51,723 bases of DNA from an uncultured Methanomicrobiales archaeon (lineage in GTDB: Archaea > Halobacteriota > Methanomicrobia > Methanomicrobiales > Methanospirillaceae). The stretch covers positions 1 to 51,723 of the forward strand of contig CAIYHQ010000112.1 of assembly GCA_903926075.1 (NCBI GenBank). Reading direction: 5' to 3'. Shown in pieces: positions 1 to 51,723 of the stretch. Every line of letters starts with the position of its first letter. Position 1 is the first letter of the stretch. A program made the translations under genes and the position numbers. The notes under the pieces were generated by a model. It saw nothing but the letters and a program-made list of their open reading frames with translations, was not told the origin of the DNA and did not search any database.

Positions 1-726
1 GGGCGTATGCCCGAATACGAACATGAACGGCCGGGTGTCCTGTGTGAGCTGTTCATCTAACCAGGTCTGGTTCACGGTTTCCTTGGTACCATTGTTTGGA
101 AAATATTCATCGAGGGCAATGAATTTTGCACCTTTATGTGTGAAAGAATATGTAAGTTTCTCTTCACCGGGCGGACCGATGGTCGGCATACCGGATGCCA
201 CAGTGGCTCGATAGTCGTTAAGGAGGGCAGGAATTGGAATATTTCCCAGGTCATCCTCGTGATTCCCCCTTATAACATATATTGTGATTCCAGTCCTAGT
301 CGTAAAATTATAGATTGGAGAGACCGCATCCATCCAGTTCCTGAATTGGGCCGTGTAATTTTTCTTAATCGGTGATGGCAGTATATCGACTGCCCCGTTG
401 ATCAAATCGCCGCTAAATAAGACAAGGTCCGGGTTTTCTGCGGCAATCCTCTTGGCAATAGTGTTAAGGTACGGACTAATTCCGGTTGAGGTTTTCGGTT
501 GGTCACGGGTGTCTCCGAAGACCACGTATTTCCAGGTGTCATTTCTTGTTTTTGTCTTGTTTATTGCAATTTTTTCAGGATGATCATTTATATTCGATAT
601 GAAATAAGTGATGCCTATCTCCTGTATTCCCGGATTTGTAATATCAGCTGATACAAAACCAGGGTAAATAAGCAGTATATTTATGATAATAAAGAGAATA
701 AGAAAAATTCTTTCCAGGTTCCACAT
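1..726 (-). CDS. Secreted calcineurin-like metallophosphoesterase (3' end beyond the window)
   Basis: I translated this frame by hand: it is open from an ATG at 726 to the left edge, 242 codons with no stop. It starts with a signal peptide or anchor (hydrophobic residues 6-26, then VSADI). The metallophosphoesterase metal-site motifs follow in order: FGDTR, SGDLIN, RGNHE and, at the window edge, FGHTP. The family hydrolyses phosphoesters using a two-metal centre; the signal sequence suggests action outside the membrane. The substrate is unknown. Residues 26-54 closely resemble the mature N-terminus of the secreted protein at 40051-40977. The first metal motif is GDTR rather than the more common DxH form, which occurs in part of the family. 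The C-terminus is missing because the window ends. Confidence 0.82.
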   Translation of the reverse strand, partial: MWNLERIFLILFIIINILLIYPGFVSADITNPGIQEIGITYFISNINDHPEKIAINKTKTRNDTWKYVVFGDTRDQPKTSTGISPYLNTIAKRIAAENPDLVLFSGDLINGAVDILPSPIKKNYTAQFRNWMDAVSPIYNFTTRTGITIYVIRGNHEDDLGNIPIPALLNDYRATVASGMPTIGPPGEEKLTYSFTHKGAKFIALDEYFPNNGTKETVNQTWLDEQLTQDTRPFMFVFGHTP

Positions 727-813
727 AATAAATTCACTTAAAGTTCAATACTAATATTGCAATTGAATTCGTCATGATATTATTATTAGCCTTGTCGTAA
801 GAATAGATCTGTA

Positions 814-2052
814 ATGATAAGGAATCCTTTGGGATTTGAAGACGACAGGGATCCTTTCAAAGGAGAGGTCTTTTCAGTCCACGAGATAGCAAATGTTATC
901 TCATCATTATTTGATGATTCAAGGTTACAGGAAATCCGTATAAGGGGAGAAATCACCAATTATGTTCATCACGGAAAAGGCCACCGTTACTTCTCGCTTT
1001 CTTCAGGAGAAGGAGGATATGGTTCAGTAATTCCCTGCGTTATGTGGAAAAATGACGGAGAACGCCTGAAATTTGATTTAAGAAATGGTCTTCTGGTCAC
1101 AGGTTTTGGTACTGTCTCCAATTATGCCCAGGGAGGGAGATACCAGTTCTATGTTACTGAAGTAAGAAGTCTGGGAGCCGGGGATAAATTCCTTCAACTT
1201 GAAGAATGGAAGCGCATGCTTGCTCTCGAAGGTCTTTTTGATTCATCCCGTAAAAGAAATCTTCCAAAATTTCCATTGAAAATAGGAATTGTCACTTCAA
1301 AAACGGGAGCTGTATTTCATGATGTCCTGAATGTATTAACACGGCGATATCCTGTTGAACTTGTCCTTTCTCCAACCGCAGTCCAGGGTGATTCTGCTCA
1401 TGAAGAAATAGCACTTGCAATAAGGAGGGTTGAATCGATGGTAGACCTTATCATTGTTGCACGTGGTGGAGGTAGTTTTGAAGATCTCTTTCCATTTCAG
1501 CACCCCACTGTTGTACGAAGTATCGCATCAGCGAAAGTCCCGGTCATATCTGCAATCGGTCATGAAGTTGATATAACACTTTCAGACCTCGTGTCAGACC
1601 TCCGTGCTCCGACACCGTCTGCAGCTGCAGAACTTGCAGTTCCAGATAGAGAAAATATTCTTAATAATTTTAAAGATATGAGAAAACTGCTTTTGGAAAG
1701 CATCAGAAATAAAATTGAGGATAACAGATTTTGCCTTCTTAACCTTCATGAGCGTTTAATCTCTAAAAGGTTTGAGAGAAAACTTAATTTTGCCAGGGAA
1801 AATGTTGTGATGATCTCTGACAAACTGGAAAATTTAGTAAAACAAAAGATAATGCATGAGAGAATTATTTTAAAAGGTGAGTCAACCCGTTTATTTGCAA
1901 ACAACCCTAACCGGATTTTTGAAAAGGGCTTTTCCCTGACAACAAAAAAAGGAAAGATAATCAGGGGATCGTCGGAATTAGAGAAGGGAGATTGTGTTAA
2001 AATCAGATTTGCACTTGGAAACTGCGATGCAACTGTAGAGAGGATAGAATGA
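814..2052 (+). CDS. xseA: Exodeoxyribonuclease VII large subunit XseA
   Basis: Large catalytic subunit of exonuclease VII, which degrades single-stranded DNA from both ends into oligonucleotides. The 412-residue protein has the N-terminal OB-fold region (about 20-115) and the catalytic domain hallmarks ARGGGSFEDL (near 216), AIGHEVD and RAPTPSAAAE (near 265), followed by a charged helical region and a C-terminal segment (GFSLTT). Length and motif order fit the family. The stop overlaps the start of xseB (ATGA), so translation is probably coupled. Exonuclease VII is mainly bacterial and patchy in archaea, so ancient transfer from bacteria is an inference. Confidence 0.95.
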   Translation: MIRNPLGFEDDRDPFKGEVFSVHEIANVISSLFDDSRLQEIRIRGEITNYVHHGKGHRYFSLSSGEGGYGSVIPCVMWKNDGERLKFDLRNGLLVTGFGTVSNYAQGGRYQFYVTEVRSLGAGDKFLQLEEWKRMLALEGLFDSSRKRNLPKFPLKIGIVTSKTGAVFHDVLNVLTRRYPVELVLSPTAVQGDSAHEEIALAIRRVESMVDLIIVARGGGSFEDLFPFQHPTVVRSIASAKVPVISAIGHEVDITLSDLVSDLRAPTPSAAAELAVPDRENILNNFKDMRKLLLESIRNKIEDNRFCLLNLHERLISKRFERKLNFARENVVMISDKLENLVKQKIMHERIILKGESTRLFANNPNRIFEKGFSLTTKKGKIIRGSSELEKGDCVKIRFALGNCDATVERIE

Positions 2053-2240
2053 CACAGAAAAATTATGAAGATTATCTGAATGAATTGAAAGAGATCGTAA
2101 GAAAAATTGAAGATGATGAAACAAGTATTGAGGAGAGTCTTAAATTGTATGAATATGGCTCGATCCTTGTCACAAAATGTGAAAATCTTCTCAATGAAGC
2201 AGAAATGAAAGTGAAAGAACTCACTAAAGAGTCTTTATAA
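2049..2240 (+). CDS. xseB: Exodeoxyribonuclease VII small subunit XseB
   Basis: This 63-residue acidic helical protein matches the XseB pattern: an N-terminal YEDYLNELKEIVRKIE helix, a short turn with SIEESLKLYEYG, and a second helix CENLLNEAEMKVKEL. Several XseB chains bind the XseA coiled coil and are needed for stable exonuclease VII. It begins inside the xseA stop (ATGA overlap) and its TAA overlaps the ATG of the next gene (TAATG), so the three genes form a tight operon. The size is slightly shorter than the usual 70-80 residues. Confidence 0.92.
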   Translation: MTQKNYEDYLNELKEIVRKIEDDETSIEESLKLYEYGSILVTKCENLLNEAEMKVKELTKESL

Positions 2241-3667
2241 TGAAGAATCATTCTCTAAATAAAAATTCAATTTCCGATTTAATTCGTAATGAAGAGAAAA
2301 GATCAGTAATTATTCTTGCTTTGGCTATAATCATCTATTCCATTACTTTTTCATACCTTTCCATTCGCGGACACATGCTGTACCTAACCGGTGCTGATCT
2401 TGCAATATTTGAACAGTCATTCTGGTCAACATTGCATGGAGAGTTCTTTTACACTTCAATTGGTGGTGGTTCACAGTTTGGTATTCACAACTCACCTGTT
2501 CTTTTTTTAGTTATTCCGTTTTACGCTGTATTTCAAAATACTGAAACTCTTCTTGTCGTTCAGAGTGTCCTTCTTGCTCTTGGTGCATTCCCTCTTTATC
2601 TTATTGGCAAAAAAGCTCATAGTGCTAAAATCGGACTTTCGTTTGCCTTTTTATATTTAATCTACTCACCTCTTCATGGAGTAAATCTTATTGATTTCCA
2701 CGAAATCGCATTTTTCCCCCTTTTTGCAGGTCTTTGTATATATATGCTCATTAATGAGCGCTGGAACTGGTTTTTTATATTTGCTCTATTAATTCTTTTC
2801 ATTAAAGAGGATTGTGCACTCATTGTTATCATGATCGGGATATTTGGGCTTATAATTCATAGAGCGTCTGATAAAAAAATAAAACTTTTATTGGCAGGAC
2901 TTATTTTAATTGCATCAGCCTGGCTAATCATTTCATTCTTTATTATTATTCCTGCATTTCATCAACCGGGTCAGAGTGTAAATTTGAATCATTATGTGAA
3001 TATACCTGGAAATCTCTTAAATCATAATGATGCCAGGATCTCTTATATTATCCACCTTTTTTTACCAGTTTGCTTTTTACCTCTGCTAGCGCCTTTATAT
3101 TTGATTCCTGCCATACCCGCGTTTGGGGAGACACTTCTACCAGATCGTTTCGAGTACTTTAGTATATTTTATCATTATTCTGCTCTTCTCATTCCGTTTA
3201 TTTTTGTTTCTGCTATTTACGGTTTTAAACGGTTGTTATCTTTGAAAAATGGATATTTAAGTTCAAAAACAAATTTTATTCTTATATTCTTATTAATAGT
3301 TAGTATTATTAGCCTGGTGATAAGCCCTATGTCCATCTTAATAAATGAGACAATAATAAATGGAAAAATGACAGATCAGTTCCGTTTGAACTCTTTTATG
3401 CTCCCAAAAATACCCGAGGACTTTTCTATATCAACGCAATGGGACCTTCTCCCTCATCTGCCACATCGAAACAACCTATATGAGGGCTATAACAAGAATA
3501 CTGACCTTGTAATTATTGATAAAAGTTCAGCATTTATACGTGACATTCAGATGAGTAAAGAAGATCTTGAAAATTATACTAATCTATATCAAAATGGAAA
3601 CCTCATCATTCTGGGAAATCGAGAATCTCCCAGGGTAAAACAACTTCAGACCCATCCCCTGACCTAA
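2240..3667 (+). CDS. DUF2079 polytopic membrane protein
   Basis: A 475-residue protein with about ten hydrophobic segments. The stretch after the first membrane span (GADLAIFEQSFWSTLHG), the FGIHNSPV loop and the FHEIAFFPLFA motif are typical of DUF2079, an archaeal and bacterial membrane family that resembles GT39/GT-C glycosyltransferases in topology. A role in transferring lipid-linked sugars is possible but unproven. Translation is coupled to xseB (TAATG). Its last 62 bases overlap, on the opposite strand, the end of the DUF371 gene. No functional link to exonuclease VII is known, so co-transcription may be incidental. Confidence 0.8.
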   Translation: MKNHSLNKNSISDLIRNEEKRSVIILALAIIIYSITFSYLSIRGHMLYLTGADLAIFEQSFWSTLHGEFFYTSIGGGSQFGIHNSPVLFLVIPFYAVFQNTETLLVVQSVLLALGAFPLYLIGKKAHSAKIGLSFAFLYLIYSPLHGVNLIDFHEIAFFPLFAGLCIYMLINERWNWFFIFALLILFIKEDCALIVIMIGIFGLIIHRASDKKIKLLLAGLILIASAWLIISFFIIIPAFHQPGQSVNLNHYVNIPGNLLNHNDARISYIIHLFLPVCFLPLLAPLYLIPAIPAFGETLLPDRFEYFSIFYHYSALLIPFIFVSAIYGFKRLLSLKNGYLSSKTNFILIFLLIVSIISLVISPMSILINETIINGKMTDQFRLNSFMLPKIPEDFSISTQWDLLPHLPHRNNLYEGYNKNTDLVIIDKSSAFIRDIQMSKEDLENYTNLYQNGNLIILGNRESPRVKQLQTHPLT

Positions 3668-4079
3668 CATTGAGAATAACAGTCATAACAGCCTCATTTT
3701 TTAATAATTTAATAAATTGATGTGGGATATCAATAGCACTGAAATTGCTCATTATTCCTATTGTTCTGTCGCAGGTGAAATTGCTTTTTCGCCATACAAT
3801 ATCGGTCTTGTGGTTAAGTGAGAGATTTGGTCCTCCTTCTGATTGGATTGTCACCAGGATTCCGCCACAGGAGAGTGTCGTTGTAAGAATTGATCCAGGA
3901 CTATTGAGAATTTTTTTAAATGAACTGGATAGATCAAAAGCTCCCTTTGATGCTGAAACTCCTATTATACAAGTACCCCTTTTACTCAAATGAGGTTCTT
4001 TTGTTATTTCAAAAGTCGTTTTATGTTTTCCTGTTATGTTCACATGGCCCCTGCATTCAATTGTCTCTGTTACTTCGAG
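3606..4079 (-). CDS. DUF371 family protein
   Basis: Conserved small archaeal protein of unknown function. The N-terminus (TIECRGHVNIT then HKTTFEITKE, GTCIIGVSA) has the conserved pattern of DUF371. I chose the ATG at 4079 (MLEVTETIEC) because it fits where the family usually begins; an in-frame ATG at 4103 adds eight residues. No clear ribosome binding site precedes either start. It is divergent from the zinc-finger gene at 4116, leaving only a few tens of bases for both promoters, and convergent with the DUF2079 gene, with a 62-base overlap of coding ends. Confidence 0.72.
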   Translation of the reverse strand, partial: LEVTETIECRGHVNITGKHKTTFEITKEPHLSKRGTCIIGVSASKGAFDLSSSFKKILNSPGSILTTTLSCGGILVTIQSEGGPNLSLNHKTDIVWRKSNFTCDRTIGIMSNFSAIDIPHQFIKLLKNEAVMTVILNVRSGDGSEVVLPWEILDFPE

Positions 4080-4115
4080 CATTTTATGAGGATTGGTGTG
4101 CATTCATACATCATT

Positions 4116-4712
4116 ATGTTCTCTCTTTTCTGTGAGCAGTGCGGTGAAGAAACAGACCATCAGCCTGTGAGTGATTCGCATAATAGTCCCTTGAAATGTG
4201 AACTCTGTGGATTTATTACCCAAAACACCATGAAGATGGAAAAACCGTCTTTCAAAATAAAAACAATTCTCTCACGGGGCCCATCTTCTGAGAACGGATA
4301 TGTACTTGCCGGACCTGAAGAGATTCTCTTCTTAAATGATTCTGTTATAACAATAGTTGAAGACATCGAGATAGTTTCAGAAATTACAGGTATAGAACTT
4401 GCACAAAAACGTGTCAACTCTTCACAAGCAAAAGAGATAATGACACTATGGACTCGTGAAACCGGAAGGGTTATCGTGAAATTTTCTGTGCATAGTGGGT
4501 ACAGGACGATTCCGTTGATATTTTCATATGATGGAGATGAGGAGTTTGAAGTCGGTCAGGAAATAAGTATACGGTCGTATCATTTTCGCATAACACACAT
4601 CAAGATGCGCGACGGCTTGCTTATCCGGAGAAAAGATAAAAAAGGTCAGGCAAAAGCGATAACAAGGGTTTATGGGCTCGTAATAAAAAATGTCAGGAGA
4701 AATTATTCCTGA
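4116..4712 (+). CDS. HVO_0476-like zinc-finger protein
   Basis: A 198-residue protein starting at ATG 4116 (MFSLFCEQCGEE). The open frame extends further upstream to 3990, but that part overlaps the divergent DUF371 gene and lacks protein-like character. An N-terminal pair of CxxC motifs (CEQCG and CELCG, 24 residues apart) forms a probable zinc ribbon. The remainder is a beta-rich domain with a run IIPLIFSYDGDEEFEVG-like strands and a basic C-terminus (RRKDKKGQAKAITRVYG). This layout matches archaeal proteins annotated as HVO_0476 family zinc finger. The function is unknown; a nucleic-acid or translation role is only a guess. Confidence 0.75.
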   Translation: MFSLFCEQCGEETDHQPVSDSHNSPLKCELCGFITQNTMKMEKPSFKIKTILSRGPSSENGYVLAGPEEILFLNDSVITIVEDIEIVSEITGIELAQKRVNSSQAKEIMTLWTRETGRVIVKFSVHSGYRTIPLIFSYDGDEEFEVGQEISIRSYHFRITHIKMRDGLLIRRKDKKGQAKAITRVYGLVIKNVRRNYS

Positions 4713-4726
4713 AAAAATAAAATTTT

Positions 4727-5431
4727 TTATCTCCGGTTTAATGTCTTTAATGTAATGTCAGCTGTTGAAAGTCCACTTCTTAAGGCTATTTGATAAGCCG
4801 TCTTATTTTCAACCGTCAGCATTCTGAAATAATATACTGCAGGAGTCGTATTATTATTAGCAAGCTCGACCGCGTTTTCTGGTATATATATAAATAAATT
4901 GTCTCCGATCCTGCTTGTTGTGAAATTGCCTCCAATTTTATTAAACGCATCAGCCGTCATTTGTGCTTCAGGCAAAAAGTTATCAGCCTGAAGGTCAATC
5001 CGTTTTGATTTGCCTTCAGAAAGCCCCGCCGTTTCATTTGATAATAATCCCATCTCATTTTTCGTTATAGCATATTGTCCACTTCCAGCCTCACTACTCT
5101 GGACCGCGATCGGATAGAGTGTTTTTGATGAGACTGAATTCACAATAATACTCAAAGGATCTGTTAAAAATACAGTTGCCTTCTTTGCAGTCGTGTCATC
5201 AAATATTTTTTGGTTGGATGTAATGAGAGGGACACCGTTCGAATCATAAAAAGTTACATCAATTGTAGCAGAATCTCCTGGTTTTGCAACTACCAGACTC
5301 GACATCCAGCTCGAACCAAGAGTTGAAACTACCATGACAATTGCTATGAAGACAATTGCCAGAATACCGAATATCTTTGCCCAGTTTCGTGGATTTTTTT
5401 TCAGCTTTTTTCTATCCGTATCTTTCGCCAT
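4727..5431 (-). CDS. Membrane-anchored hypothetical protein, possible degenerate FKBP-like fold
   Basis: This 234-residue protein has a very basic N-terminus (residues 1-20) followed by one membrane span (about 21-45) and a long outside domain. The outer domain begins KPGDSATIDVTFYDSNGVP and later has GLSEGKSKRIDLQADNFLP. These resemble the start and the GMKVGEKKxVxxPPE segment of FKBP/SlyD peptidyl-prolyl isomerases, but the catalytic aromatic residues are not obvious, so the assignment is weak. It is divergent from hsp20 across a 130-base region, which would fit an extracytoplasmic folding role, but this is inference. Confidence 0.55.
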   Translation of the reverse strand: MAKDTDRKKLKKNPRNWAKIFGILAIVFIAIVMVVSTLGSSWMSSLVVAKPGDSATIDVTFYDSNGVPLITSNQKIFDDTTAKKATVFLTDPLSIIVNSVSSKTLYPIAVQSSEAGSGQYAITKNEMGLLSNETAGLSEGKSKRIDLQADNFLPEAQMTADAFNKIGGNFTTSRIGDNLFIYIPENAVELANNNTTPAVYYFRMLTVENKTAYQIALRSGLSTADITLKTLNRR

Positions 5432-5455
5432 TCCAAAAATATCTTGTTTCTGGCC

Positions 5456-5479
5456 AGATAAAGATAGCAGATAAAGATA
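5456..5479 (+). repeat. Tandem 11-bp direct repeat upstream of hsp20 TATA box
   Basis: AGATAAAGATA occurs twice, at 5456-5466 and 5469-5479, in a 13-base period, followed by a partial third copy (AGCGAGATAC, to 5490). The repeats lie just upstream of the AT-rich TATA-like stretch at about 5493-5506 and between two divergent genes. The position is typical of an activator or repressor site, or an extended recognition region for TFB. Confidence 0.5.
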
Positions 5480-5492
5480 CAGCGAGATACAA

Positions 5493-5506
5493 TAATTATT
5501 TATAAT
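5493..5506 (+). promoter_or_regulatory. Predicted TATA box of hsp20
   Basis: The stretch TAATTATTTATAAT is the most TATA-like segment upstream of hsp20. With archaeal spacing, transcription would start about 25 bases downstream, near 5524-5528, which places the CTAAC-N5-GTTA element over the start site. Confidence 0.5.
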
Positions 5507-5513
5507 AACTAAA

Positions 5514-5527
5514 CTAACTCAAGGTTA
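5514..5527 (+). promoter_or_regulatory. HSR1-type heat-shock operator (CTAAC-N5-GTTA) at hsp20
   Basis: CTAAC (5514-5518), spacer TCAAG, GTTA (5524-5527). The same element is found at 20353-20366 in front of the HSR1-like regulator. The palindrome CTAAC-N5-GTTAG was reported as the site bound by the Archaeoglobus fulgidus heat-shock regulator HSR1. Lying between the TATA box and the ribosome binding site, it would suit repression by blocking transcription initiation. Confidence 0.68.
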
Positions 5528-5544
5528 CCCTTTGCTAAAAGGGT
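5527..5544 (+). promoter_or_regulatory. Inverted repeat in the hsp20 leader
   Basis: ACCCTTT-GCTA-AAAGGGT is a perfect 7-base inverted repeat with a 4-base loop, just downstream of the predicted transcription start and 5 bases upstream of the GAGGTGA ribosome binding site. Weak outer pairing (GTTA with TAAC, CTC with the GAG of the ribosome binding site) would extend the stem. It could be a leader hairpin affecting translation or part of a DNA operator. Confidence 0.45.
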
Positions 5545-5561
5545 ATAACGAGGTGAAATTT

Positions 5562-5936
5562 ATGGTTTGGAGATCACAATATCCGTTTGAGGGGATGCTT
5601 CCGGCGATACGTGGCGAGTTCAGGGTTGATGTTCGAAAACATGCGAATGAAATTTTAGTTGTTGCGGACCTTCCAGGTATAGAGAAGGAGAATATCAATG
5701 TTAATCTTATAAATCCAAGAACACTCGAGATAAAATGTGAACACGATAAAGAAACGGATAATGATGACAAAGGATACTTTGTCCGTGAACGGGAATACCG
5801 GTCACTCAGTCAATTAGTAGTACTCCCCCATGATGTCAGCGATGATGGCGCTTCAGCCACTTTTAAAAACGGGGTTCTTGAATTAAAATTAAAAATCATG
5901 AACCCAGAAAAGAGGGGAAAAATTCCTATTGAATAA
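5562..5936 (+). CDS. hsp20: Small heat-shock protein Hsp20
   Basis: ATP-independent holdase chaperone that binds unfolding proteins and forms oligomers in the cytoplasm. I chose ATG 5562 (MVWRSQYPFEG) because GAGGTGA lies at 5550-5556; the earlier in-frame TTG at 5532 falls inside the leader hairpin. The alpha-crystallin domain spans about residues 18-115: VDVRKHANEILVVADLPGI at the start, the FVREREYRSLSQLVVLP strand pair and the family signature FKNGVLELKLK. The C-terminus carries an IPIE sequence resembling the I-x-I tail motif. The 124-residue length is normal. Promoter elements (direct repeat, HSR1-type site, hairpin) suggest heat induction. Confidence 0.93.
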   Translation: MVWRSQYPFEGMLPAIRGEFRVDVRKHANEILVVADLPGIEKENINVNLINPRTLEIKCEHDKETDNDDKGYFVREREYRSLSQLVVLPHDVSDDGASATFKNGVLELKLKIMNPEKRGKIPIE

Positions 5937-6061
5937 AGAATAATTCAGATTATTCTGGTAAAATTATGGAATTTTGCTTTATCATCTCAAATTTTTTCTT
6001 TGTTTAAATTATTGTTTACTTAATCGTTATTTTAAGGTAAAATTACCAATATTATACATTC

Positions 6062-6847
6062 ATGGATAAAAAGAAGGTCAGAGATTATATGACCTCAAAT
6101 GTCGTATCAATCGATGTTAATGGATCAGTCAGTGATGTAATTGAAACAATCGATAAAACACGGCATGACGGATTCCCGGTAGTATCAGGGGATGAGGTTG
6201 TCGGTTATATTTCTGCAAGGGATTTGATATCAGTACCCCATACTACGCCCATTCGTCAGATAATGTCAAGGCACCTGATTGTTGCGGACCCTGAAATGAG
6301 TGTTAACGACGCAGCAAGGGTAATATTCAGATCAGGTATTCAAAAACTTCCGGTAATCAATGAAAAAAATATTCTACTTGGAATTATCTCTAATACTGAT
6401 GTTATAAGGTCCCAGATTGAGCATGTTTCACCAGAGAAGGTTTATGGTTTTATTTCTACCCTTAAGCAGTTGTACTCAATTGAACCGGTTTTAAAACGTG
6501 GTCATATAGAAGTTCATGATCTCCTCCCAACACAGAAAAAGATCTATGAAGATGAGCTGGAAGGCAGGATTTATGAGATAAAACAAGGACTTGCTGAACC
6601 AATTATTGTTGTAAAACGACCTGGACGGAAGATTCTTGTGGATGGGCATCACCGTGCAATTGCAGCAAAAAGACTTGGAATCGACAGTCTTGATGCATAC
6701 ATAATTGAAATTAAAGAAGATATTGAACTTGGACTTGAACGCACTGCGCGTGCACAGAATCTACAGAGTCTTGATGATATCGAGGTACTTGACTACGCTC
6801 ATCATCCCCTTATGGCAATAACCCACCGTCTTGTCCGGAATATTTAG
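6062..6847 (+). CDS. CBS-pair protein with ParB/SerK-like nuclease-kinase domain
   Basis: Two CBS domains (about 6-60 and 65-122, with VSIDVNGSVSDVI and ADPEMSVNDAARVI motifs) are followed by a ParB/sulfiredoxin-like domain (about 140-225) carrying the phosphate-binding motif LVDGHHRAIAAKRLG. ParB-fold proteins include CTP-binding partition proteins and the free-serine kinase SerK of Thermococcus; the DGHHR motif and lack of any ParB DNA-binding helix-turn-helix make a small-molecule kinase more likely than a partition protein. CBS domains usually bind adenosyl nucleotides or S-adenosylmethionine, so the activity is probably allosterically tuned. Monocistronic, with no clear ribosome binding site. 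Substrate is inference. Confidence 0.75.
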   Translation: MDKKKVRDYMTSNVVSIDVNGSVSDVIETIDKTRHDGFPVVSGDEVVGYISARDLISVPHTTPIRQIMSRHLIVADPEMSVNDAARVIFRSGIQKLPVINEKNILLGIISNTDVIRSQIEHVSPEKVYGFISTLKQLYSIEPVLKRGHIEVHDLLPTQKKIYEDELEGRIYEIKQGLAEPIIVVKRPGRKILVDGHHRAIAAKRLGIDSLDAYIIEIKEDIELGLERTARAQNLQSLDDIEVLDYAHHPLMAITHRLVRNI

Positions 6848-6890
6848 GGAGAAGGAAAAACCGGGTTGAACTCCATATAAAATTTTGTTT

Positions 6891-8069
6891 TCAGGAACCA
6901 TCACACTTGTTGTCAAAGTCCTCGTTAAGATAGTATTCTTTTATCACTGAATTTTCTGGTATTACAACTTCCGGCCATATTCTTGTTTTGGAATGAACAA
7001 TAACATCATTTCTTATGACTACCCTTGGTCCGATTACTGTATCATTTTCAATATTGCATCTGTCTCCGATAACAGTACTATTATCGATTATGCTGCCGCT
7101 TATAGTGCAATTTCTTCCTATAACTACTCCATTGTAAATTGATGCTGAAAAGATCCTTGTTTTATTCATTATATTACAATGTTCACCAATTGAGGTGTAG
7201 GGGCCTATAAGAACATTCTCCTGTATTGTTGTGCCCGAACCAATTGCCACAGGGCCGATAATTCTCGAATTATATCCAAGTGAAATGGATCCCCCAAGAT
7301 GAACTGGTCCAAGAATCTGAGCTCCCTTAATTGCAAGGTCGCCTGCAATCGAAGATGATTTTAACTCTGTTAGTTTCCAACGTTCAGCAAGACGTAATGA
7401 TGCCGGATTACCAACATCTGACCAGTTTCCGCGCGCCAGCCATCCATGTATCAGTTTTCCCTCACTGAGTATTTTAGGAAAAAGGTCTTTTGCAAAGTCA
7501 TAGGTCTGTTCTGAAGGTATCATGTCGAACAATTCAGGATTGCAGGAATAAATGCCAGTACTTGCAAGATTACTGAAAATTTCACCAGGGGCCGGTTTTT
7601 CTTTGAAACGTGTAATTCTATATTGAACATCAAGGTCGGCTATACCATATTCCGAGGGCTCATCTATGCTGATTAAACCTATAGTTATCAACGATTTCTT
7701 CAGGGTGTGTTCGCGGAAAAATTCAAGGAGGTTTAAGTCAGTTACATGGTCTCCACCGACAACGAGAAAATTCTGGTCTTCAAGGTAACGTTGAGCGTTT
7801 TTGACACTGCCTGCAGTTCCCATTTTAGTCTTTTCATGAACATATTTTATATCGCAATTAAAAAGTGAGCCATCCCCCAGTTCCTTCTCGATTTTGTCGC
7901 CCATATATCCGAGTGTAATTACGATTTCATGAAACCCCAGATTCGAAAGGTGTGAAACAAGGTGCTGAATTGAAGGTGAATTTACGATAGGGATACAGGG
8001 TTTGGGACGGTCAAATGTAAGGGGGCGGAGTCTCGTCCCTTCACCGCCACACATAATACAGACCTTCAT
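6891..8069 (-). CDS. Sugar-phosphate nucleotidyltransferase with left-handed beta-helix domain
   Basis: This 392-residue enzyme couples a sugar-1-phosphate to a nucleoside triphosphate. The N-terminal nucleotidyltransferase domain (1-225) begins with the signature GGEGTRLRPLTFDRPKPCIP (residues 8-27) and has VVGGDHVTD as the metal-binding loop and FKEKP as a later motif. The C-terminal part (from about 245) has repeated hexapeptides (for example IGPVAIGSGTTI, VIGRNCTISGSII) forming a left-handed beta-helix. This organisation is shared by GDP-mannose and UDP-GlcNAc/dTDP-glucose pyrophosphorylases; I cannot tell which sugar is used. It is a stand-alone gene, so no pathway context helps. Product likely feeds S-layer or glycoprotein glycans. 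Confidence 0.87.
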   Translation of the reverse strand: MKVCIMCGGEGTRLRPLTFDRPKPCIPIVNSPSIQHLVSHLSNLGFHEIVITLGYMGDKIEKELGDGSLFNCDIKYVHEKTKMGTAGSVKNAQRYLEDQNFLVVGGDHVTDLNLLEFFREHTLKKSLITIGLISIDEPSEYGIADLDVQYRITRFKEKPAPGEIFSNLASTGIYSCNPELFDMIPSEQTYDFAKDLFPKILSEGKLIHGWLARGNWSDVGNPASLRLAERWKLTELKSSSIAGDLAIKGAQILGPVHLGGSISLGYNSRIIGPVAIGSGTTIQENVLIGPYTSIGEHCNIMNKTRIFSASIYNGVVIGRNCTISGSIIDNSTVIGDRCNIENDTVIGPRVVIRNDVIVHSKTRIWPEVVIPENSVIKEYYLNEDFDNKCDGS

Positions 8070-8198
8070 AATTTGTACTTGGAGTTATTTTTAATTAAAT
8101 TATTAATACAAAAATTCCAATACAGGATAGTCCACAATTTTTTTTCCAATTGCGTGAAAAAGAAAAAATTAGAAATTTTAATATCCGGATGAGTGACT

Positions 8199-8666
8199 AT
8201 GAATAAATTTTTAAAGAATTATTTTGACCGGCTATATCCGGTATATCTTGGAATTGATAACAGGACTTCCCATATGCTTGCATCATTATTCCTGGCCTAC
8301 AGGTTTGGACTTTATTCTAACGTTGTCTCCCAATCTGATTTGTGTTGTGAGTCTCTTCCTGCTTCTCCCCAGATGAATGCCCTGAAAAGAGCTATTTTGT
8401 TTATCAGGGAACGCTCACTTGCCCTTGTCGAATCAAGAGTGCCTGTCGGGCCTGAAAAAGATTTTGAACCTGAAGAGATCCAGTTCCTTGCTATGCATCT
8501 TGCTGCAGAACAGTATGGTGAATTGCCGCAATATGTATTAGCAAATTCACTTTTATTACTTTATACTGTATCTTATATCTCATCAAAAGATGACCAGGAG
8601 ACGCTTGACGAACACGAAAAGTATGTTATGAATTCACTGGCACTATACCAGAAACACCTGGAATAA
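8199..8666 (+). CDS. Hypothetical helical protein
   Basis: A 155-residue predicted helical soluble protein that I do not recognise. I preferred ATG 8199 (MNKFLKNYFDRLYP) over the in-frame GTG at 8193, since GGATGA lies at 8188-8193 at suitable spacing. The protein is rich in Leu, Ala and Tyr, with segments FEPEEIQFLAMHLAAEQYG and a hydrophobic helix LANSLLLLYTVSYIS near the C-terminal third, not long enough to be a clear membrane span. It is convergent with the next gene at 8684, with an 18-base gap. Confidence 0.6.
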   Translation: MNKFLKNYFDRLYPVYLGIDNRTSHMLASLFLAYRFGLYSNVVSQSDLCCESLPASPQMNALKRAILFIRERSLALVESRVPVGPEKDFEPEEIQFLAMHLAAEQYGELPQYVLANSLLLLYTVSYISSKDDQETLDEHEKYVMNSLALYQKHLE

Positions 8667-8683
8667 AAGTTTTTATTTTATTA

Positions 8684-9004
8684 CTATAAAGAATCCAGAC
8701 TGATTCCCCTGAAATCTTCAACAATTTCCTTAATCTCCTTAACACCGTATGCAGTCTGGACAACGTTCATTTCGAGATCTATTGCAGAGTCACACATGTA
8801 ATCAAGGATGTCTACAGAAAGTTCCTTCTGTTGTTTTGACTTTCGAATCTGTTCAAGAAGCGAAGAGAGTTTATCAGGTGGTTCCAGTCTCAGTTTTGCA
8901 AGAGTGACAACACACATCGTTATCCGGGTGAGGTTCCTGTCGGTACCAGTAACCGCATCAAAAAAATTTTTCAGGACCTGGGCCTGAAATACCTCACCAC
9001 CCAT
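8684..9004 (-). CDS. Hypothetical small helical protein
   Basis: A 106-residue protein of unknown function, predicted all-helical and soluble (KLSSLLEQIRKSKQQKELS, MNVVQTAYGVKEIKEIVEDF). Start ATG 9004 has no ribosome binding site; a TATA-like GATTTATAAG (reverse strand) lies about 25-33 bases upstream, consistent with a leaderless transcript. It follows ychF on the same strand with a 60-base gap. One motif (FFDAVTGTDRNLTRITMCVVTLAKL) suggests a conserved family, but I cannot name it. Confidence 0.6.
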   Translation of the reverse strand: MGGEVFQAQVLKNFFDAVTGTDRNLTRITMCVVTLAKLRLEPPDKLSSLLEQIRKSKQQKELSVDILDYMCDSAIDLEMNVVQTAYGVKEIKEIVEDFRGISLDSL

Positions 9005-9064
9005 GATATTCTTTATTTTATTACTGGTTCTTATAAATCTATCTCAAAAATAAGATTCCAGGTT

Positions 9065-10234
9065 CTATTTTGCCGTACTCACGATTCTGATAACATCGCC
9101 AGTACTGAGTTCATGACTCTCTTTTACTCTCATTTTTGTATGAGCATCGATTGCATAGAGAAAGCCATTTCCTATGTCACTATGGACCTGAAACGCCATT
9201 TCCTTAGGATTTGACCCTTTCCTCATTAAAAAAGCATCAGGTAAAATCCTCCCTTTTCCATCGGTCAGATGTGTCTCGTCTTCAACCGGATAAACTACTA
9301 TCATGTCTAGTAGAGAAAATACAATATTATTTAATGCAGATTGGACTCCAGTACTGCCATAAGTCTTTAAAAGTGTGCTAATTCCGGCAAGACCTGATTT
9401 TTGGGCTGAATTCAGACTATCTGGATTAATAATTGCAAACTCAGAATTTCCCGGGATATAGGAGATTATTTTTGCTGCATCTGCATTACGAAGAGCGAGT
9501 TCCGCTGCTGCACTTGCAATATGTATTCCCTCTTTCTCCAAAATAAGCACTTTTTCTTTTTGCATAGAATCAATTTTGTTCCCTACCGTGAGCATAGGTT
9601 TGGCATTTCTGAATAGAGCGCATGAAAGTAGAATAAGAGATTTATCATCAGATTTATGGATATCAAAACCTGTTTCATTCATTGCACGGATAATATCCGG
9701 TTCTGTTATTCCAAGACCTGCAAGAGTCTCTGCAATTAGTTTAATCAGATTTGATGTTTTTGACGTTGCCTGTCTCAGTAATTTTGACCAGTGTTTTTCA
9801 AGAATCCCATATAACCACATTGACATCTCGTAGATCAGGGCATCGATATCTGTGTGCGGGTCATGACTTCCAGGTTCAACTGGGTTTCCTTCAATATCGG
9901 TTGAACCACTGGCATCAATAATATGAATAATTGCGTGAGCCTGCCTAAGGTTATCCAGGAACTGATTTCCCAGCCCTTTTCCTTTATGAGCATCAGGGAC
10001 AAGACCTGCCACGTCAATAAGATTAATCGGAATAAAGCGCACGCCGTCATTGCAATGTCCGCAATTCAATCCAAATTTTCTACAGGAACAAGGTGTTCTA
10101 ACATATGCAACTCCCTTATTTGGGTCAATTGTAGTAAAAGGATAATTGGCAATCTCTGCATGGGCAAGGGTTGCTGCCCTAAAAAATGTTGATTTTCCGC
10201 AGTTTGGTTTTCCTGCAATCGCAAGCGTTATCAT
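9065..10234 (-). CDS. ychF: YchF/OBG-family GTPase/ATPase
   Basis: P-loop NTPase of the OBG-HflX superfamily, archaeal YchF-like branch, thought to act in ribosome-related or stress control. ATG 10234 (MITLAIAGKPNCGKST) is chosen because GGAG sits 5 bases upstream; an upstream in-frame GTG at 10252 is less likely. Motifs: G1 GKPNCGKST (8-16), Switch region NYPFTTIDPN, G3 DVAGLVPDAHKGKGLG (where YchF proteins have DxAGL), G4-like VGNKID (about 222), and a C-terminal TGS domain (about 305-388) ending SHELSTGDVIRIV. The G4 pattern is NKID rather than the NxxE form of ATP-preferring bacterial YchF, so GTP use is plausible. Divergent from the next gene at 10272. Confidence 0.9.
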   Translation of the reverse strand: MITLAIAGKPNCGKSTFFRAATLAHAEIANYPFTTIDPNKGVAYVRTPCSCRKFGLNCGHCNDGVRFIPINLIDVAGLVPDAHKGKGLGNQFLDNLRQAHAIIHIIDASGSTDIEGNPVEPGSHDPHTDIDALIYEMSMWLYGILEKHWSKLLRQATSKTSNLIKLIAETLAGLGITEPDIIRAMNETGFDIHKSDDKSLILLSCALFRNAKPMLTVGNKIDSMQKEKVLILEKEGIHIASAAAELALRNADAAKIISYIPGNSEFAIINPDSLNSAQKSGLAGISTLLKTYGSTGVQSALNNIVFSLLDMIVVYPVEDETHLTDGKGRILPDAFLMRKGSNPKEMAFQVHSDIGNGFLYAIDAHTKMRVKESHELSTGDVIRIVSTAK

Positions 10235-10271
10235 AGAAGCTCCTATATTCACTTAGGGATGTATACCTAAT

Positions 10272-10862
10272 ATGTCATTTGTACAGAAAAATATCTATTA
10301 TTTTGAAAAACCCGGGCCTGCGAATACAACAGACTCAGCAAAACTCGCTAAAGAGAGGGCAATTGAACTTGGAATAACCAGGGTGATTGTAGCCAGTACT
10401 TCAGGAAAAACAGCGAAAGTATTCTGTGAAACCCTAAAAGGTAGTGGAATATCATTAATAATTGTTACACATGTCGTGGGATTTGCTGAACCTGGTATAT
10501 GGGAATTTTCTGCAGAAACTGCTTCTGAACTAAGGAAAAATGGCGTAATAATTATCACCGGCACTCATGTCCTGTCAGGACTTGAAAAGGCTTTTTCAAA
10601 ATCATCAAAGGTAAGTGGAGGTTCCAGAACCGAGGCAGTAGCTGAAGCCTTACGCCGGGTTGTTGCAGTCGGCTTAAAAGTTGCTGTTGAATGCGTGATG
10701 ATTGCAGCCGATCAAGGCGAAATTCCTGTAAACGAAGAAGTAATTTCAATTGGTGGGACTGGTTCAGGTGCAGATACAGTTGTTGTCATAAGGCCTGCCC
10801 ATACATCATCTTTTTTTGACCTCCAGGTACGAGAAATTGTTGCCATGCCAAGGAACCGGTGA
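10272..10862 (+). CDS. Pyruvate kinase alpha/beta-domain protein
   Basis: This 196-residue stand-alone protein matches the C-terminal alpha/beta (allosteric) domain of pyruvate kinase without the catalytic barrel. It shows TDSAKLAKERAIELGITRVIVASTSGKTA near the start and the terminal region GGTGSGADTVVVIRPAH. Such proteins are widespread in methanogens and their role is unknown; binding of a phosphorylated ligand in the SGKTA pocket is inferred from the fold. The start is ATG 10272, and upstream bases lack a strong ribosome binding site, so it could be leaderless. The stop overlaps the GTG codon of the following membrane protein (GTGA), suggesting an operon. Confidence 0.8.
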   Translation: MSFVQKNIYYFEKPGPANTTDSAKLAKERAIELGITRVIVASTSGKTAKVFCETLKGSGISLIIVTHVVGFAEPGIWEFSAETASELRKNGVIIITGTHVLSGLEKAFSKSSKVSGGSRTEAVAEALRRVVAVGLKVAVECVMIAADQGEIPVNEEVISIGGTGSGADTVVVIRPAHTSSFFDLQVREIVAMPRNR

Positions 10863-10864
10863 TT

Positions 10865-11695
10865 ATGTCTTTTCGTTCGTTTAAGAAAGGACTGAATTGT
10901 GTAACTCGGTCACCCAGGTTATGGGTACCTGGTGGATTAATTGGAATTTTTATTGTAGTATTTGGTTTTATCGGCATCAATTATGGAATGGTAAATGCAT
11001 TAAAAATTTCAATTGCCGGGTTTTTTTTGCTACCCTTTTTTTCAGGATTTATTCTTTCAGAAATAGCAAAATCCTGTAATAATGGCTTGGAAACAGGAAG
11101 TTTTGGGAGAGTTCAGTACTTCAGGCTTTTGATATCCTCAATAATTATTTATTCAGGTGTTGTATTTGCGCTTTTGATTGCTCTTCTATTAGGTACTGTA
11201 TTTGGGCTCGGTGAGAGCTCACCTGTCGTGGAATCAGTCTGGATGTTCCTCACTCTAGTAATTCTCTTATATACGTTCTTTTACGATACAGCTATAATTT
11301 ATGATGAGGAAAAAGTCATCAGTTCTTTACAGACAAGCATCAGAAAAGTCAAAACCAATCCATTTGAATACATAAAATTTTATGTTATCCTTATTATCTG
11401 GCTGTTTATAACCGGATTTGCAATGTTGTTCATCTGGTCAATTATTTTATCCTCACGGTTTACTTCAATTGAAACAATGGACCCTGCGGCAATAACAAAC
11501 CTTACACCACACTGGTGGGTTTCAACTCTTGGGACAGATGGAGTTATCATTAGTATCGTTATTTTTGCAATCTGGTCAGTTATTGCATATACTTCAGGGA
11601 TGGCATACAAGGCTGTTTTTTATCTTAACCCGGAATTGCAGGAACCTGTAATTTCCGGTGAATTTGATGAAAAAGGCAGGTATTATCGATATTAA
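10865..11695 (+). CDS. Polytopic membrane protein (DUF4013-like)
   Basis: A 276-residue integral membrane protein with roughly six hydrophobic spans and a basic first segment (MSFRSFKKGLNCVTRSPRLW). A GTG two codons upstream (10859) overlaps the previous stop and is an alternative start. The organisation, paired spans separated by a soluble loop (DEEKVISSLQTSIRKVKTNP, typical of the DUF4013 pattern), suggests that family, which is common in archaea and has no known function. It ends 7 bases before the convergent DUF92 gene. Confidence 0.65.
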   Translation: MSFRSFKKGLNCVTRSPRLWVPGGLIGIFIVVFGFIGINYGMVNALKISIAGFFLLPFFSGFILSEIAKSCNNGLETGSFGRVQYFRLLISSIIIYSGVVFALLIALLLGTVFGLGESSPVVESVWMFLTLVILLYTFFYDTAIIYDEEKVISSLQTSIRKVKTNPFEYIKFYVILIIWLFITGFAMLFIWSIILSSRFTSIETMDPAAITNLTPHWWVSTLGTDGVIISIVIFAIWSVIAYTSGMAYKAVFYLNPELQEPVISGEFDEKGRYYRY

Positions 11696-11702
11696 TTTTT
11701 TT

Positions 11703-12905
11703 TTAAAGAAGGTAAGTAAATATAAATGCAAATAATCCTCCACCGAATGTTGCAATGAGGTTTGTTCCTGCGTTTCCAATTATTCCTTTGTTCTCTAAAG
11801 TGGCGCCAATAAAACTGTCCAGATTAGTTCCAAAAATTCCAGCTACTGCGCATATAACCGCAGTTTCTGTATCAATCAGTCCTAGTGCATACGAAACAAT
11901 TGCTATAGCCAACCCGCCGAGAGCAGCTGAAAATTCTCCTATCCAAGTTACTCCTCCATTTGTACCACGCGGAACTTGTTTCAACGTAGTAATAAGAAAA
12001 GGAGAATTGCCTGTAACACCTATCTCGCTTGCAAGGGTATCTGCAGCTGCCGTTGATATTGAACCAATATACAATGCTATGAATTCAGGCCTGTAGGTTA
12101 TTCCATACAGAAGTGCTGCGATTGCCGCAACAATACCATTTGCAAAGACATTTTTATAACCCCTGGCACCTCCGTGAGCCTGTTCAATTCCTTTTTTCTC
12201 TTTCCAGTCATATCGGTATCGCGTTGCAGCTGAACCAAGAATAAAAAATACAAGCATTATGAGGAACCAGCGGGCATCAGTAAAGATGATGAGTATGATT
12301 CCAATGAGTGCTCCTGAAAAGAGACCACTTATATCTGCCGTTTTTGCCCTGAAGGAAAAATAACTAAAACCAAAAGCAATGAGAACGGCAAGGACAATAA
12401 GTGAAATATCTGCTTTATAATCAATCTGATGAAAAAGATATAGTGTAAGTGCAACTCCAAAGGTCTCGATAATTAGTGCATCTCGTCTTCCCTGAAGAAT
12501 TGTTTTTAATAATATAGCTACATTAATTCCAAAAAGGACCGTAAGGGCTGAAATTTCACCGATATAGAGAAATACGAGGTAGGATGATATCACCATCGCG
12601 ATTATTGCGTAAACATACGATCTTAAACGAGCCCCTGTCAAACGAAATATGAGATCACCGCTCATGACTATTGCAAGAGTAGTTAAATACAGGGGCATAG
12701 GGAGAAGAGAAAGTCCATATAGTGCTGAAAGTGCTATCAGGCTTGCCTGTGTTGCAAATGAACCAAAGTAATAGTAGAGAACTAAAGCAAAAATTGCAAC
12801 TAAAGCTCCTCCAGCCCAGGGTTTTTCAATTAAGGGCACGAAAATAATCGCACATATAACAAGAATTGCTGACAGCAATTCTTCCTTTACTTTCACTGTC
12901 TCCAT
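11703..12905 (-). CDS. DUF92 (VTE6-like) membrane protein
   Basis: A 400-residue integral membrane protein with about ten spans. The C-terminal half (from about residue 180) is DUF92/TIGR00297: ATRYRYDWKEKKGIEQAHGG, GARGYKNVFANGIVAA, AAADTLASEIG and PRGTNGGVTWIGEFSAALGG are family motifs. DUF92 contains the plant VTE6 phytyl-phosphate kinase, so an isoprenoid phosphate kinase is a reasonable hypothesis in an organism with isoprenoid lipids. The N-terminal half resembles the polyprenol-kinase/CDP-alcohol membrane fold. The gene is monocistronic, starts with an ATG at 12905 and is divergent from valS. Confidence 0.78.
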   Translation of the reverse strand: METVKVKEELLSAILVICAIIFVPLIEKPWAGGALVAIFALVLYYYFGSFATQASLIALSALYGLSLLPMPLYLTTLAIVMSGDLIFRLTGARLRSYVYAIIAMVISSYLVFLYIGEISALTVLFGINVAILLKTILQGRRDALIIETFGVALTLYLFHQIDYKADISLIVLAVLIAFGFSYFSFRAKTADISGLFSGALIGIILIIFTDARWFLIMLVFFILGSAATRYRYDWKEKKGIEQAHGGARGYKNVFANGIVAAIAALLYGITYRPEFIALYIGSISTAAADTLASEIGVTGNSPFLITTLKQVPRGTNGGVTWIGEFSAALGGLAIAIVSYALGLIDTETAVICAVAGIFGTNLDSFIGATLENKGIIGNAGTNLIATFGGGLFAFIFTYLL

Positions 12906-13012
12906 TTTATCAGTCTATATTTTTTATCTGCTTCTTCATTGATCTTTTCTCTTTTAAGGGTTAAATAATAAGATGAGTTAAAAAAAATCCACACTTTTTT
13001 TTACGAACAGTA

Positions 13013-13026
13013 TATGTTTAAAAAGC
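13013..13026 (+). promoter_or_regulatory. Predicted valS promoter
   Basis: The sequence TATGTTTAAAAAGC, centred about 22 bases before the valS ATG, is a good archaeal TATA-box candidate. The position implies a short leader or a leaderless transcript. Confidence 0.5.
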
Positions 13027-13041
13027 TCATATATGTGAGAG

Positions 13042-15639
13042 ATGGCCGAACATAAGGAACTCCCTAAAAATTATTCCTTTGAGACTGTTGAAGCCCGGAT
13101 TAGGAACGCATGGAAGGATAATTCACATTATTTTATAAAAAATTCAGATAAACCCAGATTTATCATAGACACTCCACCACCCTATCCTACTGGCGAGTTT
13201 CATATCGGCAATGCCCTGAACTGGTGTTATATCGACTTTTTTGCACGATATAAAAGGATGAAAGGTTTTAATGTCATGTTTCCCCAAGGTTGGGATTGCC
13301 ATGGATTACCGACTGAAGTAAAGGTAGAAGAGCTAAATGACATTACAAAAAATGATGTTCCCCGTGAAAAATTCAGGGAGATGTGTAAAGAACTCACATT
13401 GAAAAACATCAATAAGATGCGGGAGACACTCCGGAAGATGGCCTTCTCAACCGACTGGAGTAATGAATACATAACAATGCTTCCTGAATACTATAGCAAG
13501 ACCCAGATTTCGTTCACGAGGATGCTTAAGGCCGGCTATATCTATAGAAGTGAGCATCCTGTAAATTATTGCACCAGATGTGAAACTGCAATCGCATTTG
13601 CCGAAGTATCATACTCAGGAAGAGATACAAAACTTAACTATTTTCTCTTTGATAAAGTTGAGATAGCTACTACAAGGCCAGAGTTACTTGTAGCCTGTGT
13701 TGCAGTGGCAGTGCATCCTGAAGACGAAAGGTATACGCATCTGCAGGGATCAACTCTTACAGTTCCACTTTTTGGTCACAAAGTCCCTGTTGTCTATGAC
13801 GATGCAGTGGATCCCTCTTTTGGCAGTGGTGCTGTGATGATCTGTACCTTTGGTGACAAGACCGATGTTTTCTGGTGGAAAAAGCATAACCTGGAATTGA
13901 GGAAAGCAATTGACAGGTCCGGGAGAATGACTGATATTGCAGGAAAATATTCAGGTCTTCGGACTGAGGAATGTAGACAGGCCGTAATTAATGATTTGAA
14001 AGAACAAGGCTATCTCAAGAAGGTTGAATCCCTTTCACAGCGTGTAGGGCTATGCTGGCGGTGTAAAACTCCGATTGAGATAATGAGTGAACATCAATGG
14101 TTTGTAAAAATTGAGAGAGATCAAATTCTTGATGCTGCGCGTAAAGTGAAATGGTTCCCTGAACACATGTTTCTCAGGATGGAAAACTGGGTCTCACAGA
14201 TGGAATGGGACTGGTGCATCTCGAGGCAGCGCATATTTGCAACACCTATCCCAATCTGGACCTGTGCGAATTGCCATGCAATGATAATTCCTGAAGAAGA
14301 TGAACTTCCAATAGACCCCACAATCTCTCAGCCGAAAATTCCATGCCCAGAATGTGACTCAAATGAATTTATCGGGGAAAAAGATGTCCTTGATACCTGG
14401 ATGGACTCTTCAATATCGGTCCTTTATGTAACGGGATGGGATGGAAAGGCAGAAAAACCCACTTATTTCCCTGCACAAATACGACCACAGGGTCATGATA
14501 TAATCAGGACATGGGCATTTTATACAATATTACGTTCTCTCGCACTGACAAATGAGGCTCCTTGGGAAGAGATCCTTATAAATGGCATGGTCCTTGGAGA
14601 AGACGGCTTCAAAATGAGTAAGAGCAGGGGCAATATTATCGTACCTGAAGAAATTCTCTCAAAATACGGGGCAGATGCATTAAGACAATGGGCTGCAACA
14701 GGAGCGTCAACAGGCTCAGATATCATGTTTTCCTGGAATGATGTTATTTCTGCTCACCGTTTCCAGACAAAAATGTGGAACATTACCCGGTTTTCCTTGC
14801 TCCAGCTTGAGAGAAAACCATACGATAAAAACGTAAAAATTACCGCGCCTGGAGACCGGTGGCTTCTTTCGAAACTATCAGAAACAATAAAATTAGTCAC
14901 CCAATTTATGGATGAATACAGGTTTGACGATGCACTCCGGACTATCCGTGAATTTGCATGGACTAACCTTGCCGATAATTATATAGAACTTGTAAAGGGC
15001 AGACTTTACACTGATGGTAATGGAAGGGACGGGGCATGCAAAGTACTCGAAACTACTATCGACACAATATTCCGTCTCCTCGCTCCTTTCACTCCCTATT
15101 TTGCAGAAGAATGCTATTCATACCTAAACAGGGGAAGTGTTCATGACCAGGACTGGCCCCAGGAGTTCTATAACCTTCCTGATTCAGCAAGGGAAGGAGA
15201 TATTCTGGTATCGCTTGTTGCATCAATAAGAAAATTCAAGAATGAACATGGGATGGCACTCAACGCTCCACTTGGGTCTGTAACTATATACTCAGACATG
15301 GAAATTAGTGAATCAGATGATGCAGCCCTTGCCCTAAATACGAAAGTCTTATGGAAACGAGGTCAGCCGGAACTGGAAAGGAAGATAAAAGATGTAATCT
15401 TTAACAAGTCTGTAATCGGTCCTGCTCTCCGAAACCGTGCACAGTCTTTTATGCAGGCTGTCCGGGAATTATCAGTTGAACAACTAATTAATCCTCCTGA
15501 AAAAATAGATCTCGATGGTGAGAAAATTACAATTCCGGAGGGTTCTTTTTCACCGGAATTTATGTTCACCTCACTAGGTGAAGAGGTGGATGTAATTACT
15601 TTACCAGATTTTATTGCAATAGTGCGCAGATGTTCCTGA
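13042..15639 (+). CDS. valS: Valyl-tRNA synthetase
   Basis: Charges tRNA-Val with valine in the cytoplasm. The 865-residue class I synthetase has GEFHIGNA (HIGH-like, about 51-58), [16 protein letters not shown] and the KMSKSRGN signature (near 525). The editing (CP1) domain is present ([33 protein letters not shown]), zinc-binding cysteines occur around 175-180 and 428-447, and an anticodon-binding domain follows. The [11 protein letters not shown] and editing-domain sequences match archaeal ValRS rather than IleRS. It overlaps tmk on the opposite strand by 29 bases. Confidence 0.97.
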
Positions 15640-16213
15640 CCGATTCTAGTACATAATTTAAAATTTCTTTTTTCGTAAGAAGTCCATCTATTAAGACAAA
15701 CCTTTTTGGATCTTCTATTGCAAGATTCATATAATTTTTCTGAACTTCTCTTAAAATTTTATCAGTCTCAAATGGTTCTTTTATACGTGATTTTGAGCAT
15801 CTTTCCAATGCAATTTCTACCGGAACAATTATCAGGAATGTTCGGTCCGGAGGAATGGACCATCCCTCATGAAGATTACGGAGCCATATTAGCGGGTCAC
15901 TAACCTTCCCCTGTAGGGTTAATATCTGATAAGCAAACCTGCTGTCAATATAGCGGTCAGAGATAACAATTTTATTGGTTTCGAGAGCCGGCTTAATTAT
16001 AATTCGCAGGTGTTCAGCGTGGTCGGCAGCAAAAAGGAGTGCAATCGCAACCGGGTCAGCACCTGATAGAATGGCTTCTTTTACAGAAAATGAAATTCCT
16101 GATGCGCCGGGTTCCTTTGTAAAAACCGGATCAAGATCCTTAAGTTCCTGCTTCAATCCTTCGATGAGGGAAGATTTTCCGGTTCCGTCAATACCCTCTA
16201 TTGATATTAACAC
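15611..16213 (-). CDS. tmk: Thymidylate kinase
   Basis: Phosphorylates dTMP to dTDP. The 200-residue protein has the P-loop GIDGTGKSS (6-14), the DR motif [12 protein letters not shown] (about 84-95) and a lid region rich in charged residues ([12 protein letters not shown]). Family length is normal. Its start overlaps the end of the HisA-like gene by 7 bases on the same strand, so the two are probably co-transcribed; its stop lies within the end of valS on the opposite strand. Confidence 0.93.
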
Positions 16214-16881
16214 GTAAAATCTACCTCCAGTACTGATGGAGGTATAATCCCTTTATGAATAGCAGTTGCTATAATAACTCCGTCGAATCCGGCGATAAAG
16301 AATTGCTTTAAATCATCTAACTCCTTGATTCCACCACCATGCAATAATTGGCCTTTGAATGTCTCTCTTACTTTAACCAAATTATAAGCCGGTGTCCCGA
16401 TGCTTGTTCCGACAGCCGATATATCAAGAATGATGCAACCCTTGTAACCAATATTTTGTGCAGTTATTACAGTCATTTCCAGGTCTTTTCCGTCAGGTAT
16501 AACTTTTCCATCTTTTATATCGATGCTTAAAAAACAATTTTTATATATGGTAAGGTCTCCTCCGCACGTTTCAGTCCCAATTACCGGAATTATGTTTTTT
16601 TGTTCTCCCTTAATTTGTTCAGGTGTGCAAAAGCCTCCATCATAATAGCACTTTGAAACAAGCAGGGCACATGCTCTGACAACCTCAAAATTGTCTCCTT
16701 TTCCTTCAATCATATCCAGATCAGCGATATATATAAATCTAGGCCGATATTTTTTTATTAACGCAAAAGGGTCCGGTGAACCGCACACTCCCCAGTTTAA
16801 TGGGGTATAGGTATCTCTCTTTCCACTTTTTCCATGTACAACACACTTATTTTTTATATCAATAGCAAGGATGATCTCCAT
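16207..16881 (-). CDS. HisA/HisF-related TIM-barrel protein
   Basis: A (beta/alpha)8 barrel protein related to HisA, of the archaeal hisAF-related group. ATG 16881 (MEIILAIDIKNKCVVHG) is preferred because it aligns with HisA starts; a GTG at 16896 would add five residues. Features: AIDIK at the first strand with the catalytic-type Asp, IYIADLDMIEGKGDN, YYDGGF, DISAVGTSIG and the terminal phosphate-binding GGGIKELDD. True HisA should carry the full histidine-pathway motifs, and its two phosphate sites are only partly matched, so a different sugar-phosphate substrate is likely. It is divergent from mfnB, which suggests but does not prove a link to a methanogen cofactor pathway. Confidence 0.8.
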   Translation of the reverse strand: MEIILAIDIKNKCVVHGKSGKRDTYTPLNWGVCGSPDPFALIKKYRPRFIYIADLDMIEGKGDNFEVVRACALLVSKCYYDGGFCTPEQIKGEQKNIIPVIGTETCGGDLTIYKNCFLSIDIKDGKVIPDGKDLEMTVITAQNIGYKGCIILDISAVGTSIGTPAYNLVKVRETFKGQLLHGGGIKELDDLKQFFIAGFDGVIIATAIHKGIIPPSVLEVDFTC

Positions 16882-16923
16882 TATGAACGCAATCACTATT
16901 AGGCTTCATAAAAAATTAATACC
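16882..16923. promoter_or_regulatory. Compact divergent promoter between HisA-like gene and mfnB
   Basis: Only 42 bases (27 if the HisA-like gene uses its upstream GTG) separate the two divergent starts. An AT-rich TTCATAAAAAATTAAT block at about 16905-16920 can serve as TATA-type sequence on either strand. Neither gene has a Shine-Dalgarno sequence, so both transcripts may be leaderless. Confidence 0.4.
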
Positions 16924-17610
16924 ATGCAATTACTCGTCAGCCCGAGGAACTCTTTAGAGGCAAAAGAGGTCCTTGCTGCGGATATTATTGATATTAAAAG
17001 GCCTGAAGAGGGTTCACTTGGTGCAAATTTCCCTTGGATCATTAAAGAGATCAAATCGTTTTCACCAAAACCCGTAAGTGTTGCAATAGGTGACTTTCCT
17101 TATCTTCCTGGCGGGGCATCCCTTACTGCTTATGGCGCAGCTGCCGCAGGAGCAGATTATGTTAAGATCGGACTTATGTTCAATGGGAAAGAGAGAGCAG
17201 AGGAAGTAATAAATGCAGTTGTAACTTCTGTAAAGACTGATTTTCCAGCGACAAAGGTGGTAATAGCCGCGTATTCTGATTATGCAAGGCTCAACACAAT
17301 ATCTCCTTATGAAATTTCTCCTCTTGTTGCAGCCACCGGAGCAGATATTGCAATGGTTGATACCGGAATAAAAGACGGGAAGAGTACCTTTGACTTTATG
17401 AATGAAGAAGCACTAACTGCATTCTATCAAAAGAATCATGAACTGGGTATAATGACTGCCATCGCCGGTTCAATCCGGTTTGAAGACCTTCCCACTTTGA
17501 AAAGAATAAACCCTGATATTATAGGTGTACGGGGCATGGTATGTGGCGGTGACAGGAATTCGCAGATTCGTAGAGAACTTGTTGAAAAAGCATTAAAGAT
17601 GGTGAGATGA
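16924..17610 (+). CDS. mfnB: (5-formylfuran-3-yl)methyl phosphate synthase
   Basis: First committed enzyme of methanofuran biosynthesis: joins two glyceraldehyde-3-phosphate molecules to 4-(hydroxymethyl)-2-furancarboxaldehyde phosphate (DUF556, MJ1099 family). The TIM-barrel protein of 228 residues has DIIDIKRPEEGSLGA with the Asp23-x-Lys25 pair expected for the active site, ADYVKIGL with a second conserved lysine (81), and a late GVRGMVCGGDRNSQI phosphate-binding loop. The presence of mfnB is the clearest sign that the organism is a methanogen or close relative. The guaB start follows four bases after its stop. Confidence 0.95.
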   Translation: MQLLVSPRNSLEAKEVLAADIIDIKRPEEGSLGANFPWIIKEIKSFSPKPVSVAIGDFPYLPGGASLTAYGAAAAGADYVKIGLMFNGKERAEEVINAVVTSVKTDFPATKVVIAAYSDYARLNTISPYEISPLVAATGADIAMVDTGIKDGKSTFDFMNEEALTAFYQKNHELGIMTAIAGSIRFEDLPTLKRINPDIIGVRGMVCGGDRNSQIRRELVEKALKMVR

Positions 17611-17614
17611 TTTT

Positions 17615-19081
17615 ATGTTTCTTGATAAACTTGATGTTCCACTCACCTTTACATTTGACGATGTCCTGCTGACACCAGATGAATCATATCTTGAACCGGA
17701 CGAAGCCGATACCAGGACCTGGTTTTCGAAGAATATTCCCCTGAATATACCGCTAGTAAGCGCTGCAATGGATACTGTGACAGAAAGCCAGATGGCGATT
17801 TCACTTGCGAGAGAAGGGGGTATCGGGGTCCTTCATAGAAATATGCCAGTTCTAGAACAGGTACATGAGATTGGGATAGTAAAACAAAAAGAGGAACTTA
17901 TCGAACGTGAGGTTCTATCTGTAGGTTCTGAAGCTACAATATCTGAAGTTGAAAGATTGATGAGCAATGCCCAGATTGGAGGCGTTCCTGTCATTGAAGC
18001 GGGTAAGATAATAGGCATCGTCAGCAGGCGCGATTTACGTGCTATTAACAAAGGTAGAGGTGCAGAAAAAGTCTCAAACATAATGACAAAGGACCTGATT
18101 TCAGTAGATGAGACAATTACATCTGAACGTGCGCTTGAGATAATGTACACGAACAAGGTTGAACGCCTTCCGGTTATCTCAACTGACAGGGAATTGCTTG
18201 GAATAATCACAATGCAGGATATTTTAGAAAAGCGTTCGTATCCAAATGCCACCCGGGACAGTTCAGGAAAACTGCGGGTAGCAGCAGCTGTCGGACCTTT
18301 TGACTTTCAACGTGCGATGCTCCTTGATGAAGCAGGAGTTGATGCACTTGTTGTTGATTGTGCCCATGGTCACAACATGAAAGTTGTTGAAGCAGTAAAA
18401 AATATTAAAGAGAGTTCAAGAGCAGACGTTGTTGCAGGAAATATCGCGACAAAGAAAGCAGCCTATGAACTTGTCTCTATTGTCGATGGTGTTAAGGTAG
18501 GTATAGGTCCTGGGTCTATCTGCACTACAAGAATTGTAGCGGGTGTTGGAGTCCCACAGATTACTGCAATTGCATCGGTGGCAGATGTTACAAAGGACTC
18601 AAGTGTTCCGCTTATTGCAGATGGTGGTATCAGGTTCAGTGGTGATGTTGCAAAAGCTATTGCAGCTGGTGCGGATTCAGTTATGATTGGAAACCTGTTT
18701 GCGGGTTGTGATGAATCTCCTGGACGAATTACAACAATAAAGGGAAGAAAATATAAACAATACAGAGGAATGGGTTCACTTGGGGTTATGAGTTCGGGGG
18801 TTTCCAGTGATCGATATTTTCAGAAAAAGGAGATTGGAAAGACCAAATTTGTTCCGGAAGGAGTAGAGGGTGTTACACCATATGCAGGAAAAGCCGGAGA
18901 TGTGATATACCAGCTCATAGGGGGATTGAAGTCTGCAATGGGATATACCGGTTCCGAAACAATTGAAATAATGCATATAAAAGCATCATTTGTAAGGATA
19001 ACAGCAGCAGGATCAATTGAAAGTCATCCTCATAATATAATGATAACAGATGAAGCACCAAATTACCGCCTTGCTGGATAA
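17615..19081 (+). CDS. guaB: Inosine-5'-monophosphate dehydrogenase
   Basis: NAD-dependent conversion of IMP to XMP, the branch point to GMP. The 488-residue protein has the N-terminal TFDDVLLTP motif, a pair of CBS domains (about 96-208), the catalytic cysteine loop [10 protein letters not shown] (Cys about 302), the [13 protein letters not shown] substrate loop and the [10 protein letters not shown] flap. All expected active-site segments are present. A GGTGAG ribosome binding site precedes ATG 17615, and the start lies four bases after mfnB, so co-transcription is likely. guaAb at 35186-36103 supplies part of the next step (XMP to GMP). Confidence 0.97.
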
Positions 19082-19086
19082 ATTAA

Positions 19087-20298
19087 ATGGACGAAATAAA
19101 TCAAGTTAAGTACAGGGATGTAATAGTCACTCTATTTCATGAACTCTCTCCTGAAGAGAGAGAAATTATTAAAATTATTAATAAAAAATGGCGCAGACCG
19201 TCTTTATACATTACAAGTTCATCTGAAAACCTTATTTTAAAATTGCGTTCAATTGACTTTGAATATTTCAAAAAAAAAATTATTGAAGAATCACTAAAAC
19301 ATAGTCTTTCAATTGAAATAAAAGATAATTTAACTGATAATCCATTTTTACGATTAATCCACGAAGTTGAAATAATAGGGAGTTATGGAATAAAGTCGGG
19401 TAAGAGAATATATGTTGGATATGCAGACGAAAGGAAAGTAAAATCGCGTGTAGAAAAAGAGAAATCAAGAGGATCATTTTATTATACGAATGAAAACTTA
19501 TTCAACGTTGAAAATACTGAATTTCCGCCTAAATGTGAGAATAAAATAATTTGTGGCGATAGTGAAGAAGTCCTTAAAAAACTGCCTGAAAACTGTATTG
19601 ACCTTATTGTGACTTCGCCTCCATATAATTTTGGCCTTGATTATGCAGATTCAAAGGATGAACACTATTGGGTGTTTTATTTTGAAAAACTCTTCAATGT
19701 TTTTTCTGAATGTATCAGGATTTTAAAATTCGGAGGGAGGATTGCGGTAAATGTTCAACCTCTTTTTTCTGATTATATACCCAGTCATCATATCATTTCA
19801 AATTTTTTCATGGAGAAGAAGATGATATGGAAAGGAGAGATACTCTGGGAAAAAAACAATTACAATTGTAAATACACAGCCTGGGGGAGCTGGAAAAGCC
19901 CGAGTAATCCATATTTAAAGTATACCTGGGAATTTGTCGAGATATTCTGTAAAGGAACATTAAAAAAGGCAGGTGATAAAACCCTTGCCGATATAAGTCC
20001 TGATGAATTCAAACAATGGGTTGTTGCAAAATGGAGTATCGGACCTGAACGCCGGATGAAAGAGTTTTCTCACCCTGCTATGTTCCCCGAAGAGCTGGTG
20101 ACCCGTGTAATGAAACTGTTCAGCTTTAAGGGTGATATCATTCTGGACCCTTTTAATGGAGTAGGAACCAGTTGCGTCGTTGCTAAACAGCTTGGAAGGC
20201 GATACCTTGGAATTGATATTTCGCAGGAATATTGTAATAAATCTATTGAACGTTTAAATGAAACTGACCGCCAGGAAAGTCTTCAATCTTATGAGTAA
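19087..20298 (+). CDS. DNA (N4-cytosine or N6-adenine) methyltransferase, beta class
   Basis: Site-specific DNA methyltransferase of 403 residues. The catalytic motif IV TSPPYNF (about 176-182) precedes the SAM-binding motif I DPFNGVGTSC (about 354-363), the order of beta-class enzymes; SPPY is typical of N4-cytosine methyltransferases but also occurs in adenine-specific ones. The target-recognition region lies between them. The first 140 residues form an unrecognised charged domain (SPEEREIIKIINKKWRRP) not usual for the class. No restriction endonuclease is adjacent, so it may be an orphan epigenetic or protective enzyme. It follows guaB with a five-base gap, possibly a read-through unit, and its codons are more A/T-rich than guaB. 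Confidence 0.88.
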   Translation: MDEINQVKYRDVIVTLFHELSPEEREIIKIINKKWRRPSLYITSSSENLILKLRSIDFEYFKKKIIEESLKHSLSIEIKDNLTDNPFLRLIHEVEIIGSYGIKSGKRIYVGYADERKVKSRVEKEKSRGSFYYTNENLFNVENTEFPPKCENKIICGDSEEVLKKLPENCIDLIVTSPPYNFGLDYADSKDEHYWVFYFEKLFNVFSECIRILKFGGRIAVNVQPLFSDYIPSHHIISNFFMEKKMIWKGEILWEKNNYNCKYTAWGSWKSPSNPYLKYTWEFVEIFCKGTLKKAGDKTLADISPDEFKQWVVAKWSIGPERRMKEFSHPAMFPEELVTRVMKLFSFKGDIILDPFNGVGTSCVVAKQLGRRYLGIDISQEYCNKSIERLNETDRQESLQSYE

Positions 20299-20352
20299 GT
20301 AATGTGAAAACATATGCAGCCAGTATTACCTAAAACTTTTTCTTCTTACAAA

Positions 20353-20366
20353 CTAACCTCAAGTTA
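20353..20366 (+). promoter_or_regulatory. HSR1-type heat-shock operator (CTAAC-N5-GTTA) at the regulator gene
   Basis: CTAAC (20353-20357), spacer CTCAA, GTTA (20363-20366), ending two bases before the ATG of the HSR1-like regulator. A weak TATA-like CCTAAAAC lies at about 20329-20336, so the element covers the predicted start of a leaderless transcript. The same palindrome occurs at hsp20 (5514-5527); the arrangement suggests autoregulation. Confidence 0.72.
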
Positions 20367-20368
20367 AT

Positions 20369-20983
20369 ATGCTCGATCAAACCGAGGTCGCAAGAGTTCT
20401 CGACCTGCTCGGTAATAGAAATCGCAGAAGAATTATTGAGTTACTTAGAGAAAAGCCCTGTTTTGTTACAGAGATATCTGATCGTCTGATGATAAGTCCA
20501 AAAGCGGTTATCGAGCACCTTCAGATTCTTGAGCGGGAGGATATATTATCCTGTCAAACTGATTCCCGCAGAAGGAAATACTATTTTCTTCTCAACGATA
20601 TAAAAATTTCAATAAGTATTATAGAAAGTGAAAAAAAAGAACCTGAAACTGATATCAGCAATGAGCTGTCTTTTAATTTATTGCTTAAAAATTTAAAAAG
20701 ACTTACAAAACGAAGGGAAGATGTTGCAATCATGCTTCAGGCAATTGATGAATCACTTGAAGATATAATACGTGAACTTCACAAATCAGGAAAAGAATTC
20801 GAACTATTTGAAAGTGAAACAGATATTATTATTGCACTTGCCCATTTTCCATTAACTTTCAATGAACTTGTGCAAATACTTCACAATAACAATATCAATC
20901 TTCACGAAAACCTGAAACGACTTAAAAGTAAGAATTATATTCATGAAGATAAGGGACGTTATTACCTGGGGAGCTCAATTTAG
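20369..20983 (+). CDS. ArsR-type winged-helix regulator, HSR1-like heat-shock repressor
   Basis: A 204-residue DNA-binding regulator. The N-terminal winged helix (about 5-75) has the ArsR-type recognition segment VTEISDRLMISPKAVIEHL and the wing SCQTDSRRRKYYFLL. The middle is helical and may dimerise; a second helix-turn-helix-like segment (about 150-200, LTFNELVQILHNNNINLHENL) lies at the C-terminus. In Archaeoglobus fulgidus, HSR1 is the first gene of an operon that includes a small heat-shock gene and binds CTAAC-N5-GTTAG. Here the operator sits on the start codon and an Hsp20-like gene follows directly, so I infer an HSR1 counterpart. Ligand or heat sensing is not visible. Confidence 0.78.
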   Translation: MLDQTEVARVLDLLGNRNRRRIIELLREKPCFVTEISDRLMISPKAVIEHLQILEREDILSCQTDSRRRKYYFLLNDIKISISIIESEKKEPETDISNELSFNLLLKNLKRLTKRREDVAIMLQAIDESLEDIIRELHKSGKEFELFESETDIIIALAHFPLTFNELVQILHNNNINLHENLKRLKSKNYIHEDKGRYYLGSSI

Positions 20984-21244
20984 ATGAATTCTGTTGAAGG
21001 GGGGCAATGTCCATTTATTCCATATGAAATTGTTGAATCAAGTCATAATATTTATATTACTGCATTATTACCCACAGATAATGAATACCTGCCTTATGTT
21101 GATATTCGTAAAGACTCGGTAAAAATCTGCATTGAACCTTATGAGATAATTATTAAGCTCCCACATGAGGTAGATCTAATTCATTCATTTTATGAAATCA
21201 GACATAGAACATTAGACATCGTTATGATGAAATCTCAAAAATAA
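20984..21244 (+). CDS. Divergent Hsp20/alpha-crystallin-like protein
   Basis: An 86-residue protein whose ATG immediately follows the regulator's stop. Its pattern matches a shortened alpha-crystallin domain: HNIYITALLPTDNEYLPYVDI at the start, SVKICIEPYEIIIKLPHEVD and YEIRHRTLDIVMMK at the end, corresponding to the ADLPG-type strand, the LP..VD loop and the terminal NGVLEVxLxK strand. The usual Arg/Glu-rich loop and the I-x-I tail are missing. It may act as a small partner of the regulator, or as a reduced holdase chaperone. Function beyond the fold is inference. Confidence 0.68.
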   Translation: MNSVEGGQCPFIPYEIVESSHNIYITALLPTDNEYLPYVDIRKDSVKICIEPYEIIIKLPHEVDLIHSFYEIRHRTLDIVMMKSQK

Positions 21245-21266
21245 ATTGATATTCAGTTTTTCCGAA

Positions 21267-23465
21267 TTAGGTAATCGTTTTTACACTCCCCCTTGCATCA
21301 TATTTTAACCAGCCGGTAGAAAGTTTTTCACCGTCATATTCTTTAAATTGTCGTAAAGATACCGTCATGTCTCGGGTATATGCAAAGTAGCCGATTTGTG
21401 TGCTCCTGCAGAGTTTCATTGCCATATCCATAAGACCCCTTGGGTCTGGCCGTGCCTCTCCAAGCCAGATGTGAAAAATGTTACCGCCGTCTACTATCGG
21501 GAAAAAGACATGTTCAAGCCTCATTCGTTCTGCCAGAGTTATCTTTGCGCCTGGTGTCACATGTGTTCCATTTGTATAGTAAATTGGAAGGTCTCTTACT
21601 AAACCGATTTTCTCAAGGCCCATTTCGAGATCGCCTTTTATAACCTGCATTGCACATGATTTGTATTCTTTGTTAAGAAGATCAGCAACCGCAAACCTCT
21701 GACCTGTTGTTTCTGCGGGAGTCCTTGCAAGAGCAATTGTCATATCATGCATTTCAGAAAGTTCTCGCGAATATTGCTCAAGTTCGGTCATAACTCTGAC
21801 TGCAAGCCTGAAAGCGTCCTCTGATTCATGAATCTGGGAACCTGTAAAATACTGGACCATCTCATTTACTCCGACAACACCGATAGTATACACAAGCCCC
21901 TCGAGATCAACAGCAATTGCACCACGCTCTCCAGTAACCGGATCTTTTGGGCGCTGCATTGCAAAAGGCATTCTCCCTTTTGCACGAATAAGGTCCATCC
22001 AGCGTCTTTTTATCTTAAAAACTTCTATTGCAACATCCATTAAAGATTTTAGTTCTGCAATAAGAATTTTCAAATCACCTTTTGCACGATATGCAGTCCT
22101 CGGGAAGTTTAATGAAACAACCTGCCACGAACCCATACTGAAGTGTTTACCCTCTTCAAAGAAGAGTTTTCTATCAAAATCTGAGTCTTCTTCAGCAACT
22201 GCTGAAAATTGATATGCACAGCACTGATAGCAGGAGATCCCTTTTCCGGCACCCCGATAATCAGGTATCTGGTTGTCGTAATATGGAGTCCCGAATTTTG
22301 AAGCAAGTTCAAAAGTCAAAAGATACAATTCCTGATATGAAGGGAGTTCTGGGTGTTCTTCATTAAAGATCTTATCCTCTTCCAAAAATTCAGGTTCAAT
22401 GCTTATTTCGGGTTTTGGGAACGAGAATGGTTTCCCCCAGTAATCCCCTTCCAACATAACGTCCATTAATGCTTTGAAGAGAAGCCTGACTTCTCTCTCA
22501 AACTCGCGGTAAGTCCTTCTAGGAGAATCTTTTCCATCCCATATTTTACCTTTATAAACGCAGGGCTTATCTTTCCATAAGGTAGGGACCCCAGGACTTA
22601 ACTGAACTGAACTAAAGACCAGTTGTCCTCCACGCGCCACCATCATCTGTGTCATTTCGTACACAAACATCTGCATGTGCTGTCGGATCTCTTCATAAGG
22701 CATCCCTTCAAAGTATGGGGCTATAAAAGTAAGAAAATTATAATATCCCTGACCGCCGGCAAAGTTTGTCTGGGCACTTCCAAGAGCCTTAACTGCATGG
22801 AGAATTGCAACTTCAGGGCGTTTTGCAGGACCTGCAACTGATGCTTTGGTCCCATTCCCGTCTGGCATCAGACCATAATAGAAGAAATATCTGAGATCCC
22901 AGTCCTGACAGAATGGTCTCGTCCCAAAATATTCAAGATCATGGATATGTATATCGCCGAAAAGATGGCGGTCTGCAAGGTCCGGAGGCATCTGGAGAAG
23001 ATACTGCTCTTTACTTATCTTATCTGCCTTTTTTTTATGTGAAGTCTCAGCATTTTCCTGAAGGTTTGCATTGTCTTTCTCTTCAAACCCTTTCCCGACA
23101 TCTATCTGATGCGCATCAAAAACCGGAGTTCCTACCCGCGTTGATACATTCCTATACTGTACCATCCCCTGTTCAAGTAGCGTAATATTCATTATCTCCC
23201 TAATGAGCGGGCCTGACAACGAAGTTAGCCCAAGCCCTTTTATCCTTTGCTCGACGCGTCTTGAAATGTCCCGCGCTTCTTCGATGGTTGCACCATGGTA
23301 TCCATAGAATGTCTCAACAAGGGTTGTTTCTTTTAATATCTGGGCGACAATTCGCTCCCGGTCCCATTCAAGGATATGCCCGTCTGATGTCCGGACTGGT
23401 GGCATTAATGATAGAAAGACTCCATTGAGTGTAGACTGCCGGGTTTGGTTTGTCACTGGTATCAA
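21267..23465 (-). CDS. nrdD: Class III anaerobic ribonucleotide reductase NrdD, apparently lacking the glycyl-radical tail
   Basis: Reduces ribonucleotides to deoxyribonucleotides in anaerobes. The 732-residue protein has an ATP-cone (about 22-110), the 10-stranded barrel with SCYQCCAYQF (about 409-418, thiol site) and segments GDIHIHDLEYF and GVNEMVQ. The conserved block IGYFAYTRDMTV is normally followed by a Cys4 zinc site (CxxC...CxxC) and a terminal RVxGY glycyl-radical loop. Here it continues SLRQFKEYDGEKLSTGW to ARGSVKTIT and stops, without any of these cysteines or motif; the adjacent reading frames do not restore them. Start: TTG 23465 overlaps nrdH's stop; GTG 23456 and an ATG near 23405 are alternatives. 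No activase gene (nrdG) is nearby. Confidence 0.88.
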   Translation of the reverse strand: MIPVTNQTRQSTLNGVFLSLMPPVRTSDGHILEWDRERIVAQILKETTLVETFYGYHGATIEEARDISRRVEQRIKGLGLTSLSGPLIREIMNITLLEQGMVQYRNVSTRVGTPVFDAHQIDVGKGFEEKDNANLQENAETSHKKKADKISKEQYLLQMPPDLADRHLFGDIHIHDLEYFGTRPFCQDWDLRYFFYYGLMPDGNGTKASVAGPAKRPEVAILHAVKALGSAQTNFAGGQGYYNFLTFIAPYFEGMPYEEIRQHMQMFVYEMTQMMVARGGQLVFSSVQLSPGVPTLWKDKPCVYKGKIWDGKDSPRRTYREFEREVRLLFKALMDVMLEGDYWGKPFSFPKPEISIEPEFLEEDKIFNEEHPELPSYQELYLLTFELASKFGTPYYDNQIPDYRGAGKGISCYQCCAYQFSAVAEEDSDFDRKLFFEEGKHFSMGSWQVVSLNFPRTAYRAKGDLKILIAELKSLMDVAIEVFKIKRRWMDLIRAKGRMPFAMQRPKDPVTGERGAIAVDLEGLVYTIGVVGVNEMVQYFTGSQIHESEDAFRLAVRVMTELEQYSRELSEMHDMTIALARTPAETTGQRFAVADLLNKEYKSCAMQVIKGDLEMGLEKIGLVRDLPIYYTNGTHVTPGAKITLAERMRLEHVFFPIVDGGNIFHIWLGEARPDPRGLMDMAMKLCRSTQIGYFAYTRDMTVSLRQFKEYDGEKLSTGWLKYDARGSVKTIT

Positions 23466-23725
23466 CCTTTGAAGGTTTTTATTATCTCTTCCTTAACCAT
23501 TCCATTAAAAAAGAGATCTTTGGATGTGTAAAATTTTGTTCCAGACTGAAGAACCGGGGCCTCACGAACAAAAATTCCATTCATACGCAGTTCGGTGATA
23601 TTTTCAATGGATGCCATATCATATTCGTGATAGGATATATTGTTCCGGTTCAGTTCCTCCTTTAAAATTTCGCAATTTGGACAATTTTCAAGGGTATATA
23701 CAATACACGAATCATTCTCTTCCAT
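23462..23725 (-). CDS. nrdH: NrdH-like glutaredoxin
   Basis: An 87-residue thioredoxin-fold redoxin with the active-site CPNC (residues 15-18, in TLENCPNCEILKEEL), a cis-proline segment (EAPVLQ) and a C-terminal helix. NrdH-type proteins deliver electrons to ribonucleotide reductases; a related redoxin with a ferredoxin disulfide reductase was shown to serve the class III enzyme of Methanosarcina barkeri. Its stop overlaps the TTG start of nrdD (TTGA), so the genes are translationally coupled. A purine-rich GGGGGA ribosome binding site precedes the ATG at 23725; a TATA-like ACATATACATT (reverse strand) lies upstream. Confidence 0.87.
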   Translation of the reverse strand: MEENDSCIVYTLENCPNCEILKEELNRNNISYHEYDMASIENITELRMNGIFVREAPVLQSGTKFYTSKDLFFNGMVKEEIIKTFKG

Positions 23726-23840
23726 AGAAATCCCCCAGGTCTCCCTCTAATGTATATGTAGGGCAAAATTGTTATTGAGCATTTCGTTTCATGTTGTTTT
23801 TTGAACTTTTGAGTGAATAGTACTAATAAGGAGAATTAAG

Positions 23841-24383
23841 ATGGAAAGATTATTTGTGGCAATAGATCTCCCTCATGATATTAAGCAGTTAATAAAAAAG
23901 GATCAGGAGATAATTTCAAGTTTAAAGGCCCGTTTAAATTTGGTTGAATCGTCCATAATTCACATTACATTGAAATTTATCGGAGAGGTAAGCCCAAAAA
24001 AAGTTGATGAGATTGTGAGGGTGCTCTCATTTATTTCATATCATACATTTTCTATACAGGTTAAAGGGATTGAGCCGAATCATCCTAAAAAACCGAGGGT
24101 AATCTGGTGTTCAATTGATGATGAATTTGAATGTGAAAAACTTCATGCACTAATAGAAAGTGCTCTTTTGCCACTTGGAATTCTCCCGGATGAGCGCCGT
24201 TTTAAGCCTCACGCTACAGTATGCAGAGTGAAAGAGGCAGACACAGAATTATTAAAGGCATTAATTCCATTAAAAGAAAAAATTTATGGTAAAGTGAAAG
24301 TTCAGGGATTTACATTAAAAAAAAGTACTCTCACGTCTGATGGACCGATATACCAGGATATTCTGGGGGTAAACTGGAATTGA
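23841..24383 (+). CDS. thpR: RNA 2',3'-cyclic phosphodiesterase (2H superfamily)
   Basis: A 180-residue 2H-family protein with both HxTx motifs: HITLKF (about 41-46) and HATVCRV (about 126-132). The family (ThpR/LigT) hydrolyses 2',3'-cyclic phosphates, and also has 2'-5' RNA ligase activity in vitro. It probably works in tRNA or other RNA repair. A good AAGGAGA ribosome binding site precedes ATG 23841. Its stop overlaps the TTG start of the CCA-adding enzyme (TTGA), an arrangement common in archaea and consistent with tRNA 3'-end maturation. Confidence 0.93.
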   Translation: MERLFVAIDLPHDIKQLIKKDQEIISSLKARLNLVESSIIHITLKFIGEVSPKKVDEIVRVLSFISYHTFSIQVKGIEPNHPKKPRVIWCSIDDEFECEKLHALIESALLPLGILPDERRFKPHATVCRVKEADTELLKALIPLKEKIYGKVKVQGFTLKKSTLTSDGPIYQDILGVNWN

Positions 24384-25762
24384 GAACAGATCTTGAGATT
24401 GAAGTATTAGAGAGTATAAGACCGGGTCCGGTGGAAGCGAGAAGACTACAGGATATTTCAGACCTCCTTATTGCAAAAATTAATGATAGCGGCATAGCTC
24501 TAGGTCTTCTTGTTGGATCATTTTCAAGAGGAACCTGGATACGCGGGCAACATGACCTTGATATCTTTCTTCTTTTTCCACCTGATACAAATAGAGAAGA
24601 TTTGGAAGAGAAAGGGTTAAAACTTGCCCGTTACGTTATTGCAGATTTTACAGACGAATATTATGAAAAATATGCCGAACATCCTTACCTTCATGCGAGA
24701 ATTGGTGATATTAAGATAGACCTGGTCCCATGTTATAACCTCAAGCCCGGTAGTCCTTTAATAAGTGCTGTTGACCGTACTCCATTTCATACTAAATATG
24801 TAAAAGAGAGAGTGGATTCACTAACTGATGACATTTTACTTTTAAAGCAGATGATGAAGGTAATAGGGACCTATGGTTCGGATCAACTGACCGGAGGTTT
24901 TTCAGGATATCTTTGTGAAATTCTTGTAATCTATTATAATGAATTTCATTCTCTGTTGGAAGCTGCGTCTCATTGGAAATATGGGACTCTTGTTGATAAA
25001 GAAAAACACAAAAGTAAGTCATTCTCAGACCCGCTTATCGTCATCGACCCAGTTGACCCTAAACGGAATGTTGCGTCAGCAGTGACTATAGAGAAAATGT
25101 CTGAGTTTATCGAGGCCGCGAGAGCCTACCTCGTAATGCCTTCAAGAAATTTTTTTATTAAATTTCCAAATCCAAAATTCTCTTGTTCAGAACTCAAATT
25201 GATTTTAAATGAGCGGGGAACAGAACTTTACATAATACGGATAAAAAGACCAGCTCTCATTGACGAAATAATAGGCCCCCAGATGAAGAGAAGTACAAAT
25301 GCAATTACTGTACTTCTCCAGGAGCACGAATTTGTTGTTAACCGATCTGCATTTGCAATGAATAATGATGAATGCATCTTTATATTTGAGATGATGATTG
25401 ATAATTTACCAGCTGTCAGACGTCACAGTGGCCCTTCAATTTTCATTGAAAAAAATTCTCTCGAATTTTTTAGGAAATATAGAAAAGAGAGAGAAAACGT
25501 ATTCTCTGGTCCCTTTATCGATGGTGAAAATTATATTGTTGAAGTTAAAAGAAAGTTCTGTACCGTTTCCGAACTTATTCATTCGGAAAAATTCCTCCAA
25601 ATACGACATGGAAAACAGATACGAAATGCGATTAGTGAAGGATTTAGTCTAACATCAAGTGCAAAATCATTTATTCCTGAATTCTCTGACGAGCTTTATT
25701 CTTTTTTCCACCGTTCTTCCCCTCTCCTGAAAATTGAACAAGAGGATAAAGAAAAAAAATAA
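24380..25762 (+). CDS. cca: Archaeal CCA tRNA nucleotidyltransferase
   Basis: Adds CCA to tRNA 3' ends without a template. The 460-residue class I (archaeal) enzyme has the nucleotidyltransferase motif GSFSRGTWIRGQHDLDIFLLF (with the two catalytic aspartates, about 57-77), and an Asp in KIDLVPCYN, followed by the archaeal central region (LKQMMKVIGTYG, GGFSGYLCEIL) and a C-terminal tail domain. Its TTG start overlaps the thpR stop, so translation is coupled. Full family length is present. Confidence 0.95.
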   Translation: MRTDLEIEVLESIRPGPVEARRLQDISDLLIAKINDSGIALGLLVGSFSRGTWIRGQHDLDIFLLFPPDTNREDLEEKGLKLARYVIADFTDEYYEKYAEHPYLHARIGDIKIDLVPCYNLKPGSPLISAVDRTPFHTKYVKERVDSLTDDILLLKQMMKVIGTYGSDQLTGGFSGYLCEILVIYYNEFHSLLEAASHWKYGTLVDKEKHKSKSFSDPLIVIDPVDPKRNVASAVTIEKMSEFIEAARAYLVMPSRNFFIKFPNPKFSCSELKLILNERGTELYIIRIKRPALIDEIIGPQMKRSTNAITVLLQEHEFVVNRSAFAMNNDECIFIFEMMIDNLPAVRRHSGPSIFIEKNSLEFFRKYRKERENVFSGPFIDGENYIVEVKRKFCTVSELIHSEKFLQIRHGKQIRNAISEGFSLTSSAKSFIPEFSDELYSFFHRSSPLLKIEQEDKEKK

Positions 25763-25832
25763 CCTATGGATATTCTGAAACCTAATAAAGGGGGAGATGT
25801 GTACTCATAGTAAGTTTCATGCAGGATAAAAA

Positions 25833-27665
25833 ATGCACAAACAATACTTCTCCATAGAGATTACAATAATTATTGGTCTTTTACTCCTTTTTGTTACATG
25901 CTCTGCCATAAACACAGAAAGAGGTGAATTAAAGTTATCAAATAACGAGACAAAACATTATATCAATAATCAGATTTATGTTCAATGGAAACCCGATATT
26001 GTCAATATTGAGAATAAAAGCGAGGACTTAACAAGAATACCAGAACTTCAGGAGATCTCAACAATAAAAAATATTGAAGAGTTTCCGCGTAATCCGTCAA
26101 GGGAAAGTGAAGTAATTAACCTTTCAACCAATGAAAGTGTAACTGATGCACTCACAAGGTTAAGGAAGGATCCAAGAGTTCTTTCGGCCCAGCCGGTTTT
26201 TCTAAAATCACTCGACCTTACACCTAATGATCCATTATTTCCGGAGCAGTGGGGACTTGATAATAATGGACAGGCAATTTCAGTCGAATTAGGAAATTCC
26301 GGTTCTGATATAGATGCGGAGAGGGCCTGGAACGTAACCACTGGTTCAAAAAATATTATTGTTGCCGTTATCGACACGGGTATTGACTATAATCATCCTG
26401 ACCTTGTGAGCAATGTATGGACGAACCCAGGCGAAATATCCGGTAATGGAATCGATGATGATGGTAATGGGTACATAGATGACTACCATGGCTGGAACTT
26501 TATTGATAATAACAATGAAGTAATGGATGTTCATGGTCATGGGACAGGAGTTGCGGGTATTCTTGGAGCAATTGGAAACAATGACCTAGGAATTGCCGGG
26601 ACTGCATGGAATATTTCAATAATGCCCTTAAAAGTTGTAGGTTCTTTTAATGGAGATTATGAAGTTTATGGTCCAGCTGAATATGAGGCAATGGAATATG
26701 CAAAAAAGATGGGGGCATCTGTAATTGTATGTTCATGGGGGATTGATGATTATGACGAAAAGGAGTTTGAAGAAATAGTATCCTTTCCCCAGGCTGTTTT
26801 TATCTGTTCAGCAGGGAATGACGGAGTTAATACGGATATAATTTCTCATTACCCTTCAGGATATGATGTTCCAAATATTATTTCCGTCGCTGCAAGTGAT
26901 AAAAATGATGATCTCGCATATTTCTCAAATTATGGGGCAACTACAGTAGACCTTGCTGCACCTGGAATTGAGATCTATACAACCGCCCCTGGTGGCAAGT
27001 ATGAAATCAAGGACGGCACATCGTTTTCTACCCCTATTGTAGCTGGTGCGGCTGCTCTCCTTAAGTCAATTGATTCAACATTAACTCCAACCCTTATCCG
27101 AAAAATTCTTATTGATACCTCTGACAAAAAATTTTCTCTTTACGGAAAAGTTTTTTCAAATGGAAGGGTAAATCTTTTCAGTGCAATTCTTGCTGTTGAA
27201 TCGCGATTAAATGGAGGTCTGACTGTTAATTCGACACCATTGCAGAGTGATGTATATTTGAATAATGTAGTATATGGGAAAACTCCTTTCACTGCTCCAA
27301 AACTGATGAGAGGTGAATATAACATAGAAATTGTTAAACCTGGATATGCGCCATGGACTCATAATGTCACGATAATACCTGGAGAACTTGTTTCCGTAAA
27401 TGCGACATTGAAAAAGCAGAAAACTTCAGGAACCACGAATCAATACGGGAAAATTAAGATAACTTCAAATCCTCAGCTCGCAGGAGTTTTTCTTGACTCA
27501 GTATACAGGGGAACCACTGACCTTTCTATCTTACAGGTGAAAACCGGAACTCACCAGTTGGTGATTAGAAAAGAGGGATATACAACATATAATAGCACTA
27601 TAAATGTTGAAAATGGAAAGACTGTTCAGGTTGTAACAAATCTTTCAAAAGTAAATCATAATTAA
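25833..27665 (+). CDS. Secreted subtilisin-like serine protease with two PEGA domains
   Basis: A 610-residue exported protease of family S8. Residues 9-26 form a signal peptide. A pro-region (about 30-125) precedes the catalytic domain with Asp in VIDTGIDYNHPDL (about 180), His in DVHGHGTGVAG (about 233), oxyanion Asn in CSAGNDG (about 328) and Ser in GTSFSTPIVAG (about 395). Two PEGA beta-sandwich domains follow (about 459-527 and 541-606), ending in YTTYNSTINVENGKTVQV. PEGA domains are often S-layer-associated, so attachment to the cell envelope is plausible. The next gene, at 27671, is convergent and ends six bases away. Confidence 0.92.
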   Translation: MHKQYFSIEITIIIGLLLLFVTCSAINTERGELKLSNNETKHYINNQIYVQWKPDIVNIENKSEDLTRIPELQEISTIKNIEEFPRNPSRESEVINLSTNESVTDALTRLRKDPRVLSAQPVFLKSLDLTPNDPLFPEQWGLDNNGQAISVELGNSGSDIDAERAWNVTTGSKNIIVAVIDTGIDYNHPDLVSNVWTNPGEISGNGIDDDGNGYIDDYHGWNFIDNNNEVMDVHGHGTGVAGILGAIGNNDLGIAGTAWNISIMPLKVVGSFNGDYEVYGPAEYEAMEYAKKMGASVIVCSWGIDDYDEKEFEEIVSFPQAVFICSAGNDGVNTDIISHYPSGYDVPNIISVAASDKNDDLAYFSNYGATTVDLAAPGIEIYTTAPGGKYEIKDGTSFSTPIVAGAAALLKSIDSTLTPTLIRKILIDTSDKKFSLYGKVFSNGRVNLFSAILAVESRLNGGLTVNSTPLQSDVYLNNVVYGKTPFTAPKLMRGEYNIEIVKPGYAPWTHNVTIIPGELVSVNATLKKQKTSGTTNQYGKIKITSNPQLAGVFLDSVYRGTTDLSILQVKTGTHQLVIRKEGYTTYNSTINVENGKTVQVVTNLSKVNHN

Positions 27666-27670
27666 AAAAT

Positions 27671-28318
27671 TTATTTATTCAAGGATATAACTGGACTAAC
27701 AACCGGAACAATCGTATTTATTATTTTTAAGCCATTTACGTTAATCTTTTGTATAGTCGAAAATACCTTTTTCTTATCAACATAAACATTTATCGTGGCA
27801 TTACCTTTAGTAATACCCTCTGTAGAAAAGGAGAGAACCGAGTTATTGGGGCCAATTTTCATTCCACTTAGTTGAATTTTAATTTTAACCGTATTTTGTT
27901 TGTTGTCGGCTTTTCCATCAAGTTCAATAAGATCGTAAGTACCTGGTGTTATTTCCTGGCCAATTGAGATTGTACCCTTATTATTCGAATCTTTTTTCAG
28001 GACAATGTCTCCCTTTTTAACAATTAATGTTAAATAATTCCCCTTTTCAACATTAGCTGTAAGAATAGCTCCCTTTAGGTCATAAGGCATAGAAAAGTTT
28101 TTTATCCCAAATGAAAATGGTTGTCCAGGTTTTACATCAAAGGCACCATCTATTGTCAACTGGAAAAATGAATTGTTTTTGATATCATTCAAAGTGATTT
28201 TGAAGTTCTCTGGATTTGAGGCATTTGTCATTTCCGTTATCTTAATTGCCGACCCTGAAGAGATCACAAGACAAAATAGGCATAAGATCATAAAAAGGAA
28301 AAGATGTTGTGCAGACAA
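27671..28318 (-). CDS. Secreted hypothetical protein
   Basis: An exported protein of about 215 residues without recognised domain. I chose the TTG at 28318 (MSAQHLFLFMILC), which follows AAAGGTGA at suitable spacing; the frame extends to a TTG at 28387 just after the upstream gene's stop, but that would add an unlikely charged extension before the hydrophobic signal. The signal peptide ends near SSGSAIKIT. The mature part is beta-rich with many Lys/Asn/Gly (KPGQPFSFGIKNF, GKADNKQNTVKIKIQLSG), like secreted archaeal surface proteins. It lies in an operon-like pair with the Cys-rich secreted gene at 28388. Confidence 0.6.
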   Translation of the reverse strand: MSAQHLFLFMILCLFCLVISSGSAIKITEMTNASNPENFKITLNDIKNNSFFQLTIDGAFDVKPGQPFSFGIKNFSMPYDLKGAILTANVEKGNYLTLIVKKGDIVLKKDSNNKGTISIGQEITPGTYDLIELDGKADNKQNTVKIKIQLSGMKIGPNNSVLSFSTEGITKGNATINVYVDKKKVFSTIQKINVNGLKIINTIVPVVSPVISLNK

Positions 28319-28387
28319 TTTTTTCACCTTTATTATGTCTATTACATTAGTACTTAATTTCTTATCGGTAATCTTAATTGGTCTCAA

Positions 28388-30118
28388 TTATTTCCATTTT
28401 GAATAACTCGATAACGGATAAGGAGCGAATGTCTGAACCGGCCAGATAGGATCAAATGTTTCGAATGTCCATGTAGGAACAATGCTTTGAACGGGTACCC
28501 TGGGTTCAAAGGTATAAATCGCCTTTGAAATATAAGTCTGAATTTCTAACGGAGTGTAAGGACACGTTGGACATACACATGGCGGGCAAATCTGGCAACC
28601 CTTGTTTTCCGATATAATTATCTCATTTTCACCACCAGAAGCATAATTTGCGTTTTCTGTCTTAACGATGAGCTTTAGGTTTTTATAGGTTCCTGGGCTT
28701 GTAATTATAGTTGGTGGACGGGAGAATAATACCCCGTCTCTTTCTATATAGGAATCAATAACCCGTTCTCTGTCACTTAACCATATTTTGGGAACAATTG
28801 CCAAAACGTTTCCGTTAATACTTTTTATTACTGACAAACCGATTGAACCAGGTTTAATATCAGAACCTTCATTCATATTTGCACTATTTATGTAACCAGT
28901 ACATGAAGCGCAGGTGCAGCGTGAACACTCGGGACAAACTGTATTGGATGGATAAGGAGTAATAGATGTAACAGAACTTGTCAGGGTAGGGTATAAAGTA
29001 AAAGTTGGTGTATTTGTGGGAGTTGTGGTTTTACAATCTCTGGTTGAATGATTGATTGGTCCGGCTGGAACAAAATCCGGGTTGTTGGAAAGTTCTATAG
29101 CATCGACTATCGCTGCTGCAGCGGTAGTTTCGCTTTTCATTATTGTTATCAGATGTTCCCCGGTGGTAAGTTGTGTATTTATCGTTTTATGCCAGCCATA
29201 TCCAGGTGTTCCACCATAGGCGTTAGCTGTTGCTGCATCTACCTCTCCTGCCTCGGTTCCATCGATTAATATGATTACATTCCTTGCACCCGCTGTATGC
29301 ACATTATCTGAGTTATCACGTAACCAAAGTGAATAATTATCACCTGCAGGTATTGTAATTTTAAATATTATCCGGTCACCACCATGAGACAGATAATACC
29401 CGCCGGTTCCTGACCAGTCATTTCCTCTAAAGGCCGGACATATCTCTTTCCTGCCTTCCCATTCTTCCCCGGTTTGTTGAAAAAATGAATCAATAACTGC
29501 TGAATTATCAAATCCTATTGTTTCAGTGGCGTTCTTCTTATGAGTGAAGATCGATGTTGGGACTGGACGAATAGTAACAGGATTTAGAGATGTTCTCGGT
29601 GTTTGATATGGTGCCAAAGTTTTTTTATTCGTTGTGGTATTCAATAGTGAAATTGTATGAGAATTTATTGGAGTCTTTGCGGGACTTGAAGTAGGTGAAA
29701 TCAGTACATTTACTGAGTTTTTAAAATCTTTAACACACGATTGAGCACAAACATACCAGGGACAGGTATTTAGAGAACATCCTTGCGTATAATAAGAGGA
29801 TAGACTACAACTTTTAAGGCAACTTGCACTTTTTTCAACAAGTGGTTCGATAAGAGACCTCAATTTTGTTGAATGCCAATCCTGCGACCGGTATAAGATT
29901 ATTTCACCTGGAAAATCAAGGCCAACGACTCTGTCAAGCAACTGGCAGCTGCACTGAGATGCAGAAGATGCACAGTCCTTATAGCATACAGTGCTTAGTG
30001 GCTGGAAGTATGTACTATAAAGTAGATCTGATGTTGTTGCGGCTGAAAGTAAAGGTGTTATGAGCATCATAGTTATTATTGAAAAGAAAATCAAGCCGAT
30101 AACTCTATTTATTGCCAT
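28388..30118 (-). CDS. Large secreted Cys-rich protein with carbohydrate-binding-like domain
   Basis: A 576-residue exported protein; ATG 30118 (MAINRVIGLIFFS) follows AGAGGGA, so the longer start at 30142 is rejected. Order of parts: signal peptide, N-terminal Cys-rich region (about 40-125, many paired cysteines), Thr/Pro-rich linker, a domain of about 216-359 with the pattern WSGTGGYYLSHGGD and GEHLITIMKS that resembles CBM6-type carbohydrate-binding modules, a second linker, a Cys cluster (CPECSRCTCASC, near 391), a beta-rich region, and another cluster (CQICPPCVCPTC, near 506). The mix suggests a surface protein with disulfide-bonded modules. No enzyme motif is seen. Confidence 0.7.
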   Translation of the reverse strand: MAINRVIGLIFFSIITMMLITPLLSAATTSDLLYSTYFQPLSTVCYKDCASSASQCSCQLLDRVVGLDFPGEIILYRSQDWHSTKLRSLIEPLVEKSASCLKSCSLSSYYTQGCSLNTCPWYVCAQSCVKDFKNSVNVLISPTSSPAKTPINSHTISLLNTTTNKKTLAPYQTPRTSLNPVTIRPVPTSIFTHKKNATETIGFDNSAVIDSFFQQTGEEWEGRKEICPAFRGNDWSGTGGYYLSHGGDRIIFKITIPAGDNYSLWLRDNSDNVHTAGARNVIILIDGTEAGEVDAATANAYGGTPGYGWHKTINTQLTTGEHLITIMKSETTAAAAIVDAIELSNNPDFVPAGPINHSTRDCKTTTPTNTPTFTLYPTLTSSVTSITPYPSNTVCPECSRCTCASCTGYINSANMNEGSDIKPGSIGLSVIKSINGNVLAIVPKIWLSDRERVIDSYIERDGVLFSRPPTIITSPGTYKNLKLIVKTENANYASGGENEIIISENKGCQICPPCVCPTCPYTPLEIQTYISKAIYTFEPRVPVQSIVPTWTFETFDPIWPVQTFAPYPLSSYSKWK

Positions 30119-30232
30119 AAATTCCCTCTGAATACCCAACAATTTTACCAGTTAGTTGAGAATGAAGGTGAGTGGACAGTAATATTTAATAAAACTATCT
30201 CGTTGAAAAAAAGTTGAATTTATTATTTGAAT

Positions 30233-31849
<1,617 letters not shown>

Positions 31850-31855
31850 TCACCT

Positions 31856-32128
31856 TTATTCAATTTTAGCAAGAATGTCTTTAAATTCGACAAATACGTA
31901 TTCTTTGCCGTCGATTTCAACTTTATCAGAACTATACCCTCCATAGATGACAAGGTCACCATTTTTCAATGGAAGAGTTTTTCCGTCTTCATTTGTTCCA
32001 ACTCCTGCTACAGTGCCTTCTTTTCTCTTTTCCCTTGCACTGTCTGGAATGTAGATACCACTCTTTGTTACTTCTTCCGGTTCCTTTGGAATAAGGAGAA
32101 CGCGTGACCCTATCGGGACTATTGACAT
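31856..32128 (-). CDS. groES: Co-chaperonin GroES
   Basis: Forms the heptameric lid of the GroEL folding chamber. ATG 32128 (MSIVPIGSRVLLIPKEPEEV) follows a strong GGAGGTT ribosome binding site (reverse strand, 32135-32141), so the longer frame to 32173 is not used. The 90-residue protein has the mobile loop (SGIYIPDSAREKRKEGTVAG) and the dome and base segments (DLVIYGGYSSDKVEIDGKEYVFV). groEL follows after 12 bases. Confidence 0.96.
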   Translation of the reverse strand: MSIVPIGSRVLLIPKEPEEVTKSGIYIPDSAREKRKEGTVAGVGTNEDGKTLPLKNGDLVIYGGYSSDKVEIDGKEYVFVEFKDILAKIE

Positions 32129-32294
32129 TTTTAGTAACCTCCATATTGGTACTTCTCGATTTTGTACCCACATTTAATGAGGTTGAAAATTATTTAAATT
32201 TATTGAAAATAGTAAAAATAAAATTTAAAATATCCATTTCATATCGATATATCATAATACTTATCTGTTTTAAAAATTCAATAATATTCATTCT
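32129..32294. promoter_or_regulatory. Divergent control region of groES-groEL and a helix-turn-helix gene
   Basis: Reading toward groES there is a TATA-like TTTAAATAA at about 32191-32200, with predicted start near 32170. Just downstream of it is CAACCTCATTAAA (reverse strand, 32174-32186), a shortened relative of the CTAACCTCAAGTTA site at 20353. A perfect palindrome ATATCGATAT occupies 32241-32250, near the middle. Toward 32295, GTTTTAAAAA (about 32267-32276) fits a TATA box for a leaderless transcript. Operator assignments are inference. Confidence 0.5.
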
Positions 32295-32705
32295 ATGGTC
32301 CAGCAGATAATCCTGAAATATCTTGAACGTCCGGTGGAGATAGATACAATCGAAGAGATATTCTGGTTTTGTGAGAGTTTTGGCTTCCATTCAGGCAGAG
32401 ATACAGAAAGAGTGGCGGTGATGATAATTCTTTCACTTCTTAAGCAGCTTGCAGATTCAAAAGAGGTTGCTGTAGAAAATCTTGCTGAAGACCTGGATAT
32501 TCATCCATCACGTGTAAATCATCATTTAAGAAATCTCATTGAATCAGGTCTTCTTTATAGAAAAAAGAGGATGATTCACATGCGGGGAGGAAGTCTTGTA
32601 TCAGCTGTCCGGGAGATTCGAAAAGACGCACAACGTATTTTTGATGAGCTTGAAGTTGCAGCGGATGAGATAGATAGCCGATATGGTTTTCGACACAGGC
32701 CTTGA
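32295..32705 (+). CDS. Helix-turn-helix regulator divergent from groES
   Basis: A 136-residue protein with a winged-helix-type DNA-binding region: LADSKEVAVENLAEDLDIHPSRVNHHLRNLIESGLLYRKKR (about 55-95), followed by a short helical tail. The mid-region helix HPSRVNHHLRNL is a typical recognition helix. It has no ribosome binding site and probably starts translation at the very 5' end. Being divergent from groES-groEL with a shared control region, it is a candidate repressor or activator of the chaperonin operon, but no direct evidence is in the sequence beyond position. Confidence 0.72.
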   Translation: MVQQIILKYLERPVEIDTIEEIFWFCESFGFHSGRDTERVAVMIILSLLKQLADSKEVAVENLAEDLDIHPSRVNHHLRNLIESGLLYRKKRMIHMRGGSLVSAVREIRKDAQRIFDELEVAADEIDSRYGFRHRP

Positions 32706-32726
32706 TTTTTCTTTATCTATTTTTCC

Positions 32727-33983
32727 TTAAATTTTATTAAACAATTTCACAATATCATCAAAATCAATTCTTCCATTTTTATTAAAATCAAATGGTGTGA
32801 CAGGTTCATTTGATATTGCCCAGTCAAGATTTACAGCAAAAGTTGTAACATCATAGAAGTCCTTTCTTCCGTTCCCGTTTATATCTCTGAATAGACCATC
32901 GCCATCAAGGTCATTTGAAAGGTTTTCGCATCCTGGGAATTTTTTTATTTTGGGAAATGGGTTAGTTAGAGGTAGAAAATCAGTATTATTTGCGTTAATA
33001 ATTAAGGGTTCAGTACAGAAACCATCACCCTGGTTCGAGCAATTTTGTGAAAAGCCTTTACTATCAGGTGTTCCCCAATAATTTCCCCCGATATATTGGC
33101 CGCCTATAATATTGGTTCCGTTTTTCTTTAGAGAATTCCAGGCTGTTTTCTTATTTACATAGAGTATTAAATTTTTTGAATTGTTGAATAAATTATCTGT
33201 AATAACTGTGTTCTCTGAGTTTGCAAGATTCAGACCTGAATTCTGGTTATTTACAATATAATTCTTCGAGATAGTTAGATTATATGACCCTGCAACTGAA
33301 ATTCCGGAATTTTCATTTTCCGTAATATTATTCCCAATAATGGATGTTTGATTTCCGTTCATTTCAGTAATCGCATTAATTTCATTATTTTCCAATGTAC
33401 TGTTTTTTACCTCTGAATTTACTGAATAGGTAAAGTCGACTGCATTTCTATTATTTGTAAATTCAGATGCAAGGATTCGCGTCCCTTCTGACTCAACGAC
33501 TGCGAATCCATTTGTAGTGATATTATTTATGGCAGACTGAAAAAGTGTTATATTATGTGAATCTGCAATAAAAAAACCTTCACTGCAGTTATTAACGGAA
33601 AAATTATAGAAATTTATATTATCTGAATCTTCTACCTCGATTCCTGTAAACTTATCTTTGATTGAAAAATTGTAAAGGGTGATATTTCGTGAGTTATTGA
33701 TATATATCGCATCTATTCCCTTTCCATTTATTGAATGTCCATTCCCGGTGATGATTATGTCATTAGCAAAAATGGAAAGCGCAGAATCTGAATTGGTTGT
33801 AAGGTTCACTCCCAGTTCATACTTTATATCTGAACCATTGATGAAAAAATTATGAGTTGTACTGTTTCCAAGCCAGTTTGTCTCATTAAGAACTATTGCA
33901 TCGGAAATTGGAATAGAGAAGAAAAAAATAATGATAAGGAACAGATTTCCCATTATCAGGTATTTATTACGTTTACACCTCAT
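32727..33983 (-). CDS. Secreted parallel beta-helix (NosD-like) protein with C-terminal calcium-binding repeats
   Basis: A 418-residue exported protein. Signal sequence about 1-29 (basic start, hydrophobic core, then SDAIV). Residues about 60-300 show repeated 20-25-residue units with Asn ladders (IYINNSRNITLYNFS, SVNNCSEGFFIADSHNITLFQ), typical of right-handed beta-helix PbH1/NosD domains that often bind or modify polysaccharides. The C-terminus (about 350-418) holds two dockerin-like calcium loops: DLDGDGLFRDINGNGRKDFY and DFNKNGRIDFDDI. Such architectures are frequent in surface proteins of Methanomicrobiales. Monocistronic. Confidence 0.82.
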   Translation of the reverse strand: MRCKRNKYLIMGNLFLIIIFFFSIPISDAIVLNETNWLGNSTTHNFFINGSDIKYELGVNLTTNSDSALSIFANDIIITGNGHSINGKGIDAIYINNSRNITLYNFSIKDKFTGIEVEDSDNINFYNFSVNNCSEGFFIADSHNITLFQSAINNITTNGFAVVESEGTRILASEFTNNRNAVDFTYSVNSEVKNSTLENNEINAITEMNGNQTSIIGNNITENENSGISVAGSYNLTISKNYIVNNQNSGLNLANSENTVITDNLFNNSKNLILYVNKKTAWNSLKKNGTNIIGGQYIGGNYWGTPDSKGFSQNCSNQGDGFCTEPLIINANNTDFLPLTNPFPKIKKFPGCENLSNDLDGDGLFRDINGNGRKDFYDVTTFAVNLDWAISNEPVTPFDFNKNGRIDFDDIVKLFNKI

Positions 33984-34038
33984 TATGCTCAGGTTGAAAA
34001 CTAACTATAATAAGTTTTTCTAATAACACCCATTTTTT

Positions 34039-35172
34039 TCACTTAAGAGAATTGTTAATTACAGAGGCAACGGTTCTTATCTCTTCATCAGTAATAACGA
34101 GAGGGGGAACAAGCCTCATGTTTCCATCTGCAGCGCAGTTCACGAGTACTCCGGCTTCCGCACATCTTTTCTGAACAAGAGGACATTTATCACCCAGGGT
34201 GAACCCAATCATTAGTCCAAGACCTCGGGGAGAACAGGAAGATATCAGTTCCTTGAATAAATTTCCTTTTTCCGGAATACCAGGAAGAAGATCATTAATT
34301 ATTCTTAGGCTGGCTCTCGCTGCTGCGCAGGCGAGAGGACCCCCTGCAAAAGTGCTTCCATGTTCACTCTTTTGAAATTCCAGATCATCCCTTGCAAGAA
34401 TTGCACCCATTGGAAACCCGCTTGCAATTCCTTTTGCAAGTGTGACAATATCAGGTTTTACTCCACTGTGTTCTATCGCAAGCCACTTTCCTGTCCTCCC
34501 TAAACCCGTCTGTATTTCGTCATCGATAAGAAGCGCACCTTTCTCATCACAGACCTCACGGACACCTCTGATGAAATCCGGGGATGGAATAATAACCCCT
34601 GCTTCTCCCTGTATAGGTTCAAGAAGAACACCAGCCGTGGTATCATCAACTGTTTTTCTGAGTGATTCTAGGTCACCATATTCAACATAACTGCATTTAG
34701 GTTCAAGTGGTTCAAAGGGTTCCCTAATTGTCGGTTTGTGGGTGACAGCCAATGCTCCCATTGTCCGTCCATGAAACCCATGCATGAATGAGACGAAGTT
34801 TTTTCTCTTTGTCGCAAGCCTTGCAAGTTTTAATGCCCCTTCCATGGCCTCAGCTCCGGAATTTGAAAAAAATGCCTTGCTCGTGCTTGTATAACCTGTA
34901 AGTTCTTTTGCGAGGTCAGATTGACCAGGTATATAGTAGAGATTGGAACAGTGAATAAGTTCGTGGGCCTGTTCACATATGGCCTTAACAACTTCAGGGT
35001 GGCAGTGCCCTGTGCTGCATACTGCAATTCCCGCAACACAGTCGATGTACTCTTTCCCATTGCTGTCCCAGACTTTCGAACCTTTCCCTTTGACAATCAT
35101 AATGTCGCGCGAAAAGGCCTGCATGTAATATTTTGCATCGTTTTCTTTGAAAGTTTTAGTATCAAATTCCAT
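34039..35172 (-). CDS. argD: Acetylornithine/succinyldiaminopimelate-type aminotransferase
   Basis: Class III PLP-dependent aminotransferase, most likely acetylornithine aminotransferase of arginine synthesis. ATG 35172 (MEFDTKTFKENDAKYY) follows a GGTGAT ribosome binding site; the frame extends upstream to 35295 but overlaps guaAb and is rejected. Motifs: ACSNSGAEA-type segment (FFSNSGAEAMEGALKLAR), GFHGRTMGALAVTHK, DEIQTGLGRTG and the PLP lysine in TLAKGIASGFPMGA (near 245). It follows guaAb with a 13-base gap, so the pyrG-guaAb-argD run may be one transcript. Ornithine or other acyl-ornithine substrates cannot be excluded. Confidence 0.9.
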   Translation of the reverse strand: MEFDTKTFKENDAKYYMQAFSRDIMIVKGKGSKVWDSNGKEYIDCVAGIAVCSTGHCHPEVVKAICEQAHELIHCSNLYYIPGQSDLAKELTGYTSTSKAFFSNSGAEAMEGALKLARLATKRKNFVSFMHGFHGRTMGALAVTHKPTIREPFEPLEPKCSYVEYGDLESLRKTVDDTTAGVLLEPIQGEAGVIIPSPDFIRGVREVCDEKGALLIDDEIQTGLGRTGKWLAIEHSGVKPDIVTLAKGIASGFPMGAILARDDLEFQKSEHGSTFAGGPLACAAARASLRIINDLLPGIPEKGNLFKELISSCSPRGLGLMIGFTLGDKCPLVQKRCAEAGVLVNCAADGNMRLVPPLVITDEEIRTVASVINNSLK

Positions 35173-35185
35173 ATTATCACCTTTT

Positions 35186-36103
35186 TTATTCATACTCGAT
35201 TGTTGCAGGTGGTTTAGGGGAGATATCGTATACAACCCTTGATACTTCGGGAATCTCAGAAGTAATTCGCTGTCCGATTTTACAAAGATGATCAAATGGG
35301 ACTGGTACAGGGTCTGCCGTCATCCCGTCACGCGAATTCACTGCACGAAGGGCGACTATCCATCCATGGATACGGTTATCTCCTTTTACACCCGTTCCAA
35401 GTCCTAGTAGAGCTGCGAAACATTGCCAGGGGTTATACTGGTTTATAAGTTCTTCTTCTGCGATATGGTTTGCTTCCCTGACAATCCTTATCTTCTCTTC
35501 AGTTACGTCACCAAGAACTCTTACTGCGAGACCCGGGCCTGGAAACGGCATTCTATCAGAAATTTCAGGAGGTAAACCGAGAGTTCGTGCTACTTCCCTT
35601 ACTTCATCCTTGTACAGGTCCTGTATCGGTTCAATTATTCCCTTAAAATCAATATCTATAGGCATTCCACCAACGTTGTGATGGCTTTTTATTCCTCCTT
35701 CGCTTTCGATTCTGTCAGGGTATATGGTGCCCTGCAAAAGGAATTCCGCTTTACTTTTTTTTGCTTCTCGTTCAAAGATCCTGATAAATATTTCACCTAT
35801 AACCATTCTTTTCTTTTCAGGGTCAGTAATCCCACTTAGTGCGGTAAAAAATTCATGGGAACCATCTACAATTATGGGATGAAAGTCATGGAAAACCGTT
35901 TTAATTCTTTCAGTCTCGCCTTTTCGCATGAGTCCCGTGTCAACATAGATTGGGACAAGGTTGACCCCTATCGCTCTTTTTGCGAGAACTGCACATACTG
36001 AGCTGTCAACACCACCTGAGAGGGCGATTACCACTTTTTTTCCTTTTGCCCTCTCTTGTATTTCATTGATAGCTTTCTCGATGAATACATCTGTTTTAAC
36101 CAT
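35186..36103 (-). CDS. guaAb: GMP synthase subunit B (ATP-pyrophosphatase)
   Basis: Catalyses amination of XMP to GMP with a separate glutaminase subunit, as in many archaea. ATG 36103 ([16 protein letters not shown]) fits the family; an in-frame TTG at 36112 is an alternative. The ATP-PPase P-loop [13 protein letters not shown] is at about 26-38; the C-terminal dimer domain ([16 protein letters not shown]) ends in PPATIEYE, the normal end. The glutaminase subunit (guaAa) is not in the window. It sits between pyrG and argD. Confidence 0.95.
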
Positions 36104-36137
36104 AATTTCCAACCAATTTTCTTTCTTCAGCGGATCA

Positions 36138-37706
36138 TTATCTCTTAGCGCATGCTTTTACAAAATTTATAAAAGGTGGAGAGGGTCGTGTAGGTCTCGA
36201 CCTGAATTCAGGATGAAATTGTGTTGCAAGAAAGAACGGATGGTCATTTAATTCGCATATCTCCATTCTGTTCTGGTATACCCCCGAAAATATTAGACTT
36301 TTCTCCGTGAGTGCCGGTATATACTCTGGGTCTACTTCGTACCTATGGCGATGTCGTTCTATTATCACATCTTTTTGATAGCACCTTGATGCAAGTGTGC
36401 CTTCTTTCAGAGTTATAGGATAATTCCCGAGCCTCATTGTTCCACCCAAATCTGATATTGACTGCTGGTCAGGCATTATTGAGATAACCGGTGTCCCACC
36501 CTCAAATTCAGCACTTGTAGCATCAGTTATCCCAAGAATATTACGCGCATATTCTACAACACATAATTGAAATCCTAGACAAAGGCCGAGAAATGGAATC
36601 TTATCTTCTCTGACTGTAGATATTGCTTCAATTTTGCTTTCTATACCCCGAATCCCAAACCCCCCGGGTATAAGAACTCCATCAAGATTTTTTGTATCAA
36701 CCCTTTCAAATCTCTCTGCATCAATCCATTGAATGGTTACTTCGGTTGAAAGAGCCCTGCCTGCATGTTTCAGGGCTTCTTTGATACTGATGTAGACGTC
36801 CTCAATTCCATATTTTGTGATAATTCCTATGTTGACCCGATTGGTATATTCGCGCGAGACTATCGAGTACCATTCATTGTCAGGTTCGTGGGAAACGAGT
36901 CCCATATGTTCTGTCAAGACCTCGGCTATTCCCTCTTTTTCAAGTTCCATTGGAACGTAATAGGTGTCAGGAACAGTTGTAGCACTTATCACAGCTTTTT
37001 GTGGAAGGTCACAAAAAGCTGATATTTTCTTTTTTATTCCGGCATCTATCGGTCTGTGAGTTCTTCCAACTATAATGTCTGCGATAAGTCCAAGTTCTCT
37101 TAAAGTTTTTACTGAATGCTGAGTCGGTTTTGTTTTGAGCTCCCCCATTGTGTCACCAGGGACAAGAGTTAAATGAACAAGTATTGTGTCCTCTTTAGGA
37201 AGTTCACTTCGCATCTGCCTGACTGCTTCAAGAAATGGCATGCTCTCGATATCTCCTACTGTCCCACCGACCTCGACAAGGCAAATTTTTGCCGGCTCAC
37301 CGTTATTCAAAGGTTCATGTGCAGCATGGGTAATGCAGGCCTTAATCTGCTCAGTTATATGGGGTATTATCTGAACTGTCTCTCCAAGATAGTCTCCCCT
37401 GCGTTCTTTTTCGATGACGGTCCGGTATACTTTTCCGGTTGTAATATTATGGGCACCAGTAAGGTCAACATCAAGAAAACGTTCGTAATTACCAAGATCA
37501 AGGTCAACTTCTCCTCCGTCTGACAGGACAAAGACCTCTCCGTGCTGTGCCGGATTCATGGTCCCGGCATCGATATTCAGATAAGGATCAATTTTGACTG
37601 CAGTTATGCTGTGAGAACGGTTTTTTAAAATTCTTCCGATTGAGGCGGCTGTAATACCTTTTCCAAGGCCACTCATAACTCCGCCTGTTATAAAAATGTA
37701 TTTCAA
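36138..37706 (-). CDS. pyrG: CTP synthase
   Basis: Converts UTP to CTP with glutamine as amino donor. The 522-residue protein has the N-terminal synthetase domain ([21 protein letters not shown]-loop; [17 protein letters not shown]) and the C-terminal class I glutamine amidotransferase with the nucleophile in [10 protein letters not shown] (about 377) and terminal FHPEF. A GGGAAGAG ribosome binding site precedes ATG 37706, and a TATA-like TAAATATAATT lies further upstream. It is the first gene of the pyrG-guaAb-argD run. Confidence 0.97.
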
Positions 37707-37745
37707 ACTCTTCCCCTCTTACCTAACTATCTGATATAATTATAT

Positions 37746-38165
37746 TTAAGGCATTTTTGAGACAGAAAAAACGGCTGATGAGCGCGTTAGGAGGACTGGT
37801 TCGCGTTCATGCGTCTTCACATCTGCCTCAGCAAAGATGAACCTTTTCCCTCTCTTCAAAATTCGCCCTTCTGCTGTGATAGTGCCTTCCCTGACTCCCC
37901 TGATGAAGGTAGTAGTAAGGGAGACTGTGGCAATATGTTCAACTTCATCGAGTGATGGGTAAATTGCAAGCGCCATTGCTTCATCGGCGATGGCCGTATA
38001 AATTCCACCCTGTAACCACCCTTCTCCATTATGCATATCCCCGCGTACTATCATTGAAAGCAGCGAATGCCCTTCCCTGTAATTGAGAATCTTAATATCA
38101 AAAAGCCGGAAAAACGGGTTTGCATCACGACCTCTTTCTTCAACATTCCTGAGATAGTTCATCAT
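37746..38165 (-). CDS. PaaI-type hotdog-fold thioesterase
   Basis: A 139-residue hotdog-domain protein. The family motif is GDMHNGEGWLQGGIYTAIADEAMA (about 44-67): His-Asn-x-x-Gly-x-x-x-Gly-Gly with an acidic residue before the helix. The second Gly-motif position has Gln instead of the usual His (LQGG for LHGG), so substrate or activity may differ from PaaI. Later strands have the TTTFIRGVREGTITAEGRILKRGKRFIFAEADV pattern. The physiological acyl-CoA is unknown. Start could be ATG 38165 or the adjacent ATG. It is divergent from the DJ-1-like gene with a 33-base gap. Confidence 0.83.
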   Translation of the reverse strand: MMNYLRNVEERGRDANPFFRLFDIKILNYREGHSLLSMIVRGDMHNGEGWLQGGIYTAIADEAMALAIYPSLDEVEHIATVSLTTTFIRGVREGTITAEGRILKRGKRFIFAEADVKTHEREPVLLTRSSAVFSVSKMP

Positions 38166-38198
38166 GAATATTTTAATTCTAAACTCATAATATGAATT

Positions 38199-38762
38199 AT
38201 GAAGGTTCTATTCGCGGTCGCTCCAAAAAAATATCGTGATAACGAATTATTGGAGTCAATAAAGGTTTTCGAAAGCGAAGGAATCAAATGGGGGATTGCC
38301 TCGACTGTAAAGGGAAGGTGTTTTGGTATCATGGGAGGGGCAGTTGATGCAAGGCGCGATTTCCATAATCTCTCTCTAGTGGAGAAATTTGATGCACTTA
38401 TAATAATTGGGGGCCCTGGTGCGCAGGAGTTTTTATGGAAGGATTCCGACCTTCATGATCTAATACGGGTTTTTAACCTTGCAAAGAAGCCAATAGGTGC
38501 AATAAGTCTTGCTCCGGTAGCACTTGCAGCAGCTGGCATACTTGAAGGCAAAAAAGCGACAGTACATCCTTTAAGAATTGCAATTCATGAAATGATGAAA
38601 GGGGATGCTATTGTTATAGAAGACCCTGTTGTCAGAACCGGGTGGATAGTTACAGCAAACAATTCATCTTTAGCAAAGGAATTTGCTGAAAAAATGATAG
38701 ACGTCCTGAATGGAAAACCAGAGTGGGAGAAGGCAGAGTCAAAACTTGGATTCGATTTCTGA
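38199..38762 (+). CDS. DJ-1/PfpI family protein with serine at the nucleophile position
   Basis: A 187-residue protein of the DJ-1/PfpI alpha/beta fold: VLFAVAPKKYRDNE start, DALIIIGGPGAQEFLW loop, then the nucleophile-elbow region KPIGAISLAPVALAAAGILEGKKAT. Most family members have a cysteine here (AICxxP); this protein has serine, so the cysteine chemistry of Hsp31/PfpI-type members is unlikely. A non-enzymatic or altered role is possible. The C-terminal part (EDPVVRTGWIVTANNSS) matches the family's final strands. It starts with a leaderless-type ATG and is divergent from the thioesterase. Confidence 0.8.
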   Translation: MKVLFAVAPKKYRDNELLESIKVFESEGIKWGIASTVKGRCFGIMGGAVDARRDFHNLSLVEKFDALIIIGGPGAQEFLWKDSDLHDLIRVFNLAKKPIGAISLAPVALAAAGILEGKKATVHPLRIAIHEMMKGDAIVIEDPVVRTGWIVTANNSSLAKEFAEKMIDVLNGKPEWEKAESKLGFDF

Positions 38763-38792
38763 CCCAACTCTCGTTCAATCCATGTATTAATA

Positions 38793-39626
38793 TCAATAAG
38801 TTCCCCACTGCGTGGCCATTGGTGCCGGTGTGTATCCTTCAAATGTCCAGTCAAAGAGAGATGTACCTTCTGGCAAAACAGGAACTGAGTACCAAGGAGC
38901 CAGGTAATATATCTTCATTTTTGCAGCCTGAAGTCTGAAACGCCCGTCATCAATTTGTTTATCGCCTGAACTAAGATATCCGTTGATTATTCCCATGTTC
39001 ATAGGGTTCGAGAGCAATTCGCTATCATAACTAAGTGTAGTAGTGAGCGCAGTTTCCTTGAGAGTTAAACCATTTGAAATTGAAGATGTACCGTTCAGGA
39101 TATCAAACCGTAAAGGTTCAAAAGATTCCCTTACTTTAAGGCCCTCTGCTTCTTTATTTATGGCATCAAATTTTCCCTTAATAGAATCATATTCTGTCAG
39201 CGTATCATCAGTTGTTTTAAATAAAAAGTAAAACCTGGAATCATCAAGTCTTTGCAACAGAAGTGGTAGATCTTTTCCTGCAATTTCTATTGTCCTCATC
39301 TCATCGCTTGTTAAAACAGGAGTAGTCGCTGGACTTATTGTCGTGCCAATAGATGTTATCACATGAGTTTTTGTTGAGTTTTGGACATTTAGGAGCGGAG
39401 TTACCTTCACTATGGGTGAAGGAGTAATTATTGGAGTAATAATCAACTTTTTTAAAGGGGTTATAATCTTAGAAGGTATGGTAGTATTATTTGAAACATT
39501 TTTCATCTGCTGATTTTGCGCTGAAACAGAATTAACAAAAAGAATAAATCCTACAATAATCAGGATAATAAATATTTTATTTACGTCTCTCGAATTACGG
39601 CACAAGAGAGAATGAAAATTATTCAT
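38793..39626 (-). CDS. Secreted hypothetical protein
   Basis: A 277-residue exported protein with no domain I recognise. The N-terminus has a signal sequence (about 14-37, ending NSVSAQ). It is followed by a Thr/Pro/Ile-rich linker (ITPLKKLIITPIITPSPIVK) and then a mostly helical mature domain of about 160 residues (KGKFDAINKEAEGLKVRESFEPLRFDI; SYDSELLSNPM) ending in an aromatic tail (PWYSVPVLPEGTSLFDWTFEGYTPAPMA). The layout of a linker plus an adhesin-like domain is common among archaeal envelope proteins. Its stop lies 30 bases from the convergent DJ-1-like gene. Confidence 0.6.
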   Translation of the reverse strand: MNNFHSLLCRNSRDVNKIFIILIIVGFILFVNSVSAQNQQMKNVSNNTTIPSKIITPLKKLIITPIITPSPIVKVTPLLNVQNSTKTHVITSIGTTISPATTPVLTSDEMRTIEIAGKDLPLLLQRLDDSRFYFLFKTTDDTLTEYDSIKGKFDAINKEAEGLKVRESFEPLRFDILNGTSSISNGLTLKETALTTTLSYDSELLSNPMNMGIINGYLSSGDKQIDDGRFRLQAAKMKIYYLAPWYSVPVLPEGTSLFDWTFEGYTPAPMATQWGTY

Positions 39627-39698
39627 ACAATACTTTTCACTCTTATCCTGAAAGGGTTTTTGAAATATTTTATAATATTTGGATTCATAGAAGATTTT

Positions 39699-40025
39699 TC
39701 AGAAAAAATTCTGCATAATTAAGGATCCCAATCCAAATGATAAAAGGTTCATTATAATTGATAGCATTAATGCCCGTAAATAAGGGAGGCGAAGTAAAGG
39801 CGTAATAAGAATGGATTCAACAGCAATTACGGCAGTTTCGAGTACCACAAGATTGACTGATTCATAGATATACAGATAGTTCATAATTGGGTTCGTGATG
39901 AGATTTATAAGAAATATGGCTAAAAATATTATTAAGAGGTCTTTTTTTATGTATATCGCAGCAACGATAAATTCTATGAGTACAGTGAGTAAAAAAGCGA
40001 TAATAAAAAGGAATGTGATATTCAT
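39699..40025 (-). CDS. Small integral membrane protein
   Basis: A 108-residue protein made almost entirely of four hydrophobic spans (MNITFLFIIAFLLTVLIEFIVAAI, LLIIFLAIFLINLITNPIMNY, LVVLETAVIAVESILITPLL, LSIIMNLLSFGLGSLIM). The acidic residues inside spans (Glu18, Glu-containing third span) may line a pore or contact another protein. The gene follows the secreted PEGA-domain gene at 40051 with 25 bases between them, so they may be co-transcribed. I cannot name the family. Confidence 0.6.
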   Translation of the reverse strand: MNITFLFIIAFLLTVLIEFIVAAIYIKKDLLIIFLAIFLINLITNPIMNYLYIYESVNLVVLETAVIAVESILITPLLRLPYLRALMLSIIMNLLSFGLGSLIMQNFF

Positions 40026-40050
40026 AAAAATTAAAGAAATGAAAGTTTTT

Positions 40051-40977
40051 TCATTGTTTAGTTGTGTTTATCACAGATTTATTGGAAATGGAGAGGTTTG
40101 TTGCGGGAACCGGAAAGAGCAGTTGATTTATTATTGAGGCCTGGTCCCGTAAATTTATATTGAAAATCTGGGGTGTATTATTTTTTATCTCAAAGCTTTG
40201 AACATACATTGGAAATGTCCCGTTATTAAGCACGAACTGGTGATTACCAAACGAAGTGTAAAACATAAGTGGTGATTTTCCTTTGAGCACATTGTCAAGA
40301 TATACAGATAATCCAAATGGGATGGTAGTAATCTTAACAACAACATTTTTCTGTGAAACTGGTATTTTTGTTACAACTGGGGTTTTTGTTGGACTCTGAG
40401 GTTTTCCTGTAGGGTCAGGTAACTCACCACTGGCTGGTATATTAATTTTTTCAGTTGTCCCGTCCTTGTAGATATATGTTATATTTTTTTGAGAGACTGA
40501 TAACTCCTTTCCTGACATATTTCCAATGTTAATTGCTACAATTATCGAATCAAGTGGTATTTTTTCGTTTACAAGTTTAGTCTTTGCTAATGAGTCAGGA
40601 GATTTTATTGTACCTTTTGAATTTTTCATAAAGTCTTTTACTGCCTGAGGGGTTCCATTGTCACTTCCGTTTTTCAGGTCGGCAAGAACATTTCCAGGTA
40701 TTGAATCTGCAGGAATTGCAACCAGGATATAGCCATCTAATTTATATCCTCCCCCTCCGAACAAACCATTTGAATCAACGAGTGTTGCATATTCTTCTCC
40801 CCAGATAGCACTATTTGCGATAAAGATATATCCTGGGTAATCCTTGATGTTTGATATAACATATGTGATACCTTTATTGACCATTCCAGGTACAGCAATG
40901 TCTGCTGACACAAAAGCCGGATAAAAAATCAATGCAGATATAACAATAAAGATGATTATACAGGTCCCGTTCCTCAT
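40051..40977 (-). CDS. Secreted protein with C-terminal PEGA domain
   Basis: A 308-residue exported protein; signal about 1-25 (ends FVSADIA). The first mature residues, ADIAVPGMVNKGITYVISNI, are closely similar to the metallophosphoesterase at the left window edge. The middle (30-195) is of unknown type, with a Gly-rich GLFGGGGYKLDG and LVAIPADSIPGN. A Pro/Thr linker (PTGKPQSPTKTPVVTK) leads to a PEGA domain (about 210-280, FGLSVYLDNVLKGKSPLMFY). The likely site is the cell envelope. It seems to be operonic with the small membrane protein at 39699. Confidence 0.72.
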   Translation of the reverse strand: MRNGTCIIIFIVISALIFYPAFVSADIAVPGMVNKGITYVISNIKDYPGYIFIANSAIWGEEYATLVDSNGLFGGGGYKLDGYILVAIPADSIPGNVLADLKNGSDNGTPQAVKDFMKNSKGTIKSPDSLAKTKLVNEKIPLDSIIVAINIGNMSGKELSVSQKNITYIYKDGTTEKINIPASGELPDPTGKPQSPTKTPVVTKIPVSQKNVVVKITTIPFGLSVYLDNVLKGKSPLMFYTSFGNHQFVLNNGTFPMYVQSFEIKNNTPQIFNINLRDQASIINQLLFPVPATNLSISNKSVINTTKQ

Positions 40978-41126
40978 ACAAAATCACTGAGTTTTCAATT
41001 ATTTTTTTAAAGTAAAAAAGATATCGTAAACATAAAAAAAATTTATAGTCAAAACTTCTCTGAATGTTATACCATGGAAAGAATCATTTTGCTAATTTTC
41101 TAATCTTATAAAAAAAAGGAAATCTT

Positions 41127-41149
41127 TTTAATTAGTTTTTTTAATTAAA
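41127..41149 (-). terminator. Possible terminator hairpin downstream of the YIP1 gene
   Basis: TTTAATTA (41127-41134), 7-base loop, TAATTAAA (41142-41149) forms a perfect 8-base stem just after the stop of the YIP1-family gene (reading on the minus strand). All-AT stems are weak, and archaeal termination depends mainly on T-runs, so this is tentative. Confidence 0.35.
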
Positions 41150-41155
41150 CCATTT

Positions 41156-41740
41156 TTAGAAGGCCCCTGAACTGGCACTCATTACAGTCATAAAGAATGC
41201 TGCGATAAGTACTATCATTACAGCCATTACTATTATAATTGGAATTATAACTGCAAGTACTGCCCTAAGTGTTGACATCTGCTGTAATTCTCTTATTCCA
41301 AGAATCTCCAGGATAAAGCCCCAGATAGAGAAGATAATCCCAATAAATGGAATCCAGCCAAGCAGGTATGCAGGGGTTCCTCCATATATTATTCCCTTCA
41401 TAGTCTGATGGAAACCTTGTTTACCACCGAGGAGAATGACGAAAATATGCACAATAATTGCTACAATGAAAGTGAATATAATCATCATTATTAAGTTCAG
41501 GACAAAGACAGTCACAAATACCATGGCTCCACCTGCAACAGGGGAGGAACCAGTAAGCGTCGAGAACATTCCCGCACTAATACCGATTGACGCAATTATT
41601 GCGATAAGAACGGAATATATAATGACGAGGATCAAAAAATATTTCAATGCCTCACCAAGTGTTTTCTCTCTCAGGCTCTGAAACGTTGGCACGGGGTTCA
41701 TCAGGATCCCCTTAATTGTATCTACACATGAATCTGCCAT
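41156..41740 (-). CDS. YIP1-family membrane protein
   Basis: A 194-residue integral membrane protein with about five spans. Its start, MADSCVDTIKGILMNPVPTFQSL, then the LGEALKYFLILV region and the loop YGGTPAYLLGWIPFIGIIF match the YIP1 (Yip1/YIF1) family pattern (basic amphipathic start, proline-rich re-entrant loop). Family members in archaea have no established role; eukaryotic relatives work in membrane traffic. Monocistronic, with perfect palindromes upstream at 41793 and downstream at 41127. Confidence 0.75.
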   Translation of the reverse strand: MADSCVDTIKGILMNPVPTFQSLREKTLGEALKYFLILVIIYSVLIAIIASIGISAGMFSTLTGSSPVAGGAMVFVTVFVLNLIMMIIFTFIVAIIVHIFVILLGGKQGFHQTMKGIIYGGTPAYLLGWIPFIGIIFSIWGFILEILGIRELQQMSTLRAVLAVIIPIIIVMAVMIVLIAAFFMTVMSASSGAF

Positions 41741-41792
41741 GATTCATAGATTGTCTACAAGAGATATAAAGGCATTGAAAAAAAAAATATAT

Positions 41793-41812
41793 AATTAAAA
41801 AATTTTTTAATT
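41793..41812. repeat. 20-bp perfect palindrome upstream of the YIP1 gene
   Basis: AATTAAAAAATTTTTTAATT is self-complementary over all 20 bases, 53-72 bases upstream of the YIP1 ATG. It is AT-only, so it could arise by chance in this AT-rich gap; alternatively it is a regulator site or promoter curvature element. Confidence 0.4.
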
Positions 41813-41840
41813 CTTTTATTAAATTATACGTTCTATTCCA

Positions 41841-41862
41841 ATAAGAGGTTATTATCTCTTAT
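41841..41862 (-). terminator. Inverted repeat downstream of the GT39-like gene
   Basis: ATAAGAG (41841-41847), 8-base loop, CTCTTAT (41856-41862) gives a 7-base stem that begins six bases after the glycosyltransferase stop on the minus strand. A T-rich run occurs further downstream, so a terminator role is likely but unproven. Confidence 0.4.
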
Positions 41863-41867
41863 AGTGA

Positions 41868-43376
41868 TTAATGGGGTGAAAGTGGCTGGGTTAGATTAAC
41901 GAGCAAATATTGTTCTTCAACGTTTATTGAATAATTATAATTATCAGTAAGATAATCTGTTAAATTTTGATTTTCTTCACTTGATTCAGTTGTTACAAAA
42001 TATTTAGCTCCCCGCGTTTTTAGATAATTAATTTCATTGATAGATATTTCCTTAAATGTTCGTATAAAACTACTTCGATTGGCATAATAGCCTAAACTAG
42101 GATTTCCTGAGTAAGTTCCTATAATAATTGGTGCACCAGCCGGGAGTATTTTATTAAGTTCCTGACCAACTCTGTTAGAGATAATATCATCGGGAAGTGA
42201 TGAGTATACAATTGAGAATAGCATGGAATAGAAAATAAAAATAACGGTGAGAATAAGAATGCCTGTTTTAAATAATTCATCAGATCTAAGTTTGCTTATA
42301 GTCATTCCAATTATAATAGAAAATACCGGGAGATATGGAAGTTGATAATACTCAATTATCAAATTTAAATTCAATAATAAAATTGTATACAATATGATTC
42401 CAATTGTCCAAAAATGAAATACATAGGCACGCTTAACATTCAATTTTAAAAAAAATCCGATGATGAAAATTGGCAATAAAAAGGGAATAAAATATTCTTG
42501 TATTCGAAATATGAGAGTGAATAGAGAAACAGGGTCCAGGATATGTAAAAGATCATAATAAAGTATAGAAATAGGACTCATGTTAAATCCCGAAAACGAA
42601 AGACCACTTATTATTGATAATTTTTTTGCATAGGAATACCATAAGAAAGCAGGAATAATTGAGATAATAATATATGCATAGACAACTGGCTTTTTTATAA
42701 AAGCTTTTCCAAATTTCGTATAAAATATCCAAATAATAGGCAATAATAGATAAACAGTAGGGATCTTAAGTAGAAATGCAGATGCTGTACAAAAAATTGC
42801 CGTTAATAGATAAAGATAATTATCACTATCTTCCCATTTTACTAATGAATAAATAGCTCCAATTGAAAAACAAAGCATGGCAGGTTCTGGCTGAATTGTC
42901 TTTCCTAGAAGAATTGTAATTGGGGAAAAGAGGAAGATTAATGTGGAATAAAAAGCCGCAGAGGTTGAAAAAAAATGTTTAGCGAGACGATATACGAGGA
43001 ATGCAGAGATAAGAGTGAATAATATTCCAAATAATCTTGCAATTACTAGAGTTTCACCTGTAAATTTATAGATAAGGGCCCATACAAATGGAAGAATAGG
43101 AAATTCTGATGAAATATATTCTGGTTCTGTTCCATTCCAATTCACTTCAGGGGAAAAAAAATTATATCCATGCAAGTAATACTGCCTGGCAATAGTGGCA
43201 GTGTCTGCCTGTCGCCAGGCTTGATTACCGAAAGTAGGGTTATTAATATTAATTAACTGAATTACAAGACCCAGAAAAAGGAGAATAATAATAGGATTTT
43301 TAAGTAAAAACTGGGAAATTTTTGAATAAATATCTATATTTTTATCCTTTTTTCCTGCTTCTACTGGTATCGTCAT
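41868..43376 (-). CDS. GT39-like (dolichyl-phosphate-dependent) glycosyltransferase
   Basis: A 502-residue polytopic protein with about ten spans. The loop after the first span carries NQAWRQADTATIARQYYLHG, typical of the PMT/ArnT-like GT-C superfamily (conserved Trp-Arg and Asp for metal/donor binding), followed by VNWNGTEPEYISSEFPILPF. The family transfers sugars from lipid-phosphate carriers to proteins or lipids on the outer side of the membrane. The acceptor is unknown; envelope glycosylation is the likely setting. Monocistronic; AT-rich codon use like the DUF2079 gene. Confidence 0.78.
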   Translation of the reverse strand: MTIPVEAGKKDKNIDIYSKISQFLLKNPIIILLFLGLVIQLININNPTFGNQAWRQADTATIARQYYLHGYNFFSPEVNWNGTEPEYISSEFPILPFVWALIYKFTGETLVIARLFGILFTLISAFLVYRLAKHFFSTSAAFYSTLIFLFSPITILLGKTIQPEPAMLCFSIGAIYSLVKWEDSDNYLYLLTAIFCTASAFLLKIPTVYLLLPIIWIFYTKFGKAFIKKPVVYAYIIISIIPAFLWYSYAKKLSIISGLSFSGFNMSPISILYYDLLHILDPVSLFTLIFRIQEYFIPFLLPIFIIGFFLKLNVKRAYVFHFWTIGIILYTILLLNLNLIIEYYQLPYLPVFSIIIGMTISKLRSDELFKTGILILTVIFIFYSMLFSIVYSSLPDDIISNRVGQELNKILPAGAPIIIGTYSGNPSLGYYANRSSFIRTFKEISINEINYLKTRGAKYFVTTESSEENQNLTDYLTDNYNYSINVEEQYLLVNLTQPLSPH

Positions 43377-43528
43377 AGATATCCGTTATTTTCAATAACA
43401 TAAATTACCTTTGAATTACTATCTAAATTTAAAAAGAAATTATTCATGTGACCAGAAATTCTTAAATCAAAGTCTTTTTTTTAGTGAGAACCATGAGAGG
43501 TCCTTCAAACCACCCTTTTTAAAATTCA

Positions 43529-45469
43529 TCAACTCATTACCCTTTCAAGAGCAAGAACCCCTATTGATGCAATAGAGTCATAAATTTCCTTATTATCTGC
43601 TGTCAGCATTTCGTCAGGATTATCAAACCAAAACCCGATAACTCCGTAAACCCTTTTATTTCCCTTCATTGGGAGATAATATCCGTCTCCTCCGGCTAAT
43701 GTATCAGTGCTTCTTCCAGCACAATCTCCATGCTCATATACCCACCAGGCAATCGAAGCTTCTTTTTCTGAAAGAACTAATTCCCCTTTTTTTGCGCGAA
43801 TTTCCATCTTATTTATTCCTGGAGTTAGTATAGCAAAGCGGCCCCGGCCGATATGACTAATATGATCAACGAGTGATTCATACAATTCCTGAGTATCTGT
43901 AACATCTGCCAGGATCTGTGAAAGGTTACCAACAGCCGCAACCCGTGCTTCACTCTGCCATATCTGGGGAACCATATGTCTAAGTCTTGTTGCAAGGGTG
44001 CTGATAATCAGTGCAATGATAACATATCCGATAAATGATATGAAATACTCCCAGTCTGTAATTGCTAAACTATAATACGGTTTTACTAATGTAAAATCAA
44101 AAAGGAGAATGCTTGTAATTGCTACAACAATTGTTACATCTCTTCTGAAAAATAAACCAGTAATAACAACCGGTATGAACTGGATGATCAACTGGTTTTC
44201 TGGACTTATTTTACCGGTCAGAAGATAATTCACCCATGTTACATCACCTACCAGGATTGCTCCGGCAATATATTCCTCCCGGATTTTAACCGTAAGCTGA
44301 CGTTTAATTGATATTGGTTTATCAGTATCTTTTGCATCATACAAAATGAGATCAATTCCTGCGGATTTTCTGATAATCCTGTACACAGGAGAAAAGAGAA
44401 TGTTAATTCCTTTTGGTTTGCCCATAAGCATTGTAGTAATATGATTTCGCCTTGCATACCTGATAATTTCAGCAACTACATCATTACCCCGGTACCTGAC
44501 AATAGTTGCCCCAAGTCTTCTGGCTGTATCAAGTGGTGCCTTAAGCCATTTATCCTCCTGGGAAGAGTGGCTGTAATCCTGCTCTTCAACAATTGACATG
44601 ACAGTCCATTCTGCATCAAGCCGTGCTGCAAGCCGGTAACCTGCACGTACAAGGTTCTCGGCATTTGGCCCTGGACGAACGGCGACGAGAATTCTATCTA
44701 TTGCCGACCATGATTCTGAAAGACTTTTACTTTTAACCAACCGCATTATGCTGACATCAACATATTCTGCTACATATCTAAGGGCGAACTGACGGAGCGT
44801 TAGCAGGTTTTCCCTGGAAAAAAAATGGTTTATTGCTTCACGGGCAAGATCTCCAATATAAACTTTTCCTTCTTTCAAACGTTTTAACAGCCCTTCCGGA
44901 GATATATCTACTACCCGGACCTCGTCTGCTTTCTGTACAAATGTATCCGGGACTGTCTCTCTGATAAGGACTCGTGTTAACTGACTAACCTTGTCATTCA
45001 GGCTTTCAATATGTTGAATGTTCAATGTAGTCCAGACCGAAATACCTACCTGCAGGATGTCTTCAATATCCTGATAGCGGTAGGTATGCCTTGTTCCCGG
45101 AGCATTAGTATGAGCAAGTTCATCAATAAGGACGATTTCAGGATTTCTCTCTATTATTTTATCTACATCCGGCTCTTTTAAAGAAATTCCCTGATAATAT
45201 GTAGTCCAAAGAGGGATCGATTCGTACCTGTCCGCAAGGGTATCGGTCTCAGGGCGTTTGTGAGTCTCGATATATCCTGTTACTATATCTCTTCCCTCAG
45301 TCCTGGCTGAAAGACCTTCATAGAGCATAGTATAGGTCTTTCCTACCCCGGCAGCATAACCAAGGTATATAATAAGTTTACCTTTTTTGTTTGATCTCTC
45401 TTCGTATTCAACAAGTGAAAGCAGATCATCAGGGTCAGGACGTTCGTCATCCACCTGTTCAGGCATCAT
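43529..45469 (-). CDS. kdpD: KdpD-like sensor without a histidine-kinase domain
   Basis: A 646-residue protein with the input half of KdpD only. Order: KdpD N-terminal domain with P-loop GYAAGVGKT (37-45) and VLIDELAHTNAPG (Walker B region, about 112-125); a universal-stress-protein-like domain (about 250-370, with MLMGKPKG); a DUF4118 region of four membrane spans (about 400-500); and a GAF domain (about 515-640). The protein stops after LALERVMS: the dimerisation/His-phosphorylation and ATPase domains of a full KdpD (about 900 residues) are missing, and no kdpE follows. Its start overlaps kdpC's stop (ATGA). It probably senses ionic or turgor signals and may act on Kdp directly. Confidence 0.9.
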   Translation of the reverse strand: MMPEQVDDERPDPDDLLSLVEYEERSNKKGKLIIYLGYAAGVGKTYTMLYEGLSARTEGRDIVTGYIETHKRPETDTLADRYESIPLWTTYYQGISLKEPDVDKIIERNPEIVLIDELAHTNAPGTRHTYRYQDIEDILQVGISVWTTLNIQHIESLNDKVSQLTRVLIRETVPDTFVQKADEVRVVDISPEGLLKRLKEGKVYIGDLAREAINHFFSRENLLTLRQFALRYVAEYVDVSIMRLVKSKSLSESWSAIDRILVAVRPGPNAENLVRAGYRLAARLDAEWTVMSIVEEQDYSHSSQEDKWLKAPLDTARRLGATIVRYRGNDVVAEIIRYARRNHITTMLMGKPKGINILFSPVYRIIRKSAGIDLILYDAKDTDKPISIKRQLTVKIREEYIAGAILVGDVTWVNYLLTGKISPENQLIIQFIPVVITGLFFRRDVTIVVAITSILLFDFTLVKPYYSLAITDWEYFISFIGYVIIALIISTLATRLRHMVPQIWQSEARVAAVGNLSQILADVTDTQELYESLVDHISHIGRGRFAILTPGINKMEIRAKKGELVLSEKEASIAWWVYEHGDCAGRSTDTLAGGDGYYLPMKGNKRVYGVIGFWFDNPDEMLTADNKEIYDSIASIGVLALERVMS

Positions 45470-46047
45470 ACCTCCTGGGACAGGTTATCAAGAGCCTTAT
45501 TTAAAGCGAAAATATTCACATATCTTCCGGAAAAGAAAGCAGGTTGCCTGTTGCTTTCAACGTTTACGAGTGACTCTAAAATAACAGACGATATATTACG
45601 TGATTTTGAAATCAAAGGTACTTGTAATAATGCTGCGTTTAAAGATATATCCGGGTCAAGTCCACTCCCGGAAGCCATAACAAGATCCGAGGGAATTTCA
45701 CCTTCTATCCCAAGATTTCGCCAAAACTCAGTTCTATCTTTAATTTTTGCTATAAGAGGAAGGTATGTGGGACCATAATTAGATCCACCTGACCATGAGG
45801 CATTATAGGGACCGCCATTTGTAGCTGAAGGTCTCCCAACAAAATACTGTGGTCCTGTAAAGTTGATCCCGATAATTTTAGAACCAGCAACTGATCCATT
45901 ACTATTAAATACCAGACTTCCGTGACTTTGAACCGGGAATAATACAGATGAAAGCATTGTTATTATCAAAGGATATACAAATCCAAGGATAAGGGTAAAT
46001 ATCACTATGTAAATAACCGGACGGAAATACGAAATGTATCGGTTCAT
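45466..46047 (-). CDS. kdpC: Potassium-transporting ATPase subunit C
   Basis: KdpC, a single-span subunit that stabilises the KdpFABC potassium pump and aids nucleotide binding. The 193-residue protein has one N-terminal span (about 8-35), the GSKIIGINFTGPQYFVGRPSAT motif and the conserved DLVMASGSGLDPDIS segment. Its ATG overlaps kdpB's stop (ATGA) and its stop overlaps kdpD's start, so all four genes are translationally linked. Confidence 0.95.
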   Translation of the reverse strand: MNRYISYFRPVIYIVIFTLILGFVYPLIITMLSSVLFPVQSHGSLVFNSNGSVAGSKIIGINFTGPQYFVGRPSATNGGPYNASWSGGSNYGPTYLPLIAKIKDRTEFWRNLGIEGEIPSDLVMASGSGLDPDISLNAALLQVPLISKSRNISSVILESLVNVESNRQPAFFSGRYVNIFALNKALDNLSQEV

Positions 46048-48146
46048 AGCGGTACACCTGCAATTATAAGGTCAATAATTTTTATCCCTATAAACGGAAC
46101 CAGAATTCCTCCAAATCCATATATCACAAGGTTTGAAGTGAAAAGTTCTCCTGCAGGAACCGCACGATACCTTACTCCCCGGATAGCGAGGGGTATAAGC
46201 AATGGAATCACTATTGCATTGAAGATTACAGCAGATAGAATGGCAGAATCAGGACTTGTAAGGTTCATGATATTCAAAGCTGCAAGTCCAGGGTAAATAC
46301 CTGCAAGGGCTGCAGGCAGAATTGCGAAGTACTTTGCGATATCATTCGCAATTGAAAAAGTGGTCAGTGCACCACGTGTCATTAGAATCTCTTTTCCTAT
46401 CTGTACGATATCCAGAAGCTTTGTAGGATCACTATCAAGATCGATTATGTTAGCTGCTTCCCGTGCTGCCTGAGTCCCATTGTTCATTGCTACTGCAACA
46501 TCAGCCTGAGCAAGTGCGGGTGCATCATTTGTTCCATCTCCAGTCATTGCGACCATTGCTCCTTCGGCCTGATATTTTCGTATAAGGTTAAGTTTGTCAT
46601 CAGGTTTTGCACCTGCGAGATAGTCATCAACGCCTGCTTCGGCAGCAATGGCGGCAGCTGTCTGGGCATTATCTCCCGTAATCATTATCGTTTTAATTCC
46701 GATACGACGGAGGTCAACAAACCTCTCTCTTATCCCGGTTTTAAGGACATCCTTCAAATGAATTACACCTAAAATGGAATTATTCAGGCATACAACAATT
46801 GGAGTGCCGCCTGAAGTTGCAATAACAGTTACTTTTCTATCGAGATCAGGAGGGATTATCCCTCCTTTACTGGAAACTTCGTGAATTATTGCATCCGGAG
46901 CCCCTTTCACCCAGTATGTATCTCCCCTCCTCGCGCCACTCGACCTTGTATGGGCTGAAAAAGGAATAAACTTAGCTTCATTAAGTTCAGGCAGTTCACA
47001 AGGCATTATTTTTTCTGCGAGAGTGATGATACTCCGGCCTTCAGGAGTCTCATCCGCATATGAAGCACAGATTGCTGCATTGATAAGATCCTCCGTCTTC
47101 ACGCCGTCAACAGGAATAAACGATACTGCCTGTCGATCGCCATAAGTAATTGTTCCGGTTTTATCGAGGAGCAGGACATTCACATCACCGGCTGATTCAA
47201 TCGCTCTACCGGACAGAGCGATAACATTTCTTCTGAATAATTTGTCCATTCCTGCAATCCCGATGGCAGGGAGGAGTGCAGCGATTGTAGTAGGTGCCAG
47301 ACATACAAAGAGTGCTATAAGTACAGTTACCGGGAGTGTTGACCCCATCCCAGACGCAGTGGAACTATAGGATGAAACCGGCTGGAGAGTAATCACAACA
47401 ATTAGAAACAGAAGTGTAAGAGAGACGAGAAGAATATTTAATGCTATTTCATTAGGCGTTTTCCGGCGTTTTGCACCTTCCACCATTGCAATCATCTGGT
47501 CAAGAACCGATTCTCCTGATTGCGATGTAATTCGTACTACAATTTCATTTGCAGTTACCAAGGTTCCACCAGTAACCGCACTCCTGTCTCCTCCTGATTC
47601 CCGGATAACCGGGGCGGATTCTCCTGTTATTGCTGCTTCATTAACAAGGGCAGCCCCGCAAACTACCTCCCCATCTGCAGGAATGGTCTCACCGGTCCTC
47701 ACTAATACCATGTCTCCAGGGGTGAGATCTCTTGACGCGACCAGAATACCTTTTGCATCAGGTTTGGGTTCAGAGATTTTGTATGCCTCTATTATTTCTT
47801 TAGATTCGCGAAGAGATGATGCACGTGCTTTTCCCCGGCCTTCAGATATGGCTTCCGCAAAGTTTGCAAATAATACCGTAATCCAGAGCCAGAATGAGAC
47901 AAGTCCGATAAATAAAGGCGAACCTGATTCAATATGAACAAGAGAGAGAAAAAAGATGATTGTGGTAATGATACTCCCGAGTTCAACGAGTAACATGACA
48001 ATATTTTCTTTCTGTTCGTGGAGATCAAGTTTTTTTACGGCCTGCCAGACTGCAGTTCTTATAAGTGCAATGTCAAAGGAACTAACCTTGGAGATTCGTT
48101 TTCGTGACGTCTCAAATCCCCCCTGACATGATGAACCATTCCGCAA
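46044..48146 (-). CDS. kdpB: Potassium-transporting ATPase subunit B (start uncertain)
   Basis: P-type ATPase subunit that hydrolyses ATP to power potassium import. It has TGES (actuator), the phosphorylated DKTGT (about 328) and GDGTNDAPAL hinge motif, plus matching membrane spans. Start is unclear: the open frame runs to 48188, but that region overlaps kdpA by up to 77 bases, and the first family-like residues are SSFDIALIRTAVWQAVKKLD. No ATG lies in between; TTG 48146 is the nearest canonical option without a good ribosome binding site. The TTG in ATTTGAG at the kdpA stop would give a TTGA overlap, as seen at two other junctions, but is in the wrong frame. A frameshift or non-standard start is possible. 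Confidence 0.9.
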   Translation of the reverse strand: MRNGSSCQGGFETSRKRISKVSSFDIALIRTAVWQAVKKLDLHEQKENIVMLLVELGSIITTIIFFLSLVHIESGSPLFIGLVSFWLWITVLFANFAEAISEGRGKARASSLRESKEIIEAYKISEPKPDAKGILVASRDLTPGDMVLVRTGETIPADGEVVCGAALVNEAAITGESAPVIRESGGDRSAVTGGTLVTANEIVVRITSQSGESVLDQMIAMVEGAKRRKTPNEIALNILLVSLTLLFLIVVITLQPVSSYSSTASGMGSTLPVTVLIALFVCLAPTTIAALLPAIGIAGMDKLFRRNVIALSGRAIESAGDVNVLLLDKTGTITYGDRQAVSFIPVDGVKTEDLINAAICASYADETPEGRSIITLAEKIMPCELPELNEAKFIPFSAHTRSSGARRGDTYWVKGAPDAIIHEVSSKGGIIPPDLDRKVTVIATSGGTPIVVCLNNSILGVIHLKDVLKTGIRERFVDLRRIGIKTIMITGDNAQTAAAIAAEAGVDDYLAGAKPDDKLNLIRKYQAEGAMVAMTGDGTNDAPALAQADVAVAMNNGTQAAREAANIIDLDSDPTKLLDIVQIGKEILMTRGALTTFSIANDIAKYFAILPAALAGIYPGLAALNIMNLTSPDSAILSAVIFNAIVIPLLIPLAIRGVRYRAVPAGELFTSNLVIYGFGGILVPFIGIKIIDLIIAGVPL

Positions 48147-49818
48147 CGGGCCCCATTGCAAGGAAAGGGAAGAAAGTGAGAATACCAATTATGAGTATAA
48201 CAAGAATTATCCAGATAATAAAAGAAAGTGAATCAGTAGGAAGTGTCCCTGGACCTGACTGCAGAGTTTTTTTACCTGCAACCGAGCCGGAAAGTGCAAG
48301 TATTGCAAGAATCGGAATAAATCGCCCAAGGAGCATGACTAAAGAACCACTGATAATATAAAAAAACTGAGTTCCATCAAACCCAGCAAATGCAGAACCA
48401 TTATTGTTTGCCATCGAAGCAAATGCATAAAGAAGTTCTGAAAATCCATGAGCTCCCGTTTCATGCATCGCAAGCTTTCCTCCTGGGATTATGAGAGCAA
48501 GTGCGGTCAGAATAAGAACAAGGACTCCACTTGTCAGTATTGTGACTATTGCCATCTTCATCTCAAAGACACTGATCTTTTTACCCAGATATTCAGGTGT
48601 CCTGCCGATCATAAGGCCAGCAATGAAAACAGCAATAATTACAAATCCTATCATCGTGTAGAATCCGGACCCAACACCTCCGAATACAACTTCTCCCAGG
48701 AGAATAAGGATCATTGGGACCATTCCTGCTAATGGAGTAAGTGAATCGTACATTGTGTTCACTGCTCCAGATGAGGTGGCGGTTGAGGCGGTTGAAAATA
48801 ATGCAGATCCAAGAAGCCCGAATCTAACTTCTTTTCCTTCCATAGGAATTCCAGTAATTCCCATATCCTTAAAAGCCGGATTTCCCAGGTATTCAAAGCC
48901 ATATAAGGTACTAAAGGCAAGAAGGAAGAGCAGAGCCATTACTATATACAGGGAAAAACCCTGTCTGGGTTTTTGCAGAAAAAAGCCAAAAGCAAATGGA
49001 AGTGAGGACGGGATTAGAAGTATCAGAAATATCTCTAAAAAATTGGAAAATGGAGTCGGATTTTCATAAGGGTGAGCAGAATTTGCATTGAAAAAACCTC
49101 CTCCATTTGTACCGATCTCTTTAATTGACTCTTGTGAAGCGACAGGCCCCATCGGTAATATCTGACCCGGTGCAGTTCCGTAACCGGTAGTATGGATGTA
49201 TGGATCAAAGTTTTGTATCACTCCCTGTGATATTAGAAGGATTGCACCAATTATAGCTAGGGGAAGAAGGACATAAAGCACGGTCCGGGTCAGGTCTACC
49301 CAGAAATTCCCGATTTTTTTGGTGTCTTTCCTGGTAAAGCCCCGCATAACCGCGATTGCAACACAGATTCCGGTTCCAGCAGATAGGAAATTTTGAACTG
49401 TAAGACCTGACATCTGGGTAAGGTATGAAAGAACAGTTTCTCCGGAATATATTTGCCAGTTAGTATTTGTTATGAAACTGGCAACAATATTAATTGCAAT
49501 TAATGGATTAACAGGCCCAAATTCCTGAGGGTTTAATGGGAGAAATCCTTGTATTGAGAGGATTATGAAGAGAATTATTCCTCCAAATAAATTGAATATG
49601 AGAAGGTCACGGCCATATTCTTTCCATTCCTGTTCGTTATCCGGGTCAGTCCCAGTCAAACGATATATCCATCGTTCAATAATTCCTGTTCGAGTGCCTG
49701 ATATTTTTCCGGAGAATACGGAGAAAAGAAATCTTCCAAAGAAATACGCAACTATTGTTAGGAGAAGCATGAAAAATGCGATTATAATTATATCGGTTGA
49801 TAAATCAATAGGCGACAT
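48112..49818 (-). CDS. kdpA: Potassium-transporting ATPase subunit A
   Basis: Potassium-channel-like subunit that selects K+ and feeds it to KdpB. The 568-residue protein has about ten spans and the selectivity-filter-type loop TNGGGFFNANSAHPYENPTPF (about 234-254), along with other filter segments (GRFIPILAILALSGSVAGKK). It is the first kdp gene; no KdpF small peptide is visible in the 170 bases upstream on this strand. Start ATG 49818 lacks a strong ribosome binding site. The divergent HicB gene begins 175 bases away. Confidence 0.95.
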   Translation of the reverse strand: MSPIDLSTDIIIIAFFMLLLTIVAYFFGRFLFSVFSGKISGTRTGIIERWIYRLTGTDPDNEQEWKEYGRDLLIFNLFGGIILFIILSIQGFLPLNPQEFGPVNPLIAINIVASFITNTNWQIYSGETVLSYLTQMSGLTVQNFLSAGTGICVAIAVMRGFTRKDTKKIGNFWVDLTRTVLYVLLPLAIIGAILLISQGVIQNFDPYIHTTGYGTAPGQILPMGPVASQESIKEIGTNGGGFFNANSAHPYENPTPFSNFLEIFLILLIPSSLPFAFGFFLQKPRQGFSLYIVMALLFLLAFSTLYGFEYLGNPAFKDMGITGIPMEGKEVRFGLLGSALFSTASTATSSGAVNTMYDSLTPLAGMVPMILILLGEVVFGGVGSGFYTMIGFVIIAVFIAGLMIGRTPEYLGKKISVFEMKMAIVTILTSGVLVLILTALALIIPGGKLAMHETGAHGFSELLYAFASMANNNGSAFAGFDGTQFFYIISGSLVMLLGRFIPILAILALSGSVAGKKTLQSGPGTLPTDSLSFIIWIILVILIIGILTFFPFLAMGPVAEWFIMSGGI

Positions 49819-49992
49819 TCAAACTCATTTTTTTTTGAAGATCAATTTGAGACGTTATGATGATATGTAATTCGTGTTAAAATCTTTTCAGGAGACAAAT
49901 TATAGTTGCACAAAATAATTTACTGTTTAATTGAAAGACTTATCCTTAATTAGAAGAAAAAAGAGATGGTGCTGTAAGGATGTGAAGTTCAC

Positions 49993-50205
49993 ATGAAGTT
50001 CCCGATAACGATTTATCAGGATGAAGATAACTGGTACGTTGTAGCTTGTCCAATAATCCCTGGTTGCATAAGTCAGGGGAAGACCGAAACAGAAGCTCTT
50101 AAGAATATAGAGGAAGCAATTGAACTTTGTATTGAAGTGAGAAGAGAACAAGGGCTGCCAATTACAATTCAGAGTACAGAAATAGAACTTCTTATTCGTG
50201 CTTAA
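49993..50205 (+). CDS. hicB: HicB-family antitoxin
   Basis: A 70-residue HicB-like protein, the RNase-H-like antitoxin fold that normally neutralises the HicA mRNA interferase. The pattern FPITIYQDEDNWYVVACPIIPGCISQGKTETEALKNIEEAIELCIE is characteristic; no extra DNA-binding domain is present. A GGATGTGA ribosome binding site lies just upstream. The neighbouring HicA (starting at 50198) is degraded, so HicB may be an orphan. Confidence 0.85.
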   Translation: MKFPITIYQDEDNWYVVACPIIPGCISQGKTETEALKNIEEAIELCIEVRREQGLPITIQSTEIELLIRA

Positions 50206-50353
50206 ACTACCTGTTGTAAATGGAAAAGATACCATTACTGCACTTATACGTTCAGGGTGTCAAATTTCCAGACAGCGTGGCAGTGATTTACTGGTGCGGA
50301 TCTCGAAAAATTCCAGGCACATTTCTCACATACCTGTTGGGAATGAAAGATAG
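50198..50353 (+). pseudogene. Decayed HicA toxin gene
   Basis: Starts with GTG 50198, overlapping hicB's end. The translation KLPVVNGKDTITALIRSG and RQRGSDLLVR aligns with HicA, but the catalytic GSH is GSD. After PVGNER there are two consecutive stops (TAG-TAA, 50351-50356), and the following residues in the same frame (PGITPR) correspond to the conserved PGTLR segment, so a third of the normal length is cut off. This is a toxin remnant, not a functional interferase. Confidence 0.8.
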
Positions 50354-50584
50354 TAACCGGGTATAACTCCCCGCTGATAGCCAACCCGATAATATCCCGA
50401 TCACAAAATGCATCAAGATATCTCTGCCAAAAATTAGCCGATTATGTTGCATAATCTTCTCGATAATCGGGGAAGCAACAGCCGGGTCTTCATGATCCAG
50501 GATAATGATATCGATCGATCGTCCAATCTTTCCCAGGAGAGCATACCGGATATCGGAAATTTTTTGGATGAAATAAATTTTCAA
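50288..50584 (-). pseudogene. Fragment of an MNT-type nucleotidyltransferase
   Basis: The open frame (98 codons from a TTG) has the sequence SDIRYALLGKIGRSIDIIILDHEDPAVA, then IIEKIMQHNRLIFGRD, which matches the second half of small nucleotidyltransferases of the MNT (HEPN/MNT toxin-antitoxin) type: the GRxxD-x-x-x-L strand and the RxxFERD end. The upstream GSxARG active-site half is missing, an in-frame TAA lies just before, and after FGRD the frame loses its family pattern. It overlaps the HicA remnant on the other strand. The region 50354-50600 holds no other gene. Confidence 0.55.
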
Positions 50585-50599
50585 CCTGCCTTTTTTGTA

Positions 50600-50842
50600 T
50601 TATTGCATACTTACTTCGATTGCAGCTAGAGGTCTCCCGTAGACCGGCCCAGAGCGAACAGACTCGAGAATGTGGTCTATTTTCCGGGATGAATCTGGAG
50701 GAAAATATGATTCATGGCATCGATCGCAAATATATGCCGGAATATCCTTGATTACTACTATTTCCTGATTTATTTTGACAATGAACTCAGTTTTTCCTTG
50801 TTTAAGTATTCCTTTACAGAATGAACATTGGTCTGGTATCAT
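50600..50842 (-). CDS. YgiT/MqsA-type zinc-finger antitoxin
   Basis: An 80-residue protein starting at ATG 50842 (MIPDQCSFCKG), with GAGGAG seven bases upstream. Two CxxC pairs (CSFCKG and CDRCHES) about 35 residues apart form the YgiT-type zinc finger found in MqsA-like antitoxins and in many small two-gene systems. The C-terminal part (SSRKIDHILESV) is a short helix; no HTH domain is present. Its ATG overlaps the stop of the DUF4258 gene (ATGA), the standard arrangement for a toxin-antitoxin pair. Confidence 0.8.
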   Translation of the reverse strand: MIPDQCSFCKGILKQGKTEFIVKINQEIVVIKDIPAYICDRCHESYFPPDSSRKIDHILESVRSGPVYGRPLAAIEVSMQ

Positions 50843-51129
50843 GGTTTTCTCCTCGTACGGTTTTCTATCCATTCGTATTTATCCGGATAATAACATGTAA
50901 TAATTCGGATATGATCGGTGCATACACCTATAACGAGGTGTAACGGATCACCGGTACCCTTAGTGAGAACCAATACTGAAGGGCATGGCTTATCGTTGGG
51001 ATACTGTTCAATTATCTCTCCGTTAATTATTCCTTCTTCAAGTGCTTTATTTGTTATTCCACGATCCACCATCCGCTGCCTTGCATGATTTGTAATAAGA
51101 TATTTATCAGACTGGATATAATTTATCAA
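50839..51129 (-). CDS. DUF4258 protein, probable toxin partner
   Basis: A 96-residue DUF4258 protein: TNHARQRMVDRGITNKALEEGIINGEIIEQYPNDKPCPSVLVLTKG, with the His-Ala-x-x-Arg-x-x-x-Arg-x-Ile motif at the start and HLVIGVCTDHIRIITCYYPD at the end. These small proteins are often paired with YgiT-type zinc-finger proteins and resemble the RelE/barnase-type toxin folds. A role as RNase toxin is inferred from this pairing. Translation is coupled to the downstream antitoxin gene. Confidence 0.8.
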   Translation of the reverse strand: MINYIQSDKYLITNHARQRMVDRGITNKALEEGIINGEIIEQYPNDKPCPSVLVLTKGTGDPLHLVIGVCTDHIRIITCYYPDKYEWIENRTRRKP

Positions 51130-51241
51130 TTCAGATTGGATTATTGCTCATCACCACTTTCTTCTTCGCTTGTTGAACTAATATCTAAAACTTATCTTAA
51201 ATATTAACATCTCTCTTAATATAACATGTAATCATACCTCC

Positions 51242-51723
51242 TTATCTTGTATGAGACACACTATAGTGTTTTCCATCTGAAGTAATGGTTATTGTTCCGC
51301 TCTTGCTTGTCTGGTATACTTTCGATCCAATGTTCTCTAGTTTAATTAAGGTCTTCAAGCTCTGAGTACTGTGTGATAATTCAGATCCAACTTCGATTAG
51401 GCTGATTTTGGGGTTTACTCTTGATAAAAACTTAGTTCCTGATGAACTTGTGCTTCCGTGATGGCCAACTTTCAGAATATCGGCCTGCAGGTCCTCTCCG
51501 CCTGACAAGAGTTTTGTTTCTACCGATGTTGATGCATCGCCCATAAAGAGATAATTGACTTTTCCTTGTTTAAGTTTCAAAACAATTGAATTATCGTTTG
51601 GGTCTTTTGCTTCAGTTTCTGAAGAATAAAGGACTTTTATTGGCAGGTCAGGATCAAAATTGATTTGATCACCGGTTCTCACGGTCTCCAGGGGGATTTG
51701 CTTATTCTTTACTATGTTCATTA
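51242..51723 (-). CDS. ComEC/Rec2-like metallo-beta-lactamase-fold hydrolase (5' end beyond the window)
   Basis: The frame is open to the right edge, so the N-terminal part is missing; the ATG at 51721 may be internal. The 159 visible residues match the C-terminal half of ComEC-type hydrolases: NDNSIVLKLKQGKVNYLFMGDA (metal-binding Asp) and ILKVGHHGSTSSSGTKFLS (metal-binding HHG), ending with TSKSGTITI. In competence proteins this domain is joined to a membrane channel; stand-alone secreted versions occur in archaea and degrade nucleic acids or other substrates. I cannot tell which from this fragment. Confidence 0.8.
   Translation of the reverse strand, partial: MNIVKNKQIPLETVRTGDQINFDPDLPIKVLYSSETEAKDPNDNSIVLKLKQGKVNYLFMGDASTSVETKLLSGGEDLQADILKVGHHGSTSSSGTKFLSRVNPKISLIEVGSELSHSTQSLKTLIKLENIGSKVYQTSKSGTITITSDGKHYSVSHTR

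Follow-up and report, generated by a model that had tools for sequence, protein, structure and literature searches.

The class III ribonucleotide reductase (RNR) of an uncultured archaeon of the Methanomicrobiales is very probably an enzyme in two pieces: its NrdD polypeptide would form the catalytic barrel, while the glycyl radical would be borne by a small free subunit that docks on it in trans. Judging from comparative sequence evidence, a separate small protein almost certainly supplies the missing radical domain across nearly the whole order. The truncation of NrdD, the free domain, the co-occurrence of the two, a single NrdG scoring over its cut-off and the lack of any other reductase in the genome are directly established. 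Ribonucleotide reductase is an essential enzyme, and its class III forms have been treated as bearing the radical on their own C-terminus; their full-length versions need no free radical domain.

The gene for the catalytic subunit lies in a stretch of 51,723 nucleotides (the window), and its features are collected in Table 1. In a profile search PF13597 covers the protein at positions 1-511 of 562 (E 2.8e-131), and its TIGR02487 score of 461 bits, against a cut-off of 326, indicates that the catalytic barrel of the NrdD family is present. The residue immediately following the YTRDMTV block corresponds to the first cysteine of the zinc site in full-length NrdD. A sequence-only reading of this DNA had claimed that the protein stops before the zinc site and the radical loop, and both the end of the profile match and the cysteine-free tail bear this out. 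Its further claim, that no neighbouring frame supplies the missing part, also held: only 22 bases separate the nrdD stop from the next open reading frame (20984-21244, plus strand), and the motif R[VIL][TVSA]GY occurs in none of the six frames across the whole window. The zinc site and RVxGY loop that a single-chain class III NrdD carries in the same polypeptide are absent from this one. The NrdH partner noticed in that reading was recovered as a glutaredoxin with a CPNC motif beside nrdD. An ArsR/Phr-like regulator and an 86-residue open reading frame (window 20369-21244, plus strand) are convergent to nrdD, and a similar regulator and small frame adjoin nrdD in Methanoregula SKADARSKE-2 (L197:4052-5087).

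Table 1. The nrdD gene of the window and its parts (window coordinates)
Feature	Position	Strand	Remarks
NrdD catalytic subunit without glycyl-radical domain	21267..23465	minus	TTG start, 732 aa; PF13597 and TIGR02487 matches
Finger loop SCYQCCAYQF, residues 411-420	22206..22235	minus	two adjacent cysteines, as is typical of NrdD3
KLCRSTQ with Cys686	21396..21416	minus	sequence comparison of truncated and full-length NrdD
YTRDMTV, residues 696-702, last conserved block	21360..21380	minus	sequence and alignment with full-length NrdD
Variable tail, 30 residues, no cysteine	21270..21359	minus	occupies the place of the zinc site and RVTGY loop of other NrdDs
NrdH-like glutaredoxin (CPNC)	23462..23725	minus	4-base overlap with the nrdD start

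The alignment with other NrdD genes of the order that the sequence-only reading had called for gave the same end point in all 31 genes of this subtype that were examined. A class-wide search of 199 genomes likewise placed the end of the match in the order at about profile position 510-516 of PF13597. The 31 proteins terminate about 25-45 residues past the [FY]TRD block, with tails that vary in length and sequence and lack a conserved glycine motif, whereas full-length homologues of other families continue TVCMDDFH...CPNCGS..V..SRVTGY after the same block. The position of the first zinc-site cysteine is occupied variously by Ser, Cys or Ala in the truncated genes, as expected of a site that is no longer used. 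Core identity of the window protein is 75-81% to other truncated NrdDs and 65-70% to full-length ones, and the SCYQCCAYQF motif is common to all truncated homologues listed and most full-length archaeal homologues. One residue distinguishes the two forms: Cys686 of the KLCRSTQ segment is kept in 31/31 truncated proteins, against an alanine in 20 of the 21 full-length proteins, and may thus be an adaptation to the free radical subunit, perhaps for docking. The NrdH gene adjoins truncated nrdD at 29 of 30 loci of relatives, while nrdG adjoins nrdD at none of 30 truncated loci versus 12 of 30 full-length ones. In a tree of the NrdD core a weakly supported branch (SH-aLRT 54) sets all truncated forms apart, and a single origin of the truncated form appears likely. 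In-frame insertions of about 450-550 aa are found in many of the order's truncated nrdD genes, though not in that of the window; the insertion in one gene (L176:1-3156, genome G013) matches LAGLIDADG_3, with an intein splicing domain match below cut-off.

Searching the same genome with PF13597 brought up two places with complementary coverage, namely the window gene (1-511) and an open reading frame on another contig (G000:C20:10139-10498, minus strand), which encodes a 120-residue protein matching profile positions 503-562 (E 2.8e-15). The latter frame lies well within its 48.7-kb contig. The free protein contains a CxxC-x4-CxxC (Cys4) site, an SRVTGY glycine loop and the GWN segment typical of class III enzymes; ahead of the Cys4 site it has an additional N-terminal segment resembling a zinc ribbon (CFTC...CPKC), which shows a weak likeness to the zinc ribbons of Spt4/RpoE'' (E about 0.3). 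Run against the Protein Data Bank, a profile built from ten free-domain proteins picks out one NrdD, 8p23 (E 8e-8), with the alignment falling at CPKCGSHHIDKLQRITGYL. Because PF13597 is matched, in this genome as in 32/32 free-domain members, and PF01228 (the YfiD/GrcA family) has no match in the genome, we assign the free domain to the NrdD family rather than to YfiD/GrcA. The sequence-only reading had suggested looking for a free YfiD-like domain: it was right as to the architecture and wrong as to the family. Of the other genes it proposed to search for, NrdG was found, and neither a second nrdD nor another RNR class was.

Among the 80 named relatives' loci, drawn from Methanoregula, Methanospirillum, Methanolinea, Methanoculleus and Methanofollis, every free protein keeps the Cys4 site and the whole SRVTGY..GWN loop. 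The gene is part of a conserved gene block (deoxyhypusine synthase, pyrF, free domain, a cysteine-rich 275-aa protein, DUF1858 and a replication-factor-A-like protein; 70-78 of 80 loci), and nrdD, nrdH and nrdG are found within 6 kb of it at none of the 80 loci. The neighbouring 275-aa protein (contig C20 of the same genome; L002:665-1492, minus strand) has a C-terminal PF04071 cysteine-rich domain at 74/80 loci, and no other named family was detected in it. An AlphaFold model of the free protein, based on a 32-sequence alignment, has a mean pLDDT of 68, with moderate values over the N-terminal 90 residues and values near 40 in the radical loop; a Foldseek search with this model gave no significant match. 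A disordered loop would fit one that becomes ordered only on NrdD, though it proves nothing, and the model speaks neither for nor against docking.

The distribution of the two genes ties them together. The free domain is present in 74/74 genomes of the order with truncated NrdD, a figure tallied by hand from the tables for genomes sampled in both searches. A single genus (g25) is without truncated NrdD; its nine genomes give just two weak free-domain matches (E 3e-4 and 3e-5), NrdG2 exceeds its cut-off in 0/8 of its genomes, and class II NrdJ is present. Free domain, NrdD and NrdG have thus been lost together in this genus. The window's own genome, which is 96.9% complete, has no class I or II large subunit, and the PF13597 search revealed no second or full-length NrdD in it; it has one NrdG2 over the cut-off (TIGR02495, 134.8 bits versus 131.15; G000:C111). 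The zinc site and radical loop and the NrdG activase of a two-protein class III enzyme are therefore all encoded in it.

Most relatives also have class II NrdJ, and PF02867 is missing from 11 of 120 genomes of the order. The clearest of these 11 is the complete chromosome of Methanoregula sp. SKADARSKE-2 (CP121470.1), whose genes for NrdG, the free domain and the truncated NrdD lie far apart, at 0.043 Mb, 0.647 Mb and near 1.71 Mb respectively; this NrdD has 727 aa, and no other reductase was found. Ribonucleotide reductase is the only route to de novo DNA precursors. For this reason, and as far as gene content can tell, the two-piece enzyme must be active in this organism, unless the symbiont subsists by salvage of deoxynucleosides. 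The lack of another reductase in the window's genome provides an independent argument that the split enzyme must work there too.

These data bear on several other ways of accounting for the short NrdD. The gene might simply be broken, whether by frameshift, assembly error or decay to a pseudogene, with the organism using another reductase. A class III enzyme without the radical glycine cannot work alone, and the NrdJ of most relatives would offer a replacement; yet homologues throughout the order, closed genomes included, end at the same point, which led us to reject frameshift or assembly error, and the core is conserved at 75-81%. Neither a second full-length NrdD nor a class I or II enzyme that might substitute is present in the genome, and the closed chromosome of Methanoregula, whose only reductase is truncated in the same way, refutes this account, to which we give practically no credence. 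The inactive gene that the sequence-only reading had entertained is not supported, on the same grounds.

Slightly less remote, but still extremely improbable, is the idea that some other enzyme uses the free domain and that the NrdD tail bears a radical site of unknown kind. The free-domain gene does lie apart from nrdD, in the company of pyrF and deoxyhypusine synthase. Against this, the tail varies in length and sequence and has no conserved glycine motif, the free domain is itself a member of the NrdD family, and the genome contains no further glycyl-radical protein (PF01228); a YfiD-type domain was for that reason also rejected as the missing part. The different tail chemistry raised in the sequence-only reading becomes unnecessary with an ordinary radical loop encoded elsewhere in the genome. 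It is also very unlikely that the free domain is a mere spare part, as YfiD is for pyruvate formate-lyase (PFL), and that the truncated NrdD draws on another radical source. Such a role is plausible in the archaeal families f8, f24 and f36, where similar free domains occur beside full-length NrdD, but the NrdD of the Methanomicrobiales has no cis domain to be spared, the free domain, NrdD and NrdG disappear together, and no alternative radical source was found. The remaining possibility named in that reading, a radical domain provided in trans, is strongly supported by the free Cys4/SRVTGY protein, by its co-occurrence with truncated NrdD and by the genomes in which the pair is the sole reductase.

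For such a two-piece enzyme, homology suggests the following sequence of events. The free 120-aa protein would fold on its own zinc sites, and the radical SAM activase NrdG would abstract a hydrogen from the glycine of its SRVTGY loop, generating the glycyl radical. The small protein would then dock on NrdD at the place that the cis domain takes in other class III enzymes, possibly through its N-terminal zinc ribbon and Cys686 of NrdD as candidate docking elements, so that the loop would come to lie beside the finger-loop cysteines (SCYQCC). A thiyl radical on these cysteines would start ribonucleotide reduction, and NrdH, the likely reductant, would supply electrons and reset the active site, as for NrdD3 (PMC9176816). 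An additional function of the free protein is conceivable, as free domains also accompany full-length NrdD in other archaeal families. A bolder proposal, which we regard as possible though somewhat short of an even chance, is that the order uses a diffusible radical subunit, activated by NrdG off the reductase before it docks, so that radical loading, replacement after damage and possibly regulation would be separate from catalysis, with a possible descent from a spare part.

Several known systems offer partial parallels. The NrdD3 subtype is defined by a QCCR/A loop (PMC9669993), and work on Methanosarcina barkeri NrdD3, as cited in PMC9176816, gives NrdH/ferredoxin disulfide reductase as its electron source. 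By a definition taken from these two papers (QCCR/A loop, no loop Met, NrdH partner), the truncated NrdD, judged by its residues and neighbours, retains the features of NrdD3: a finger loop of this type, no active-site Met in the loop and an NrdH partner. It resembles NrdD3 in its QCCA finger loop, the NrdH gene beside nrdD, the NrdG in the genome and its core identity to full-length archaeal homologues, and differs in that their zinc/radical domain is in cis, whereas in the present case that domain forms a protein of its own, extended by an N-terminal zinc ribbon. NrdJa/NrdJb of Pseudomonas aeruginosa, a split class II RNR, was in 2015 called the only split RNR outside viruses (PMC4520616). 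There, too, a zinc-binding domain from the C-terminus forms its own polypeptide, which has to join the catalytic one, but that enzyme uses the cofactor AdoCbl, its small subunit performs thiol exchange and not radical storage, and its genes form one operon, unlike the unlinked genes here.

YfiD/GrcA and Y06I of phage T4 are spare parts of PFL, the only enzyme for which spare parts have been validated; by their authors' account, YfiD and Y06I are the sole autonomous glycyl-radical proteins to have been validated (PMC8683613). Like them, the present protein is a small autonomous glycyl-radical protein that would complete a large enzyme in trans after the action of an activase; but they are PF01228 proteins that repair an oxygen-cut PFL which had its own domain, whereas the NrdD-type domain here is the sole one and presumably always needed. 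We found no description of a split class III RNR in the open-access literature searched, a scope that left out the 2015 M. barkeri NrdD3 paper; as prior mention there is possible, absolute novelty is not claimed.

The free NrdD-type proteins of families f8, f24 and f36, mostly 118-131 aa, occur in genomes with full-length NrdD and look like candidate class III RNR spare parts, by analogy with YfiD and PFL. Such proteins are found at L185, L186, L187, L188, L189, L190 and L193 (genomes G227, G373, G365, G471, G298, G321 and G443), and include open frames of 88 aa (G471) and 194 aa (G321). It is plausible that a spare part came first and that the cis domain was then lost in the ancestor of the Methanomicrobiales. 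At L191 (G345:C2:2108724-2108915) an open frame of 77 aa contains VSRVTGYYSHVNQWNPGKK but has no complete zinc site; it may be what is left of a formate-type NrdD.

The question of whether any glycyl radical enzyme besides PFL is served by an autonomous glycyl-radical protein has been posed explicitly (PMC8683613), and the free domain described here is a candidate answer. Annotation hides the split, the truncated protein scoring well above the NrdD cut-off. The pair offers a natural system for studying radical loading apart from catalysis. These methanogens make the building blocks of DNA with NrdD alone or with NrdD and one other enzyme; nearly the whole order appears to have moved the radical site of this enzyme to a separate protein, and in some species the resulting pair would be the sole route to DNA precursors.
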